The notes beneath the pieces are model-generated. The model saw only the letters and a program-made list of their open reading frames with translations, was not told the DNA's origin and made no database searches. A stretch of 64,000 nucleotides of DNA from Thioclava sp. GXIMD2076 (GTDB lineage Bacteria > Pseudomonadota > Alphaproteobacteria > Rhodobacterales > Rhodobacteraceae): contig NZ_CP149932.1 of assembly GCF_037949795.1 (NCBI RefSeq), positions 1,725,001 to 1,789,000 on the forward strand, given 5' to 3'. Positions 1 to 64,000 of the stretch are shown piece after piece; position 1 is the first letter of the stretch; each line of letters opens with the position of its first letter. The translations under genes and the position numbers were made by a program.

Positions 1-1134
1 CTCGCCGCCGATACGCGCCAGGAGGTCATTGCCGCCCAGCACGGTGCTCAGGCGGCGTGCGACCTCGGTCAGCACCATATCGCCCACCGCATGGCCATAG
101 GTGTCGTTGATCTTCTTGAACCGGTCGAGATCCAGCAACATCACCGCAAATTCCTTGGAGCTGCGGCGGGCATGCTCGGCGATGCGTTCGAGCTGCGGCA
201 TGGCATAGCGACGGTTATAGAGGCCGGTCAGCGGATCGATCGTCGCCAGACGGAGCCCCTCGGTCAGGTTCTTGCGGCTCTGGTCGAGGCGGCGTTTGCG
301 CGCCAGATGGCGGCGCAGGCGCAGGGTGATGTCCTCGGTGGTCTCGCGTGCACTCATGTCTGCAGGCAGCACGTCATCCGCCCCCAGATCCAGCGCCATT
401 ACGGCCGTCTCGCGCGCGGCATCCTCGGCGGCGATGCAGATCACGGCCGCTTTCGAGCCCGCCCGGGCGCGCAGCTCCGCCATCAGCCGCAGCCCCTCGT
501 CGCGGCGCGACAGATCGGCCGAGATGATCAGCGCATCGAAAGGCGATTGCGCCTCGGTCGCAAGGCTCAATGCCTCCGAGCGGTCCAGCACTGTGAGGTA
601 ATTCGCCGGAAGATGCCGTCCCAGCGCCTGTTTCCACACCGATGCCTGTGCACGGGTGGGCGCGATCAGCCCGATCCGCGAGGGGGCGGCAAAGGTGGTC
701 GGCCCCTCGGCAAAGCCCAAATCGCGGAAGGTGCTCTCGCGCAGGCGCATCTCGGCATCGGTCGAGCGCGCCCGCAGCAGGCTGCGCAGCCGCGCCAGAA
801 GCAGGATCTCGTCATAGGGTTTGGATAGGCACACATCCGCGCCCGCCCGCAGCGCCGCCAGACGTTGGGCGATGTCCTGCGCCTGATGCAGGAAGATCAC
901 CGGTATTTCGCTCAGAAGAGGGTCGGTCTTTATCCGGCGACACAGATCGACGCCGGTCATATCGGGCAGCGCCTGATCGATGAGGATCAGTTCGGGCCGC
1001 TCACGGATCGCGCATTCCAGCGCGCCCCGCCCGTCACTGGCCAGTGCGACATCGTAGCGTGCACCCGAAAGCTTTGCCTTGAGCATGATGCGATGGGTCG
1101 CGATCTGGTCTGCAATGAGGATCTTGCCTGCCAT
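1..1134 (-). CDS. pleD: PleD-like response regulator diguanylate cyclase (3' end outside window)
   Basis: Two receiver domains followed by a GGDEF domain, the architecture of PleD, which makes the second messenger c-di-GMP. The ATG is at 1134. The protein opens MAGKILIADQ, and the first receiver has a phosphoacceptor Asp in LILIDQALP and a Lys in LSKP. The second receiver has Ser where the Asp should be (ALIISADL), so it is an adaptor, as in PleD. The cyclase domain starts near DPLTGLYNRR and the window edge falls inside the signature motif (ARIGGE, then cut). One of the two usual acidic Mg-binding residues of receiver 1 is Gln (ADQ rather than DD). No partner gene is visible upstream; the next gene diverges. 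Confidence 0.9.
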   Translation of the reverse strand, partial: MAGKILIADQIATHRIMLKAKLSGARYDVALASDGRGALECAIRERPELILIDQALPDMTGVDLCRRIKTDPLLSEIPVIFLHQAQDIAQRLAALRAGADVCLSKPYDEILLLARLRSLLRARSTDAEMRLRESTFRDLGFAEGPTTFAAPSRIGLIAPTRAQASVWKQALGRHLPANYLTVLDRSEALSLATEAQSPFDALIISADLSRRDEGLRLMAELRARAGSKAAVICIAAEDAARETAVMALDLGADDVLPADMSARETTEDITLRLRRHLARKRRLDQSRKNLTEGLRLATIDPLTGLYNRRYAMPQLERIAEHARRSSKEFAVMLLDLDRFKKINDTYGHAVGDMVLTEVARRLSTVLGGNDLLARIGGE

Positions 1135-1227
1135 GACGCCTTGTTCTCCCTCGGCGTTAATTCTCTTGTGCATATTGCTTGGGATTAGGTTAATAAAATG
1201 TTTCGACTTGTCGGAAAGGGGGCCGGA

Positions 1228-1506
1228 ATGCGGCAAGAATATGCCGAAGAAATCGCGCTCGGCGCTTTGGGGTGGCTTGCGGGGCAGGAAAGTCTGCTTG
1301 AGGCCTTTCTCAATGTCAGCGGCGCCGATGCCAGCCAGATCCGCACCATCGCGCAGGATGCGGGTTTCCAGACCGCGATCCTCGATTTTATCCTGACGCA
1401 GGATGAATGGGTTCTTGGCTGCGCGCAGGATATGGGGCACCGTCCGGAGGAGCTGGTGATGGCGCGGGCCGTATTGGGCGGCGGCGACCAGATGCACTGG
1501 ACCTGA
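1228..1506 (+). CDS. DUF3572 family protein
   Basis: A 92-residue soluble protein, rich in Ala and Leu, matching the small alphaproteobacterial DUF3572 family (helical, function unknown) in length and in its LAWLA / DFILTQDEWVL pattern. I chose the ATG at 1228 (MRQEYAEE) because a GGGGG stretch precedes it at good spacing and family members start with similar residues. An upstream in-frame ATG at 1198 would add ten residues but has a poor ribosome site. It lies 10 bases before the HAD hydrolase gene, so the two are probably cotranscribed. Confidence 0.7.
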   Translation: MRQEYAEEIALGALGWLAGQESLLEAFLNVSGADASQIRTIAQDAGFQTAILDFILTQDEWVLGCAQDMGHRPEELVMARAVLGGGDQMHWT

Positions 1507-1516
1507 GGGAGACAGT

Positions 1517-2236
1517 ATGGATATCAAGGCCCTGCTATTTGACAAGGACGGCACGCTGTTCGACTTCCACGCTACATGGGGGGTCTGGGCCGCGCGGCTT
1601 CTGGACCATCTTTCGGCGGGGGATACGGTCCTCAGGGCCGATCTGGCAGGGGCGATCGATTATGATCTGGCGACATCGCGCTTCCGCCCCACCTCCGTGG
1701 CCATTGCCGGAACGATGGACGAGATCGTAGAGGCGATGCTGGCCCATCTGCCGGGACGCACGGCCTCCGATCTGGCGCGGGAGATGCATCTGATGGCGCA
1801 GGAGGCGCCGCAGGTGGCCGCAGCCCCTCTGGATGTGCTCTTGCCGCAATTGCGCGGGATGGGGCTGAAGCTGGGGGTCATGACCAATGATTCCGAGGCC
1901 TCGGCCAAGGTGCACCTGACCCGCGAGGCGGCGCTCGACTATTTTGACTGTGTCTTCGGGGCGGATAGCGGGCACGGGGCCAAGCCCGATCCGGCTCCGC
2001 TTCTGGCGCTGGCGCACAGGCTCGGGGTGGCGCCTGCGCATTGCGTGATGCTGGGTGACAGCCTGCATGACCTGCAGGCGGCGAAGGCGGCGGGGATGGT
2101 GCCGGTCGGGGTCCTGACAGGCCCTGCAAGTGCGGAGGATCTTGCGCCCCATGCCCGCGCGGTGCTCGGTGACATTGGCGAGCTGCCGCAATGGCTTGCA
2201 CGGCAGGATTGTGATCTGTGTCCTGTGACGGGTTGA
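1517..2236 (+). CDS. HAD-superfamily hydrolase, phosphoglycolate-phosphatase-like
   Basis: A 239-residue HAD phosphatase. Motif I is FDKDGTLF (nucleophile D9, acid/base D11), motif II MTNDS, motif III Lys in GAKPDP, and motif IV GDSLHD. A helical cap domain of about 80 residues follows motif I, as in the Gph/PGPase group. The substrate cannot be told from the sequence. A dedicated Gph candidate lies at 35917, so this paralogue may act on another phosphomonoester. A GGGAGA site precedes the ATG. It follows the DUF3572 gene closely. Confidence 0.8.
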   Translation: MDIKALLFDKDGTLFDFHATWGVWAARLLDHLSAGDTVLRADLAGAIDYDLATSRFRPTSVAIAGTMDEIVEAMLAHLPGRTASDLAREMHLMAQEAPQVAAAPLDVLLPQLRGMGLKLGVMTNDSEASAKVHLTREAALDYFDCVFGADSGHGAKPDPAPLLALAHRLGVAPAHCVMLGDSLHDLQAAKAAGMVPVGVLTGPASAEDLAPHARAVLGDIGELPQWLARQDCDLCPVTG

Positions 2237-2300
2237 GGGTATTTTAACAGTCGGAGCCTAATGCTGGACGGAGATTACGTTCAATACGGGTCCGATTATC

Positions 2301-2924
2301 ATGCATGGTCTTATAAACACCTCTATCCAGACGTTTCTGACGGGAAATTATGGTCCGTCGGTCTGGCTTGATGTTGCCTCCGATCTGGGGATTTCCCCCG
2401 AGGGTTACGAGGCGATGTTGACCTATGACAATGCGCATACCGATGCGCTTCTGGCCGCAGCCTCCGCACGGCTGAACAAGCCGCCCCTCGTTTTTCTGGA
2501 GGATCTCGGTGCTTATGTCGCCATGATCGAGCCTGTGCGCAGACTTCTGCGGTTCAGTGGCCCGAACTACCGGGAATTCCTGTCCTCTCTCAGCGAGTTG
2601 CAGGGGCGCGCCCAGATGGCGCTCCCCGATCTGGAGATGCCCGAGATCACCTGCTCTCTGGAGCAATCCGGTGTCTACCGGCTGCGTGTGCACAGTCCGG
2701 TTCTGGGCTGGGGCGCGGCGATTACCGGTCTCGTGCGGGCGATGGCCGATGATTACGGCGCGCTGGCCTTTATCGAATATCTTGATCAGGAGCACGATCC
2801 GGAAGCCCTGACGGACGAGGAGATCCGGGCCGAAGGTTTGCTACGGGAATCGGTTCTGGTAACCCTGCTCGAGGAAAGCTTTGCCGAAGGACGCAGTTTC
2901 GATCTGGCGATAGGTCAGTCATGA
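2301..2924 (+). CDS. H-NOX-like (heme NO-binding domain) protein lacking the proximal His
   Basis: A 207-residue protein with the H-NOX fold pattern: N-terminal MHGLINTSIQTFL, then FLEDLG at about 65-70, and the segment FLSSLSELQGRAQ at 93-105. In heme-binding H-NOX proteins this last segment carries the proximal histidine (pattern FLxNLDxLHxR). Here the aligned residue is Q101. The downstream heme-propionate motif YxSxR is also degraded (V130, S132, V134). So the fold is recognisable but the usual heme ligands are missing. The stop overlaps the start of the next gene (ATGA at 2921-2924), a cyclase with an HNOBA-like domain, the usual partner type for H-NOX sensors. The family call is good; heme-free behaviour is inferred. 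Confidence 0.75.
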   Translation: MHGLINTSIQTFLTGNYGPSVWLDVASDLGISPEGYEAMLTYDNAHTDALLAAASARLNKPPLVFLEDLGAYVAMIEPVRRLLRFSGPNYREFLSSLSELQGRAQMALPDLEMPEITCSLEQSGVYRLRVHSPVLGWGAAITGLVRAMADDYGALAFIEYLDQEHDPEALTDEEIRAEGLLRESVLVTLLEESFAEGRSFDLAIGQS

Positions 2925-3952
2925 TGTTGGTAAATTCCAGTGATACCGCGCGCAAACCCTCTCTGCCGCGCCTTTCGATCAAGGCGCTGGGGGAGCTGAT
3001 GCCGATGTTCCTCTGGCTCGATGCCGAAGGGACGATCCTCGGGATGGGCCCGACGCTCTCGAAAGTTGTGGGCGGGCCATCGGCCATCGGTCATTCGGTG
3101 ACCGATTGCTTCCAGATGGGGCGGGGACGGATGCGGCAGGCGGCGTTCGATCTGTCGCCCTCGCACCGGCTGCATCTGACACCGCGTAGCTGGCCCGACG
3201 TGTCGCTGCGCGGTGTGGCCGTGCCACTGGTCGAGGAGGGGCTGATGCTCAACCTCACCTTCGGGGTCCATCTTAACAAGGCCATCCGCGCCTTCCGCCT
3301 GACCGAGGCTGATTTCACCACCTCCGACCTGACGATGGAGCTTCTCTATCTGCAGGAGGCCAAAACTGCCGTGCTGGGAGAGCTGCGCGCGCTGAACAGC
3401 CGGTTGGAGCGGGCGCGCCGTTCGGCCGAGGATGCCGCGCGCACCGATCCGCTGACAGGGCTGTCCAACCGCCGCGCCTTCGACATCGCGCTGGAGGCCA
3501 CACTTGAGGCATCGCGCCGCGGCGGCGCACCATTTGCGCTGGCGCAACTCGATCTCGATCATTTCAAGGCGGTCAATGATACTCTGGGTCATGCGGCGGG
3601 CGATCATGTGCTGGCCGAGGTTGCCAAGATCCTGCGCGAGGAGACCCGCGAGATGGATGTCGTCTCGCGCGTGGGGGGCGATGAATTCGTAATGCTTCTG
3701 CGGGATTCGCTGGAGCCCAGCCGTCTGCAGCATATGGGCGAGCGCATCATCGCGCGGCTCGAGGTGCCGATCCCCTTCGAGGGGCATGAATGCCGCATCT
3801 CGGGCTCCATCGGTGTGGCCATGTCGAAGGATTACGCCGACCCGCTGGCCGAGGAGATGATGGCGGATGCGGATGCGGCCCTTTACAAATCCAAGCGCGA
3901 GGGGCGTGCACGCTGCACTCTCTCGACGCCGGGCATGGGGCTTGCCCTCTGA
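2921..3952 (+). CDS. HNOBA-like plus GGDEF diguanylate cyclase
   Basis: A 343-residue protein. Residues about 20-160 resemble the HNOBA (heme-NO-binding-associated, PAS-like) domain and end in a coiled linker with the pattern LLYLQEAKTAVLGELRALN. Residues about 175-335 are a GGDEF domain, starting at DPLTGLSNRRAF, with an intact GGDEF signature and, five residues before it, REMD, a fit to the RxxD inhibitory I-site. It should therefore be an active, product-inhibited diguanylate cyclase. No EAL domain and no membrane segment. Translationally coupled to the H-NOX-like gene by a four-base overlap, so the two products are probably a sensor/output pair. Confidence 0.88.
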   Translation: MMLVNSSDTARKPSLPRLSIKALGELMPMFLWLDAEGTILGMGPTLSKVVGGPSAIGHSVTDCFQMGRGRMRQAAFDLSPSHRLHLTPRSWPDVSLRGVAVPLVEEGLMLNLTFGVHLNKAIRAFRLTEADFTTSDLTMELLYLQEAKTAVLGELRALNSRLERARRSAEDAARTDPLTGLSNRRAFDIALEATLEASRRGGAPFALAQLDLDHFKAVNDTLGHAAGDHVLAEVAKILREETREMDVVSRVGGDEFVMLLRDSLEPSRLQHMGERIIARLEVPIPFEGHECRISGSIGVAMSKDYADPLAEEMMADADAALYKSKREGRARCTLSTPGMGLAL

Positions 3953-4038
3953 GAACACTGCCGATTTGCATGCCCGCGGGTGGCAATTTGTCGCATTAGG
4001 GCTTTCCAACCCCATGCGCTTTGGCTAGGTCTTCGCGC

Positions 4039-4656
4039 ATGAGCCAGAATTTTCCCATAGCCCGTCCGGGCATGCGTATCGGTTTGTTGGGCGGGTCTTT
4101 CGATCCGGCTCATGCCGGCCATGCGCATATCAGCCGGATCGCGCTACGCCGGTTCGCGCTGGATGAGGTCTGGTGGCTGGTCAGTCCGGGCAATCCGTTG
4201 AAGCCGCAGGGACCGGCGGCGCTTGCCGACCGGATGGCGCGGGCCCGCGAGGTCATGCCCGACCCGCGCGTAAAGATCACCGATCTCGAACAGCGTTTGG
4301 GGACACATTTCACCGCCGATACGTTGAATGCGCTGCAATCGCATTATCGCGGCGTGAATTTCGTGTGGCTGATGGGCGCGGATAACCTGATCCAGATCGA
4401 CCGCTGGGATCACTGGCGCGATATCTTCCACCGGATGCCGGTCGGGGTGCTGGCGCGTCCGGGCCTGTTGATGCGGGCGCGCTATTCCAAGGCTGCGCGG
4501 GTTTTTGCCAATGCGAAGCTGCCGGGGTGGCGTTCGCGCGAGCTGGCCGGGAGTGGCGCACCCCAATGGTGCTTCATCAATATGCCGATGTCGGCGGAAT
4601 CCTCGACCCGTATCCGTGCCGCAGGCCAGTGGAAAAGTCCCGCGCGCGGCGCTTGA
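4039..4656 (+). CDS. nadD: Nicotinate-nucleotide adenylyltransferase
   Basis: NadD converts nicotinate mononucleotide plus ATP to deamido-NAD in NAD synthesis. The nucleotidyltransferase signature GGSFDPAHAGH lies near the N-terminus and the C-terminal SSTRIR motif is present; the length of 205 residues is normal. The start is the ATG at 4039 (MSQNFPIARP); an in-frame TTG at 4021 is an unlikely longer start. The gene stands alone between the cyclase pair and dacB. Confidence 0.93.
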   Translation: MSQNFPIARPGMRIGLLGGSFDPAHAGHAHISRIALRRFALDEVWWLVSPGNPLKPQGPAALADRMARAREVMPDPRVKITDLEQRLGTHFTADTLNALQSHYRGVNFVWLMGADNLIQIDRWDHWRDIFHRMPVGVLARPGLLMRARYSKAARVFANAKLPGWRSRELAGSGAPQWCFINMPMSAESSTRIRAAGQWKSPARGA

Positions 4657-4714
4657 ACCATAGCCCAGCCCGCGCTACCCTTGTGGCCATTCCACGAAAG
4701 GGCAGTTAGGCATT

Positions 4715-6145
4715 ATGCAGGTATCTCGGCGCGGTTTCGTCACGGGTTTGGCAGCGACAGGCTTGGGGCTAGCGGCGCCACCCTCTATCGCTCAGGCGCA
4801 GGTGTCGTCCTCCGAGGCCTATGTGCAGGCCGCCCAGCTTGGCGGCGATGTGGGATTTGTGGTGATGGATGCGCGCAGCGGGCAGGTGCTGGAGCAGCGT
4901 CACCCCGATCTGCATATGCCTCCCGCCTCCACTGCCAAGACGGTCACCACCCTCTATGCCCTTGAAACCCTTGGCACCGATTACCGCTTCGGCACGCGTC
5001 TGATCGCGACGGGTCCGGTTGTGGGCGGGGTCATCCAGGGCGATCTGGTGCTTTCGGGCGGGGCCGATCCGACATTGTCCACCGATGATCTGGGGGCGAT
5101 GGCGGCGGAACTGTCGCGCATCGGCGTGCGCGGGATCACTGGGCGCTTTCTGGTCTGGGGCGGGGCGATTCCCTATGCCGAGGAGATCGCGCGCGACCAG
5201 CCGGTCTATGTGAGCTACAACCCCGCCGTGTCGGGCCTGATCCTCAACTTCAACCGTGTCTATTTCGCGTGGAAGCGGGCGGGCAACGGCTATCAGGTGA
5301 CGATGGATGCGCCGGGCGATGCGTATAAACCCCGCGCCTATACCGCCTCGATGACGGTCGCCGCGCGGCAGGCACCGCTGTTTTCCTATTCGGACCGCGG
5401 TGGCAAGGAGCAATGGTCGGTTGCGGCCTCGGCGCTGGGGCGCTCGGGCTCGCGCTGGTTGCCCGTGCGCCATCCGGTGGCCTATGCGGGCGATGTGTTC
5501 CAGACGCTGGCACGGTCTCAGGGCTGTCCGCTGCCCGCAGCCGAAGAGGCCAGATCGCAGCCTGCAGGCACGGTTCTGGTGACCCATGCCTCGCATCGCC
5601 TGCCCGATATTCTGGAGGATATGCTGAAATATTCGACCAATCTCACGGCGGAGGCTGTGGGTATGACTTCTTCGACCGTGCGCGGGCTTCCGGCCTCGGT
5701 CGGGCGGTCGGGTGCGTCGATGAGCCAATGGATTGCCGCACGCGCGGGCACGCAGGCCATCGATCTGGTCGATCATTCGGGGCTGGGCGGCAATTCGCGG
5801 GTCACGCCCCTCGACATGGTGCGGGTGATGGCCGCAGGTCAGCCGGTGGGGCTGCGCAATCTGGTGAAGCCGTTCAAGATGCGCGATGCTTCGGGCAAGA
5901 CCTATGCCAGCCAGCCGTTCCGGGTGGATGCCAAGACCGGCACGCTGAATTTCGTCTCCACGCTGGCAGGCTATATGACGGCCCCCAACGGGCGCGAGCT
6001 GGTCTTCTCGATCCTGACCGGCGACGTGGACCGCCGCCGCCGGACCCAGGACGAGGATCGTCCTGCCGGTTCCGTGCAATGGGTCAAGCGCTCAAAGATC
6101 TTGCAATCGCAGCTACTTATGCGCTGGGGTGCCGTTTACGGCTGA
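4715..6145 (+). CDS. dacB: D-Ala-D-Ala carboxypeptidase/endopeptidase (PBP4 type), Tat-exported
   Basis: A 476-residue peptidase S13 family protein that trims or cuts peptidoglycan cross-links in the periplasm. The N-terminus SRRGFVTG followed by a hydrophobic Ala/Leu/Gly stretch and AQAQ looks like a twin-arginine signal peptide. The three active-site motifs are S72-x-x-K75 (PASTAK), S307-x-N309 (YSTN) and K407-T-G (DAKTGT). A large inserted region between the first and second motifs is typical of PBP4. The ATG at 4715 is chosen. It converges with the terB-like gene with almost no spacer. Confidence 0.92.
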   Translation: MQVSRRGFVTGLAATGLGLAAPPSIAQAQVSSSEAYVQAAQLGGDVGFVVMDARSGQVLEQRHPDLHMPPASTAKTVTTLYALETLGTDYRFGTRLIATGPVVGGVIQGDLVLSGGADPTLSTDDLGAMAAELSRIGVRGITGRFLVWGGAIPYAEEIARDQPVYVSYNPAVSGLILNFNRVYFAWKRAGNGYQVTMDAPGDAYKPRAYTASMTVAARQAPLFSYSDRGGKEQWSVAASALGRSGSRWLPVRHPVAYAGDVFQTLARSQGCPLPAAEEARSQPAGTVLVTHASHRLPDILEDMLKYSTNLTAEAVGMTSSTVRGLPASVGRSGASMSQWIAARAGTQAIDLVDHSGLGGNSRVTPLDMVRVMAAGQPVGLRNLVKPFKMRDASGKTYASQPFRVDAKTGTLNFVSTLAGYMTAPNGRELVFSILTGDVDRRRRTQDEDRPAGSVQWVKRSKILQSQLLMRWGAVYG

Positions 6146-6148
6146 GCG

Positions 6149-6577
6149 TCAGGCGGGCAGGGGCATGTGGCGGGCGCGGGCACCGCGTTCGATGGCCGCC
6201 GCATGCAGCCGGTCGAGGCCCAGCTCGATACGGGTCTCCTCCAGCATCCGCAGTTCGGGCTGGTTGAGCGTACCATCGGCTGCGGCCACATCGCAGGCCA
6301 GCGCATAGGCGGTCTCGAATGCGGCCTCGGGCAGCGCCTCGCGCACAAGGCCGAACAGCGCCTCCAGCCCGTCCTCTTCCTCGAACAGCGCATAGACCGT
6401 GCGGGCGATCGTGCCGATACGGTCCGCGTCATAGCCGCCAAAGGCGGGCAGGTTGTTCACGATCCGCTCGATGGCGAGCAGTTCCGAGGTGCGGATCTCT
6501 TCATCGGAGGCGGAAACCGCCACCATGACCGCCACAAGGGCATCTTGCGGCGAAAGCGGGGGAAGGGCATCCGGCAT
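6149..6577 (-). CDS. TerB-family protein
   Basis: A 142-residue all-helical protein with the TerB (tellurite resistance B) domain layout: SPQDALVAVMVAVSASDEEI at the start, then paired acidic helices and ALACDVAAADGTLNQPE, the second of the two metal-site-like segments. TerB domains occur widely in stress and surveillance systems, and a lone TerB gene says little about tellurite. A good AAAGGA site precedes the ATG at 6577. No ter operon partners are nearby. Confidence 0.78.
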   Translation of the reverse strand: MPDALPPLSPQDALVAVMVAVSASDEEIRTSELLAIERIVNNLPAFGGYDADRIGTIARTVYALFEEEDGLEALFGLVREALPEAAFETAYALACDVAAADGTLNQPELRMLEETRIELGLDRLHAAAIERGARARHMPLPA

Positions 6578-6697
6578 TGTCTTTGGTCCTTTGCAACAGG
6601 GTTATACCTGCTGAGTTATTGACGACCCTGCCCGCGTTCAATAGGGGAAGGGCAACGGGGCGGGTTTTCGCCCATTTCCACTCTGTCGAGGTATAGC

Positions 6698-8344
6698 ATG
6701 AGCACTCTGCGCGACGCCGCAATGAAGTCCAAAGCATGGCCCTTTGAGGAAGCGCGCAATATCCTCAAACGCTATGAGAAAGAGCCGCCGGCCAGCGGAT
6801 CGGTGCTGTTCGAAACCGGCTACGGGCCTTCGGGGCTGCCGCATATCGGCACCTTTGGCGAGGTTGCACGCACGACCATGATCCGTCGCGCGTTCGAGGC
6901 GATCTCGGATATTCCGACGCGTCTGATCTGTTTCTCGGATGACATGGATGGTATGCGCAAGGTGCCCTCGAACGTGCCGAACCAGGAGATGCTGCACGAG
7001 AATGCGCAAAAGCCGCTGACCTCGGTGCCCGACCCCTTCGAGGAATTCGAGAGCTTCGGCCATCATAACAACGCCATGCTGCGTCGTTTCCTCGATACAT
7101 TCGGGTTCGATTACGAGTTCTACTCGGCGACGGAATTCTATAAATCCGGCCAGTTCGACGAGGTGCTCAAACGCGCCGTCGAGAATTATGATGCCGTGAT
7201 GAAGGTGATGCTGAAATCGCTGCGTGACGAGCGGGCGTCCACCTATTCGATCTTCCTGCCGATCCATCCCGAGACGGGCCGCGTGCTCTATGTCCCGATG
7301 AAATCGGTGAATGTCGCGGATTACACGATCACCTTCGATGACGAGGATGGCCGTGAATGGACGCTGCCGGTGACGGGCGGCAATGTGAAGCTGCAATGGA
7401 AGCCGGATTTCGGGGCCCGTTGGGCGGCGCTTGGCGTCGATTTCGAGATGTATGGCAAGGACCATTCCACCAACACCCCGATCTATGACCGCATCTGCGA
7501 GATCCTCGGCGGCAAGAAGCCCGAGCATTTTACCTATGAGCTATTCCTCGATGCCAATGGCGAGAAAATCTCGAAATCCAAGGGCAACGGTATTTCCATC
7601 GATGAATGGCTGACCTATGCCTCGACCGAGAGCTTGGGTTACTTCATGTTCCTCAAGCCCAAGACCGCGAAGCGGCTGCATTTCGATGTCATCCCGAAGA
7701 TGATGGATGAATATCACCAGCAGCTGCGCGCTTATCCCGAGCAGACGCTGGAGCAGCAGGTGGCGAACCCCGTCTGGCACATCCATGGCGGCCAGCCGCC
7801 GGAGAGCAAGATGGTGGTGCCGTTCTCGATGCTGCTCAATCTGGCCTCGGTGGCTGGGGCGGCCGATAAGGAAGGTCTGTGGGGCTTTATCCGCCGCTAT
7901 GCGCCGGAAGCGACGCCCGAAACCCATCCCGATCTGGATCAGGCGGCGGGCTTCGCGCTGCGCTATTTCGACGATTTCGTGAAGCCCACGCTCGAGTTCC
8001 GCCTGCCCTCCGATCAGGAACGTGCGGCGCTGGAAGATCTGGTGGCCTGCCTGAAGGATCCCGCGCGTGCGGTGGCCGAGATCGTCAAGAAGAACGAGGC
8101 GGATGGCAAGGACGAGCCGGCGCCGGAAGCTGATATGACCTCGGACGACTTCCTGCAGACGCTGGTCTTCGCAATCGGCAAGAACCACGGGTTTGACAAC
8201 CTGCGCGCGTGGTTCCAGGCCCTTTACGAGGTGCTTCTGGGCCAGTCGCAGGGTCCGCGTTTTGGCGGGTTCATCGCGCTTTACGGTGCCGATGAGACGG
8301 TGGTGCTGATCGAGCGCGCGCTGAAGGGCGAGCTGGTTGGCTGA
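6698..8344 (+). CDS. lysK: Lysine--tRNA ligase, class I
   Basis: A 548-residue class I lysyl-tRNA synthetase, the archaeal-type enzyme that many alphaproteobacteria use in place of the class II LysS. The Rossmann signatures are HIGT (H49; [12 protein letters not shown]) and KISKSK at 290-295. The C-terminal half is the helical anticodon-binding cage found in this family. The ATG at 6698 starts [19 protein letters not shown]. It charges tRNA-Lys in the cytoplasm. A strong intrinsic terminator follows at 8364. Confidence 0.95.
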
Positions 8345-8363
8345 ACGCCATGACAGGTGATGC

Positions 8364-8398
8364 AAAACGCCCCGGGCCTCTGGCTCGGGGCGTTTTTG
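8364..8398 (+). terminator. Intrinsic terminator of lysK
   Basis: A GC-rich stem, AACGCCCCGGGCC paired with GGCTCGGGGCGTT around a TCT loop, followed by five T. It lies 20 bases after the lysK stop, in the right orientation. Confidence 0.9.
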
Positions 8399-8458
8399 TT
8401 AACCATAGGTTGAGATCTATGAGCGAGAATTGGCCGATCTCCTGCCAGAGGTGCTGCC

Positions 8459-9091
8459 ATGATCCTTCCGCTTTGCCTGACCTTTCTGATGATCAGCGCG
8501 TCTTTCGCTTACGCGACTGATCTGGAACGTGAATTCTTTCTCGAAACGGGTGTATCGAGCTTGGGGGCCTATGTCGCGCCGAGGCTGGAACTGACGCCGA
8601 ATCTCTCGCTCAGGGTGCCGCTCTATCTGGCGCAGATGGGCGGCGTTTCTGTTAACCAAGATGGCACGGCGTTCAGGGGCGATCTGGGCTCGGTGCAGGG
8701 CGGTGTCATGCTGGAGTATGAGCCGTGGGATAACGGGGTCTATTTCTCGGGCGGGGTAATGGCGGGGGGGTATGATCTGTCGGGCGATCTGGAGCGGATC
8801 GAGACGGAGAGCGGCCCCGTCGACGGCCCGTTCGGCTTCGAGTTCATGCAGCCTCGGGATGTGGCACCGGTAGTGTCCATGGGCTACCGCTACCTGTCGG
8901 ATGGCGGGCTGGTGGCAGGGGTCGAGCTGGGGGGCAAGATTGCTGCGCACAGGTTGCGGCTCGACGGGTTGGAGGGGCTGTCACCCGAGGATCGCGCGGC
9001 GGTCGAGGCCGAACGCGCGCGGATCAATGACGAGCTTGATGATCTGCCGGTCATTCCGTTCATGGCCTTCTCGCTGGGATTTGCATTCTAG
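8459..9091 (+). CDS. Probable outer-membrane beta-barrel protein, function unknown
   Basis: A 210-residue protein with a cleavable signal peptide (hydrophobic LCLTFLMISASFAYA, cleavage near ATD). The mature part alternates polar and hydrophobic residues with Gly/Tyr-rich stretches (GGVMLEYEP, YFSGGVMAGGYDL, VSMGYRYLSDGGL) and ends in Phe (SLGFAF), as expected for a small outer-membrane barrel. A charged insert (PEDRAAVEAERARINDELDDL) precedes the last strand. I do not recognise a named family. A GAGG site precedes the ATG. The gene stands alone between the lysK terminator and the beta-helix gene. Confidence 0.6.
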   Translation: MILPLCLTFLMISASFAYATDLEREFFLETGVSSLGAYVAPRLELTPNLSLRVPLYLAQMGGVSVNQDGTAFRGDLGSVQGGVMLEYEPWDNGVYFSGGVMAGGYDLSGDLERIETESGPVDGPFGFEFMQPRDVAPVVSMGYRYLSDGGLVAGVELGGKIAAHRLRLDGLEGLSPEDRAAVEAERARINDELDDLPVIPFMAFSLGFAF

Positions 9092-9256
9092 GACCGCGTT
9101 GCGCGCGCTGTTGCGGGCGCACGGTGGCGTCGGACAATGTTCATGCCTCACGCGCAGCCTGTGATCAGGCGGCAGAAGATCCACGCGGTCGCGTTGGCCG
9201 GAGCGATCCGGAGCACGCAAAGCGGGTGATGCCGGATGATCCATGAGGAGGCTGCT

Positions 9257-11545
9257 ATGAATGTCGCGATAACCGAGGGGCTGGATCTGATGCCCCCCGC
9301 ATTTTCGGAAGGGCTGGATGTCTGGTCGTCGGAGAACGGCACCAGCGGGTCGGCGACATATGATGGCTCGGCGACGGCGGCCTATGTGCCCTCCGATGCC
9401 GATTTCGGGGGCTGTCTGGAGCTGCAGAAGACGCAGGCCACGCAAAAGCTGCGCTGGATGGGGCAGGTGCCGATCCGGCCCGGTCTTTACCTGCAGATCA
9501 CGGCACGGGTAAAGGCGGTGAGTGGCAATCTGCCGAGTGTGCGGATCGCGGGCTATGCGATGAGTGGCTCGGCCCATGTGAGCGGGCTGACCGAGGTCGG
9601 CACGGCGACCGCGCTCGAGACTTATGGCGAGGTGGTCACGGTGCGGGCGATCGTGTCGGTGGCCACCCGCGAGGGGGTGGATATGGGCTGGGGTATGGAC
9701 CCTGCCTATGGGCATTTCGGGATCGATCTGACGGGCCAGACCGGCGGAGTGGTGCGGATCGACGATCTGGTGATCGAGGATGTGAGTGATTACTTCTTCC
9801 GCGATCTGATCGGGATCGTCGATGTGCGCGATTATGGCGCGGTGGGTGATGGCACGACCGATGACAGGGCAGCCTTCTCGGCGGCCGATAGCGATGCGGG
9901 CGGGCGCAGCATTCTGGTGCCTGCGGGCAGTTTCTACATCGGTTCGACGCTTTCGCTGCAATCGCCTATGCGGTTTATCGGCACGCTGGTGATGCCCGAT
10001 GCGGCGCGGCTCGCGCTGATGACGAGCTATGATTTCCCGACTTATGCGGCGGCTTTTGGCGATGAGGAACTGGGGCTGCGCAAGGCGCTGCAGGCGCTGT
10101 TCGGCTATGTGGATCACAATGTGCTCGATCTGAAGGGGCGGCGCGTCGAGATCACGAAGCCTTTGCGGATCGAGGAATATGCGCCTGATGTAACCAGCTT
10201 TTCCAACCGCCGTGTGCTACAGAACGGGCAGCTGAATGTGATTGACGGCACCGCGTGGGACGATGTGAAGGTAACCTCGCAGGCAACCTATGCCATCGCC
10301 CAGCCGACCACGCTGACCGGTGTTGCCAATGTGGCCAATATCCCCGTGGGCGCGCATGTGACCGGCACCGGAGTCGGGCGCGAGGTCTATGTGCGGTCCA
10401 AGAATGTGGGTGCGCAGACCGTCACGCTGAGCCAGCCGCTTTACGGCGGGGCGGGCACGCGGACCTATACCTTCACCCGTTACCAGTATGTGCTGGATTT
10501 CTCGGGGATGGAGAAGCTCGACCGGTTCAATATCGCCAATCTGGAATTCCTGTGTAACGGGCTCGCGAGTGCGTGGATGTTCGCGCCCGATGGCCAGATG
10601 AACCAGATCCGCGACAGCTATGTGGTGCGACCCAAGGATCGGGTCTTCACCTCGATCGGGCGGGGGTGTCAGGATTTCCTGATCGACGGCTGCCAGTTCC
10701 TCTCCGATGAGCAGTCCACCCCCGCCCAGGACCGCAAATCCGTGGTGCTGAATGTAAACGCCAATGATGTGAAGATCCGCGATAGCCGGTTTGTCCGGTT
10801 CGGCACCACCTTTGTGCTCAATGGCTCGGGGCATCTGATTGTGGGCAATCACTGGTTCCAAGGCGATAACGAGACCTCGGCGACGCGGGTGGCGGGGCTC
10901 GTCTTTACCCAGACCAATGTGCAATCCGCGGTCACCGGTAATTATATCGACAACAATATCATCGAATGGACCAACGAGCATGATGCCACGCCGGATTTCT
11001 CCAATGAATACAGCTTTGGCGGGCTGACGGTGACTGGCAATACCTGTGTGTGCATCAACACGGCGGCGTGGTTCACCTGGTTCTCGATCAAGCCCTACGG
11101 AACTGGTCATTTCATTCAGGGGCTGAATATCTCGAACAATGTGTTCAAATCGCTCAACGGCACCATCGACAAGATCGAGAAGGTCGATACGACCTTTGCC
11201 GATCTTGATTATTCGCGCATCCGCAATGTGATGATCGAGGGCAATATGTATAACGGGGTGACCAAGTTCACCTGCTCGCCGGTCACGCTGGAGATGAACC
11301 AGTCCACTGCGGCGCAGACATGGGTGCTCGATGCCTCGGCTTATCTGCCGTTTGGTGGATGGGCGCGCAATGTGGAGGGGCTAGTGGCCGAGGGCATGGT
11401 GCGCAATGGCAGCTCGGCCCGCGTGACCGAGATGCCCTATGTGCAGGTCGAGCAGGGCACGGGTAGCCAGCAGGTCTGGTTGAACTGGTCACAGGCGACA
11501 CAGGGCCGCGTGCAGGTGCGGCTCAGGATGGACACACCGGCATGA
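9257..11545 (+). CDS. Pectate-lyase/GH28-like right-handed beta-helix protein
   Basis: A 762-residue protein. Residues about 1-185 form an N-terminal beta-rich module (EGLDVWSSENGTSGSATYDGS through VVRIDDLVIEDV). From about 195 the motif VDVRDYGAVGDGTTDDRAAF opens a pectate-lyase-3/GH28-type parallel beta-helix with repeated Asn/Gly turns (ISNNVF, VTGNTC, IEGNMY). No signal peptide is seen. The start at 9257 is fixed by GAGGAGG just upstream; an in-frame ATG at 9236 overlaps that site. Such proteins act as polysaccharide-degrading or tailspike-like adhesins. I recall related proteins annotated across Rhodobacteraceae, and a role as a capsule-binding spike of a gene transfer agent is possible but not shown here. 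Confidence 0.75.
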   Translation: MNVAITEGLDLMPPAFSEGLDVWSSENGTSGSATYDGSATAAYVPSDADFGGCLELQKTQATQKLRWMGQVPIRPGLYLQITARVKAVSGNLPSVRIAGYAMSGSAHVSGLTEVGTATALETYGEVVTVRAIVSVATREGVDMGWGMDPAYGHFGIDLTGQTGGVVRIDDLVIEDVSDYFFRDLIGIVDVRDYGAVGDGTTDDRAAFSAADSDAGGRSILVPAGSFYIGSTLSLQSPMRFIGTLVMPDAARLALMTSYDFPTYAAAFGDEELGLRKALQALFGYVDHNVLDLKGRRVEITKPLRIEEYAPDVTSFSNRRVLQNGQLNVIDGTAWDDVKVTSQATYAIAQPTTLTGVANVANIPVGAHVTGTGVGREVYVRSKNVGAQTVTLSQPLYGGAGTRTYTFTRYQYVLDFSGMEKLDRFNIANLEFLCNGLASAWMFAPDGQMNQIRDSYVVRPKDRVFTSIGRGCQDFLIDGCQFLSDEQSTPAQDRKSVVLNVNANDVKIRDSRFVRFGTTFVLNGSGHLIVGNHWFQGDNETSATRVAGLVFTQTNVQSAVTGNYIDNNIIEWTNEHDATPDFSNEYSFGGLTVTGNTCVCINTAAWFTWFSIKPYGTGHFIQGLNISNNVFKSLNGTIDKIEKVDTTFADLDYSRIRNVMIEGNMYNGVTKFTCSPVTLEMNQSTAAQTWVLDASAYLPFGGWARNVEGLVAEGMVRNGSSARVTEMPYVQVEQGTGSQQVWLNWSQATQGRVQVRLRMDTPA

Positions 11546-11553
11546 CATGGGCG

Positions 11554-11577
11554 GGCCGCTTCCTTCGGGAGGCGGCC
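11554..11577 (+). terminator. Hairpin after the beta-helix gene, between convergent genes
   Basis: GGCCGCTTCC paired with GGAGGCGGCC around TTCG (one G-T pair), then TTCAGTTTT. It lies between the stops of two convergent genes and could end transcription from the plus strand. The T tract is interrupted. Confidence 0.55.
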
Positions 11578-11578
11578 T

Positions 11579-12121
11579 TCAGTTTTCGACGAGATCCGCG
11601 GGGGTGAGCCGGTAGCTGCGGGCAAAACCGCCATTGAGCTGGGCGGCGAGGATGCGGAATTCGATAAAATGGAAATCCCCCAGATCGATATAGAGTTTCG
11701 ATTTGGGGTGATCGGCCAGCCAGCGGTCGCGAAGGCTGGGATGACGCGGGTCGAGCCGGTCGAGCGGGATCGCCTCGACCTGCAGGCTGAGGCGCGGATG
11801 GGTCAGTGGATCGCCCTTGGCACCCGGAATGCCGATCAGGATACCGGCGCGCGGATCGGCCTCGAGCGCGCGGGCATGGACGGAAATCCCCGAGACCAGC
11901 GACCAGAGCCCGCCCTGTGGCCCCGTGCCGATGGCAATACGCGAGACATGCGGGAAGCCGGTCTGCGGATCGAGGGTGCCGATGGCGGCGAATTGCGATT
12001 GGGCGATCAGCTTGCGGGCAAGGGCGCGCGAGTCCGCATCCGCCTCATGCACCGGATCGACGGGTTGGCGGGCACCGGAAAGGGGGATCTGGTCCTTGGG
12101 CAAGTCGATTGGTGTGGGCAT
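11579..12121 (-). CDS. HugZ/pyridoxamine 5'-phosphate oxidase-like split-barrel protein
   Basis: A 180-residue protein of the FMN-binding split-barrel superfamily, nearest the HugZ/pyridoxamine-oxidase-like group: ARKLIAQSQFAAIGTLDPQTGFPHVSRIAI, then ISVHARALEADPRAGILIG. HugZ members degrade heme, while others bind FMN or F420; the sequence does not settle which. I start at the ATG at 12121 (MPTPIDLPKD), with GGAG nine bases upstream. Longer in-frame extensions to 12370 run into non-coding-looking sequence. The C-terminal LNGGFARSYRL is typical of the group. Confidence 0.75.
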   Translation of the reverse strand: MPTPIDLPKDQIPLSGARQPVDPVHEADADSRALARKLIAQSQFAAIGTLDPQTGFPHVSRIAIGTGPQGGLWSLVSGISVHARALEADPRAGILIGIPGAKGDPLTHPRLSLQVEAIPLDRLDPRHPSLRDRWLADHPKSKLYIDLGDFHFIEFRILAAQLNGGFARSYRLTPADLVEN

Positions 12122-12592
12122 CGAGATCCGCTCCGCTAAGGCCTTGGGGTAAAATGGTAGGTGCGGGAGACCCGCTTGGCAAGAGCGTGATGGCGCCCCC
12201 ATGCGGGACAGGACCGGGTGGGCCCGGGCGGTGACAGGGCTGTGCCCGCGCGACCCCATAAAACGAATCACTTCTGGCAGGCTTTCACGCATCACACGCC
12301 TAACGTGTTTTTGCGACACATCTATGCGCGCGATGGCATCGGTAAATATGTCATTTTGATATACAGGCAAGAGACGGAACTTGCGGGGAATTTCGCGGCA
12401 AGGATGATAAAATTTACAGATACCGGTTTTGTGGCGTCAAATATTTGACAGAAAAAACAAGCCAAAAAAGGGGGTTATCAAAAATAGAAACTCATGTTTA
12501 CACTTGTCCTTGGGGAATGGCGGCTCTGATGGAGGTCGGAGGCGCCGCGTGGTCCAGACGGGCCGCATGACATAGCTGAGGGAGGAAAGCTT
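12122..12592. other. 471-base intergenic region upstream of acs
   Basis: Divergent spacer between the HugZ-like gene and acs. The half nearest acs (about 12290-12500) is clearly richer in A and T than its surroundings. It holds a perfect 14-base palindrome at 12436-12449 and a weak hairpin ACACG/CGTGT with a T run near 12293-12312. No convincing ORF or RNA gene was seen. A TTGACA at 12445-12450 overlaps the palindrome but has no matching -10 box at 16-18 bases. Confidence 0.6.
12436..12449. promoter_or_regulatory. Perfect palindrome, candidate operator for acs
   Basis: GTCAAATATTTGAC is a perfect 14-base inverted repeat 143 bases before the acs start, in the AT-rich part of the spacer. It looks like a dimeric regulator site. 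I could not match it firmly to a known regulator consensus. Confidence 0.4.
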
Positions 12593-14563
12593 ATGGCTGC
12601 TCAGGAACAGGTGCTCGAGGCGCCGGATATGCGCGAGGTGCCCAGCCATTTCGGGCCGGCGCATGTGGATGCCGCGAAATACCGCGAGATGTATAGCGAG
12701 TCGGTGGAGAATCCAGAGGCCTTCTGGGGCCGCGAGGGGAAGCGTCTGGACTGGATCACCCCCTATACCAAGGTGAAGGACACCGATTTCACCTTCGGCA
12801 ATGTCTCGATCAAATGGTTCCATGACGGGGTGATCAACGCCTCGGTGAACTGTGTCGACCGCCATCTGGCCAAGCGTGGTGACCAGACTGCGATCATCTT
12901 CGAGCCCGATGACCCGAAAGATCCTGCCCAGCACATCACCTATCGCGAGCTCAGCGACAAGGTGAACCGGATGGCGAATGTGCTGCTGTCCCAGGGGGTG
13001 ATGCGCGGCGACCGTGTGGTGATCTATCTGCCGATGATCCCCGAAGCCGCCTATGCGATGCTGGCCTGTGCACGGATCGGGGCGATCCATTCGATCGTCT
13101 TTGCGGGCTTCTCCCCCGATGCGCTGGCCAACCGGATCAATGATTGCGGCGCGAAGCTGGTGATCACCGCCGATACCGCCCCGCGGGGCGGGCGTCGCAC
13201 GCCGCTGAAATCCAATGCCGATGCGGCGCTCCTGCATTGCTCGGACAAGGTGCGCTGTCTTGTGATCAAACATACCGGCGACCAGATCACCTGGATCTCG
13301 GGCCGCGATGTGGATGTGAAGGCGATGATGGAAGAGGTCTCGCCCGAATGCCCGCCGCGTCCGATGAGTGCCGAGGATCCGCTGTTCATCCTCTATACCT
13401 CCGGCTCGACCGGCAAGCCGAAGGGGGTGGTGCATTCTACTGGTGGTTATCTGGTCTATGCCGCGATGACGCAGGAATATGTCTTCGATTACCATGATGG
13501 CGATGTCTACTGGTGCTCGGCGGATGTGGGCTGGGTCACCGGCCATAGCTATATCGTCTATGGTCCGCTGGCCAATGGTGCGACCACGCTGATGTTCGAG
13601 GGCACGCCGACCTATCCGGATGCAGGACGGTTCTGGGAGGTCTGCGAGAAGCACAAGGTCAACCAGTTCTACACCGCGCCCACCGCGATCCGCGCGCTGA
13701 TGGGGCAGGGGCCGCAATATGTGGAGAAATACGACCTGTCCTCGCTGAAGGTGCTGGGCACGGTGGGCGAGCCCATCAACCCCGAAGCCTGGGCATGGTA
13801 TGACAAATATGTCGGGCGCGGCAAATGCCCGATCGTGGATACCTGGTGGCAGACCGAGACCGGCGGCCATATGATCACGCCGCTTCCGGGGGCCACACCC
13901 ACCAAGCCCGGCTCGGCCACGCGGCCCTTCTTCGGGGTGAAGCCGGTGATCCTCGACCCGACCACGGCGGTCAAACAGGACGAGACCGCAGCCGAGGGCG
14001 TGCTGTGTATCGCCGATAGCTGGCCCGGTCAGATGCGCACCGTCTGGGGCGATCACGAGCGCTTCCAGGAGACCTATTTCAGCCAGTATAAGGGCTATTA
14101 CTTCACCGGTGACGGCTGTCGCCGTGATAGCGATGGCTATTACTGGATCACCGGTCGTGTGGATGATGTGATCAACGTCTCGGGCCACCGGATGGGCACG
14201 GCCGAGGTGGAATCGGCGCTGGTGGCGCATCAGGCTGTGGCCGAGGCCGCGGTGGTGGGCTTCCCGCATGAGCTGAAGGGGCAGGGCATCTACGCCTATG
14301 TCACCCTGATGAACGATGTGGAGCCTTCGGATGATCTGCGCAAGGATCTAGAGCGCTGGGTGCGCACCGAGATCGGCCCGATTGCCAAGCCCGATGTCAT
14401 CCAGTGGGCGCCCGGTCTGCCCAAGACCCGCTCGGGCAAGATCATGCGCCGTATCCTGCGCAAGATCGCCGAGAACGATACCGGCGCTTTGGGCGATATC
14501 TCGACGCTGGCCGACCCGTCCGTGGTCGACGATCTGATCGCCAACCGTGCAAACAAAGGGTGA
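12593..14563 (+). CDS. acs: Acetate--CoA ligase (acetyl-CoA synthetase)
   Basis: A 656-residue AMP-forming acetyl-CoA synthetase: acetate + ATP + CoA gives acetyl-CoA + AMP + PPi. The N-terminal ACAS_N region ([17 protein letters not shown]), the P-loop-like [11 protein letters not shown] near residue 267, and the C-terminal [10 protein letters not shown] are present. K616 in the last motif is the position that Pat-type acetyltransferases modify and that governs activity in Acs. GGGAGGAAAG precedes the ATG. It is followed 4 bases later by adk, and the two are probably cotranscribed with the DUF4212 and symporter genes. Confidence 0.97.
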
Positions 14564-14567
14564 GCCT

Positions 14568-15260
14568 ATGGCCGAGACCGCAACGACACCTGCCGTTCTG
14601 ATCCTGCTTGGCCCTCCGGGGGCCGGCAAAGGCACGCAAGCCCGGATGCTGGAGGAGAAATTCGGGCTGGTGCAGCTTTCGACCGGTGACATGCTGCGCG
14701 AGGCGGTGGCCAAGGGCACGCCGGCGGGTCTGGCCGCGAAATCGGTGATGGAGGCTGGTGGGCTCGTGAGCGACGAGATCGTTCTGGCGATCCTGCGCGA
14801 CCGGCTCTCCAACCCAGATACCCGTTCGGGGGTGATCCTTGATGGCTTCCCCCGCACGGCGGGGCAGGCGGCGGCGCTCGATGACCTGCTGCATTACACC
14901 CATCAGCAGGTCACGGCGGCGATCTCCATGGCGGTCGATGACGAGGCGATGATCGCCCGCGTCTCTGGTCGCTATACCTGCGCCAAATGTGGCGAAGGAT
15001 ATCACGACAGCTTCAAGCAGCCCGGGGTGGCGGGATGCTGTGACAAATGCGGCGGCACCGAGTTCAAACGTCGGGCCGACGATAATGCCGAGACTGCGCG
15101 CCATAGGTTGGAGGCCTATCACGCACAGACGGCACCGCTCATCGCGCATTATCGCGCCTTGGGCAAACTCGAGGTGGTGGATGCGATGGGGAGTATCGAA
15201 TCTGTCGCCTCGGAACTGCAGGTGGTCATGGAGGAGAAGGGCGTGACCACAGGCGTCTGA
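14568..15260 (+). CDS. adk: Adenylate kinase with zinc-finger LID
   Basis: A 230-residue adenylate kinase (AMP + ATP to 2 ADP). It has the P-loop GPPGAGKGT, LSTGDMLR, the AMP-site LDGFPRT, and a long LID with two CxxC pairs (CAKC, CDKC), the structural zinc type. The start is the ATG at 14568, four bases after the acs stop. Next to acs the enzyme can remove the AMP that Acs releases. Rhodobacterales usually also carry adk in the ribosomal-protein region, so this may be a second copy; the window cannot show that. Confidence 0.9.
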   Translation: MAETATTPAVLILLGPPGAGKGTQARMLEEKFGLVQLSTGDMLREAVAKGTPAGLAAKSVMEAGGLVSDEIVLAILRDRLSNPDTRSGVILDGFPRTAGQAAALDDLLHYTHQQVTAAISMAVDDEAMIARVSGRYTCAKCGEGYHDSFKQPGVAGCCDKCGGTEFKRRADDNAETARHRLEAYHAQTAPLIAHYRALGKLEVVDAMGSIESVASELQVVMEEKGVTTGV

Positions 15261-15383
15261 CGGATCGAAGGGCCGGTTGACCGACCGGCCGCCCGATCCG
15301 GTTTTAGGGAGGGGTTGGCCTCGCGCGGCATCTGTCCGTGCGCGGCTGGCTTATGGAGAAAATCCAAAGGGAGACACCAAAAA

Positions 15384-15640
15384 TGGCTGATCAATCATCA
15401 TCCAATGCCTATTGGAAGGCCAATATCCGCACGATCAAGATCTATCTGGTGATCTGGTTCGTCTGTTCCTTCGGCTTCGGCATCCTGCTGCGTCCGCTTT
15501 TGGCGGGCATCCCCGTCGGCGGAACCGATCTGGGCTTCTGGTTTGCCCAGCAGGGCTCGATCCTCGTGTTCCTCGTGCTCATCTTTTCCTATGCGGCAAA
15601 GATGAACAAGCTCGACCGCGAACACGGCGTCGAAGAGTAA
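15384..15640 (+). CDS. DUF4212 small membrane protein, symporter partner
   Basis: An 85-residue protein with two transmembrane helices (KIYLVIWFVCSFGFGILL and FGFWFAQQGSILVFLVLIFSYAA-like segments, about 17-38 and 51-73). It matches DUF4212, the small subunit-like protein encoded just before large sodium/solute symporters. The start is the ATG at 15384 (MADQSSSNAYWK), with AAGGGAG upstream; a longer reading from 15338 lacks a good site. The symporter gene follows after 12 bases. Confidence 0.88.
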
Positions 15641-15652
15641 GGGGGGCGACAG

Positions 15653-17395
15653 ATGGATCAGTTTACCCTCAACCTGCTCTTCGTCGGCGCGACCTTCGCG
15701 CTTTATATCGGCATCGCGATCTGGGCCCGCGCGGGTTCTACCTCGGAATTCTATGCCGCAGGGCGCGGGGTCCATCCCGTGCTCAACGGCATGGCCACCG
15801 GCGCGGACTGGATGTCGGCGGCCTCCTTCATCTCGATGGCGGGGATCATCGCTTTCGGTGGGTTCAATACCTCGGCATATCTGATGGGCTGGACCGGCGG
15901 CTATGTGCTTCTGGCTATGCTGCTGGCGCCATACCTGCGCAAGTTCGGCAAGTTCACCGTGCCGGAATTCATCGGTGACCGCTTCTACAGCCAGACCGCG
16001 CGCACCGTGGCCGTGATCTGCCTGATCATCGCCTCCGTCACCTATGTCATCGGCCAGATGACCGGTGTGGGCGTGGCCTTCTCGCGCTTCCTCGAAGTGT
16101 CGAACGAGACCGGCCTCTATATCGGCGCGGCGATCGTGTTCATGTATGCCGTGCTTGGGGGCATGAAGGGCATCACCTATACGCAGGTGGCGCAATATGT
16201 CGTGCTGATCATCGCCTATACCATTCCGGCGGTCTTCATCTCGCTGCAACTCACCGGTAACCCGATCCCGGGTCTGGGCCTGTTCTCCGAGAGCACCGCG
16301 ACCGGCCAGCCGATCCTGCAGGAACTCAACGGGTTGCTCGCCGATCTGGGCTTTGCGAGCTATACCGCGCAATCGGACACGATGCTGAACATGTTCCTGT
16401 TCACCATGTCGCTGATGATCGGGACCGCGGGTCTGCCCCATGTGATCGTGCGCTTCTTCACCGTGCCGAAGGTCTCGGATGCCCGGTCCTCCGCAGGTTG
16501 GGCGCTGGTGTTCATCGCACTGCTTTACCTGACCGCGCCTGCGGTGGGTGCGATGGCCCGTCTGAACCTGATCAACACGGTCTATCCCGAAGGCACCCAA
16601 TCGGCTCCGCTCTCCTATGAGGCGCGTCCTGACTGGATGAAAAACTGGGAGCAGACCGGTCTTCTGAAGTTCGAGGATAAGAATGGCGATGGCCTGATCA
16701 ACTACGTCAATGGCAAAGCCGAAGATCCGGCCTCGGCCAATGAACTGTCGGTCAATAACGACATCATCGTGCTGGCCAATCCCGAAATCGCCAATCTTCC
16801 GGGCTGGGTGGTCGCGCTGATCGCGGCGGGTGGTCTGGCAGCGGCACTGTCCACGGCGGCAGGCCTCTTGATGGCGATCTCCTCGGCGGTGAGCCATGAT
16901 CTGATCAAGAGCCAGATCAATCCGGGGATCTCGGAGAAGGGCGAACTGCTATCGGCGCGGATCGCGATGGCGGTGGCGATTGCGGTGGCAACCTGGTTGG
17001 GTCTCAACCCGCCCGGATTTGCGGCGCAGACCGTGGCACTGGCCTTCGGCCTTGCAGCCTCCTCGATCTTCCCCGCGCTGATGATGGGCATCTTCTCGAA
17101 GCGCATCAACAACAAGGGTGCCGTGGCCGGGATGCTGACCGGTCTGATCGTGACCATCATCTATATCTTCCTGCATAAGGGCTGGTTCTTCGTTCCGGGC
17201 ACGAACAGCTTCGATGATACCGATCCGCTGCTGCTGTCGATCAAATCCACCTCCTTCGGGGCGGTGGGGGCCGTGATCAACTTCGTGGTTGCCTATCTGG
17301 TGTCCTCGGCCACCGAAGAGCCGCCGGAAGAGATCCAGGATCTGGTCGAGTCGATCCGTATCCCCAAAGGGGCGGGTCAGGCCGTCGATCACTGA
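15653..17395 (+). CDS. Sodium:solute symporter (VC_2705/ActP-like), probable acetate uptake
   Basis: A 580-residue SSF-family transporter with about 13 transmembrane helices. It starts MDQFTLNLLFVGATFALYIGIAIWA and has the SSF signature region ATGADWMSAASFISMAGIIAFGGF. An inserted soluble stretch of about 80 residues (PEGTQSAPLSYEARPDWM through NPEIANLP) is typical of the large TIGR03648 subgroup that pairs with DUF4212. The position after acs and adk suggests acetate or a related short-chain acid as substrate. GGGGGG precedes the ATG at 15653. Confidence 0.9.
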   Translation: MDQFTLNLLFVGATFALYIGIAIWARAGSTSEFYAAGRGVHPVLNGMATGADWMSAASFISMAGIIAFGGFNTSAYLMGWTGGYVLLAMLLAPYLRKFGKFTVPEFIGDRFYSQTARTVAVICLIIASVTYVIGQMTGVGVAFSRFLEVSNETGLYIGAAIVFMYAVLGGMKGITYTQVAQYVVLIIAYTIPAVFISLQLTGNPIPGLGLFSESTATGQPILQELNGLLADLGFASYTAQSDTMLNMFLFTMSLMIGTAGLPHVIVRFFTVPKVSDARSSAGWALVFIALLYLTAPAVGAMARLNLINTVYPEGTQSAPLSYEARPDWMKNWEQTGLLKFEDKNGDGLINYVNGKAEDPASANELSVNNDIIVLANPEIANLPGWVVALIAAGGLAAALSTAAGLLMAISSAVSHDLIKSQINPGISEKGELLSARIAMAVAIAVATWLGLNPPGFAAQTVALAFGLAASSIFPALMMGIFSKRINNKGAVAGMLTGLIVTIIYIFLHKGWFFVPGTNSFDDTDPLLLSIKSTSFGAVGAVINFVVAYLVSSATEEPPEEIQDLVESIRIPKGAGQAVDH

Positions 17396-17407
17396 ACGGG
17401 AAAAGAC

Positions 17408-17432
17408 CTACGGGCGGCCTCGCCGCCCGTAG
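17408..17432. terminator. Strong inverted repeat after the symporter gene
   Basis: CTACGGGCGGC paired perfectly with GCCGCCCGTAG around CTC. No T tract follows, so it may be a processing or stability hairpin rather than a full terminator. Confidence 0.55.
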
Positions 17433-17433
17433 A

Positions 17434-17469
17434 GCGCCGGAGGCCGAAGGCCCATTCGGTTTCCGGCGC
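17434..17469. repeat. Second long hairpin before the DUF294 gene
   Basis: GCGCCGGA pairs with TCCGGCGC, and the stem continues with two G-T pairs and CCGAA/TTCGG around a six-base loop, giving about 15 pairs. It sits one base after the previous hairpin and 41 bases before the next start codon. The pair of hairpins could separate expression of the symporter and signalling genes. Confidence 0.5.
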
Positions 17470-17510
17470 CCATTCCGATCCGCAATCATGACCAAAGAAC
17501 GGATAAGATC

Positions 17511-19358
17511 ATGCGTGACGATCTTGCCTCAGTCGTGACTTTTCTCGAAGGGGTCCACCCCTACGATACCCTGCCGCGTAACGATCTGGTCCGCGTGGCC
17601 CGATCCTTTGTCCGCAGGGAACTGTCCGAGGGCACCGAGATCTATCATCATGGCGTGCCGCTGGAGGGGCTCTATCTGGTCTGCTCCGGTGCCGTCGAGA
17701 TCCGCGATGCCAATGGCGGGCTCGTCTCTCATCTGGGGCCGCGCAACAGTTTCGGCGAGCGCGGGCTGATGCGCGACGGGCGGGCGGCCACCACGGCGCG
17801 GATGGAGGAGGCCGGTTTGCTCCTGATGCTGCCTGTTGCCGAATTCACGGCATTATGCGCGGCCGTCGAAAGCTTCCACCGGTTTTTCGACCGCTCGCCG
17901 GCGGCCTCGCTATCGGCGCGCGCGCGGTCAGGGGCGGATCTGGCGGGTATGCGGGTGGCGGACCTGCTATCGGGCAAGGTTGTGGCCTGCCGCCCCGAGA
18001 CCAATGTGGTGGAGGCTGCGCGGCTGATGCGCGACCATCATGTGTCCTCGCTGGGCGTAACAGATGCGGAAGGAAGGCTTCTGGGTATCGTTACGCAACG
18101 TGATATGTCGAGTAAGGTTCTGGCCGGCAACTTCCCGACCTCGGCCGAGGTAGGCCGCGTGATGACCCCCGATCCGGTGAGCCTCGGTCCCGAGGCGCTG
18201 GGATCGGATATCCTGCACCGGATGTTCGAGCATGGCATCGGCCATCTGCCGGTGACCGAGGGCGGGCGACTGATCGGCATGATCACCCAGACCGATCTGA
18301 CGCGTTTTCAGGCGGTCAGCTCGGCGGGGCTGATCCACGAGATCGCGCGCGCGCAGGATGTGGCGCAGATGGCCGCGATCACCGCCCGCATCCCGCAGCT
18401 TCTGGTGCAGCTGGTGGGGGCGCATCACGCCCATGAGGTCACTACACGGCTTATCACCGATATCGCCGATGCCGTCACGCGCCGCCTGTTGGGGATGGCC
18501 GAGGCGCAGCTGGGTCCCGCGCCCGCGCCCTGGGTCTGGGCGGCGTGCGGCAGCCAGGGGCGGCAGGAACAGACGGGCGTATCGGATCAGGATAACTGCC
18601 TGATCGTGGATGACAGCGCATCGGATGCGGATATGGAGTATTTTCGCAAATTCGCCCATATCGTCTCGGACGGGTTGCAGGCCTGCGGCTATGTCTATTG
18701 CCCGGGCGATATGATGGCCACCAACCCGCGATGGTGCCAGCGGACCGAAGTCTGGGCGCGCTACTTCCGTAGCTGGATCGCCACGCCCAATCCGGAGGCG
18801 CAGATGCTGGCCTCGGTGATGTTCGACCTGCGGGTGATCGGCGGCACGGCGCCCGCGTTGTTTGAGGCATTACAGGCCCAGACACTGGTCAATGCTGCCA
18901 AAAACTCGATCTTCGTGGCGCATATGATCGCCAATAGCCTCAAACATACGCCGCCTCTGGGGCTGATCCGCGGCTTTGCCACGATCCGCTCCGGCGAGCA
19001 TCGCAACCATATTGATCTCAAACATAACGGCGTGGTGCCCGTGGCCGATCTGGCCCGTGTCCATGCGCTGCGCGGCCGGCTTGTTGCGGTCAATACCCGC
19101 GCGCGGCTGATGGCGGCGCGCGAGGCGGGCACGCTCTCGGTCAGTGGCGGGCAGGACCTGCTGGCGGCCTATGATCTGATCGCCCAGACGCGGCTCGAGA
19201 CCCAGGCCCGCCAGATCCGTCAGGGGCAGGCCCCCGATAATTACCTTGCGCCCTCGGCGCTTCCCGATTTCGAACGCTCGCATCTGCGTGACGCCTTCGT
19301 GGTGGTGCGCTCTCTGCAATCGGCCATGGGCCATGGCAAGGCCAATCTCGGCCAGTAG
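17511..19358 (+). CDS. cNMP-binding / CBS-pair / DUF294 nucleotidyltransferase-like protein
   Basis: A 615-residue soluble protein with four modules. Residues about 15-125 are a cyclic-nucleotide-binding-like beta barrel (GLYLVCSGAVEIRD, FGERGLM). About 145-275 are two CBS domains (VVEAARLMRDHHVSSLGVTD; HRMFEHGIGHLPVTE). About 300-430 is the DUF294 nucleotidyltransferase-like domain with GSQGRQEQTGVSDQDN (GS...DxD) near 346-361. About 455-600 is the DUF294 C-terminal helical domain. The GlnD-like catalytic signature suggests transfer of a nucleotide to a partner protein or a sensor of adenylates. In other proteobacteria I recall such genes beside actP/acs and a DnaQ-like exonuclease gene, as here. 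Confidence 0.88.
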   Translation: MRDDLASVVTFLEGVHPYDTLPRNDLVRVARSFVRRELSEGTEIYHHGVPLEGLYLVCSGAVEIRDANGGLVSHLGPRNSFGERGLMRDGRAATTARMEEAGLLLMLPVAEFTALCAAVESFHRFFDRSPAASLSARARSGADLAGMRVADLLSGKVVACRPETNVVEAARLMRDHHVSSLGVTDAEGRLLGIVTQRDMSSKVLAGNFPTSAEVGRVMTPDPVSLGPEALGSDILHRMFEHGIGHLPVTEGGRLIGMITQTDLTRFQAVSSAGLIHEIARAQDVAQMAAITARIPQLLVQLVGAHHAHEVTTRLITDIADAVTRRLLGMAEAQLGPAPAPWVWAACGSQGRQEQTGVSDQDNCLIVDDSASDADMEYFRKFAHIVSDGLQACGYVYCPGDMMATNPRWCQRTEVWARYFRSWIATPNPEAQMLASVMFDLRVIGGTAPALFEALQAQTLVNAAKNSIFVAHMIANSLKHTPPLGLIRGFATIRSGEHRNHIDLKHNGVVPVADLARVHALRGRLVAVNTRARLMAAREAGTLSVSGGQDLLAAYDLIAQTRLETQARQIRQGQAPDNYLAPSALPDFERSHLRDAFVVVRSLQSAMGHGKANLGQ

Positions 19359-19384
19359 CAAGCGTCAGCTAAAGGAGACCCTTC

Positions 19385-19918
19385 ATGATCATAGATTTTA
19401 TCGCAATGTTCTCGGCGGCGGCACTGGCGGTGCTGGTGGTCTTCGCGGCGCGCCACGGGTTGCGCAAATGGGCCGGTGTGACTTTGCCCAAATGGCTGAT
19501 GCCCGCGATGGCCGGTCTCGCCATGCTGGGCTACACGGTCCATGCCGAATATCGCTGGTATCCCGATCTGAAGGCGGGGCTCGGGGGCGATATGAGCGTG
19601 GTGATGACCGTCGAGGATAGCAATTTGTGGCGCCCGTGGACCTATGCCAAACCGGTCACCACACGGTTCATGGCGGTGGATCTGGCGCAGGTGAGTGACC
19701 CCGCCCCCGGCCTGCGCGAAGGGCGGCTACTGCTGGTCTCGCGCTGGCAGCCTGTTCAGGCGGTGCCGGTGGCCTATGATTGCGCAGGCCATCGCCGCGC
19801 CGATCTGATCGGCGGCGCGCAGCTGTCGGGGAGCGATCTGACGGGCGGTGACTGGCGCGATATCGCGCCTGATGACCCGGCGATGGCCGCGATCTGCGGG
19901 GGGGTGGGCCATGGCTGA
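19385..19918 (+). CDS. Membrane-anchored protein of unknown function
   Basis: 177 residues with two N-terminal hydrophobic helices (about 2-22, IIDFIAMFSAAALAVLVVFAA, and 38-57, KWLMPAMAGLAMLGYTVHAE), followed by a soluble domain of about 115 residues that should face the periplasm or cytoplasm depending on topology. Cys residues occur at DCAGHRRAD and ICGG. I do not recognise a family. An AAAGGAGA site lies before the ATG. The last bases overlap the receiver gene, so it belongs to the DUF294/receiver/kinase-exonuclease operon. Confidence 0.75.
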   Translation: MIIDFIAMFSAAALAVLVVFAARHGLRKWAGVTLPKWLMPAMAGLAMLGYTVHAEYRWYPDLKAGLGGDMSVVMTVEDSNLWRPWTYAKPVTTRFMAVDLAQVSDPAPGLREGRLLLVSRWQPVQAVPVAYDCAGHRRADLIGGAQLSGSDLTGGDWRDIAPDDPAMAAICGGVGHG

Positions 19919-20309
19919 ACGGGGCGACGATGGCATGGCGCGGCGGATACTGATCGTCGAGGACGAGGACAATATCGCCATGGCGCTCGATTTCCTGATG
20001 GGGCGCGAGGGGTTCGAGCATGCGCGGATCTCGACGGGGGCAGGTGCTATCGACTTGATCCGCGACATGCGCCCCGATCTGGTGCTTCTCGATATCATGC
20101 TGCCCGAGGTGTCAGGCTACGAGATCTGCGAGGCCATGCGCCTCGATCCCGATCTGCGGGCGGTGAAAATCCTGATGATGACCGCGCGGGGCTCCTCGGT
20201 GGAGCGTCGCAAGGGGCTGGCGCTCGGGGCGGACGGGTTCATCGCGAAACCCTTCGAGCTCAAGGAGCTGCGCGCCGAGCTGCATCGCCTGCTCGATGAG
20301 GCCGCCTGA
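19911..20309 (+). CDS. Single-domain response regulator (receiver only)
   Basis: 132 residues holding one receiver domain and no output domain. Acidic pair in LIVEDEDN, phosphoacceptor D61 in LVLLDIMLPEVSG, Thr in MMTARG and Lys in FIAKPFE are all present, so it should be phosphorylatable. I use the ATG at 19911, which overlaps the stop of the preceding gene; a second ATG at 19935 (MARRILIVED) is possible. The stop overlaps the start of the kinase-like/exonuclease gene (TGATG at 20307-20311), giving tight coupling. Confidence 0.9.
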   Translation: MAERGDDGMARRILIVEDEDNIAMALDFLMGREGFEHARISTGAGAIDLIRDMRPDLVLLDIMLPEVSGYEICEAMRLDPDLRAVKILMMTARGSSVERRKGLALGADGFIAKPFELKELRAELHRLLDEAA

Positions 20310-22327
20310 TGGAGGCTTGGGGGGCGCGGCTGGGGTTGCGTTTGCGGGTCTTTCTGCTTTTTGCGGCTCTGGCTGTCGGTCTGGTGCTGGCACTGCTGGC
20401 CGGAGCATGGCTGGGCGGGCGGCAGGGGCAGGAGCGGCTGGTGGTCATGGCGCTGGTCTCGGGGCTTTTGGGGGTCACGTTGGTCGCGGGGCTGTGGCTG
20501 TTATTCGATGAACATGTGGCCCGTCCGATCGAGGCTCTTGCAGGCGCGATGCGTCTGGCCGGATGGGGCGATAGCGCCGCCTTTGACGCGCCCTATCTGG
20601 GCGATCTTGGGCCTGCGGGCGCCGCATTGGGCGAGGCGATGTCGGCGCAGAACACGCGCATGGCCCGCGAGGTCGAACAGGCGCTTGCCCAGGCCGCTAC
20701 CTCGCAGGCGCGGCTCGAAGTGCTGCTCGCCGATATGCCGGTGGCGGTGCTTTTGTTGTCACGGGATCTGCGCGTCGTGCTCTATAATCCGCAGGCAGCG
20801 GCCTTGCTGGTGGCGGGGGAGGCCAGACCCGGACTGGGGCGCAACCTGGCCGATTTCGTGGAACTCGCGCCGATTCTGCATGCCATAGACCGCCTGTCGC
20901 ACGAAGAGGATCCGGAGGCGCGCTCGGATCTTCTCTGCACTACCCATGCGGGGCAGGTCCTGACAGGCCATCTGCGCTGTCTGCCGGGAAGCGGTGCGGA
21001 GGGCGGTCATGTGCTGACCCTGCAGGATGTCTCGGCCCAGAGCTCGGCCAGCCGTGCTGCAATGGCCCTCAATGCCGAGATCCTTGCAACGATCACGCCC
21101 GCGATTGCGGCCCTGCATTCGCTGCTCGATACCCTGACCGATCCGCAGGGGCCGCAGGGCGAGGACCGCAGCCGCGTGCGCATGGCGGCGCAGGCGCAGG
21201 TCCGCAGCCTGACGCGCGATCTGCACCGGCTGGGCCAGCAGGCCGAGCGGATCCCCGACTGGACGATGGCCGAGATCCGTGCCTCCGATCTGGCCGAGGC
21301 CGTGCGCGCGCGGATCGGCCGCCCGCTGACGCTCGCCACCAGCTCGCTGATCCTGCGCGCCGATGCCGAGGCGCTGCTCGATCTCTGGGGCCGGATTGTT
21401 CCCGCCGTGGATCGCGAAGGGCGCGGGGAGTTCCGGCTGGAAATCACGGCCGAGGGGGCGGGGGCGCTCATGGCGCTCGAATGGCAGGGAGCGCCATTGC
21501 CATTCGCACAGCTCGACGCGCTCCTGGGCCCGTCCGAACGGCAGGTGCTCGACCGCCATCGCAGCGATATCTGGCCCGAAACCCTGCATGACGGGCGGGC
21601 GCGGCTCTGTCTGCCGCTACGCGATCTGGCGCCGGCTGCGGACCGGCCCGACCGCTACCCCCGCCGCGTCACCTATGATTTCGACCTTCTCGACCGCCAG
21701 CCCCCGGGCGATATCCGCCTGACGCCGCTGGAGCAACTGACCTATGTGGTCTTTGACACCGAGACCACGGGGCTCGATCCCGAAACCGATGCTATCGTGC
21801 AGATCGCGGCACAGCGGATCGTCAATGGCCGCGTCTGCGAAACCTTCGAGATGCTGGTCAACCCCGACCGTCCGATCCCCGCCTCGGCACAGGCCATCCA
21901 CGGGATCAGTGACGAGATGGTCGCTACCGCCCCGACCGCCGCCATAGCAATCGGGAGGTTCCATCATTTCGCACGCGATGCGGTGCTGGTTGCCCATAAC
22001 GCCCCCTTCGATATCGGCCTGCTCCGCGCCGCACTCCGCCGCCATCCGCAACCGCTGACCTTCGAGCATCCCGTGCTCGATACGGTCCTTCTCTCGGCCA
22101 TCCTGTTCGGCCAGAGCCAGTCACACACGCTCGATGCGCTCTGCGACAGGCTCGGCATCCTGATCCCGCCCGAGGCCCGCCACAGCGCGATGGGCGATAC
22201 CGATGCCACCGCGCGCGCCTTCCTGCGCATGCTGCCTGCCCTCAAGTCCAAAGGTCTGCACCGGCTGGCGGACCTCATCATCGCCGCGCGCAAGCATGGG
22301 CGCCTGATCCGTGACCTGAACCTGTAA
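20309..22327 (+). CDS. Membrane sensor-kinase-like protein fused to a DnaQ-type 3'-5' exonuclease
   Basis: 672 residues. Two transmembrane helices (about 11-33 and 44-68) lead into a HAMP-like segment, a PAS-like domain (about 135-240; LADMPVAVLLLSRDLRVVLYNPQA), and a region laid out like HisKA plus HATPase_c (about 245-450). That region lacks an H-box (ATITPAIAALHSLL where a kinase has HELRTP), an N-box and the DxGxG box, so autokinase activity is unlikely. From about 477 an exonuclease domain has all DEDDh residues: D483 and E485 (FDTETTG), D568 (HNAPFD), H625 and D630 (HSAMGD). Translation is coupled to the receiver gene. It is a membrane-tethered exonuclease or oligonucleotide-degrading enzyme with a sensor head; the substrate is unknown. 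Confidence 0.88.
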   Translation: MEAWGARLGLRLRVFLLFAALAVGLVLALLAGAWLGGRQGQERLVVMALVSGLLGVTLVAGLWLLFDEHVARPIEALAGAMRLAGWGDSAAFDAPYLGDLGPAGAALGEAMSAQNTRMAREVEQALAQAATSQARLEVLLADMPVAVLLLSRDLRVVLYNPQAAALLVAGEARPGLGRNLADFVELAPILHAIDRLSHEEDPEARSDLLCTTHAGQVLTGHLRCLPGSGAEGGHVLTLQDVSAQSSASRAAMALNAEILATITPAIAALHSLLDTLTDPQGPQGEDRSRVRMAAQAQVRSLTRDLHRLGQQAERIPDWTMAEIRASDLAEAVRARIGRPLTLATSSLILRADAEALLDLWGRIVPAVDREGRGEFRLEITAEGAGALMALEWQGAPLPFAQLDALLGPSERQVLDRHRSDIWPETLHDGRARLCLPLRDLAPAADRPDRYPRRVTYDFDLLDRQPPGDIRLTPLEQLTYVVFDTETTGLDPETDAIVQIAAQRIVNGRVCETFEMLVNPDRPIPASAQAIHGISDEMVATAPTAAIAIGRFHHFARDAVLVAHNAPFDIGLLRAALRRHPQPLTFEHPVLDTVLLSAILFGQSQSHTLDALCDRLGILIPPEARHSAMGDTDATARAFLRMLPALKSKGLHRLADLIIAARKHGRLIRDLNL

Positions 22328-22330
22328 AAA

Positions 22331-22351
22331 CGGGCGCCATACCGGCGCCCG
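22331..22351. terminator. Hairpin after the sensor/exonuclease gene
   Basis: CGGGCGCC pairs with GGCGCCCG around ATACC, two bases past the stop-proximal A tract. There is no T run on the plus strand. On the minus strand the A tract at 22326-22330 reads as T5, so it could stop transcription from the J-domain gene side. Confidence 0.55.
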
Positions 22352-22358
22352 CTCCTGC

Positions 22359-22426
22359 TTCCATTGTCGTCAAATATCCCGGGGGGAATTGGGGCCGTCA
22401 GGCCCCAAGGGGGGCAGAGCCCCCTT
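22359..22426 (+). repeat. Intergenic two-hairpin repeat, copy 1
   Basis: Core TTCCA-n2-GTC-n3-AAATATCCCGGGGG-GAATT, then hairpin a (GGGGCC GTCA GGCCCC, 22391-22406) and hairpin b (AAGGGGG..GC AGA GCCCCCTT, 22407-22426). It lies between convergent genes and ends 8 bases from the J-domain stop. Three further copies lie at 25601, 25666 and 31626. Confidence 0.75.
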
Positions 22427-22434
22427 ACGCCGGT

Positions 22435-23061
22435 TTACTTGAAGAAACGGCTGTCTTTAAGCTGGTCCCATGCCCAGACGACTTCCTGCAGCATCTCTTC
22501 CTGGCTGCGGTCGCCGCCATTCATGTCGGGGTGAAGCACCTTGATCAGCGCCTTATAGGCTTTGCGCACCTCGGCCTTGGTCTCGGCATTGGTCACCTCG
22601 AGGATTTCGGCGGCCTTGCGTTCGGTCGGCGGTAGCTTGCGTCCCACGGACCGGCGGCCCGGGTTCTGTGTGGCATTATCGCCCAGGATCTCGTGCGGGT
22701 CGGTCACGCCATGGCGGGCGAGGCCCAGCTTCTCGTCATTGGCGCGGTTGAAGGGCTTGGTCGGGCGCTCCCAGACGGTGGCATTGTCGAGGAAGGCCTG
22801 GAATTCCTCCTCCGATTGGCCCTGGAAATAGTTCCAGTTCAGATTGTATTCGCGGATATGCTCTTTGCAGAACCAGAAATACTCGTCCAGAACCTTGGGG
22901 CTCTTGGGTGCGCGATATTGAGCCTGCTCCTCACAGCCTGCCTTGTCACAGACGCGTGTCGAGGTCTCGAATGCCCCCGACATGCCACGGCGGCCCTTCT
23001 GGCGGCGTTTCTTATCTGCCTTCGCCGAGATATTAAAACCAAACGGGTCGTTCTTTTCCAT
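22435..23061 (-). CDS. J-domain protein
   Basis: A 208-residue protein with a C-terminal J domain (about 148-203, AEILEVTNAETKAEVRKAYKALIKVLHPDMNG...), including the HPD tripeptide that stimulates DnaK. The N-terminal part has conserved Cys/His (RVCDKAGCEEQAQYRAP, WFCKEHI), possibly a zinc-binding knuckle. This architecture is common in Rhodobacterales. I start at 23061 (MEKNDPFGF), which fits the family; a reading from 23148 adds 29 low-complexity residues. Confidence 0.85.
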   Translation of the reverse strand: MEKNDPFGFNISAKADKKRRQKGRRGMSGAFETSTRVCDKAGCEEQAQYRAPKSPKVLDEYFWFCKEHIREYNLNWNYFQGQSEEEFQAFLDNATVWERPTKPFNRANDEKLGLARHGVTDPHEILGDNATQNPGRRSVGRKLPPTERKAAEILEVTNAETKAEVRKAYKALIKVLHPDMNGGDRSQEEMLQEVVWAWDQLKDSRFFK

Positions 23062-23234
23062 AAGGGGTGGGTCTCCGTAATCTGACGGCTCGGGGTATCT
23101 GACAGCATTCGGCGAGGCCCCGGGGCCCCTCCGACTCGGGTCACGCATTCTATGTTATTTTCAGGCGGGTGAAAGCCCCGGATGCCAAAAATTGATCGCT
23201 TCCCGGAAGCGCAATTCCGACCCCGCGCGCGGCC

Positions 23235-23795
23235 TCAGCCGGAAGTGCCGGGCGTGGCCGCGCCAAGCTTCGGCGTTGTGCCTTCCTGCACCTTGGCCGA
23301 GAGCGCGCGGGCACGGCGCTCGATGGCGCTGGGGATGCGCAGCGGCTGCGGGCTGCCCGAAGGATCGCCCTGATTGGCCGGATCAAGCATCGGATCAGGG
23401 CTCTTGCGGGGCGCCAGAACCGGCTCGGCGCGCGGCGCCTCCTGCCTGATCCCGTCGGAGACGCTGCTCATGGATCTGGGCTCGGCCACAAGCGGGGCTT
23501 TGGCTACGGGCTTGGCCGCTTGGGTCTCTTCCGAAGAGGCCGGTGCTTTCGGGGCGGCTACCGGTTTCGCACGGCGGAACACCAGCATGTTGTGATACAC
23601 AGTGGCCTTGCCACGCAGCCCGCTGCGCTCTTCGGCGGGCAGGGTCTCGGCGCGCAGATAGTCCCAACCATCGACGGCCATCGCATTGAGCGTTGCGGTC
23701 AGCGTGTTGGCAAACCGGTCCTCGGGCGTCTTCATGCCACGGTCTCGCTCGCCGCGCACGGGCGCGGGAATTACCTTATACTCGTACTCTTGCAT
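23235..23795 (-). CDS. DUF4177 domain protein with disordered tail
   Basis: 186 residues. The first 75 or so (MQEYEYKVIPAP ... GWDYLRAETLPAEERSG ... VYHNMLVFRR) match DUF4177, a small alpha/beta domain. The rest is rich in Pro, Ala, Ser and Lys and probably disordered. The start at 23795 has GAGGCAGAG directly before it. No function is known. It lies between gatB and the J-domain gene, all on the minus strand but with wide gaps. Confidence 0.75.
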   Translation of the reverse strand: MQEYEYKVIPAPVRGERDRGMKTPEDRFANTLTATLNAMAVDGWDYLRAETLPAEERSGLRGKATVYHNMLVFRRAKPVAAPKAPASSEETQAAKPVAKAPLVAEPRSMSSVSDGIRQEAPRAEPVLAPRKSPDPMLDPANQGDPSGSPQPLRIPSAIERRARALSAKVQEGTTPKLGAATPGTSG

Positions 23796-23928
23796 CTCTG
23801 CCTCACACCCTCTGGCCCACACCTCTGGCTTTCGCCATGCTTCGGGGCAGACTTGTCGTGCATTCGGGCCCTTGGGTCAAGTGACACAAGGGTGAGGATC
23901 GGTGGAGTTCCGCCACAACATACGCATG

Positions 23929-23952
23929 AAAAAGGGCGCCGGAGCGCCCTTT
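23929..23952 (-). terminator. Intrinsic terminator of gatB
   Basis: On the minus strand AAAGGGCGC pairs with GCGCCCTTT around TCCG, followed by a T5 run. It lies 22 bases after the gatB stop. Confidence 0.9.
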
Positions 23953-23974
23953 ACCTGCGGATGAAGCGCTGTGC

Positions 23975-25492
23975 TCAAAGGCCCAGCTTCTTCACAACAA
24001 GTTCGTTCACAGCAGCGGGGTTGGCCTTGCCGCCGGTGGATTTCATTACCTGACCGACGAACCAGCCTGCGAGTTTGGGGTTGGCCTTGGCCTTCTCGAC
24101 CTGCGCCGGATTGGCGGCAATCACCTCGTCCACGGCGGTCTCGATGGCCCCCATATCGGTGACCTGTTTCATGCCGCGCTCCTCGACCAGCGCTTCCGGA
24201 TCGCCACCTTCGGTATAGACGATCTCGAACAGATCCTTGCCGATCTTGCCCGAAATATCGCCCGATTTGATCAGCTTGACGATCTTACCCAGCTGCTCTG
24301 CCGAAACCGGCGAGGTGGTCACATCACGGTCGTCTTTCTTCAGACGGCCGAAGAGTTCGTTGATCACCCAGTTGGCCGAAAGCTTGCCATCACCGCCCAC
24401 AGCCAGCACCGCCTCGAAGTAATCGGCATTCTCGACATCGGCGGTCAAAACCGAGGCGTCATATTCCGACAGGCCGAATTCCTTCACGAACCGCGCCTTC
24501 TTGGCATCGGGCAGTTCGGGCATGGAGGCTGCGATATCATCGACCCAAGCCTGCTCGATCTCCAGCGGCAGCAGATCGGGGCAGGGGAAGTAGCGGTAAT
24601 CATGCGCTTCTTCCTTCGAGCGCATGGAGCGCGTCTCGTTCTTGTCCGGATCGTACAGGCGGGTCTCCTGCACGACCTTGCCGCCATCCTCGACGATGGC
24701 GATCTGGCGGCGGGCCTCGACCTCGATCGCGGCCTGGATGAAGCGCATCGAGTTCATGTTCTTGATCTCGCAGCGCGTGCCCAAAATCCCGAAATCGCCG
24801 GTCTCGATGAATTTCTCGTAATCTCCCGGCTTGCAGATCGACACATTCACATCGGCCCGCATATTGCCGTTCTGCATATTGCCGTCACAGGTGCCCAAGT
24901 AACGCAGGATCTGGCGCAGCTTGCCAACATAGGCGGCGGCCTCTTCGGGGCCACGGATATCGGGGCGCGAGACGATCTCCATCAGCGCCACACCTGTCCG
25001 GTTGAGATCGACGAAGGACATATGCGGGTCCATATCGTGGATCGATTTGCCGGCATCCTGCTCGAGATGGATGCGTTCGATACGGACCTTGCGGCCAACA
25101 CCCGGCCCCATGTCGACGAGGATCTCGCCCTCGCCCACAATGGGATGGTAAAGCTGGCTGATCTGATAGCCCTGAGGCAGGTCAGGATAGAAGTAGTTCT
25201 TGCGGTCGAAGGCCGAGAAGAGATTGATCTTTGCTTTCAGACCCAGACCGGTGCGTACGGCCTGCGCGACGCAATAGTCGTTGATAACAGGCAGCATCCC
25301 CGGCATGGCAGCGTCGACAAAGGCCACATTCGAGTTCGGCTCGGCACCGAAGGTGGTAGAGGCACCCGAAAACAGTTTGGCATTCGAATGGACCTGCGCA
25401 TGGACCTCGAGACCGATCACCAGTTCCCAGTCCGACTTGGCCCCTGCGATGACTTTCGGTTTGGGCGCTTCATAAGCGAGATGGTCGAGCAT
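23975..25492 (-). CDS. gatB: Asp/Glu-tRNA amidotransferase subunit B
   Basis: A 505-residue GatB, the kinase/amidation subunit of GatCAB, which turns Glu-tRNA(Gln) or Asp-tRNA(Asn) into the amide form. The signature [16 protein letters not shown] is followed by [15 protein letters not shown], the metal/ATP region [15 protein letters not shown], and a C-terminal YqeY-like helical domain (residues about 340-505) that binds tRNA. The ATG at 25492 is clear. gatA and gatC are not in the window. Confidence 0.96.
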
Positions 25493-25600
25493 ATCCGCAT
25501 TCCTCGTGTCTTTGGCCGGGCTTTGCGCCCCAACGTGCTATCCGCCTTCTAGGACAGGGGCGATGCGGGGGCAAGTGCCTGCTTTGGCCGGATCGCGCGA

Positions 25601-25658
25601 GGGGGCTCTGCCCCCGCGCCTTGCAGGCGCTCCCCCGGGATATTTAGGGACGCTGGAA
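25601..25658 (-). repeat. Intergenic two-hairpin repeat, copy 2
   Basis: Read on the minus strand: core TTCCAGCGTCCCTAAATATC-CCGGGGG (25658-25632), hairpin a GCGCCT GCA AGGCGC (25630-25616) and hairpin b GGGGGC AGA GCCCCC (25615-25601). It is head to head with copy 3, seven bases apart; the two cores pair over 27 bases with one G-T pair. Confidence 0.75.
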
Positions 25659-25665
25659 AACGGCA

Positions 25666-25732
25666 TTCCAGCGTCTCTAAATATCCCGGGGGTGAATTGG
25701 ACAAAGTCCAAGAGGGGGCGCGAGCGCCCCCT
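25666..25732 (+). repeat. Intergenic two-hairpin repeat, copy 3
   Basis: Core TTCCAGCGTCTCTAAATATC-CCGGGGGTGAA (25666-25696), hairpin a TTGGAC AAA GTCCAA (25697-25711) and hairpin b AGGGGGCGC GA GCGCCCCCT (25713-25732). It ends 12 bases from the pepN stop. Confidence 0.75.
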
Positions 25733-25743
25733 GATGCTCGGGG

Positions 25744-28287
25744 TCAGCCCAGGAGACGCTGGGACATCTCGGAGAGATCGCGCGAGAGGCCGCGGGTCTG
25801 GGAGATGCGGGTGAGTTCCTCGCGGATGAGGTTCTGGCGGGCGCTGTCATAGCGGCGCCATGTCTCGAAACTGGTCGACATACGCGCGGCTGTCTGCGGG
25901 TTCATCGGGTCGAGTTTGATGAGCCAGTCCGCAAGGAAGGCATAGCCCGATCCGTCCTTGGCATGGAAACCTGCGTGATTGGCGGTTAGGCCGCCAATGA
26001 GCGACCGGAAGCGGTTGGGGTTTTTCCAGTCAAAGGCCTGGTCTTGCGACAGCGCCTCGGCCTTTGCCACGGCGTCTTCGGGCGGGCAGGCGGCGACCTG
26101 CACCATGAACCATTTGTCCATGACAAGACGGTTGTCCTGCCAGCGGGCGCGGAAGGTTTCGGAGGCCTCATCGCCCAGACCTGCGCGGATCAGGATCGAC
26201 AATGCGCCGAAGCTTTCGGTCATGTTATCGGCCGCATCGAACAGGGCCTTGGCGCGGGCACCGTTATCGAGTTTGGTCAGCAGGCTCAGGCAGGCCAGAC
26301 GCAGGCCGCGTTTGCCGGCGGGTTCTGCATCGGGCGAGTAGGGACCTTTGACCTCCAGCGCGTCATAGAGCGCGCTCAGGCGGGCCTCATGAGCGGTGGC
26401 GATGGCCCTGGAGAGGGCGCTGCGCGCGCTGTGGATGGCATCGGGGTCGGGGGTCTCGCCTGCGGCAAAGAGTGCCTGTGCCAGTTCATCCTCGCCCGGA
26501 AGGGCAAGGCAATGCGCGGTGAAGGCAGGCTCCAGCGTGTCATCTGCCAACAGGTTGCCGATCGCATCGATATATCCCTGCGCCGGGCGCGCGCCCTTGG
26601 TCATCGCGATCAGGGTGCGTTGGGCAAGGCTGCGCCCTGCCTCCCACCGGTTGAAGCCATCTGTGTCATGGGCCAGCAGGAAGGCCTGTTCCTCGGGGCT
26701 CTGGTCGCGTTGCAGCACGACGGGCGCCGAGAAATCGCGCAGGATCGACGGCACGGGTCTTTCGGCCACATCGAAGCTGAAGCTCTGCTCTTCTTCGGTC
26801 ATCTCCAGCAGTTGCGTGGACAGGACCTCGCGGCCCTGCAGGTCCAGAAGACCCACGGCAATCGGGATATGGCGCGGGGCTTTCTCGGGCTCGCCCGGAG
26901 TGGGGGGCGTCGATTGGCGGAAGGTCAGCGTGTAGCGGCCATCGGCATAGGCATCGGTCACCTTCAGATGCGGCGTGCCTGCGGAGGTATACCACAGCGC
27001 GAATTGTGTGAGATCACGTCCCGTCACATCCTCGAAAACCTTCAGCCAGTCCTCGATCGTGCAGGCCTGCCCGTCATGGCGCTCGAAATAGAGATCGAGC
27101 GCCTGGCGATAGGCCTCGTCGCCCGCGAGCCGTTTGAGCATACCCACGATCTCGGCGCCTTTTTCATAGACGGTGACCGTGTAGAAGTTGTTGATCTCGC
27201 GGTAGTGATTGGGCCGGGGTGGATGGGCGAGCGGGCCTTGGTCCTCGCGGAACTGGCGGGTGCGCAGCGTAGCGGCATCCTCGATCCGCTTGACCGGCCC
27301 GAGGCGCACATCACGGGTGAAACTCTGGTCGCGGAAGACGGTCAGGCCTTCCTTGAGGCAGAGCTGGAACCAGTCGCGGCAGGTAATCCGGTCGCCGGTC
27401 CAGTTGTGGAAATACTCGTGTCCGATCACCGCCTCGATGCGCACATAATCGGTATCGGTCGCGGTTTCGGGGGAGGCGAGCACGAGTTTGGAGTTGAAGA
27501 TATTCAGCCCCTTGTTCTCCATCGCGCCCATGTTGAAATCATCGACCGCCACGAGATTGAAGACCGAGAGGTCATATTCGCGCCCATAGGCTTCCTCGTC
27601 CCAGACCATGGAGCGTTTCAGGCTCTCGAGCGCGAAATCGCACCGGTCTTCATCGCCCGGACGGACCCAGATGTTCAGATCGACCTCGAGGCCGGATTTC
27701 GTGGTGAATGTGCCCGAGGTTGCTACGAGATCGCCCGCCACGAGCGCAAACAGATAGGCCGGTTTCGGCCATGGGTCATCCCATTCGGCCCATCCCTCGC
27801 CCGAAGCCCCCGCATTGCCATTGGACAAAAGCACCGGCAGGTCGCCCTCGATGCGCACATGGAAGCGCGCCATCACATCGGGGCGATCGGGATAGAAGGT
27901 GATCTTGCGGAACCCCTCGGCCTCGCATTGGGTGCAATACATGCCGTTCGACATATAGAGCCCTTCGAGGGCGGTATTGGCATTGGGCGCGATCTCGACC
28001 TCGGTCTCCAGCGTAAAGGCGCCTTCGGGGAGGGCAGCGGCATGCACGGTCAGCCCCGTCTCGGTCAGCAGATAATCGGCGGGCTGCAGTGCAGTGCCAT
28101 CGATCCCGAGCGAGATCAGTTTCAGTTCCTCGCCATCGAGATGCAGCGAGGCCCCCTCGCCTTTAGGGGTCAGGTGCAGCCGCGCAAGGACGCGGGTCGC
28201 CGACGGGGCCAGTCGGAAGGTCAGATGAACCTGATCAAGATCGAACGGATAGGGCGTATAGTCTTTCAGGTAGATCGTGCCGTCCAT
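25744..28287 (-). CDS. pepN: Aminopeptidase N (M1 family)
   Basis: An 847-residue zinc metallo-aminopeptidase that removes N-terminal residues from peptides in the cytoplasm. It has the substrate motif GAMEN at 254-258 and the zinc site H290-E-x-x-H294 with E313 ([25 protein letters not shown] in the family pattern). The C-terminal half is the helical domain of the E. coli PepN type. Length is normal. The start codon is the ATG at 28287. Its 3' side carries the paired repeats described at 25601-25732. Confidence 0.95.
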
Positions 28288-28429
28288 CGGGGGGGCTCCT
28301 TTGCTTCGTCTCGTGACGTATTGTCTGGCGGCACAGGGTAGGCGCGGGCGCGGGGAGGTTCAAGACAGGGTCATGTGTTTGTGCGGGGGCGTTTGTGTCT
28401 CTGGACAGGGCGGCTATCTATCGTCAGGT

Positions 28430-28445
28430 TGTAAGCCAAGTTACA
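28430..28445. promoter_or_regulatory. Dyad near the glcB start, candidate operator
   Basis: TGTAA and TTACA are separated by six bases, ending 17 bases before the glcB ATG and 5 bases before its Shine-Dalgarno. Its placement would let a bound dimer block transcription start. No regulator gene is adjacent. Confidence 0.3.
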
Positions 28446-28462
28446 GATATAAGGAGGTCGCG

Positions 28463-30619
28463 ATGGTCGAACGCATCGAACGCGCAGGATTGCAGGTTGC
28501 CAGGGAACTGGCCGAGTTCATCGAGGGGCGGGCCTTGCCGCAAAGCGGGGTCGCCCCCGCGCGATTCTGGGCGGGGATGTCGGTTCTGATGGCCGAGTTC
28601 GCGCCGAAGAACCGTGATCTGCTGGAAACGCGCGAGAAAATGCAGTCCCGACTGGATGCGTGGCATCTGGAGCGGCGCGGCCAGCCCCATGACGCGGCGG
28701 CCTATAAGGCCTATCTGGAGGAGATCGGATACCTCCTGCCCGAGGGCGAGGATTTCACCGTGGGAACCCCCGCGACCGATCCGGAATTCGCGCAGATCTG
28801 CGGGCCGCAGCTGGTGGTGCCGATCATGAATGCGCGCTACGCGCTCAACGCGGCCAATGCCCGCTGGGGGTCATTATATGACGCCTATTATGGCACCGAT
28901 GCGCTTGGCGACCTTCCCGCGGGCAAGGGGTTCGATGCCGCACGGGGCGCGCGCGTTGTCGCGGCGGTCAAGGCGTTTCTGGATAGAACCTTCCCGCTTG
29001 TGTCGGGCAAATGGGCCGATGTCCGTGCCATCTCGGTGGAGAATGGCGGGCTGTTCGTGACCACCGATGACATGACAGGCCTGATGAACCCCGCGCAATT
29101 CGCGGGCTATCAGGGGGCGCAGGATGCGCCGACCGCAGTGGTCCTGAAGAATAACGGGCTGCATGTGATCGTGAAGATCGATGCGAGCCATTCCATCGGG
29201 CGCACCGATCCGGCGCATATCTCGGATGTGGTGATGGAAGCCGCGATCTCGGCGATCATGGATTGCGAGGATTCGGTCGCCGCTGTCGATGCCGAGGATA
29301 AGGTTCTGGCCTATGGCAACTGGCTGGGGTTGATGGCGGGCGATCTGACCGAGCGCGTCGAGAAGGAGGGCCGGACCTTCACCCGCGCTCTGAACCCCGA
29401 TCTGGAGATCACCTTGCCTGAAGGCGGAGAGGGTATGCTCAAGGGCCGCTCGATGATGCTGGTGCGCAATGTCGGACACCTGATGACCAACCCTGCCATC
29501 CTTGATGCGGACGGGCGCGAGATCCCCGAAGGGCTGATGGATGCGTTGGTGACCGTGCTTTGCGCCATGCCCGATATGGCCAAGACGGCTGGTCCGCGCA
29601 ACTCGGAAACGGGCTCGGTCTATGTAGTGAAGCCCAAGATGCACGGGCCGGAGGAGGTCGCCTTTGCCTGCGCGGTGTTCGACCATGTCGAGGAGGTGCT
29701 GGGCCTGCCACGCTATACCGTAAAGCTTGGCATCATGGATGAGGAGCGCCGCACCTCGGTCAACCTGAAGGAATGTATTCGCGCGGCCAAACATCGGGTG
29801 GCCTTCATCAATACGGGCTTCCTTGACCGCACCGGCGACGAGATCCACACCTCGATGGAGGCGGGTCCGATGCTGCCCAAGGGCGAGATGAAGGGGCAGG
29901 CATGGATTGCCGCCTATGAGGATCGCAATGTGGATATCGGGTTGCGCTGCGGGCTGTCGGGGCGCGCGCAGATCGGCAAGGGCATGTGGGCCATGCCCGA
30001 TCTGATGGCGGCGATGCTCGAGCAGAAGATCGGCCACCCGAAGGCGGGCGCCAATTGCGCCTGGGTGCCGTCGCCCACCGCGGCCACGCTCCATGCCACG
30101 CATTACCACGCAGTCGATGTGCTGGCCCGCCAGCGCGAGATTGCGGCCCTCAACCGGCCTGCGCGCCTTGAGGATCTTCTCAGCATTCCGGTGGCCGTCG
30201 GGCGCAATTTCTCCGAGGAAGAGATCGCCCGCGAGGTGCGCAACAATGCCCAGGGGATTCTGGGCTATGTGGTGCGCTGGGTCGATCAGGGTGTGGGGTG
30301 CTCGAAAGTGCCCGATATCCATGATGTCGGGTTGATGGAAGACCGCGCGACCTGCCGGATCTCGGCGCAGGCGCTCTCGAACTGGCTCCATCATGGTGTG
30401 GTCTCGGAAGAGGCTGTGATGCATGGCTTGCGCGAGATGGCGGAAGTGGTGGACCGCCAGAATGCGGGGGATCCGTCCTATGTGCCGATGGCGCCCGATT
30501 ATAATGGTGTGGCGTTCCAGGCGGCCTGCGATCTGATCTTCCAGGGCCGCAACCAGCCCTCGGGCTATACCGAGCCGGTCCTGCATCACCGCCGGCTGCA
30601 ATGGAAGGCGGCCCGCTGA
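28463..30619 (+). CDS. glcB: Malate synthase G
   Basis: A 718-residue malate synthase of the large G isoform: glyoxylate + acetyl-CoA gives malate. It has the family segments [35 protein letters not shown] (start of the TIM barrel), [10 protein letters not shown], and the region around [18 protein letters not shown]. The start at 28463 (MVERIERAG) follows a near-perfect AAGGAGGT; a longer reading from 28277 has no support. It completes acetate/glyoxylate use together with acs upstream, though they are not in one operon. Confidence 0.95.
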
Positions 30620-30634
30620 TCTCGGCGCCGTTCC

Positions 30635-30668
30635 GGATCTGCCTGCGTGGCGGGCAGATCCAGTTTTT
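30635..30668 (+). terminator. Intrinsic terminator of glcB
   Basis: GGATCTGCC pairs with GGCAGATCC over a nine-base loop, followed after AG by TTTTT. It lies 16 bases past the glcB stop. Confidence 0.88.
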
Positions 30669-30817
30669 ATGTGCTCTTTTAGCAGGCAGGGCTGTGAAAT
30701 ATGGCCTAAGGTGCGCAGATCGTGAGGTCTCTTCGCCATTGCGCACATTTGCTGCGCATTTGAGGCCTTTTCCTGCGTAGCCGGACTGCCTAGCTTGTCC
30801 GTCAAAGGAGAGCAGGC

Positions 30818-31591
30818 ATGACCAGACCCATCGTAGGCATCATCGGAAATACCGGACTGATCAATGATCGCTATCCCGTCCATGAGGTGGGGACGATGGT
30901 CTGCGATGCGGTGGCGGAGGTCTCGGGCTGTATCCCGATGATCATCCCGCCCGATCCGTGCTGGATGACGGTGGCCGAGCTGATGGAGACCTGTGACGGG
31001 TTCCTGCTGCCGGGCGGGCGTCCCAATGTGCACCCGTCCGAATATGGCGACGAGGAGACCGAGGCGCATGGCACCTTCGATCGCAAGCGCGACGCCATCG
31101 CGCTTGAGCTGGTGCGCGCCTGTGTGGCCACCGGCCAGCCGGTCTTCGGTATCTGCCGCGGGTTTCAGGAGATCGCGGTGGCGATGGGCTCGACGCTGCA
31201 TCCCGAGATCCGTGAGCTGCCGGGCCGGCGTAATCACCGGATGCCGGTGGATGTGCCGCTCGATGAGGGCTTCTCCAACCGTCATATGGTGCAGCTGACA
31301 CCGGGCGGGCGGTTTGCGCGGATCTTCGGGGCAGAGGAGGTCGAGACCAACTCGCTGCACGGTCAGGGGATCATGATCCCCGGTCCGCGGATCGTGGTCG
31401 AGGGCCGCACCGAGGACGGCACGATGGAAGCGATCTATGTGAAGGACGCGCCGGGCTTCACGATGGCGGTGCAATGGCATCCCGAACATCGCGCGGCGCA
31501 AGATCCGGTCTCTCGGCCGCTGTTCGAGGCGTTCGGCCATGCGGTGCGGTCTTGGGCCATGGCGCGGCGGGGTGCGGCAAAAGTCGCGTGA
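30818..31591 (+). CDS. Class I glutamine amidotransferase-like hydrolase (PuuD family)
   Basis: A 257-residue peptidase C26 family protein, like the gamma-glutamyl-GABA hydrolase PuuD. It has the nucleophile elbow FGICRGFQE (C113) and the catalytic HPE in QWHPEH. It likely hydrolyses a gamma-glutamyl amide in the cytoplasm. AAAGGAG precedes the ATG. No puu pathway genes are nearby, so the substrate is open. The repeat at 31626 begins 34 bases after its stop and can act as terminator. Confidence 0.88.
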   Translation: MTRPIVGIIGNTGLINDRYPVHEVGTMVCDAVAEVSGCIPMIIPPDPCWMTVAELMETCDGFLLPGGRPNVHPSEYGDEETEAHGTFDRKRDAIALELVRACVATGQPVFGICRGFQEIAVAMGSTLHPEIRELPGRRNHRMPVDVPLDEGFSNRHMVQLTPGGRFARIFGAEEVETNSLHGQGIMIPGPRIVVEGRTEDGTMEAIYVKDAPGFTMAVQWHPEHRAAQDPVSRPLFEAFGHAVRSWAMARRGAAKVA

Positions 31592-31625
31592 TCCGGCTGC
31601 CGATGCGGAACCGGCTGATGTAGAA

Positions 31626-31704
31626 AAGGGGGCGATCTCGCCCCCTTCTTTCATAGTCGGGGACTATGAAATTCATCCCCCGAGGATATTTAGAGACGCT
31701 GGAA
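31626..31704 (-). repeat. Intergenic two-hairpin repeat, copy 4
   Basis: Read on the minus strand: core TTCCAGCGTCTCTAAATATC-CTCGGGGGATGAATT (from 31704), hairpin a TTTCATAGTC CCC GACTATGAAA (31671-31649) and hairpin b AAGGGGGCGA GA TCGCCCCCTT (31647-31626). It fills the gap between two convergent genes and stops 3 bases from the end of the downstream gene. Hairpin b followed by CTTTC may also end the plus-strand transcript. Confidence 0.75.
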
Positions 31705-31707
31705 TGC

Positions 31708-32628
31708 TCAAAGACCGTTCTGGGCCTCGCGGCGCAGCGTGCGCGGCAGATGTTCCTGCGTGGCGAGGAAATGTTCGACGCGGGCGCGCTCGAACTTGGC
31801 CAGATCCGCCAGCCAGCGCCCGATGGCACGCGACAGCTCGACCGGTGCGCCGGGGGCAAGCCGTGCGGCCAGCGTCAGCAGGTGATCCTGCACGCGGTGG
31901 TCTTCGGGCTTGGGGTTGCGCAGCTTGGTATAGGGGCGCGTCATCAGGAAGATCGCGATCTTCGGACCGACAGGGCCTTGGGGTGGTTCGATTGCGTCAT
32001 CATCGAGCTCGTCTTCCTCGAGATCGCCGGAGAGGGTCGGCTGGCCGTCGGCGGCCCAGGCATCGAGCTGGCTCAGGCGCGCCAGATTGCCCTGCAGGCG
32101 TTTGGCGGCCGGTTTGCACAGTGCATCGATCAGCGCGAAGCAATCGGCCTCCTCGATCCATTGGGTCAGGAGTTGCCATGCCATATCGTCAGGGCGCATC
32201 CGCGCCTGAGTCAGCAACTTGGCGGCGGCGATGCGGGCCTCAAAGATGCCCGATTGCCAGAGCTCGTGGGCCAGGCTCACGCGGCCCTCATTGTCGAGCG
32301 CCTCGCGCCACATGGCGGCCATATCGGTGATGCCGGTCGCCGTGACGCCGATCACGCGGCAGCTGGTGCCGGTCTGGGCCTTTATCTGGGCTGCGCGATC
32401 GGCATCCGTCCATGCCTCGAGCGCATAGAGCGCGTCCTCGATCGTGGGCGGAGGCAGGGCATCTTCCGCCTCTGCCTCTTCCTCGAAATATTCGTAATCG
32501 GCGTCGGAGGCGGCGTAAGCCGCGGCCTCGGCGCTGAGTTTTGCGGCTTCCTCGGGGGGCAAGCGGGTGCCATCATCCTGAAGGATCTCGGGTTTGGGGC
32601 CTTTGCGGCCCCCACGTTTGCGGCTCAT
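31708..32628 (-). CDS. DNA alkylation repair (AlkD-like HEAT-repeat) protein
   Basis: 306 residues. An N-terminal basic and then acidic linker (SRKRGGRKGPKPEIL; EYFEEEAEAED) precedes an all-helical region (about 65-300) that fits the AlkD-type HEAT-repeat glycosylase fold: MWREALDNEGRVSLAHELWQSGIFEARIAAAKLLT, then WIEEADCFALIDALC. The start is the ATG at 32628 (MSRKRGG), which overlaps the glmS stop (ATGA), so it is translated from the glmU-glmS transcript. A role in base-excision of alkylated DNA is inferred from the family only. Confidence 0.72.
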   Translation of the reverse strand: MSRKRGGRKGPKPEILQDDGTRLPPEEAAKLSAEAAAYAASDADYEYFEEEAEAEDALPPPTIEDALYALEAWTDADRAAQIKAQTGTSCRVIGVTATGITDMAAMWREALDNEGRVSLAHELWQSGIFEARIAAAKLLTQARMRPDDMAWQLLTQWIEEADCFALIDALCKPAAKRLQGNLARLSQLDAWAADGQPTLSGDLEEDELDDDAIEPPQGPVGPKIAIFLMTRPYTKLRNPKPEDHRVQDHLLTLAARLAPGAPVELSRAIGRWLADLAKFERARVEHFLATQEHLPRTLRREAQNGL

Positions 32629-34439
32629 TCGACAGTCACCGATTTTGCAAGGTTGCGGGGCTGGTCCACATCCGTGCCTTTGGCGATGGCGGTGTGATAG
32701 GCCAGAAGCTGAGCTGGTAGCGCATAGAGGATCGGCGCCCATGGTTCAAGCACTTCCGGCAGTTGCAGCGTGGCCCATGTGCCCTCGGAGGCCTCGGCCA
32801 GACCTTGGGCATCGGACACCAGCAGCACCTTGCCATGGCGCGCCATGACCTCCTGCATGTTCGACACGGTCTTGTCGAAGAGCCCGTCATGGGGGGCGAA
32901 GACGATCACCGGCACGGTGCGCTCGATCAAAGCGATTGGCCCGTGTTTCAGCTCGCCGCTGGCATAGCCTTCGGCGTGGATATAGCTGATTTCCTTGAGT
33001 TTCAGCGCGCCTTCCATGGCCAGCGGATAAAGCGGACCGCGCCCGAGGAAGAGGATATCCTGCGCTTCGGCCAGCTGGTTCGACAGCTCGGCGATGCGCT
33101 CGCCGATACCGAGGCCCGCATTCATCAGGCCGGGCAGGGCGCGCAGCGCCTCCATATGTTTACGGGCCTCATCAGAGCCGAGATGGCCGCGGTCGAGCCC
33201 TGCCTTCAGTGCCAGCACGGCCAGCGTCAGCAATTGGCAGGTAAAGGCCTTGGTCGAGGCCACGCCCACCTCGATACCGGCATGGATCGGCAGGGCGATA
33301 TCGGCCTCGCGCGCCATGGTGGAGGTCGGCACATTGATGACGGCGATGGTCTTCTCGACCTTCTCGTTGCAATAGCGCAGGGCGGCCAGCGTATCGGCGG
33401 TCTCGCCCGACTGGCTGACAAACAGCGCGACCGAACGGGCAGGCATCGGCGGTTCGCGGTAGCGGAACTCCGAGGCCACATCGATCTCGCAGGGAATGCC
33501 CGCGAGTTTCTCGAACCAGTATTTCGCGGTCTGGCAGGCATAGAAGGCGGTGCCACAGGCCACCAGCGTCAGCCGTTCGATCCCCGTAAAATCGACCGTT
33601 TCCGGCAGGTTGATCGTATCGCCCTGCAGATAATGGGTCAGCGCATCGGCCAGAACCACCGGCTGTTCGGCGATCTCCTTGGCCATGAAATGCTTGTAAC
33701 CGCCTTTCTCGACGCGGGTCTGGCCCAGATCGATGCGGGCCTCGTCACGATTGGCGCGGCGGCCCTCGTGATCGAAGATCTCGGCGCCCGCACGGGTGAT
33801 GAAGGCGTAATCGCCCTCTTCGAGATAGGTGATACGGTCGGTCATCGGCGAAAGCGCGATGGCATCCGAGCCCACGAACATCTCGCCATCGCCATGACCG
33901 ATGGCAAGAGGCGAGCCCTTGCGGGCGGCGATCATCAGATCGGCCTCACCGTCAAAGAGCCACAGAAGCGCGAAGGCACCCTCGAGCTTTTTCAGCGTGG
34001 CGACAGCGGCCTCGCGCGGCGCCATGCCGCGATCCATCATCAGGCGGGTCAGCTGGGCGACGGTTTCGGTATCGGTTTCGGTCTCGGGGGTGATGCCGGC
34101 TTCAGCCAGCTCGGCCCGCAGCTCGCGGAAATTCTCGATGATGCCGTTATGGACCACCGCCACCGGACCCGAACGATGCGGATGCGCGTTGGCCACTGTG
34201 GCCGCGCCATGGGTGGCCCAGCGGGTATGGCCGATGCCCGATTTGCCCGGCAGCGGTTCGTGGACCAGAAGATCCGAGAGGTTCCACAGTTTGCCCACCG
34301 CGCGGCGACGGTCGAGGCGGCCCTCGTTGATCGTGGCAATGCCTGCGCTGTCATAGCCGCGATATTCCAGCCGCTTGAGGCTTTCGACCAGTAGGGGGGA
34401 GACTTCATGCGTGCCGAGGACGCCGATGATTCCGCACAT
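32625..34439 (-). CDS. glmS: Glutamine--fructose-6-phosphate aminotransferase
   Basis: A 604-residue GlmS that makes glucosamine-6-phosphate, the first step to UDP-GlcNAc. The N-terminal glutaminase has Cys at position 2 (MCGIIGVLGT), followed by HTRWATHG and NGIIEN. Two SIS isomerase domains follow (from about 285 and 455; VSQSGETADT, GRGPLYPLAMEGALKLKE). It lies 3 bases after glmU and overlaps the AlkD-like gene. No glmS ribozyme or small-RNA site was seen in the short gap. Confidence 0.96.
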   Translation of the reverse strand: MCGIIGVLGTHEVSPLLVESLKRLEYRGYDSAGIATINEGRLDRRRAVGKLWNLSDLLVHEPLPGKSGIGHTRWATHGAATVANAHPHRSGPVAVVHNGIIENFRELRAELAEAGITPETETDTETVAQLTRLMMDRGMAPREAAVATLKKLEGAFALLWLFDGEADLMIAARKGSPLAIGHGDGEMFVGSDAIALSPMTDRITYLEEGDYAFITRAGAEIFDHEGRRANRDEARIDLGQTRVEKGGYKHFMAKEIAEQPVVLADALTHYLQGDTINLPETVDFTGIERLTLVACGTAFYACQTAKYWFEKLAGIPCEIDVASEFRYREPPMPARSVALFVSQSGETADTLAALRYCNEKVEKTIAVINVPTSTMAREADIALPIHAGIEVGVASTKAFTCQLLTLAVLALKAGLDRGHLGSDEARKHMEALRALPGLMNAGLGIGERIAELSNQLAEAQDILFLGRGPLYPLAMEGALKLKEISYIHAEGYASGELKHGPIALIERTVPVIVFAPHDGLFDKTVSNMQEVMARHGKVLLVSDAQGLAEASEGTWATLQLPEVLEPWAPILYALPAQLLAYHTAIAKGTDVDQPRNLAKSVTVE

Positions 34440-34442
34440 ATC

Positions 34443-35777
34443 TCAGCCTTTCGCTTTGGCGGCGCGCAGCTTCGCCATGAGTTTTGCTGCAAGACCGGGC
34501 TTGTTGACCTGCTGGCCGCGGGCGATGGCCAGCGCCTCGTCGGGGACGTTCTCGGTGATGACCGAGCCCGAGCCGGTCAGCGCCTGATTGCCGACGGTGA
34601 CGGGGGCGACCAGCATTGTCGACGATCCGATGAACGCATCCTGACCGATCACGGTGCGATGCTTGAAGACGCCGTCATAGTTGCAGGTGATGGTGCCCGC
34701 GCCGATATTGCTGCGCGCGCCGATCTCGGCATCGCCCAGATAGGTCAGGTGGCCCACCTTCACGCCCTCGGCGAGCGAGGAGTTCTTCACCTCGACGAAA
34801 TTGCCGACATGGACGTTTTCGGCCAGTTCCGCGCCGGGACGCAGGCGGGCGAAGGGCCCGACCGTCGCGCCACGCGAGATATGGCAGCCTTCCAGATGGC
34901 AGAAGGCCTCGATGGCGGCTCCCGATTCCACGGTGACGCCGGTGCCGAAGACGACATTCGGCCCCACGGTGACATCGCGCCCCAGATAGGTGTCGAGCGC
35001 GAAATAGACGGTGGAGGGGTCGACCATGCTCACGCCGTTCTCGAGCGCGTCGGCGCGCTGGCGGTCCTGGAACAGATCCTCGGCTACGGAAAGTTCGAAG
35101 CGGGTATTGATGCCCAGCGTCTCTTCCTCGTCGCAGGTCACCACCTCGGTGGTCAGCCCGCGCGCCCGCGCCATGCCCACGATATCTGTGAGATAATATT
35201 CGCCCGCCGCATTGTCATTACCCAGCCCCTGCACCAGCTCGGTCAGCAGCACCGCATCGCAGGCGATGACACCCGAATTGCACAGGGTGATCTCGCGTTC
35301 TTCCTCGGTGGCGTCCTTGTATTCGACGATCCGCTCGAGGGCATGGCCATGGGTTACCAGCCGCCCGTAGCGGCCCGGATCCTCGGCCTCGAACCCCAGC
35401 ACGGTAACGGCGGCATCCGACTCGGCCATCGCTTCCAGCGTTTCGGGGCGGATGAAGGGGGTGTCGCCATAGAGCACGATCACCCGGCCATGATAGCCAT
35501 CAAGATGGGGCAGGGCCTGCGCCACGGCATGGCCGGTGCCCAGCTGTTCGTCCTGACGCACGCATTGTGCCTCGGGCGCCCATTCCGCTACGGCCTTTTC
35601 GACCAGCTCGGCCCCGTGGCCGGTGACGGTCACCACGCGCTCGGGATCGAGGGCGCGCCCTGCGGCCAGCGCATGGGCCACCAGCGGCGCGCGGCCCACC
35701 TGATGCAGCACTTTGGGCAGGTCGGAATTCATGCGGGTGCCTTGCCCTGCGGCAAGGATGATCAGCGCGTTCGCCAT
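34443..35777 (-). CDS. glmU: Bifunctional GlcN-1-P acetyltransferase / UDP-GlcNAc pyrophosphorylase
   Basis: A 444-residue GlmU. The N-terminal pyrophosphorylase has LAAGQGTRMNSDLPKVLH and the uridyl site region LYGDTPF. The C-terminal left-handed beta-helix shows hexapeptide repeats (ISRGATVGPFARLRPGAEL, VGNFVEVKNSSLAEGVKVGHLTYLGDA) and catalyses acetyl transfer. It is first in the glmU-glmS-alkD-like operon. Its start at 35777 faces gph across a 139-base divergent spacer. Confidence 0.96.
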   Translation of the reverse strand: MANALIILAAGQGTRMNSDLPKVLHQVGRAPLVAHALAAGRALDPERVVTVTGHGAELVEKAVAEWAPEAQCVRQDEQLGTGHAVAQALPHLDGYHGRVIVLYGDTPFIRPETLEAMAESDAAVTVLGFEAEDPGRYGRLVTHGHALERIVEYKDATEEEREITLCNSGVIACDAVLLTELVQGLGNDNAAGEYYLTDIVGMARARGLTTEVVTCDEEETLGINTRFELSVAEDLFQDRQRADALENGVSMVDPSTVYFALDTYLGRDVTVGPNVVFGTGVTVESGAAIEAFCHLEGCHISRGATVGPFARLRPGAELAENVHVGNFVEVKNSSLAEGVKVGHLTYLGDAEIGARSNIGAGTITCNYDGVFKHRTVIGQDAFIGSSTMLVAPVTVGNQALTGSGSVITENVPDEALAIARGQQVNKPGLAAKLMAKLRAAKAKG

Positions 35778-35916
35778 GGGTCTGCCTTTTCTTCTGGCCT
35801 TTTCTTCTGCTCATCCCCGTTTTACCCATAGTCGGACGCGCCGCAAGGTGCCTGATCATCACGTCGTCTTTCGCCGTGTTTCAATTGGCCCTCGGTAGCG
35901 GGGCAGGAAGGACAAG

Positions 35917-36591
35917 ATGGAAACCGTAGTCTTCGATCTGGATGGAACGCTCGCCGATACCTCGGCCGATCTTCTGGCGGCGGCCAATGCCTGCTTTGCC
36001 GAACGCGGTCTGGAGGCGCGGCTCGATCCGGAGGCGGATGCGCTCATCGCCTTCCATGGCGGGCGTGCGATGCTGCGCGAGGGGTTCGAACGGGCGGGGA
36101 TTGCCGATATCGAGGCCGCGATCGAGGAGGATTTCGAAGCTCTCCTTGGCCATTACGACCAGCATATCTGCGTTCATACGCAGCTCTATCCGCGCGCGCG
36201 CGCAGCCATCGAGGCACTCCGCGCGGCGGGCTACAAGACCGCGATCTGCACCAATAAACCCGAGGCACTGGCCGTGAAGCTGGTGGCGGAGCTAGGCATC
36301 GCGCCGCTCTTCGATGCGCTGATCGGTGCCGATACGCTGCCTACCCGCAAGCCCGACCCCGCACCCTATATCGCCTCTGTCGTGCAGGCGGGCGGCGATG
36401 TGGGGCGCTCGATCCTGATCGGCGATACGGTGACCGACCGCAAGACGGCCGAGGCCGTGGGCGTGCCCTGTGTGCTGGTGACCTTCGGCCCCGAGGGAGA
36501 GGAGATCCTGCGGCTCAAGCCCGAGGCGTCGATGGCCAGCTATGCAATCCTACCCAATCTTGTGGCGCAGTTGCTGCCGAAACTTGCCTGA
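35917..36591 (+). CDS. gph: Phosphoglycolate phosphatase
   Basis: A 224-residue HAD phosphatase with FDLDGTLADT (D7, D9), CTNKP, RKPDPAPY and GDTVTDR, all typical of Gph, which removes 2-phosphoglycolate. The ATG at 35917 follows a GGAAGGACA site. Divergent from glmU. Phosphoglycolate as substrate is the usual annotation but is not proven by sequence. Confidence 0.85.
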   Translation: METVVFDLDGTLADTSADLLAAANACFAERGLEARLDPEADALIAFHGGRAMLREGFERAGIADIEAAIEEDFEALLGHYDQHICVHTQLYPRARAAIEALRAAGYKTAICTNKPEALAVKLVAELGIAPLFDALIGADTLPTRKPDPAPYIASVVQAGGDVGRSILIGDTVTDRKTAEAVGVPCVLVTFGPEGEEILRLKPEASMASYAILPNLVAQLLPKLA

Positions 36592-36651
36592 GGGTGCAAA
36601 TGCTGCATTGATATTCGCAAGGCCAGAACCGCATCGCCAGAGGACGCGCAT

Positions 36652-37845
36652 ATGAGCGACGAGATCTTCCGAAAGCCCTTCACCCAGCAGGAGCCCCTGC
36701 CGGAGGCGGCGATCGCCCGCGCGGTGGAGGTGATGCGGCACGGGCGGCTCCACCGCTACAACACATTGCCGGGCGAGCATGGCGAGGTGGCCGATCTGGA
36801 AGTCGAGTTTGCCGATTTTACCGGGGCGCGCTTTGCGCTGGCTGTGGCCTCGGGGGGCTATGCGCTGGCCTGTGCGTTACGCGCGATCGAGCTGAAACAC
36901 GGCGAGAAGGTGCTGACAAATGCTTTCACACTCGCCCCTGTGCCGGGTGCGATTGCGAGTGTCGGCGGCGTGCCGGTGCTGGTGGAGGTGACCGAGGATC
37001 TGGTGATCGATCTCGACGATCTGGAGGCCAAGGCGGATCAGGCGCGGGTCTTGATGCTCAGCCATATGCGCGGCCATATCTGTGACATGGACCGGCTGAT
37101 GGCGATTGCCGGGCGCCACGGGCTGACGGTAATCGAGGATTGCGCGCATACGATGGGCGCGGCGTGGAAGGGCACGCCCTCTGGGCGGCATGGGCTGATC
37201 GGCTGCTATTCGACCCAGACCTACAAGCATATGAATTCGGGGGAGGGCGGGCTGATCGTCAGCGACGATCCGATGGTGATGGCGCGGGCGATCCTGCTGT
37301 CGGGGAGCTATATGCTCTATCCCCGCCATCGTGCCGCTCCCGCAAACGGGTATTTCGAGCATCTGAAATATGACACGCCCAATGTGTCGGGGCGGATGGA
37401 CAACCTGCGCGCCGCAATCCTGCGCCCGCAGCTGGCCGATCTGCCCGCGCAGATCGCACGCTGGAATGCGCTTTACCGGCGGATGGAAGCGGGGCTTGCA
37501 GATCTCGAGCGGCTGCAACTCGTCGCGCGGCCCGAGGCCGAATCCTTTGTGGGATCGTCTTTCCAGTTCCGGCTGCCGGGGTTCTCTGCCGCGATGGTGG
37601 TGGATTTCATCACCCGCTGCCTTGCGCGCGGCGTGGAGCTGAAATGGTTCGGCGCGCGCGAGCCGATGGGCTTTACCTCCCGCCATGAGAGTTGGCGCTA
37701 TGTGCCCAAGGCAGATCTGCCGCGGGCAGGGGCGGTGCTCGATACCCTGGTCGATATGCGCCTGCCATTGAGCTTCGATCCCGAGGATATCTCGCTGATT
37801 TCGCGGATCATTCGCGCGGAGTTGTTAAAAACGCCGGTGATATAA
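36652..37845 (+). CDS. DegT/DnrJ/EryC1/StrS family PLP aminotransferase
   Basis: A 397-residue fold-type I aminotransferase. The Schiff-base lysine is K192 in YSTQTYKHMNSGEGG, preceded by the PLP-binding segment VIEDCAHTMGAAWKG. Family members usually aminate keto sugars for surface polysaccharides or antibiotics. No sugar-nucleotide genes are adjacent, only gph upstream and nuo downstream, so the substrate is open. The gene lies 60 bases after gph and may share its transcript. Confidence 0.85.
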   Translation: MSDEIFRKPFTQQEPLPEAAIARAVEVMRHGRLHRYNTLPGEHGEVADLEVEFADFTGARFALAVASGGYALACALRAIELKHGEKVLTNAFTLAPVPGAIASVGGVPVLVEVTEDLVIDLDDLEAKADQARVLMLSHMRGHICDMDRLMAIAGRHGLTVIEDCAHTMGAAWKGTPSGRHGLIGCYSTQTYKHMNSGEGGLIVSDDPMVMARAILLSGSYMLYPRHRAAPANGYFEHLKYDTPNVSGRMDNLRAAILRPQLADLPAQIARWNALYRRMEAGLADLERLQLVARPEAESFVGSSFQFRLPGFSAAMVVDFITRCLARGVELKWFGAREPMGFTSRHESWRYVPKADLPRAGAVLDTLVDMRLPLSFDPEDISLISRIIRAELLKTPVI

Positions 37846-38172
37846 CCCAGGATTGTGCATAAAATCCTAGCGATGCTCAGTAATTTTGTAAAAAACCGCC
37901 TGAAATGGGACGGCTTTATAAAAAGTTCAAGAGGCATTTTTTCAAGCGAAACGAGTTGTTTGGCAGAAACAGGGTTAATCGATACATCTTTTTCACGAAA
38001 AGATTTCGTCATAAACGGTCGATTCACGCTTGCCCGCTAGCTGTCATATCATATCCTGAAAGGGGAGTTGGACGGCGAGGTATAAACCGGATCTTATTGT
38101 CGATATTCGTTTTTTCGTGACCGGGCCGGAGGGCCGGATGCCTCGAAAGATACGAAATTACCCCGACATCTG

Positions 38173-38201
38173 TTGACCCCGGTGCGACACACGTCTATTG
38201 C
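38173..38201 (+). promoter_or_regulatory. Candidate nuo operon promoter
   Basis: TTGACC (38173-38178), a 17-base spacer, then TATTGC (38196-38201). The -35 box is good and the -10 box is weak (three of six bases). Transcription would start near 38208, giving a leader of about 48 bases. Confidence 0.45.
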
Positions 38202-38220
38202 TCACCGCAGCTTGAACCGG

Positions 38221-38237
38221 CGCGACGATACGTCGCG
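38221..38237 (+). promoter_or_regulatory. Leader hairpin before nuoA
   Basis: CGCGACG ATA CGTCGCG forms a perfect seven-pair stem five bases before the nuoA Shine-Dalgarno (AGGGAG). It could affect translation start or mRNA stability. Confidence 0.45.
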
Positions 38238-38255
38238 AGTCTAGGGAGCCAGACA

Positions 38256-38621
38256 GTGCACGACTACCTGCGCGAATATCTTCCCATCCTCATCTTTTTG
38301 TGCGTTGCCATTGCGTTGGCGCTTCTGCTTCTGGGGGCTGCTGCGGTCATCGCGATCCGCAATCCCGACCCCGAGAAAGTGTCGGCCTACGAATGCGGCT
38401 TCAACGCATTCGACGATGCGCGCATGAAATTCGACGTGCGCTTCTACCTCGTCTCGATCCTCTTCATCATCTTCGATCTGGAAGTGGCCTTCCTCTTCCC
38501 TTGGGCTGTGTCCTTTGCCGATCTGTCGATGACGGGGTTCTGGTCGATGATGGTCTTCTTGGCCGTGCTGACCGTGGGCTTTGCCTATGAATGGAAGAAA
38601 GGGGCGCTGGAATGGGCGTGA
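38256..38621 (+). CDS. nuoA: NADH-quinone oxidoreductase subunit A
   Basis: A 121-residue membrane subunit of complex I with three transmembrane helices. The family core SAYECGF and the [20 protein letters not shown] stretch are clear. The start is GTG at 38256, set by AGGGAG seven bases upstream; there is no suitable ATG. It opens the nuo operon (A-N). Its stop overlaps nuoB. Confidence 0.96.
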
Positions 38622-39145
38622 TGACCTCTGCCAATACCGCCGCCGTGGACAAGGAATTCGCCACGCAAGCGATCAACAAGGAGTTGCAGGACAAGGGCTT
38701 CCTGCTGACCTCCACCGAGGATGTGATCAACTGGGCGCGCAATGGCTCGCTGCACTGGATGACCTTCGGACTGGCCTGCTGCGCCGTCGAGATGATGCAG
38801 GTATCGATGCCGCGCTATGACGTGGAACGTTTCGGGATGGCGCCACGCGCCAGCCCGCGCCAGTCGGACCTGATGATCGTGGCAGGCACCCTGACCAACA
38901 AGATGGCGCCCGCTTTGCGCAAGGTCTATGACCAGATGCCCGAGCCGCGCTATGTGATCTCGATGGGCTCCTGCGCCAATGGCGGTGGCTATTACCATTA
39001 CAGCTATTCGGTCGTGCGCGGCTGTGACCGCATCGTGCCCGTGGATATCTATGTGCCGGGCTGCCCGCCCACGGCGGAGGCGCTGCTCTACGGGCTGCTG
39101 CAGCTCCAACGCAAGATCCGCCGCACCGGCACGCTGGTGCGCTGA
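38612..39145 (+). CDS. nuoB: NADH-quinone oxidoreductase subunit B
   Basis: A 177-residue subunit carrying cluster N2, the last iron-sulfur centre before quinone. The ligands lie in [22 protein letters not shown] and VPGCPPT. I use the ATG at 38612 (MGVMTSAN), which has AGGGG at good spacing and overlaps nuoA by ten bases; the ATG at 38621 is a possible alternative. Confidence 0.96.
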
Positions 39146-39157
39146 GGAGGGACGCAG

Positions 39158-39784
39158 ATGACCACTGACGCAACCGATACCAAAACCGATGCGCTGGCCG
39201 AGCTGGCCGCGCATATCGAGATGCGCCGTCCCGATGACGTGCTCTCGACCGAAATCGCCTTTGGCGAGCTGACGGTGAATGTGACGCTTTCGGGGATCGC
39301 GAATTTCGTGGCCTTCCTCAAGGAAGACCCCAATTGCATGTTCTCCTCGCTCACCGATCTGACGGCGGTGGATTACCCGCAGCGCGCGAAGCGTTTCGAT
39401 ATGGTCTGGCAGTTCCTGTCGATGTATCGCAACCAGCGCATCCGCGTGAAGGCCGAGGTCCGCGCCGACGAGATGGTCCCCTCGATCACCGAGGTGCATA
39501 GATGCGCCAACTGGTTCGAGCGCGAGGTCTTCGACATGTTCGGGATCCTGTTCTCGGGCCATCCCGACCTGCGCCGCCTGCTGACCGATTATGGCTTCCG
39601 TGGCCACCCGCTGCGCAAGGACTTCCCCACCACCGGCTATGTCGAGGTGCGTTGGGACGAGGTGCAAAAGCGCGTAGTCTACGAGCCTGTGAAGCTTGTT
39701 CAGGAATACCGCCAGTTCGACTTCCTCAGCCCGTGGGAAGGGGCGAAATACATCCTTCCGGGCGACGAGAAGGGGGCGAAGTAA
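39158..39784 (+). CDS. nuoC: NADH-quinone oxidoreductase subunit C
   Basis: A 208-residue peripheral-arm subunit of complex I (30 kDa family), with the signature ERExxDMFGIxF ([12 protein letters not shown]) and [19 protein letters not shown]. It is separate from nuoD, unlike the fused NuoCD of enterobacteria. GAGGAGGGA precedes the ATG at 39158. The stop codon overlaps a ten-codon ORF that leads to nuoD. Confidence 0.96.
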
Positions 39785-39816
39785 TGGCCAAGATTTGCAT
39801 GGAGATGGGCGCATGA
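39784..39816 (+). CDS. Ten-residue mini-ORF bridging nuoC and nuoD
   Basis: Reads [10 protein letters not shown]. Its ATG overlaps the nuoC stop (TAATG), an AAGGGGG site lies at proper spacing before it, and its TGA overlaps the nuoD start (ATGATG). It may carry ribosomes from nuoC to nuoD rather than make a working peptide. The GGAGATGGG site for nuoD lies inside it. Confidence 0.4.
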
Positions 39817-41051
39817 TGGACGGCGATATCCGGCAGAACCATTATGACGACGGCACGCAGGACGCCCTGACCGGCGAGCAGCGTATCCGGAACTTCAACC
39901 TCAACTTCGGTCCCCAGCACCCTGCCGCGCACGGCGTTCTGCGGATGGTGGTCGAGCTTGACGGCGAGATCGTGGAACGTGTGGACCCGCATATCGGCCT
40001 GCTGCATCGCGGCACCGAGAAGCTGATGGAAAGCCGCACCTATCTGCAGAACCTGCCCTATTTCGACCGGCTCGATTATGTCGCGCCGATGAATCAGGAA
40101 CATGCATGGTGCCTCGCGATCGAGAAGCTGACCGGCACCGAGGTGCCGCGCCGTGCCTCGCTGATCCGCGTTCTGTTCTGCGAGATCGGGCGCGTGCTCA
40201 ACCACCTGCTGAACGTCACCACGCAGGCCATGGATGTGGGCGCGCTGACGCCGCCGCTCTGGGGCTTCGAGGAACGCGAGAAGCTGATGATTTTCTACGA
40301 GCGGGCCTGTGGCGCGCGTCTGCACTCGGCCTATTTCCGGCCCGGCGGCGTGCATCAGGATCTGCCGCCCGAGCTGATCGAGGATATCGACACATGGGCG
40401 AAGGAATTCCCCGCAAAGCTGGACGATATCGACACGCTGATCACCGAGAACCGCGTGTTCAAGCAGCGCAATGTGGATATCGCCATCGTCACCGAGCAGG
40501 ACATTATCGACTGGAGCTATTCCGGCGTGATGGTGCGCGGCTCGGGGCTTGCATGGGATCTGCGTCGCAGCCAGCCCTATGAATGCTATGACGAATTCGA
40601 TTTCGACGTGGCGGTGGGCAAGAACGGCGATTGCTATGACCGCTATCTCGTCCGCATGGCCGAGATGCGCGAGTCGGTGAAGATCATCCGTCAGGCGCTC
40701 GACAAGCTGCGCGTGGAAAAGGGTGATATTCTGGCGCGTGGCAAGATCACGCCGCCCAAGCGCGGCGATATGAAGACCTCGATGGAGAGTCTGATCCACC
40801 ACTTCAAGCTCTATACCGAAGGCTTCAAGGTGCCGGCGGGCGAGGTCTATGCCGCCGTCGAGGCGCCCAAGGGCGAATTCGGCGTGTTCCTCAAATCCGA
40901 CGGCACCAACAAGCCCTACCGCGCCAAGATCCGCGCACCGGGCTATCTGCACCTGCAATCTATGGACTATGTCGGACGGGGGCACATGCTCGCCGATCTG
41001 GCCGCAATCATCGGCACGATGGATATCGTGTTCGGGGAGGTCGACCGCTAA
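39813..41051 (+). CDS. nuoD: NADH-quinone oxidoreductase subunit D
   Basis: A 412-residue subunit of the 49 kDa family, which forms the quinone pocket with NuoB. It has [26 protein letters not shown] and the C-terminal segment [22 protein letters not shown]. The start is the double ATG at 39813/39816; GGAGATGGG is upstream. The stop overlaps the nuoE start (TAATG). Confidence 0.96.
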
Positions 41052-41941
41052 TGCTTCGCCGTCTACATCACGAACAGCCCGAGAGCTTCGAGTTCACGCC
41101 CGCCAACCATGAATGGGCGTTGGCGCAGATGACCAAATATCCGGTCGGGCGTCAGGCATCGGCCATCATTCCTCTGCTGTTCCGCGCGCAGGAGCAGGAG
41201 GGCTGGCTGAGCCGTCCGGCTATCGAATATGTCGCCGATATGCTCGAGATGCCTTACATGCGCGCGCTCGAGGTTGCGACCTTCTACTTCATGTTCCATC
41301 TGGCCCCTGTGGGCTCGGTCGCGCATATCCAGATCTGCGGCACCACGTCGTGCATGATCTGCGGGTCCGAGGACCTGATGAAGGTCTGCAAGGAAAAGAT
41401 CGCGCCCAATCCGCACGAGCTGTCGGCGGATGGCACGCTGTCCTGGGAAGAGGTCGAGTGCCTTGGTGCCTGCGCCAATGCGCCGATGGCCCAGATCGGC
41501 CGCGATTACTACGAGGATCTCTCGGAAGAGAGCATCGGTGAGCTGATCGACCAGCTGAAAGCGGGAGAGCGCCCGGTGCCGGGCTCGCGTAAGGGGCGGT
41601 TCTCCTCCGAGCCGCTCTCGGGTCCGAATGCCTGTGTCGAGGTTGAAGGTGATAAGGAAGAGCATAATGCGACGACCTCCATCGCCCTGAAATACGGCAC
41701 CTATCTGAAAAAGATCGACGGGACCGAAGTCGAGCTGACCGCGCCTTGGAAGGTGAATGGCCAGATCGGGCCGGTGGGTCTGATGGGGGCGGAACCGCGC
41801 CCCAAGACCGCCGCCCAGCAGGCCGCTGCCCGTGGTCCGCGCCCCGCCAAGGGTGTGCCCGCCGATAGCACCGGTATCACCGAACAAGAAGCCGAAGCTG
41901 ACTCCAAAGGAAAACCGACCGAAGATTCCAAGCCGCTTTAA
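41051..41941 (+). CDS. nuoE: NADH-quinone oxidoreductase subunit E with long C-terminal tail
   Basis: 296 residues. The first 165 or so are the thioredoxin-like subunit holding the [2Fe-2S] cluster N1a, with ligands in [10 protein letters not shown] and [10 protein letters not shown]. The remaining 130 residues are a tail unlike the E. coli subunit: [21 protein letters not shown], then an Ala/Pro/Glu-rich low-complexity end. Extended NuoE proteins are known in Rhodobacter and Paracoccus. It overlaps nuoD and is followed by an HhH-domain gene. Confidence 0.94.
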
Positions 41942-41957
41942 CCGCCCGCGATAGGGC

Positions 41958-42743
41958 ATGCCGCAGCCTGAAAGGCCTAATGAGATGCTGAACGAAATGA
42001 AGAGCCAAGCGCGACAAACAGCGACTCTCTGGGGCGCTGTTCTGGGCGTTGTCCTGTTTCTGTTCAATCTTGGCACGGGATTTCTGGCGGCGCTGTTTAT
42101 CGGGTTGATCGGGTTCTTCCTGTTCCGTGGTTTCCTGAAATGGGCTTTTGTGGATGGAACGCTCGATCTTCAGGAAGCGGAGATCGAGGTGGGGCTGGCC
42201 GCGCGTGCGGTGCCGCCTGCCCATTCGGTTGGTCATGATGCGGTCCTCGCCTATACGCATAAAAGCGAGCCGGCAGCCGAACTGAAGGAGACGCTGGATG
42301 CGGATCTCGAGGCGGCCGAGGGGCAGGCCAAGGTCCATATGGACAAGGTCGATATCACGGCCGCCGAGGCCGAAAGCCGCATCCGTCACCAGAAGGACCA
42401 GCCCGGTTGGCATGATCCCGACGAGGAAGATGCGGAGGCCGAGGAGGCCAGCGGCGAAGGTGTTGCGCCTGTGGGGCTCGAGGCGCCGCGCGGGGGACAG
42501 GCCGACGATCTGAAGCTGATCGAGGGGATCGGCCCGAAACTGGAAGAGCGGCTGAACGCATGGGGCATCTGGCATTACGACCAGATCGCCGGATGGGGCC
42601 CCGACGAGGTGGCCTATGCCGATGCCAATGTGCCGCGTTTCAAAGGGCGCTGCACGCTGGACAAATGGGTCGAACAGGCCAAAGTGATCGCGCAGGAGGG
42701 CAAGGATGCCTTTCTGGAACGCGCAAAGACGAATGATTACTGA
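41958..42743 (+). CDS. Membrane protein with C-terminal helix-hairpin-helix domain
   Basis: 261 residues. Two adjacent hydrophobic helices (about 22-65, LWGAVLGVVLFLFNLGTG and FLAALFIGLIGFFLF) are followed by a charged, Ala/Glu-rich linker. The C-terminal domain (about 185-250) has DDLKLIEGIGPKLEERLNAWGIWHYDQIA, a helix-hairpin-helix pattern. In some relatives I recall this domain fused to NuoE; here it is a separate gene between nuoE and nuoF. Starts at 41958 or 41985 (MLNEMKS) are both possible. Its role in complex I is unknown; HhH domains can bind DNA or serve in protein contact. Confidence 0.78.
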   Translation: MPQPERPNEMLNEMKSQARQTATLWGAVLGVVLFLFNLGTGFLAALFIGLIGFFLFRGFLKWAFVDGTLDLQEAEIEVGLAARAVPPAHSVGHDAVLAYTHKSEPAAELKETLDADLEAAEGQAKVHMDKVDITAAEAESRIRHQKDQPGWHDPDEEDAEAEEASGEGVAPVGLEAPRGGQADDLKLIEGIGPKLEERLNAWGIWHYDQIAGWGPDEVAYADANVPRFKGRCTLDKWVEQAKVIAQEGKDAFLERAKTNDY

Positions 42744-42852
42744 GCGCAAGCTCGACGAGTATACCGCGCTGGTCGGATCGGCGCATCTGCCGCCGGAAGT
42801 CCGGCAATATCCGGCCATGAGGGCCGCGGAAGTGAGGAAAGTGACATGCTGA
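42733..42852 (+). CDS. 39-residue ORF bridging the HhH gene and nuoF
   Basis: Starts ATG at 42733 inside the end of the HhH gene (11-base overlap) and ends with a TGA at 42850-42852 that overlaps the nuoF start region. The product begins [15 protein letters not shown] and is hydrophilic. The ribosome site is poor. It exactly fills an otherwise empty 102-base gap in a very compact operon. It may be a real small protein, a coupling ORF or chance. Confidence 0.35.
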
Positions 42853-44141
42853 AAGATCAGGATCGGATCTTTACCAACCTCTACGGGATGTATGACCAGT
42901 CGCTTGCTGGCGCGATGAAGCGTGGGCATTGGGACAATACCGCCGGTCTTCTGGCCAATGGTCGCGAGTGGATCGTGGACCAGATCAAGGCATCGGGCCT
43001 GCGTGGCCGTGGCGGCGCGGGCTTCCCGACGGGTCTGAAATGGTCCTTCATGCCCAAGGAAACCGACGGGCGTCCGTCCTTCCTCGTGATCAATGCAGAT
43101 GAATCCGAACCCGCGACCTGCAAGGACCGCGAGATCATGCGTCATGACCCGCATACGCTGGTCGAGGGGGCGCTGGTTGCCGGTTACGCAATGGGCGCGC
43201 GCGCGGCCTATATCTACCAGCGCGGGGAATATACCCGTGAGAAAGAGGCGCTGCAGCGCGCGATCGATGAGGCCTATGATGCGGGCTTCCTCGGGCCGAA
43301 TGCCTGCGGTTCGGGCTACCAGTTCGATGTGTTCCTGCATCACGGGGCCGGCGCCTATATCTGCGGCGAGGAAACGGCGCTTCTGGAAAGCCTCGAAGGC
43401 AAGAAGGGCATGCCCCGCATGAAGCCGCCATTCCCCGCAGGCGCGGGTCTCTATGGTTGCCCCACCACCGTCAATAACGTCGAATCCATCGCCGTGACCC
43501 CCACCATCCTGCGTCGTGGCCCCGAGTGGTTCGCGTCCTTCGGCCGCCCCAACAATGTGGGCGTGAAGCTCTTCGGTTTCTCGGGCCATATCAACACGCC
43601 CTGCGTCGTCGAGGAGACTCTGGGCCTGTCGATGCGCGAGATGATCGAGAAACATGGCGGCGGCGTGCGCGGCGGCTGGAAGAACCTCAAGGCGGTTATT
43701 CCGGGCGGGGCGTCCTGTCCGATCCTGCCGGCCTCCATGTGCGAGGACGCGATCATGGATTTCGACGGCATGCGCGAGAAACAGACCGTGTTCGGCACCG
43801 GCTGCATGATCGTCATGGACCAGAATACCGATGTCATCAAAGCCGTGGCGCGCCTGTCGAAATTCTTCCATCACGAAAGCTGCGGCCAGTGCACGCCCTG
43901 CCGTGAGGGCACCGGCTGGATGAGCCGCTTGATGGACCGTCTGGTGACCGGCGATGCCGAGATCGAAGAGATCGACATGCTGCAATCGGTGACCAAACAG
44001 GTCGAAGGCCACACGATCTGCGCGCTTGGCGACGCTTCCGCATGGCCGATCCAGGGTCTCATCCGCAATTTCCGCGAGGAGATTGAGGACCGGATCAAGG
44101 CTCGCAAGACCGGCCGCATGGGGGCGTTTGCAGCCGAATGA
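42846..44141 (+). CDS. nuoF: NADH-quinone oxidoreductase subunit F
   Basis: A 431-residue subunit that binds NADH and FMN and holds the [4Fe-4S] cluster N3. It has [16 protein letters not shown] (FMN/NADH site), [32 protein letters not shown], and the cluster ligands [12 protein letters not shown] plus [15 protein letters not shown] precedes the ATG at 42846. The stop overlaps a small lipoprotein gene (ATGA). Confidence 0.97.
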
Positions 44142-44455
44142 ATGTGACGACCGGACATATGGCCCGCGGTATGGCATTGGGGGCAGCGCTTCTGGCGCTT
44201 GCCGCCTGTGACACCAAGCCGCTCGTGGCCCCCGAGACACCGGTTCCGGTGTCGCGCGGGGTGCCGCAGGGCTACCAGATCGCCCAATCGCCTTCGGGGC
44301 TGATCGTGCAGCGGGTGGCCACGCCCTTCCGCGCCGATGAGGGCATCGAGGCCAAGCGGACGGTCAATGGCTGGTGCGGCCCGAATGGCGTGAATTCGGG
44401 TCTGGATGACCGGTTCGAGGACGGGTCCTGGATCTTCCCGGGGGGCTGTAAGTGA
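44138..44455 (+). CDS. Small predicted lipoprotein between nuoF and nuoG
   Basis: 105 residues with a signal peptide and lipobox (ALLALAAC, Cys at about 24), so it should be lipid-anchored in the periplasm or outer membrane. The mature part is short and Pro/Val-rich with two later Cys (WCGPNG, PGGCK). Its ATG overlaps the nuoF stop; a second start at 44159 (MARGMALG) is possible. The function is unknown. A periplasmic lipoprotein inside an operon for a cytoplasm-facing complex arm is odd. Confidence 0.72.
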
Positions 44456-44517
44456 TGGCCCTTCGCACAGATATCACCGCGCGGATGACCGCGCCCGAGC
44501 AGACTGACGGATTGTGA
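44455..44517 (+). CDS. 20-residue mini-ORF bridging the lipoprotein gene and nuoG
   Basis: Reads [20 protein letters not shown]. Its ATG overlaps the preceding stop (TGATG), with GGGGGG about nine bases before it, and it ends one base before the nuoG ATG. nuoG itself has no clear Shine-Dalgarno in the bases just upstream, so this ORF may deliver ribosomes to nuoG. Confidence 0.4.
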
Positions 44518-44518
44518 C

Positions 44519-46516
44519 ATGGCAGACCTCAGAAAGATCAATATCGACGGCACCGATTACGAGGTGGATGGCGGCCTGACACTTCTACAGGCCTGCGAGG
44601 AAGCAGGCATCGAAGTGCCGCGGTTCTGTTATCACGAGCGTCTGTCGATTGCCGGTAACTGCCGGATGTGTCTGGTAGAAGTCGTGGGCGGTCCGCCTAA
44701 ACCCACCGCCTCCTGCGCGATGCAGGTGCGTGATTTGCGTCCCGGTCCCGAGGGCCAGCCGCCGGTCATGAAGACCAAATCGCCCATGGTGAAGAAGGCG
44801 CGCGAGGGGGTGATGGAGTTTCTCCTGATCAACCACCCGCTTGACTGCCCGATCTGCGATCAGGGCGGCGAATGCGACCTGCAGGATCAGGCCGTGGCTT
44901 ACGGCGTCGATTTCTCGCGCTACCGCGAGCCCAAACGCGCCGCGACCGAGCTGAACCTCGGGCCGCTTGTCGAAACCCATATGACGCGCTGCATCTCCTG
45001 CACCCGGTGTGTGCGCTTCACGACCGAGGTCGCGGGCATTTCCCAGATGGGCCAGACCGGTCGTGGCGAGGATAGCGAGATTTCCTCCTATCTCGATCAG
45101 ACGCTCGACAGCAATCTTCAGGGCAATATCGTCGATCTCTGCCCCGTGGGCGCGCTGGTTTCGAAGCCCTATGCCTTTACCGCCCGTCCGTGGGAGTTGA
45201 CCAAGACCGAGTCCATCGACGTGATGGATGCGCTTGGCTCGAACATCCGCGTGGATACCAAGGGCCGTCAGGTCATGCGTATCCTGCCGCGTAACAACGA
45301 CGCGGTGAACGAGGAATGGCTGGGCGATAAATCGCGCTATGTCTGGGACGGTCTGAAACGCCAGCGTCTGGACAAACCCTATATCCGTAAAGACGGCAAG
45401 CTGACCCCTGTAAGCTGGGGCGAGGCCCTTTCGGCGGCGGCCGAGGCGATCAGGGGCAAGAAAGTTGCCGGTCTGGTCGGTGATCTGGCCTCGACGGAAG
45501 CCGCTTTCTCGCTGAAACAGCTGATCGAGGCGCAAGGTGGCCGCGTGGAATGCCGCACCGATGGTGCGCGTCTGCCCGTGGGCAACCGCTCGGCCTATAT
45601 CGGCAATGCCGCGATTGCCGATATCGATAGCGCCAAGGACATCGTGATCCTCGGGTCCAATCCGCGTATCGAGGCGCCGGTGCTCAATGCCCGAATCCGC
45701 AAGGCCTGGCTGAACGGCGCGAAGATCAGGGTGATCGGCGAAGCGTCGGATCTGACCTATGATTATACGCATCTGGGCACCGACCGTGCCGCGCTGGCCG
45801 AGTTGTCGGTGGGCGAGGGCGCGCTGGTGATCGTGGGGCAGGGTGCCGTGAACGAGGCCGATGGCGAGGCGGTGATCGCCGCTGTCATGGCCACCGGTGC
45901 GAAGATGCTGGTGTTGCACACGGCGGCTGGTCGCGTGGGCGCAATGGATGTGGGTGCGGTCACGGAAGGCGGTCTGCCGGTCGCGATCGAGGGCGCCGAG
46001 GTGATCTATAACCTCGGGGCCGACGAGATCGAGATCGCGCCGCGTTCCGAGGGTGGCCCGCTGGTCATCTATCAGGGCAGCCATGGCGACCGTGGCGCCA
46101 ACCGCGCCGATATCATCCTGCCCTCGGCCTGCTATACCGAGGAAAACGGTCTCTTCGTGAATACCGAAGGCCGTCCGCAGCTTGCCTTCCGCGCCGCTTA
46201 CCCGCCGGGTGAGGCGAAGGAGAACTGGGCGATCCTGCGTGCGCTTTCGGCCGAGCTGAACGCCAAGCAGGAGTGGGACACGTTGGCCGGTCTGCGTCGT
46301 GCGATGGTGGCGGCTGTGCCGCATCTGGCGCGCGTCGATGAGGTTGTCGAAAGCGACTGGACGGCCCTCGAGATCCGCGACATGGGTAAGGCGACCTTCC
46401 GTCCGGCCTTCCGCGACTACTATCTGACCAATCCGATTGCTCGGGCCTCTGTGCTGATGGCGGAACTGTCCGCCAATGCCAAAGCCCGCGCAACCGCCCC
46501 CGTGGCTGCTGAATAA
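44519..46516 (+). CDS. nuoG: NADH-quinone oxidoreductase subunit G
   Basis: A 665-residue subunit of the peripheral arm. The N-terminal [2Fe-2S] domain has CRMCLVEV, the His-containing [19 protein letters not shown] binds N5, and [10 protein letters not shown] plus [11 protein letters not shown] bind N4. A molybdopterin-oxidoreductase-like domain without the Mo cofactor follows to the C-terminus. The start is ATG at 44519. It precedes a second small lipoprotein gene. Confidence 0.96.
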
Positions 46517-46528
46517 GGACACCGAGTG

Positions 46529-46930
46529 ATGCGCTCCAACCTGTGCCAGATCGCGCTTATGACAACCGGCCTTATGGTCGGGCTGTCGGGCTGCGCCTCT
46601 GCACGGGCGGCGTTCAAACCAGTGGATTATCAGCCGGTCGAGACGCGGCTTTTGCAAGATGATCTTGTAGAATTTCGCGTGGCGGTGGGTGGCAAGGGCG
46701 CAACCCCAGAGGTTGCGACGGAATTCGCGGCCTGCGCTGCGGCACAATATTCCCTGATCAGGGGCTTCGGCTTTGCGCGGCATATCCGCACGAGCCTTGA
46801 TGATAGCGACGGTCTCTGGCGGGCAGATGCCGTTTACACAATTTCACCCGCATTGCCGCGGGGACTGCGTACCATCGATGCCGAAGTCACGGTCTCCGAT
46901 TGCGCGGATCGCGGCATCCCGACGGTTTAA
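46529..46930 (+). CDS. Small predicted lipoprotein between nuoG and nuoH
   Basis: 133 residues with a lipoprotein signal (LMVGLSGC, Cys at about 22). The mature domain of 110 residues ([44 protein letters not shown]) looks like a compact alpha/beta fold with Cys residues at CAAAQ and SDCADRG. I use the ATG at 46529, nine bases after AAGGA; a GTG at 46526 is next to it. The function is unknown. It is the second lipoprotein gene in this operon. Confidence 0.75.
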
Positions 46931-46953
46931 GAGAAGGCGATCTGAGGAACACC

Positions 46954-48484
<1,531 letters not shown>

Positions 48485-48490
48485 GGTGCC

Positions 48491-48913
48491 ATGACGCAGG
48501 ATTTCACCAAACTTTTCCAGACGATGATGGAGCAGGGGGCCGAGATGGCCCGCCGCTTCAATCCCGCATTGGAGAGCTTCAATCCTGCGGCTTTCGATAG
48601 CTATTTCCCCACCATGTCGCGCGACATGATGGAGATGTGGTTTGGCAATACATTCAATCGCGATGGTCTGGATGCGAAGACGCGTCTTCTGCTGACCCTC
48701 GCGGCACTGACCGCCATGGGCGCGCAGGCCGACGGCCAGATCCGGCTGACGATCCGCCACGCTATGGAAGCCGGTGCAACACAGCGGGAGATCGCCGAGA
48801 CGATCTTCCAGATGAGCATGTTTGGCGGGGTGCCCGCCATGAGCCGTGCCTTCGAGATCGCCAAGGCGGTCTTTGCGGAGCAGGCAGAAGAATCTGCGGG
48901 AGATGACGCATGA
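48491..48913 (+). CDS. Carboxymuconolactone-decarboxylase-family protein
   Basis: 140 residues of the CMD/AhpD-like all-helical fold, closest to the PcaC branch: [62 protein letters not shown] in pattern. It has no Cys at all, so it cannot be an AhpD-type CxxC peroxidase. It lies between nuoI and nuoJ, with a four-base overlap (ATGA) with nuoJ. I know of no defined role in complex I. Confidence 0.8.
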
Positions 48914-49512
48914 TGGTATTTTCGTTTTATCTCTTCGCCATCCTCGTGGTGGTGTCGGGGTTGATGGTTGTGCTGGCGCGCAACCCCGTGCACTCGGTGC
49001 TCTGGCTGATCCTGGCCTTCTTCTCGGCGGCGGGGCTGTTCATCCTGATGGGCGCTGAATTCGTCGCGATGCTGATGGTCATCGTCTATGTCGGCGCGGT
49101 CGCGGTGCTGTTCCTCTTCGTGGTGATGATGCTCGATGTGGACTTCACGGCGCTCAAGAGCGGGATGGTCAAATATCTGCCCATCGCCGTGCTGATCGGG
49201 ATCGTGATCCTCGTGCAGCTGGGCTGGGCGATCGGGACGTGGAAGATGGCCGATGGCGCAACCAGCCTGCGGGCCGCCGTGGCGCCCGAGGGAGTGGATA
49301 ACACCCGTGCGCTCGGTCTGATCCTCTATGACCAGTATCTCTATCTCTTCGAGGCCTCGAGCCTTGTGCTTCTGGTCGCGATGATCGGGGCGATCATGCT
49401 GACCATGCGCCACCGTGTGGATATCAAGCGTCAGGATCCGATGATGCAGATGCAGCGCGACCCGAAAGAGCAGCTGAAGCTGATCGATGTGAAGCCGGGG
49501 CAGGGGCTCTAA
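48910..49512 (+). CDS. nuoJ: NADH-quinone oxidoreductase subunit J
   Basis: A 200-residue membrane subunit with five helices; the core is [29 protein letters not shown] with the pi-bulge helix region. The start ATG overlaps the stop of the CMD-family gene. A 104-base gap, long for this operon, separates it from nuoK. Confidence 0.95.
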
Positions 49513-49569
49513 GCCTGTCGCGATAAAAATTGGGTGCGGGACAACTCGCGCCCCAAAGAATTCGGCAGG

Positions 49570-49922
<353 letters not shown>

Positions 49923-49925
49923 GCG

Positions 49926-52040
49926 ATGCCGACGATCATTCTGTTCGCGCCGCTCTTGGGCGCGCTTATCGCGGGCTTTGGCTGGCGGATCATCACCGAG
50001 AAGGGGGCGATGTATGTCTCCTCCGCGCTTCTGGTGCTGGCGGCCTTTCTCAGCTGGGTGGTGTTCCTGTCCTTCGATGGTCCGACCCAGCATATCGAGC
50101 TGTTCCGCTTCATTGAGTCGGGTGATATCGACAGTTCCTGGGCAATCCGTCTGGACCGTCTGACCACGATCATGCTGGTGGTGATCAACACCGTCTCCGC
50201 ACTCGTCCATGTCTATTCTATCGGCTACATGGCGCATGACGAGAATTTCGGTGAGGGCGAGCAGTATAAAGCGCGCTTCTTCGCCTATCTCTCGCTCTTC
50301 ACCTTCATGATGCTGACGCTGGTCACCGCCGATAACCTGATCCAGATCTTCTTCGGCTGGGAAGGTGTGGGTCTGGCCTCCTATCTGCTGATCGGCTTCT
50401 ATTACAAGCGCCCCTCGGCAGGGGCGGCGGCCATGAAGGCCTTCATCGTCAACCGTGTGGGTGATTTCGGCTTCCTGATCGGGATCTTCGCGCTGTTCTT
50501 CCTGAGCTCGTCGGTCGATTTCGATACGATCTTCCAGATGGTGCCGCAGCTTGCCGAGCGCAGCATCGATTTCTGGGGCTTCTCGGTGAATGCGGTCGAG
50601 CTTTGCGCGATCTTCCTCTTCATCGGTGCGATGGGCAAATCGGCGCAGCTTCTGCTGCACACCTGGTTGCCCGACGCAATGGAAGGCCCGACGCCCGTCT
50701 CCGCGCTGATCCACGCAGCGACCATGGTCACCGCAGGTGTGTTCCTGCTGTGCCGGATGTCGCCGCTCTTCGAGTTCGCGCCCGAGACCAAATCCTTCAT
50801 CGTCTTCCTTGGTGCGACCACGGCCTTCTTCGCCGCGACCGTCGGCCTCGTGCAGAACGACATCAAACGCGTGATCGCCTATTCGACCTGCTCGCAGCTG
50901 GGCTATATGTTCGTGGCCGCTGGTGTGGGGGTCTATCCGGTTGCCATGTTCCACCTGCTGACCCATGCGTTTTTCAAGGCGATGCTGTTCCTCTCTGCAG
51001 GTTCGGTGATCACCGCGATGCATCACGAGCAGGACATGCGCAACTATGGCGGCCTGCGTAAGAAACTGCCGCTGACCTTCTGGGCGATGATGGTGGGCAC
51101 GCTGGCCATTACCGGCGTCGGTATCCCGCTGACCCATATCGGTTTTGCAGGCTTCCTGTCGAAAGACGCGATCGTGGAGAGCGCATGGGCGGGCACCGCA
51201 GGCGGCTATGCCTTCTGGATGCTGGTCATTGCGGCGCTGTTTACCTCCTTCTACTCGTGGCGCCTGATGTTCATGACCTTCTTCGGCACCGCGCGCGGCG
51301 ACAAGCACAAGCATGAGCATGCCCGTGAGAGCAAGCCCGTGATGACCGTGCCGCTGGGCATTCTTGGTCTGGGGGCCGTGCTGGCCGGTATGATCTGGTA
51401 TGGTCCGTTCTTCGGCAACGAAGAGAAAATGGCCAAGTTCTTCAACATGCCGACACATGAAGTGGCCGCTGTCGAAGCTCCCGAAGCTGCCGAAGGGGCT
51501 GGCGCGATTGTGGCGACCGGTGCCGAGGCAACGGAGGCAGGTGACGCCGCCGAGAGCGCGCACGAGATGCCTGCGATGGGTCCGACGGGTGAGGGGGCTG
51601 TGTTCATCGCGCCCGATAACCATGTGATCCACGATGCACATGAGGCCCCTGCCTGGGTGAAGGTCTCGCCCTTCATCGCGATGGTCATCGGCTTTGCCGT
51701 GGCATGGGTGATGTATATCGCGCAGCCCAAGCTTCCGGCGAAAATGGCCTCGACCTTCTATCCGCTCTACAAATTCCTGCTCAACAAGTGGTATTTCGAC
51801 GAGCTTTATGAATACATCTTCCGCCGTCCCGCGGTCGGCCTTGCGCGCTTCTTCTGGAAGAAGATCGACGAGGCCACCATCGACGGTGCCATCAACGGGC
51901 TCGCGTTCAAGGTCATTCCCGCGCTCACCCGTCTCGCTGGCCGGATGCAGTCTGGCTACCTCTTCCACTACGCATTCACCATGGTCATCGGCATCGTGGT
52001 GCTCATGTTCTGGGTCGTTCTGGCCGGAGGGTCGCAGTAA
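49926..52040 (+). CDS. nuoL: NADH-quinone oxidoreductase subunit L
   Basis: A 704-residue antiporter-like subunit with about 15 helices and the long lateral helix near the C-terminus. It has [29 protein letters not shown] and [33 protein letters not shown] soluble Ala/Glu/His-rich insert (about 510-565) precedes the last part. The stop overlaps the nuoM start (TAATG). Confidence 0.96.
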
Positions 52041-53569
52041 TGCAGAACCTGCTTTCCATCGTCACCTTCATCCCCGCGCTGTCGGCGATCATCCTTGCGG
52101 TGGTCATGCGCGGGGGCACCGAGGCGGCAGACCGTAACGCGAAATGGTTTGCGCTGACCGCCACGCTGGTGACGCTTCTGGCCTCGCTCTTCCTGCTGGC
52201 AGGCTACGACCCCTCCAACCCTGATTTCCAGTTCGTCGAACAGGCGGAATGGATCCTCGGCATGAACTACAAGGTCGGGATCGACGGCATCTCGCTCGTC
52301 TTCGTCATGCTGATCACCATCATGATGCCGATCACCATTCTCTCCGCATGGGTCAATGACCGCCGCGTGAAGGAGTATATGATCGCCTTCCTCGTGCTCG
52401 AGACCTTCATGCTGGGCGTGTTCACCGCGCTCGATATCGTGCTGTTCTACCTCTTCTTCGAGGCCTCGCTGATCCCGATGTTCCTGATCATCGGTGTCTG
52501 GGGCGGGCGTCGCCGCGTCTATGCGACCTTCAAGTTCTTCCTTTATACCTTCGTGGGCTCGGTCTTCATGCTGGTGGGGATCGCGTGGATGTTCGCCATC
52601 ACCGGAACCACCGATATCCCGACCCTGATGACGTATGATTTCTCCTCCGAGGCCTTCTCGGTGCTGGGGATCAACATTCCGGGCGGTGTGCAGACGCTCC
52701 TCTTCCTTGCCTTCTTCGCGTCTTTCGCTGTGAAGATCCCGATGTGGCCGCTCCATACATGGCTGCCCGATGCGCACGTTCAGGCGCCAACGGCCGGTTC
52801 GGTCGACCTTGCAGCGATCCTGCTGAAAATGGGCGGCTACGGCTTCCTGCGCTTCTCGCTGCCGATGTTCCCCGTGGCCGCCGACCTGATGTCCGATTTC
52901 ATCATGTGGCTCTCGGTCATCGCGATCATCTATACCTCGCTCGTGGCGCTGGCGCAGACCGATATGAAAAAGGTCATCGCCTATTCCTCGGTCGCCCATA
53001 TGGGTTTTGTCACGCTCGGTATCTTCTCCTTCAACAAGCAGGGGATCGACGGCGCGGTCTATATCATGCTCAGCCACGGTTTCGTGTCGGGCGCGATGTT
53101 CCTGGGCGTCGGGATCATTTACGAACGCCTGCATACCCGCGAGCTGTCGGCCTTCGGGGGCCTCGTCAAGCGGATGCCGGTCTATGCGCTCTTCTACATG
53201 TTCTTCACGATGGCCAATCTGGGCCTTCCGGGGACGGGGAGCTTCGTGGGTGAGTTCCTCGCCCTGACCGGTGCCTTTAAGGCGCACACCATTGCGGCGA
53301 CGCTGGCGACGCTTGGTGTGATCCTGTCGGCGGCCTATGGCTTGTGGATGTATCGCCGGATCTTCTTCGGAGAGTTGCTGAAGGAAAGCCTGAAAAGCGT
53401 GAAGGATCTCGATGGTCGCGAGATGTGCATGATGATCCCGCTGGTCGCGATCGTGCTGCTGCTCGGTGTCTATCCTGCCTTCCTGACCGATATCATCGGC
53501 CCGACGGTTGCCAATCTGGTCAATAACTACCATGCCGATCTCGCCGCCGCTGGCGTGGCCGTGCAGTAA
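52040..53569 (+). CDS. nuoM: NADH-quinone oxidoreductase subunit M
   Basis: A 509-residue antiporter-like subunit with about 14 helices. It has [18 protein letters not shown], the conserved Lys region [24 protein letters not shown], and [16 protein letters not shown]. The ATG at 52040 overlaps the nuoL stop. nuoN follows after 12 bases. Confidence 0.96.
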
Positions 53570-53581
53570 GGAGAGCCAACA

Positions 53582-55021
53582 ATGACTTCTACGGATTTCG
53601 CCACGGTGATGCCGGAGTTCCTGCTGTCGCTTTACGCGATGGTGGCTCTGCTGGGTGGTGTCTGGCTTGGCAAGGACAAGGTCGCGGGGTTCATCCTGTG
53701 GCTGACGGTCGCGATCCTTGTGCTCTTCGCGGCGCTGATCGGTCTCAATAATCTCACGAATGTGGCCTTTGACGGGCTTTTCATCGAGGACAACTTCTCG
53801 CGCTTCGCGAAGGTGCTGATCCTGCTCTCGGCGGCGGCTGTGCTGGCAATGGGTGTGGATTATCAGGAACGTCGCGGGTTGATGCGGTTCGAATATCCCA
53901 TCCTCATCACGCTGGCCGTGGTGGGTATGATGATGATGGTCTCGGCGGGCAACCTGATGTCGCTCTATATCGGGCTCGAGCTGCAATCGCTCTCGCTCTA
54001 TGTGGTAGCGGCACTGCGTCGCGACAGCACCCGTTCCTCGGAAGCCGGTCTGAAATACTTCGTCCTCGGTGCGCTCTCCTCGGGGATCATGCTCTACGGT
54101 GCCTCGCTCACCTATGGCTTCGCCGGCACGACCGATTTCGCCGGTATCCTGTCGGTGGTCAAAGAGGGGCAGATCCCCGTGGGCGTGCTCTTCGGCCTTG
54201 TCTTCATGATGATCGGGCTGGCCTTCAAGGTCTCCGCCGTGCCGTTCCATATGTGGACGCCGGATGTCTATGAGGGCTCGCCCTCCTCGATCACCGCCTT
54301 CTTTGCCACCGCACCCAAAGTGGCGGCAATGGCACTGTTTGCGCGGCTGCTGTTTGACGCCTTCGGTGGTGTGACCGATCAATGGGGCCAGGTCGTGGCA
54401 CTCCTGTCGGTGGCCTCGATCCTCCTGGGGTCGATCGGCGCGATCGGGCAGACCAATATCAAACGTCTGATGGCCTATTCCTCGATCACCCATATGGGCT
54501 TCGCGCTTCTAGGACTGATGGCTGGCACCGAACAGGGTGTGGCGGCGATGCTGATTTACATGGCGGTCTATGTCGCGATGAATATCGGTATGTTCTCCTT
54601 CATCCTGTCGATGGAGCGCGACGGCCAGCCGGTCACCGATATCAAGGCGCTCAGCATGCTGGCGCGCCGTGGTCCGATGCGGGCATGGGCGCTGCTGATC
54701 CTGCTGTTTGCGCTGGCCGGTGTGCCGCCGATGATGGGCTTCTGGGCCAAGTTCTCGGTGCTGGTCGCGGCAGTTGAGGCGGGCTATGTCTGGCCCGCGG
54801 TCTTCGCCGTAATCGGCTCGGCAATTGCCGCCTTCTATTACCTGCGCATCGTCTACTACATGTATTTCGGTGACGAGGAAGAGCTGGGCATCGACAAACG
54901 CATCGCCACGCCGCAGCGTGTCCTTCTGATCGGGTCCGGCATCATCATGGTCGCCGGTTCGATCAACCTCTTCGGTATCGAGGGTGTCGCACAGGCGGCA
55001 GCAGCAGCACTTGTCAATTGA
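53582..55021 (+). CDS. nuoN: NADH-quinone oxidoreductase subunit N
   Basis: A 479-residue antiporter-like subunit, the last of the complex I genes. It has [18 protein letters not shown], the segment [37 protein letters not shown] and [24 protein letters not shown] precedes the ATG. Its end overlaps the probable start of birA, so birA, coaX and rnj may ride on the nuo transcript. Confidence 0.96.
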
Positions 55022-55769
55022 TCTACCCCAATGGCCCGAGGCAGTGGCGCGTAAGGTGCTGCCCCGGGTCGATAGTACGATGGCCGAGGCGGCCAGAATG
55101 GCTCCGCAGCAAGCGGGGCCTATCTGGATTCTGGCGCATGAGCAGACTGCAGGTCACGGGCGGCGCGGACGTGCATGGGTGCAGCCCTCGGGGAATTTCT
55201 CCGCGAGCTATCTGTTCCGGCCCCGCATGGAGCCCGCCCGGGCGGCGCTCTATTCCTTTGTCGCGGCGCTGGCGCTCGACAAGGCGCTCGGCCAGATCTG
55301 TGGGCCTCAGGCGCAACTGGCGATCAAATGGCCCAATGACGTGCTTCTGAACGGTGGCAAGGTGTCGGGCATCCTGCTCGAGACCATCGGACAGGGGCCG
55401 GAGGCATGGCTCTGTATCGGCATCGGGGTCAATCTGGCGCAGGCGCCCGAGGCGGGGCTCGTGGAAGCGGGCGCCGTGGCGCCGGTAAGCGTGGCGCAGG
55501 CCTTGGGATATGCGCCGACGCCGGACGAGTTTCTGGCCTATCTGGCACCCGCATTCGACCGCTTTGCCACAGATTACCAGACCTATGGTTTTGCGCCGAT
55601 CCGCACGGCCTGGCTGGCACGTGCCGCGCGTATCGGCCAGCCTATCCGCGCGCGGACGGGCACCCAGAGCCATGACGGCATTTTTGAAACCATCGACGAG
55701 AGCGGTGCGATGATCCTGAACCGTCCCGAGGGACGGCTGGCAATCTCTGCCGCTGATATCTTTTTCTGA
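55011..55769 (+). CDS. birA: Biotin--[acetyl-CoA-carboxylase] ligase
   Basis: A biotin protein ligase of about 252 residues without an N-terminal DNA-binding domain, so it should not be a repressor. It has [28 protein letters not shown] (the biotinyl-AMP loop), [20 protein letters not shown] and IGIGVNLAQ. No ATG suits the N-terminus. I use TTG at 55011, overlapping nuoN; a GTG at 54984 in frame is the other choice. It loads biotin on carboxylase carrier proteins. Confidence 0.88.
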
Positions 55770-55781
55770 AAGGGGGGCGCG

Positions 55782-56561
55782 ATGCTTCTCTGTATCGATT
55801 GCGGGAACACCAATACGGTCTTCTCCATCTGGAACGGTTCCGAGTTTCTGAGCACCTGGCGCATCGAGACCAATCACAAACGCACGGCCGATGAATATTA
55901 TGTCTGGCTGACCTCGCTGATGATGCTGCACGATATGAAGGTGCGGATAGGGGCGGTGGTGATTTCCTCGACTGTGCCGCGTGTGGTGTTCAACCTGAGG
56001 GTTCTGGCCAACCGCTATTTCGACTGCCGGCCGCTGGTGGTGGGTAAGCCCGAATGCCAGCTCCCTGTGGCGCCGCGTGTCGATATCGGCACCACTGTTG
56101 GTCCGGACCGGCTGGTGAATACGGTGGCAGGTTTCGACCGGCATGGCGGTGATCTGATCGTCGTCGATTTCGGTACGGCAACTACCTTCGATGTGGTGGC
56201 GCCCGACGGGGCCTATATCGGCGGTGTCATTGCTCCGGGCGTCAATCTGTCGCTGGAGGCGCTGCATGCCTCGGCGGCGGCCCTGCCGCATGTGGATGTC
56301 ACCATGCCGGAGAAGGCTGTGGGCACAAATACCGTCGCCTGTATTCAATCCGGCGTCTTTTGGGGCTATATCGGTCTTGTCGAAGGCATTGTGCGCCAGA
56401 TCAGGCTGGAACGTGCGCGCCCGATGAAGGTGATCGCCACCGGCGGGCTTGCAGAACTTTTCGAGCAAGGGTTTGATCTCTTTGACAGTGTCGAGTACGA
56501 CCTAACCATCCATGGTCTGCGATTGATCCATGATTATAACAAGGGGCTGGCAAGCGCATGA
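55782..56561 (+). CDS. coaX: Type III pantothenate kinase
   Basis: A 259-residue ASKHA-fold kinase making phosphopantothenate, the first step of CoA synthesis. It has the phosphate loop CIDCGNTNTVFSIW, TVGPDRLVN, and IVVDFGTATTFDVVAPDG, all typical of CoaX and unlike CoaA. AAAGGGGGG lies upstream of the ATG. Its stop overlaps the rnj start (ATGA). Confidence 0.95.
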   Translation: MLLCIDCGNTNTVFSIWNGSEFLSTWRIETNHKRTADEYYVWLTSLMMLHDMKVRIGAVVISSTVPRVVFNLRVLANRYFDCRPLVVGKPECQLPVAPRVDIGTTVGPDRLVNTVAGFDRHGGDLIVVDFGTATTFDVVAPDGAYIGGVIAPGVNLSLEALHASAAALPHVDVTMPEKAVGTNTVACIQSGVFWGYIGLVEGIVRQIRLERARPMKVIATGGLAELFEQGFDLFDSVEYDLTIHGLRLIHDYNKGLASA

Positions 56562-58231
56562 GCGACAGGCTGATCTATCTCCCGCTAGGCGGGGCAGGCG
56601 AAATCGGGATGAATGCCTATGTCTATGGGTATGGTCCCGAAGGGTCCGAACGGCTGATCGTCGTCGATCTGGGCGTGACATTTCCGGATATGGACGGATC
56701 GCCGGGTGTCGATCTGATCATGGCCGATGCGGCATGGCTGGAACAGAATGCCGAGCGCATCGAGGCGATCTTCATTACCCACGCGCATGAGGACCATATC
56801 GGGGCGCTGCCCTTCCTGTGGCCCAAATTGCGCAAACCGGTTTATGCGCGTGCCTTTACGGCGAGCCTTGGCCAGCAGAAGCTGAACGAGAACGGCGTGA
56901 ACACGCAGATCAACGTGGTCGAGCCGCGTCCGCAGGTGATCGAGGCGGGTCCGTTCAAGGTGCAATTCGCGCCGATCTCGCATTCGATCCCCGAAAGCTC
57001 GGCGCTGATCATCGACACGCCCGAAGGCCGGATCGTCCACTCGGGGGATTTCAAGCTCGACGCAAATCCGATCGTCGGCGAACCCTTCGACGTGCAGATG
57101 TGGCACGAGATCGCGCAGGAAACGGGCGGCATCAAGGTGTTGACCTGCGATTCCACCAATATCTTCAGCCATCTGCCGGGCAAGTCGGAGGCGACTCTGA
57201 TCGAGCCGCTGACGAAGCTCATCCAGATGCAGGATGGCATGATCGTCGCGACCACCTTCGCCTCGAACGTCGCTCGGTTGAAAACGCTGGCCGATGCGGG
57301 GGTCGCGGCGGGCCGGTCGATCTGCCTGCTCGGCCGTTCGATGAAACGGATGGTTCAGACCGCCAAGGAAACCGGCGTGCTGAAGGATTTCCCTTCCGTG
57401 GTGCAACCCGAAGAGGCCGCCGACATCCCGCGCGAAAACCTGATGCTGATCGTGACCGGCTCGCAGGGCGAGCGGCGCGCGGCCTCGGCGGCGCTGTCGC
57501 GCGGTAAATATCTTGGTCTCGAGATGAAAGAGGGCGATGCGTTCCTCTTCTCCTCGAAAACCATTCCCGGCAACGAGATCGGCGTGATCAAGATCATGAA
57601 TGCCTTCTCCGAGATGGGGGTTGAGGTGATCGGTGATCGCGGCGGGCTCTATCACGTTTCGGGCCATGCCAACCGTCCCGATCTGGAGGCGGTGCATGAT
57701 CTGCTCAAGCCCAAGACCCTGATCCCGATGCATGGCGAGCACCGTCATCTGCGCGAGCATATGAAACTGGCGCAGTCCAAAGGTATCGCCTCGGAAATCG
57801 CAACCAACGGGACCATGCTTGATCTGACCGGCGACCAGCCGAAGGTCGTGGAATATATCGAGACGGGCCGTCTCTATCTGGATGGCACCGTGCTGATCGG
57901 CGCGCTGGACGGTGTGGTGCGCGAGCGTATCCGCATGGCACTGAACGGCCATATCATGGTGAATGTGATCATCGACGAAGACGGGGCGCCATTGGGCGAT
58001 CCGTGGGTCGAGACGATGGGCCTGCCGGTCAAGGGCCGTTCTGGCATCGCGCTCGAGGAGGTTCTCGAACAGGAACTCTCCGAGGCACTCGATCGCGCAC
58101 CGGGCAAGGTGATGAAGGATGACGACAAGATCGAGGATGTGCTGCGCCGCCAGGCCCGCACCTGCTCGCTCGAGGAGATCGGCAAGAAGCCGGAAGTGAC
58201 CGTCGTCGTCTCGCGTCTGATGGACGAATAA
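56558..58231 (+). CDS. rnj: Ribonuclease J
   Basis: A 557-residue metallo-beta-lactamase/beta-CASP ribonuclease with 5' exo- and endonuclease action in RNA turnover and rRNA maturation. The zinc motif is HAHEDHIG (from H75), followed by SHSIPESS, HSGDFKLD, the beta-CASP part CLLGRSMKRM, and PMHGEHRHL. The family is common in alphaproteobacteria along with RNase E. A strong terminator follows at 58252, and a DEAD-box helicase gene converges from the other side. Confidence 0.95.
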   Translation: MSDRLIYLPLGGAGEIGMNAYVYGYGPEGSERLIVVDLGVTFPDMDGSPGVDLIMADAAWLEQNAERIEAIFITHAHEDHIGALPFLWPKLRKPVYARAFTASLGQQKLNENGVNTQINVVEPRPQVIEAGPFKVQFAPISHSIPESSALIIDTPEGRIVHSGDFKLDANPIVGEPFDVQMWHEIAQETGGIKVLTCDSTNIFSHLPGKSEATLIEPLTKLIQMQDGMIVATTFASNVARLKTLADAGVAAGRSICLLGRSMKRMVQTAKETGVLKDFPSVVQPEEAADIPRENLMLIVTGSQGERRAASAALSRGKYLGLEMKEGDAFLFSSKTIPGNEIGVIKIMNAFSEMGVEVIGDRGGLYHVSGHANRPDLEAVHDLLKPKTLIPMHGEHRHLREHMKLAQSKGIASEIATNGTMLDLTGDQPKVVEYIETGRLYLDGTVLIGALDGVVRERIRMALNGHIMVNVIIDEDGAPLGDPWVETMGLPVKGRSGIALEEVLEQELSEALDRAPGKVMKDDDKIEDVLRRQARTCSLEEIGKKPEVTVVVSRLMDE

Positions 58232-58251
58232 GCATCCAATACCTGCAATTG

Positions 58252-58287
58252 ATACCCGCCCGTGCCTGGCACGCGGCGGGTATTTTT
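58252..58287 (+). terminator. Intrinsic terminator of rnj
   Basis: ATACCCGCC CGTGCC pairs with GGCACG and GGCGGGTAT (one bulged C), followed by TTTTTA. It lies 20 bases after the rnj stop. Confidence 0.88.
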
Positions 58288-58327
58288 ATGTCCGCCCATT
58301 GCGGCGCGTGACGATAGAGCAGACATG

Positions 58328-58354
58328 AAAAAGGCGGCCCGCGGGGCCGCCTTT
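58328..58354 (-). terminator. Intrinsic terminator of the DEAD-box helicase gene
   Basis: On the minus strand AAAGGCGGCCC pairs with GGGCCGCCTTT around CGC, followed by T runs. It lies 20 bases past the helicase stop. It also has a short T run on the plus strand and may act in both directions. Confidence 0.85.
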
Positions 58355-58374
58355 CTTGCATCTGGATTGATCGA

Positions 58375-60534
58375 TCAGCTTTCGCTGCTATCGCTCGGCG
58401 TTTCCGCTGCCGGAGCGGCGGTGGCGTCCCCTGCGGCCTCGACCGGTTCATCGGTCTTCTTCTTGCGGCTGCGCGTGGTGGTCGCCCTGGGCTTGGCCGC
58501 GGCCTTGGTGGTCGTGGTTTTGGCCTTGGGCGTTTTGGGCTTTGCCGTTGTCGAGCGGGTGCGCGTGCGCTTGGGCTTTGCAGCGGGTTCCTCTGCCGCA
58601 GCTTCGGCAGATGCTGCTGTCTCTCCTGCAGGCTCGGCTGCAACCGGTTCCGCGGGGACGGCTTCGGAGGCTACGTCCGCCTCGGGCGTTGCGACCGGAG
58701 CAGCCGCGTCGGTCGACGCTTCGACTGCCGCCTCGGCGCTGGTCTCTTCGGCCTTTTTCGGAGCAGCCTTGCGGCGACGCGAACGGGTGGGTTTCGGCGC
58801 TTCTGCCTCTTCCTGCACCTGCGTTTGAGCCTCGGCCTGAATATCGGCCTTCGCCTCGACCGGGGCTGCCGGAGCCGCGGCCTCGACTGTTACCTCGGCC
58901 GTCGTTTCGACTACGCTGTCCTCGTCATGCTCGTCATCCTTCGGACGCGAGATCACGAATTCGCGCAGCAGGAATTCCGGCACATGGTCGCCCATGCCGA
59001 CCACATCAGGGCCATCATCACGACGATTGCGGCGGTAGCGGTCGGAGCCATGACGCTCCGGCTGCGCACGGCCGTGTTCGTAGGATTTTCCATGATCATG
59101 GCGGGGGCTGCGCGGGGTCTCGGCTTCGGCGCGCGGAGATTCTTCGCGGCGCTCGCTGTCGCGGCGGTCCTCGTAGCGGCGTTCGGCGGCTTTAGCCTCG
59201 ACGGGTTTTGCCTCGGGGACAGCCACGTTCAGCGGCTCTTTCGACGCTTCCTGACCGTGATCGGGGACGGGACGTTTGTGGTCACGTCCATTGCGCCCGC
59301 CGCGTTCGCCGCGCGAGGAGGACGAGCGGCCACCACGTTCGGTGCGTGGGCGCGGAGCCTGGCTTGCGGCGTCGGAAAGCTCGAACCCTTCGGGAATTTC
59401 CGCGCGGGGCAGGGTCGTCTTGACCAGATCCTCGATCTGGCCGAGGAATTTCTCGTCATATGGCGTTGCCAGCGAGATCGCGGTGCCCAGACGGCCCGCG
59501 CGACCGGTTCGCCCGATGCGGTGCACATAGTCTTCGGCATGCATTGGCAGATCGTAGTTGAAGACGTGGCTGACGCTGGGCACATCCAGACCGCGGGCCG
59601 CCACATCGGAGGCCACAAGGATTTTCAGCTTGCCATCGCGGAAGCTTTCCAGCGTGCGGGTCCGCTGCGACTGGTCCAGATCGCCATGGATCGGCTGCGC
59701 ATCAAAACCGTATTTTTGCAGCGATTTCGAAACGATATCCACATCCGTCTTGCGGTTGCAGAAGACGATCCCGTTATCGAGCTTCTCGCCCTCGGCGGTG
59801 ATCACCGCGCGCAGCAGTTCGCGCTTGGTCTTGGCGGCCTGATCCTTGCGGGGCGGGGTGATCTCGATGAGCTTTTGAGTGATGGTCTGCGAGGTGGTGG
59901 CCTGACGGGCCACTTCCACGCGCACCGGCGCCTGCAGGAAGGTATTGGTGATACGTTCGATCTCGGGAGCCATCGTTGCCGAGAAGAACAGCGTCTGACG
60001 GGTGAAAGGCGTCAGCTGGAAGATGCGCTCGATATCGGGGATGAAGCCCATATCCAGCATCCGGTCAGCCTCGTCGACCACCATCACCTTCACATCGGTC
60101 AGGATCAGCTTGCCGCGCTCGAAATGGTCCAGAAGGCGGCCCGGAGTGGCAATAAGCACATCCACACCCTTGTCGATCAGCTTGTCCTGCTCGCCAAAGG
60201 CCACGCCACCGATCAGCAGGGCGCGGGTCAGTTTGGTATGTTTGGCATAGAGGTCGAAATTCTCGGCGACCTGCGCGGCCAGTTCGCGCGTCGGTGCGAG
60301 CACCAGCGACCGCGGCATCCGCGCGCGGGCACGGCCACGGCGCAGGCGGGTCAGCATCGGCAGGGTGAAGGACGCGGTCTTGCCGGTCCCGGTCTGGGCG
60401 ATCCCCAGAACATCCTTGCCCTCGAGGGCAGGGGGAATCGCTTTTTCCTGAATCGGAGTGGGCGAAGTGTATCCCGCCTCTTCGATGGCAAGAAGAACCT
60501 TGGGGTCGAGTTTCAGCTCGGAAAACTTGGTCAT
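58375..60534 (-). CDS. DEAD-box RNA helicase with long basic/acidic tail
   Basis: 719 residues. The first 375 or so are a complete RhlE-like DEAD-box core: Q motif (F..L.L, PTPIQ), AQTGTGKT, PTRELA, DEAD (VVDEADRMLDMGF), SAT, and HRIGRTGRAG. The rest is a long low-complexity tail: an Arg/Gly/Glu-rich part (GGRSSSSRGERGGRNGRDHKR), a short conserved-looking island (VPEFLLREFVISR), then Ala/Glu- and Lys/Thr-rich repeats like histone H1 tails (AKPKTPKAKTTTTK). The tail probably binds RNA or partners such as ribonucleases. AGGA lies seven bases before the ATG at 60534. Confidence 0.93.
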   Translation of the reverse strand: MTKFSELKLDPKVLLAIEEAGYTSPTPIQEKAIPPALEGKDVLGIAQTGTGKTASFTLPMLTRLRRGRARARMPRSLVLAPTRELAAQVAENFDLYAKHTKLTRALLIGGVAFGEQDKLIDKGVDVLIATPGRLLDHFERGKLILTDVKVMVVDEADRMLDMGFIPDIERIFQLTPFTRQTLFFSATMAPEIERITNTFLQAPVRVEVARQATTSQTITQKLIEITPPRKDQAAKTKRELLRAVITAEGEKLDNGIVFCNRKTDVDIVSKSLQKYGFDAQPIHGDLDQSQRTRTLESFRDGKLKILVASDVAARGLDVPSVSHVFNYDLPMHAEDYVHRIGRTGRAGRLGTAISLATPYDEKFLGQIEDLVKTTLPRAEIPEGFELSDAASQAPRPRTERGGRSSSSRGERGGRNGRDHKRPVPDHGQEASKEPLNVAVPEAKPVEAKAAERRYEDRRDSERREESPRAEAETPRSPRHDHGKSYEHGRAQPERHGSDRYRRNRRDDGPDVVGMGDHVPEFLLREFVISRPKDDEHDEDSVVETTAEVTVEAAAPAAPVEAKADIQAEAQTQVQEEAEAPKPTRSRRRKAAPKKAEETSAEAAVEASTDAAAPVATPEADVASEAVPAEPVAAEPAGETAASAEAAAEEPAAKPKRTRTRSTTAKPKTPKAKTTTTKAAAKPRATTTRSRKKKTDEPVEAAGDATAAPAAETPSDSSES

Positions 60535-60632
60535 ACGCGTCCTGATAACAGCAGAGCAATGTCTGCAGAAAATAAGGGACGCGACGGTTCAGGCGCCCCG
60601 GCTAGCTCCCACCGGATTATGGGATGGCGTGT

Positions 60633-60661
60633 GCACTAGCCGAATTTCAGCAAAAGGTCAA
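60633..60661 (-). promoter_or_regulatory. Candidate helicase promoter
   Basis: On the minus strand TTGACC, a 17-base spacer and TAGTGC. The -35 box and spacing equal those of the candidate nuo promoter. The -10 box is weak and overlaps one arm of a dyad. Confidence 0.35.
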
Positions 60662-60702
60662 TGTAAAGGGCCATGCAGCGGCGGATGTAGCGATTGTTTC
60701 GC

Positions 60703-60721
60703 CATAATGGTGGCCATTATG
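60703..60721. promoter_or_regulatory. Palindrome CATAATGG TGG CCATTATG
   Basis: Eight perfect pairs around three bases, in the middle of the divergent spacer, so it could control either gene. I do not recognise the regulator. Confidence 0.3.
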
Positions 60722-60864
60722 CCTGCAATGCAGCCCGGCGGACCCGTGCGACCGATCAGCGCAATTGCCTGCGCCGTCCGGGAGCGCTATCTCCTTGCTT
60801 TGGTTTTGACAGCCATGACCCAAGGTGACAAAGCTTGGCGTCCCCCCGAAAGCGAGGACTTGGA

Positions 60865-62760
60865 ATGACTTCAGAGATCGTCACGCATGCTGCAGGCCTC
60901 GGTCCTGTCATGGCCTTCGCCACGGTGGGCGCGGTCGGCGTCGGTGCCCAGTGGCTGGCATGGCGGCTCCGCCTTCCGGCCATCGTCTTCATGCTGATCG
61001 CGGGCGTTATCGTCGGGCCGGTGACGGGGCTCATCGACCCGATGCGCGATTTCGGTGACCTGACCGGCCCATTGATCAGTCTGGCGGTGGCGGTGATCCT
61101 GTTCGAGGGGGGCATGTCGCTTGACCTCCACCGACTGGGCGATGCGCGGGCCGGTGTGATGCGGCTCGTGCTGATCGGTGCGCCTCTGGGCTGGCTGATG
61201 TCGACGCTTGCCCTGCGGCTGGCAGCCAATCTCTCCTGGGAAAGCTCCGCCGTCTTCGGTGGCATCATGATCGTCACCGGCCCGACGGTGATCGCACCAC
61301 TTCTGCGCTCCGCGCGTCTGGCACGGCGACCGGCACAGCTTCTGCAATGGGAGGCCATCGTCAACGACCCGATCGGCGCGCTGGCTGCTGTGCTGGCCTA
61401 TGGGGTCGTGTTGGTGTTCCATGCCGATCTGGGGCTGGGCGAGGCCGCGCTCGAGACAGGGCTCGGCATTCTCTTCGCGCTGGTCTTCGGCCTTGCCAGC
61501 GGGCGGGCGATGGTCTGGGCGTTCCAGGGCGGGCGGGTGCCGGAATTCATGAAGGTGCCGGTGCTGTTCGTGGCGCTGCTGTTTACCTTCGCGCTGAGTG
61601 ATGCGGTGCTGCATGAAAGCGGGCTTCTGGCAGTGACCATGATGGGGCTGGTGATCGGCAATGCCGATCTCCCCTCCTATACCGAACTGCGCCGGTTCAA
61701 GGAGCATGCCACTGTTCTGCTGGTGTCGGGGGTGTTCATCCTGCTGGCAGCGAGCCTCGATATCTCGCAGCTGCGGCTCCTGAACTGGAAGGCACTGGGC
61801 TTCCTAGTGGCGGTGATCGCCATCGCGCGCCCTGCTACGGTGCTTTTGTCGCTTCTGGGCACCAAAATCCCGTGGAAAGAGCGCGTCTTTATCGCCATGA
61901 CCGGCCCGCGCGGGGTGGTTCTGGTGGCGGTGGCGGGGCTCTTCGGGCAGCGTCTGGCCGATGCCGGCGTGGCCGATGGCGCGATGATCGCGCCGCTGGC
62001 CTTCCTGCTGGTGACGGTCACGGTGGTGCTGCACGGGTTCACACTGGCACCTCTGGCGCGAGCGTTGGGACTGGCCGATACCGAGAAGCCGGGCGTGCTG
62101 ATCGTGGGCGGCTCGCGGTTTTCCACCCGTCTGGGCGAGGCGTTGCAAAAGGCCGATGTGCCGGTGCTGATCGCCGATTCCAACCACCAGCACCTGATCC
62201 GGCCACGGGCGGCGGGGCTGAAGACCTTCTATGGCGATATTCTGGGGGAGGCCGCCGAGGATACGATCGAGCGGCTCTCCTATTCCAATGTTCTGGCGGT
62301 CACCGATAACGACGCCTACAACACGCTGGTCTGCACCGATCTCGGCGCAGAGCTGGGCCGTGCCAACGTCTGGCAGGTCGCCCGTCAGCGCGAGGACCAG
62401 CGCCGTCATACGCTGCCTGCGCAGCTGGGCGGACAGCCCTTCGGGGCGGGGCGGACCTTCGATATGTTCCGCGATATGGTGCGCGAGGGCTGGAGCTTCC
62501 GCGTGACCCGCCTGACCGAGGAGTTCACGCTGGCACAATGGCGCGCGCTGCGCCCGATGGCCGTGCCGCTTCTGCGGATTTCTCCAAAAGGGGAGATCGG
62601 TTTCATCGACAAGCCCGAGGAGCTTAAGGCCGATGCGGGGGTGCGGATCCTGTCGCTCCTGCCGCCCGATGCAGGCTCCGACGAGGCGGCCAGCGTGGCG
62701 GTGACCGAGGTGGACGAGAAACCCGACACCGCCCCCGGTCCGGTCGCGCCGCTGCCCTGA
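60865..62760 (+). CDS. CPA1-type Na+/H+ antiporter with TrkA-N domain
   Basis: 631 residues. About 12 transmembrane helices (residues 10-400) form a monovalent cation:proton antiporter; family segments include [54 protein letters not shown] and [17 protein letters not shown]. Residues about 410-530 are a TrkA-N/Rossmann domain ([18 protein letters not shown]), which binds NAD(H) or nucleotides to gate transport. The start at 60865 ([11 protein letters not shown]) is preferred over a longer reading from 60835. Confidence 0.9.
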
Positions 62761-62870
62761 TATGGCGCGATACGGGGCAGCGACCCACGCAAAACCCCGC
62801 GGTCCGTGCCGTAACAGTTGACCTTGACCGCCGCCTCTGGCAGTGGAGAGGCAACCAGAGGAAGACCCAG

Positions 62871-64000
62871 ATGAACCTGTTTGCCAATATCCGCGCGGTC
62901 GTGATCAACGCGCTGAACGAGATGACGAAGGACGGCACGCTCCCCGAGGGGCTGGACCTGAGCAACGTAACCGTCGAGCCGCCGCGAGACGCGCTGCATG
63001 GCGATATGGCGACCAATGCCGCGATGGTGCTGGCCAAGCCCGCAGGCGCCAAGCCCCGCGATCTGGCCGAGGCGCTGGCTGCCAAGCTGCGCGAGGAGCC
63101 GCGTGTGACCTCCGCCGAAGTGGCAGGGCCCGGTTTCCTGAACCTGCGTCTCGATGCGTCCGTTTGGGGCGATGTGGCCCGTGCGGCGCTCGCCGCAGGC
63201 CCTGATTTCGGCCGTGCCGATCTGGGCAAGGGTCTGAAGGTCAATGTCGAATATGTCTCGGCCAATCCGACCGGTCCGATGCATGTCGGGCACACCCGTG
63301 GCGCGATCTTCGGCGATGCGCTCTCGAGCCTGCTGGATTTCGCGGGCTATGATGTCACGCGCGAATATTACATCAACGATGGTGGCGCGCAGGTCGATGT
63401 GCTGGCGCGCTCTGCCTATGAGCGCTACCGGGAGGCCTGCGGCCTCGAACCCGAGATCCGCGAGGGTCTCTATCCGGGCGATTACCTGATTCCGGTGGGG
63501 CAGGCGCTCAAGGATAAATATGGCGACAGCCTGCTGGAAAAAGGCGAGCAGTTCTGGCTTGAGGATATCCGCGAGTTCGCCACCGAAGCGATGATGGAGA
63601 TGATCCGCAGTGATCTGGCGTCGCTAGGTGTGAAGATGGATGTCTTCTATTCCGAGAAATCGCTCTATGGCACGGGCCAAATCGAGGCGGCGCTCAAGCG
63701 CCTAGAAGATATGGGTCTGATCTATGAGGGTGTGCTTGAGCCGCCGAAGGGCAAGCTGCCCGAGGATTGGGAAGAGCGCGAGCAGACGCTGTTCAAATCG
63801 ACCCAGTTCGGGGATGATGTCGACCGTCCGGTGAAAAAATCCGACGGAAGCTGGACCTATTTCGCGCCCGATATCGCCTATCACTGGACGAAGGTCGAAC
63901 GCGGTTATGACATGCTGATCGACGTCTTCGGCGCCGATCACGGTGGCTATGTGAAGCGGATGAAGGCGGCCGTGGCGGCGCTTTCGGACCGTCGCGTTCC
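62871..64000 (+). CDS. argS: Arginine--tRNA ligase (3' end outside window)
   Basis: The first 376 or so residues of a class Ia arginyl-tRNA synthetase, cut by the window edge. The N-terminal Add-1 domain (about 1-105) recognises the tRNA D-loop. The catalytic core has [20 protein letters not shown] with H138-V-G-H141, and then [10 protein letters not shown]. The ATG at 62871 follows AGAGGAAGA. No terminator or second gene is visible before the edge. Confidence 0.95.

Follow-up and report, generated by a model that had tools for sequence, protein, structure and literature searches.

The window, that is, the whole stretch of 64,000 nucleotides of Thioclava sp. GXIMD2076 that was analysed, holds a conserved cluster in which members of TIGR03647, TIGR03648, and DUF294 lie side by side. 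They are followed by a 177-aa membrane protein, a single-domain receiver, and a long gene (hereafter the long form) that joins a kinase-derived core to an exonuclease (Table 1). The 177-aa protein was modelled well (pLDDT 91.3) and had no Pfam or NCBIfam match and no PDB match at an E-value of 0.001 or better. The stop codon of the receiver gene and the start codon of the long form overlap by one base (TGATG, 20307-20311), in agreement with the coupled receiver gene of the original prediction, and Pfam found no output domain in this receiver. In another bacterial class the gene order is symporter, DUF294, receiver, and long form, with the receiver adjoining all 14 long forms fetched. Rhodobacter capsulatus is a further carrier of the long form (L169). 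A promoter scan returned 0 sites, and 6 terminators were found compared to 3.5 in shuffled sequences (sd 2.1), scans that are uninformative in GC-rich DNA.

Table 1. Features of the symporter/DUF294 locus and of the long form, in positions of the window
Feature	Position	Strand	Evidence
DUF4212, symporter small subunit (TIGR03647)	15383..15640	+	Pfam, NCBIfam
VC_2705 family sodium/solute symporter (TIGR03648, 841 bits vs. cutoff 321)	15653..17395	+	NCBIfam
cNMP-binding/CBS/DUF294 putative nucleotidyltransferase	17511..19358	+	Pfam
177-aa membrane protein, conserved in cluster	19385..19918	+	Cluster comparison
Single-domain receiver; acidic pair, phospho-Asp, Thr, and Lys intact	19911..20309 (start 19911 or 19935)	+	Pfam, alignment
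Long form, whole gene: membrane (predicted) PAS-pseudokinase-DEDDh exonuclease, 672 aa	20309..22327	+	ORF, Pfam, AlphaFold2 model
N-terminal hydrophobic helices, about residues 10-66 (modelled 10-37, 42-83)	20336..20506	+	Sequence, AlphaFold2 model
PAS-like domain, about residues 134-246	20708..21046	+	Pfam PAS_4 just below cutoff; relatives
DHp-like helical hairpin, residues 242-312; A260 at phospho-His position	21032..21244	+	Profiles, AlphaFold2 model
CA-like (HATPase_c-derived) part, residues 321-442; W392 replaces G1-box Asp	21269..21634	+	Profiles, model, alignment
YDFDLL linker, residues 456-461, conserved in long and short forms	21674..21691	+	Alignments
DEDDh (DnaQ-like) exonuclease, about residues 474-662; D483, E485, D568, H625, D630	21728..22294	+	Pfam, PDB matches, model, alignment

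The long form is a single ORF with zero internal stops. Its AlphaFold2 model, built from a 58-row alignment, reached a mean pLDDT of 88.6 and a pTM of 0.77 and arranges long N-terminal helices, a PAS-like alpha/beta part, and a two-helix hairpin (residues 242-277 and 285-312) followed by the CA-like part at about 321-442 and, at 478-662, the exonuclease. The ORF, Pfam, the model, and the relatives all bear out the anatomy first proposed, a kinase-shaped region and a DnaQ-type domain in one gene. The N-terminal helices are predicted to span the membrane on the basis of their hydrophobic sequence and the modelled helices. The proposed PAS-like part exceeded the Pfam cutoff in some relatives (e.g., 34.5 in L102 and 35.7 in L113) and fell just under it in the window protein itself (22.7 vs. 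23.1 bits). Its residue N160 is invariant in 58 of 58 rows of alignment A2, from which L191, L217, and L223 were excluded for stops or an off-frame match, and this part is likely the ligand sensor of the long form. The proposed HAMP-like part was not recovered, as Pfam reported no HAMP in the window protein at E-values up to 1.

That a frameshift or an assembly error joined two genes, a case which the original prediction had named as refuting, was looked for and is exceedingly improbable. One relative (L149 in genome G022) does have the gene split over two frames, but the gene is unsplit in one frame in the window, in at least 36 genomes of its family matching over most of the query, in 11 genomes outside this family but within its class, and in 14 loci of another class. 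The same linker occurs in these, and the artefact was rejected on the open frames of the relatives and the shared linker.

In the exonuclease domain, Pfam RNase_T was assigned to residues 480-638 with an E-value of 1.6e-36 (126.7 bits vs. a cutoff of 24). The five catalytic residues proposed to be intact (D483, E485, D568, H625, and D630) are indeed so, and do not vary in any of three overlapping sets of aligned relatives (48 of 48, 101 of 101, and 111 of 111). The fold and these residues are shared with the DnaQ-like DEDDh domains of PolC, epsilon, and DinG; sequence matches among PDB chains included PolC (2p1j, E 7e-30) and epsilon (1j53, 3.5e-19), and the model superposed on 2gui with a TM-score of 0.86 by target length. 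An identity as DNA polymerase III epsilon was rejected, as the protein differs from the proofreader in missing the equivalog cutoffs of proteobacterial DnaQ (TIGR01406, 103.9 vs. 222.7 bits) and PRK05711 (108.8 vs. 196). A second DnaQ-like ORF lies elsewhere in the same genome. Among the matches listed, the domain is closest to the exonuclease domains of PolC, epsilon, and DinG and not to oligoribonuclease, and Orn was represented by no model among the best 25 of 33 NCBIfam families and by no chain among the PDB matches listed. The nanoRNA and pGpG substrates suggested earlier find no support, given these nearest domains and a context of carboxylate transport and a nucleotidyltransferase. Nuclease action is a plausible output of the long form.

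The core between the PAS-like part and the linker was compared with histidine kinases by profile and by structure. A profile of 16 relatives matched VicK-like 4i5s (1.1e-12, profile positions 118-458) and ThkA 3a0r (2.3e-9) in the PDB, while the sensor part alone, searched as a single sequence against PDB sequences, gave chance matches only (best E 0.61). Aligned profile to profile with intact symporter-like kinases over their catalytic region, the core reached probabilities of 98.9% (global) and 98.0% (local). With the model as query, the Foldseek matches listed included WalK 9a5d (2.5e-15) and VicK 4i5s (3.0e-10), at whole-chain TM-scores of 0.15-0.39 for the kinase matches, low values that are expected because the chains are jointed and multidomain. 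Of eight long forms scanned, three showed Pfam HisKA below threshold just past the lost histidine (L105 0.024, L106 0.011, and L113 0.011), and HATPase_c appeared at this level in L069 (0.19). Both the DHp hairpin and the CA fold are present by profiles, model, and Foldseek, a resemblance that is more than chance, and the transmitter core is regarded as genuinely descended from a HisKA/HATPase histidine kinase and as having turned into a pseudokinase.

The residues of an active kinase are gone from this core. In an alignment of 111 long forms (112 minus one duplicate), the phospho-His position carries Asp or Glu in 95, His in none, and Ala in the window protein; in one row (L194), a His stands one column past this position. 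Trp (W392) replaces the G1-box Asp in 108 of 111, and no column within residues 345-375 has the N-box Asn in more than 15 of 111. An active histidine kinase was rejected on these losses, which the original prediction had read as missing H-, N-, and DxGxG boxes and which extend from the window protein to its 111 relatives. Relatives with a working H-box and an unconserved exonuclease, another refuting case it had named, were sought as well, and in the 111 rows His is absent from the phospho-acceptor position throughout and all five catalytic residues are kept in every row. Other core residues are conserved (G394 in 108 and H417 in 109 of 111), and the dead core has a signature of its own, in which the His position is acidic (Asp/Glu), an Arg follows two or three residues later, and W-x-G replaces D-x-G.

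The occurrence of the receiver was compared with that of the hairpin over 101 loci. The receivers are themselves intact, with the phospho-Asp and Lys present in 39 of 39 and the second acid being Asp in 37 of 39. The hairpin is kept in 41 loci and an adjacent receiver occurs in 38 of these, the three others being L068, L105 (receiver on the opposite strand of the same locus), and L111 (a divergent receiver of 77 bits). In the 60 loci whose exonuclease ORF lacks the hairpin, no receiver lies adjacent; the 60 include the split gene of L149, where the receiver lies beside the sensor half. Six of the 60 (L067, L070, L071, and L152-L154) have lost most of the hairpin and retain 122-131 of 131 CA-like columns, yet have no adjacent receiver, so it is the hairpin that the receiver goes with. 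A single deletion cannot explain the joint loss because the retained TM-PAS part lies between. The criterion for the hairpin was chosen after the data had been seen; the first cut-off, 59 of 66 columns, was too strict, since seven Paracoccus-type rows and L227, with a trimmed hairpin (51-54 of 66), keep the receiver. Among 57 named long forms, a hairpin without a local receiver was found in L182, L187, L205, L220, L225, L233, and L235. With these exceptions, a pseudokinase without kinase residues is coupled to a conserved, intact receiver.

A first tree, built without the sensor columns, contained 88 rows, of which 87 were counted; L149 (split) and 13 loci lacking one of the three proteins were excluded from the counts, and the receiver of L111 was set to present by hand. 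It gave seven independent pairs, six or seven agreeing and none opposed (p 0.0156-0.0312). A second tree of 81 rows, with long-branch rows removed (seven more-divergent or split rows), gave five pairs and shows both choices for L111. All five agree if its weak receiver counts (p 0.0625), and four agree with one showing no difference if it does not (p 0.125).

The symporter/DUF294 context also houses shorter architectures that lack the hairpin and have no receiver next to them, namely TM-PAS-exonuclease forms of about 470 aa, TM-exonuclease forms of 287-347 aa, and a 237-aa exonuclease alone. The TM-PAS-exonuclease form manages without receiver or hairpin, an observation that counts against control by a receiver. 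These short forms would fit an arrangement in which control or mere anchoring of the exonuclease falls to the PAS and membrane helices alone, with the kinase remnant a passive spacer and the receiver a neighbour by history. This is rather unlikely, as the dead core keeps its own signature over 111 sequences and the receiver is adjacent nowhere once the hairpin is gone, L149 being split with its receiver beside the sensor half. Because the core signature is conserved and the presence of the core tracks the receiver gene, the sequences point to the dead core being a receiver-docking input module. Of the "sensor scaffold" of the original prediction, the part that holds is that the kinase portion is no kinase; scaffold is probably too weak a word for a core with a conserved signature that tracks a receiver.

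Intact histidine kinases with a symporter-like N-terminus accompany many long forms. Such a kinase lies directly downstream of the long form in 9 of 14 other-class loci and also in 7 of 11 alphaproteobacterial cases from families other than the window's. HisKA and HATPase_c were above cutoff in all four that were scanned, and Pfam SSF was below cutoff in the two showing it (19.9 and 18.3 vs. 22.8). They resemble the SLC5/STAC kinases CrbS, MxtR, and RpuS, as far as these are described in the accessible parts of PMC5715377 and PMC9100948, in combining a symporter-like N-terminus with HisKA and HATPase_c, whereas the window protein itself is no such kinase. In the window's genome, some 94 kb separate the symporter-like kinase from the long form, and a single-domain receiver of its own lies next to it. 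Within the family it occurs in 172 of 197 genomes, and a relative of the exonuclease in at least 85 of 198 (up to six candidates scored per genome). These counts indicate that the kinase has additional targets.

A DHp core need not be an active kinase to act on a receiver. Information might then flow the other way, with the core serving as a sink or phosphatase for the receiver and the binding of nucleotides or nucleic acids by the exonuclease tuning other targets of the receiver, and the wider spread of the symporter-like kinase is in line with this. Such a reverse flow is distinctly improbable, however, as the catalytic residues are invariant in 111 of 111 relatives, beyond what binding alone demands, the CA part has lost its nucleotide-binding residues, and exonuclease forms without the core exist.

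The closest known parallel for the pseudokinase is DivL of Caulobacter, a dead kinase that reads the phosphorylated receiver DivK. According to the accessible part of PMC4211667, DivL is likewise a membrane/PAS protein with a histidine-kinase fold and a replaced phospho-His, is conserved with a single-domain receiver, and is proposed to reverse the flow of information. It differs in carrying Tyr at the His position, where most relatives of the long form have Asp/Glu and the window protein Ala, and in its output, which consists of protein contacts with CckA rather than a predicted, covalently attached exonuclease.

For the exonuclease and its neighbours, the nearest parallel by family and context is Pseudomonas putida. 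There, normal growth on pyruvate requires actP-I and also pp_0353, a gene of the RNase_T family that shares an operon with pp_0354, which encodes a CBS protein (accessible text of PMC9927547). The set belongs to the MxtR/ErdR (CrbS/CrbR) regulon and similarly links an exonuclease beside a CBS protein to a symporter gene and an SSS/STAC sensor kinase. That text places regulation in transcription and mentions no secretion signal or pseudokinase fusion.

The exonuclease and the DUF294 nucleotidyltransferase could also work as eraser and writer on a common target, either an RNA or a protein-linked nucleotide, with the signalling parts only setting the balance. Exonuclease and CBS-DUF294 are fused in one ORF in two lineages (L097 and L099, Pfam above cutoff for both), and DUF294 is present at 82 of 83 loci within the family of the window and at 71 of 80 named ones. 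In P. putida, by contrast, growth on pyruvate was slowed by deletion of the exonuclease gene and not of the CBS/DUF294-type gene (accessible text of PMC9927547), and such a pair is considered improbable.

The preferred reading, given an even chance, places the long form in the VC_2705-symporter/DUF294 system as a DEDDh exonuclease that is held at the membrane under the control of a receiver and supports carboxylate uptake. The upstream receiver would be the partner of an intact CrbS/MxtR-like kinase, encoded by the next gene elsewhere and remotely in the window's genome, which may phosphorylate it. By analogy with DivK on DivL, the phosphorylation state could be read by docking on the dead DHp hairpin; since the former His position is acidic in most relatives, the unphosphorylated receiver is as likely to be preferred as the phosphorylated one. 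Docking and the PAS signal would then shift a presumably dimeric pseudokinase and gate the exonuclease, which may act near the membrane in support of acetate/pyruvate-type carboxylate uptake. Counting against this reading are the hairpins that lack a local receiver, the smaller number of pairs left in the second tree, and a symporter-like kinase that ranges wider than the exonuclease and, in the window's genome, lies far off beside another receiver. A bolder version, held to be quite doubtful, is a two-component pathway ending in RNA or nucleotide trimming, from transporter-like kinase to receiver to acidic-residue pseudokinase to a membrane exonuclease that undoes CBS-DUF294 additions. Carboxylate uptake would then be set post-translationally or post-transcriptionally without a transcription factor.

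Known two-component systems mostly act through DNA binding, second-messenger enzymes, methyltransferases, or protein contacts. No description of a fused pseudokinase and exonuclease was found among the open-access papers listed on nucleases, DUF294, pseudokinases, and symporter kinases, which leaves its absence from print unproven. A conserved dead kinase with a partner regulator, fused to an intact exonuclease and encoded next to an organic-acid transporter, suggests signalling that ends in a nuclease and not in a gene switch. Since long, hairpin-less, and short forms all occur in nature, the question of control can be tested directly. A dead histidine kinase serving as the input arm of a nuclease would, if true, extend the reversed flow of DivL to an enzyme output and offer a way into an old puzzle, the association, seen in many proteobacteria, of acetate/pyruvate-type symporters with an exonuclease and a DUF294 nucleotidyltransferase.

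The exonuclease fusion gene forms an uninterrupted reading frame, in line with the original prediction, and occurs as 1 copy in the window's genome, together with 1 shorter DnaQ-like match elsewhere. The DnaQ-type domain proposed for its product was identified by Pfam as RNase_T at residues 480-638 (E 1.6e-36), and the five catalytic residues cited for it (D483, E485, D568, H625, and D630) are all present. The receiver gene was described as coupled to it, which agrees with the overlap of 1 base between the receiver stop and the fusion gene start. In the 177-aa membrane protein of the cluster, two N-terminal helices are followed by a beta-rich domain and C133 and C171 are invariant; a PDB fold search returned no match for this protein, and its gene occurs in almost all clusters of the Rhodobacteraceae.

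Genes of the exonuclease fusion cluster in the window
Feature	Position	Strand	Remark
DUF4212	15383-15640	+	upstream of fusion gene
VC_2705-family symporter	15653-17395	+	upstream of fusion gene
cNMP/CBS/DUF294 protein	17511-19358	+	upstream of fusion gene
177-aa membrane protein	19385-19918	+	upstream of fusion gene; no family match
Single-domain receiver	19911 or 19935 to 20309	+	directly before fusion gene
Exonuclease fusion gene	20309-22327	+	one open frame, 672 codons

The kinase-like part of the protein is a dead kinase, more than merely kinase-shaped. Neither HisKA nor HATPase_c was listed by Pfam at E up to 1, and a single-sequence search of the sensor part against PDB chains gave chance-level matches only. 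Unlike the single sequence, a 16-sequence profile produced clear, colinear matches to VicK-like 4i5s (1.1e-12, profile positions 118-458) and ThkA 3a0r (2.3e-9, positions 145-456). Profile-profile comparison with intact histidine kinases with a symporter-like N-terminus gave 98.9% probability in global mode. A DHp-like hairpin and a CA-like part are visible in the AlphaFold2 model (pLDDT 88.6), for which the best Foldseek matches included histidine kinases (WalK, VicK, ThkA, and LOV kinases), with low whole-chain TM-scores, alongside DEDDh exonucleases.

Residues were counted after 111 long forms, the relatives with the hairpin, had been aligned together. The phospho-His column (residue 260) held Glu in 53, Asp in 42, Ala in 5, Ser in 3, Thr and Arg in 2 each, and Gly, Ile, Pro, and a gap in 1 each, with His in 0 of 111. 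An acidic residue thus fills the column in 95 of the 111 long forms, a pattern that resembles selection for a fixed negative charge in place of the lost phospho-His. The G1-box Asp is replaced by Trp in 108, H417 is retained in 109, and all five exonuclease residues are retained in all 111 long forms. The window copy is somewhat eroded: its CA loop is shortened and its residue in the acidic column is Ala.

Relatives at E <=1e-30 were found in 85 of 198 Rhodobacteraceae genomes, with at most 6 candidates scored per genome. Among 83 loci examined in this family, 30 carry the hairpin-bearing long form and 53 lack the hairpin. DUF294, a symporter, and the 177-aa gene are present in 82, 82, and 80 of these loci, respectively. 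Named carriers of the long form include Rhodobacter capsulatus, Gemmobacter, Frigidibacter, Celeribacter, and Paracoccus; those of the short form, TM-PAS-exonuclease, include Ruegeria, Roseobacter, and Leisingera. Matches over most of the query occurred in 11 genomes from other families of the Alphaproteobacteria, and the long form extends to one or more further classes of the phylum. Either transfer or contaminant contigs may account for the long forms at L204 (Pusillimonas minor), L199 (Ca. Thiodiazotropha), and L223 (Competibacteraceae), whose records carry beta- or gammaproteobacterial labels. In draft genome G022 the long-form gene (locus L149) is divided over two overlapping frames, by either true decay or sequencing error. 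In many draft genomes with the short form, the gene recurrently lies ~6-7 kb from a contig end, with adk at the edge; such ends suggest that a repeat or a break is located immediately upstream of adk.

Besides the short form, simpler architectures comprise TM-exonuclease and a lone 237-aa exonuclease (L290). ORFs of ~500 aa at L087, L092, and L093 place an EamA-type permease before the same kind of exonuclease (by Pfam in L087 only). Exonuclease and CBS-DUF294 nucleotidyltransferase share a single ORF at L097, L099, L294, and L295, a Rosetta-stone link between the two.

The hairpin is kept in 41 of 101 loci. In 38 of the 41 a receiver gene of the same orientation is adjacent; of the remaining three, L068 has no receiver, L105 has one within the locus on the opposite strand, and L111 has a divergent one of 77 bits. 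No adjacent receiver was found for the 60 exonuclease ORFs without the hairpin, among which L149 is counted solely through its gene split, with a receiver beside its sensor half. L115, L116, and L119 have a receiver at another place in the locus. Most of the hairpin is gone from six loci that kept the CA-like part, and there the receiver is absent. When the sensor columns were left out of the tree, receiver and hairpin changed together in 6 or 7 of 7 independent pairs, with 0 opposing; after removal of long-branch rows, 5 or 4 of 5 pairs agreed and 0 opposed, too few for significance. In a set of 57 long forms, which overlaps the 101 loci and is not an independent sample, the locus holds a receiver of >=100 bits in 45, a weaker one in 2 (L186, L212), and none in 10, 7 of which still hold >=50 hairpin columns. 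No row with a receiver has <51. These counts give a one-sided rule: the receiver occurs only with the hairpin, and the hairpin at times without a local receiver.

The candidate kinase partner is a symporter-like kinase. Directly downstream of 7 of 11 alphaproteobacterial long forms from outside the family lies an ORF of 900-1000 aa that combines an intact kinase core with a symporter-like N-terminus; at L069 such a kinase lies just upstream. HisKA and HATPase_c were above cutoff in 4 of 4 scanned; Pfam SSF was below cutoff in 2 and absent from the listing in 2, so the symporter likeness rests on our own profile. In another class, symporter, DUF294, receiver, and long form recur in this order, with the receiver adjoining in 14 of 14 long forms and a symporter-like kinase downstream in 9 of 14. 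A single kinase of this type, with 42% identity, is encoded in the window's genome, ~94 kb away and outside the window. It is directly preceded by another single-domain receiver (L161, 1378-4188 and 743-1168, respectively). Among 39 receivers, all retained both the phospho-Asp and the Lys.

Each module of the fusion is already known. According to the available text of PMC9927547, a stand-alone exonuclease paired with a CBS protein belongs to the CrbS/MxtR regulon, and that of PMC5715377 also gives a CBS-nucleotidyltransferase target. No description of a conserved pseudokinase-exonuclease fusion with a tracking receiver was found in the open-access papers searched.

A symporter-like kinase would phosphorylate the receiver, and from this step onward we infer the mechanism. 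The receiver would dock on the dead DHp hairpin and, together with a PAS signal, change the conformation of the pseudokinase, and nuclease action at the membrane would be gated in this way. The system probably works along these lines. The arrangement would match that of DivL, described in the accessible part of PMC4211667 as a transmitter that lost catalysis and became a reader of a phosphorylated receiver, but the output here would be an enzyme. In P. putida, the available text of PMC9927547 reports a growth defect on pyruvate for both pp_0353 (RNase_T) and actP-I (symporter), and none for the CBS gene pp_0354. Because of these phenotypes and the VC_2705-type symporter in the cluster, the system probably has a role in carboxylate uptake.
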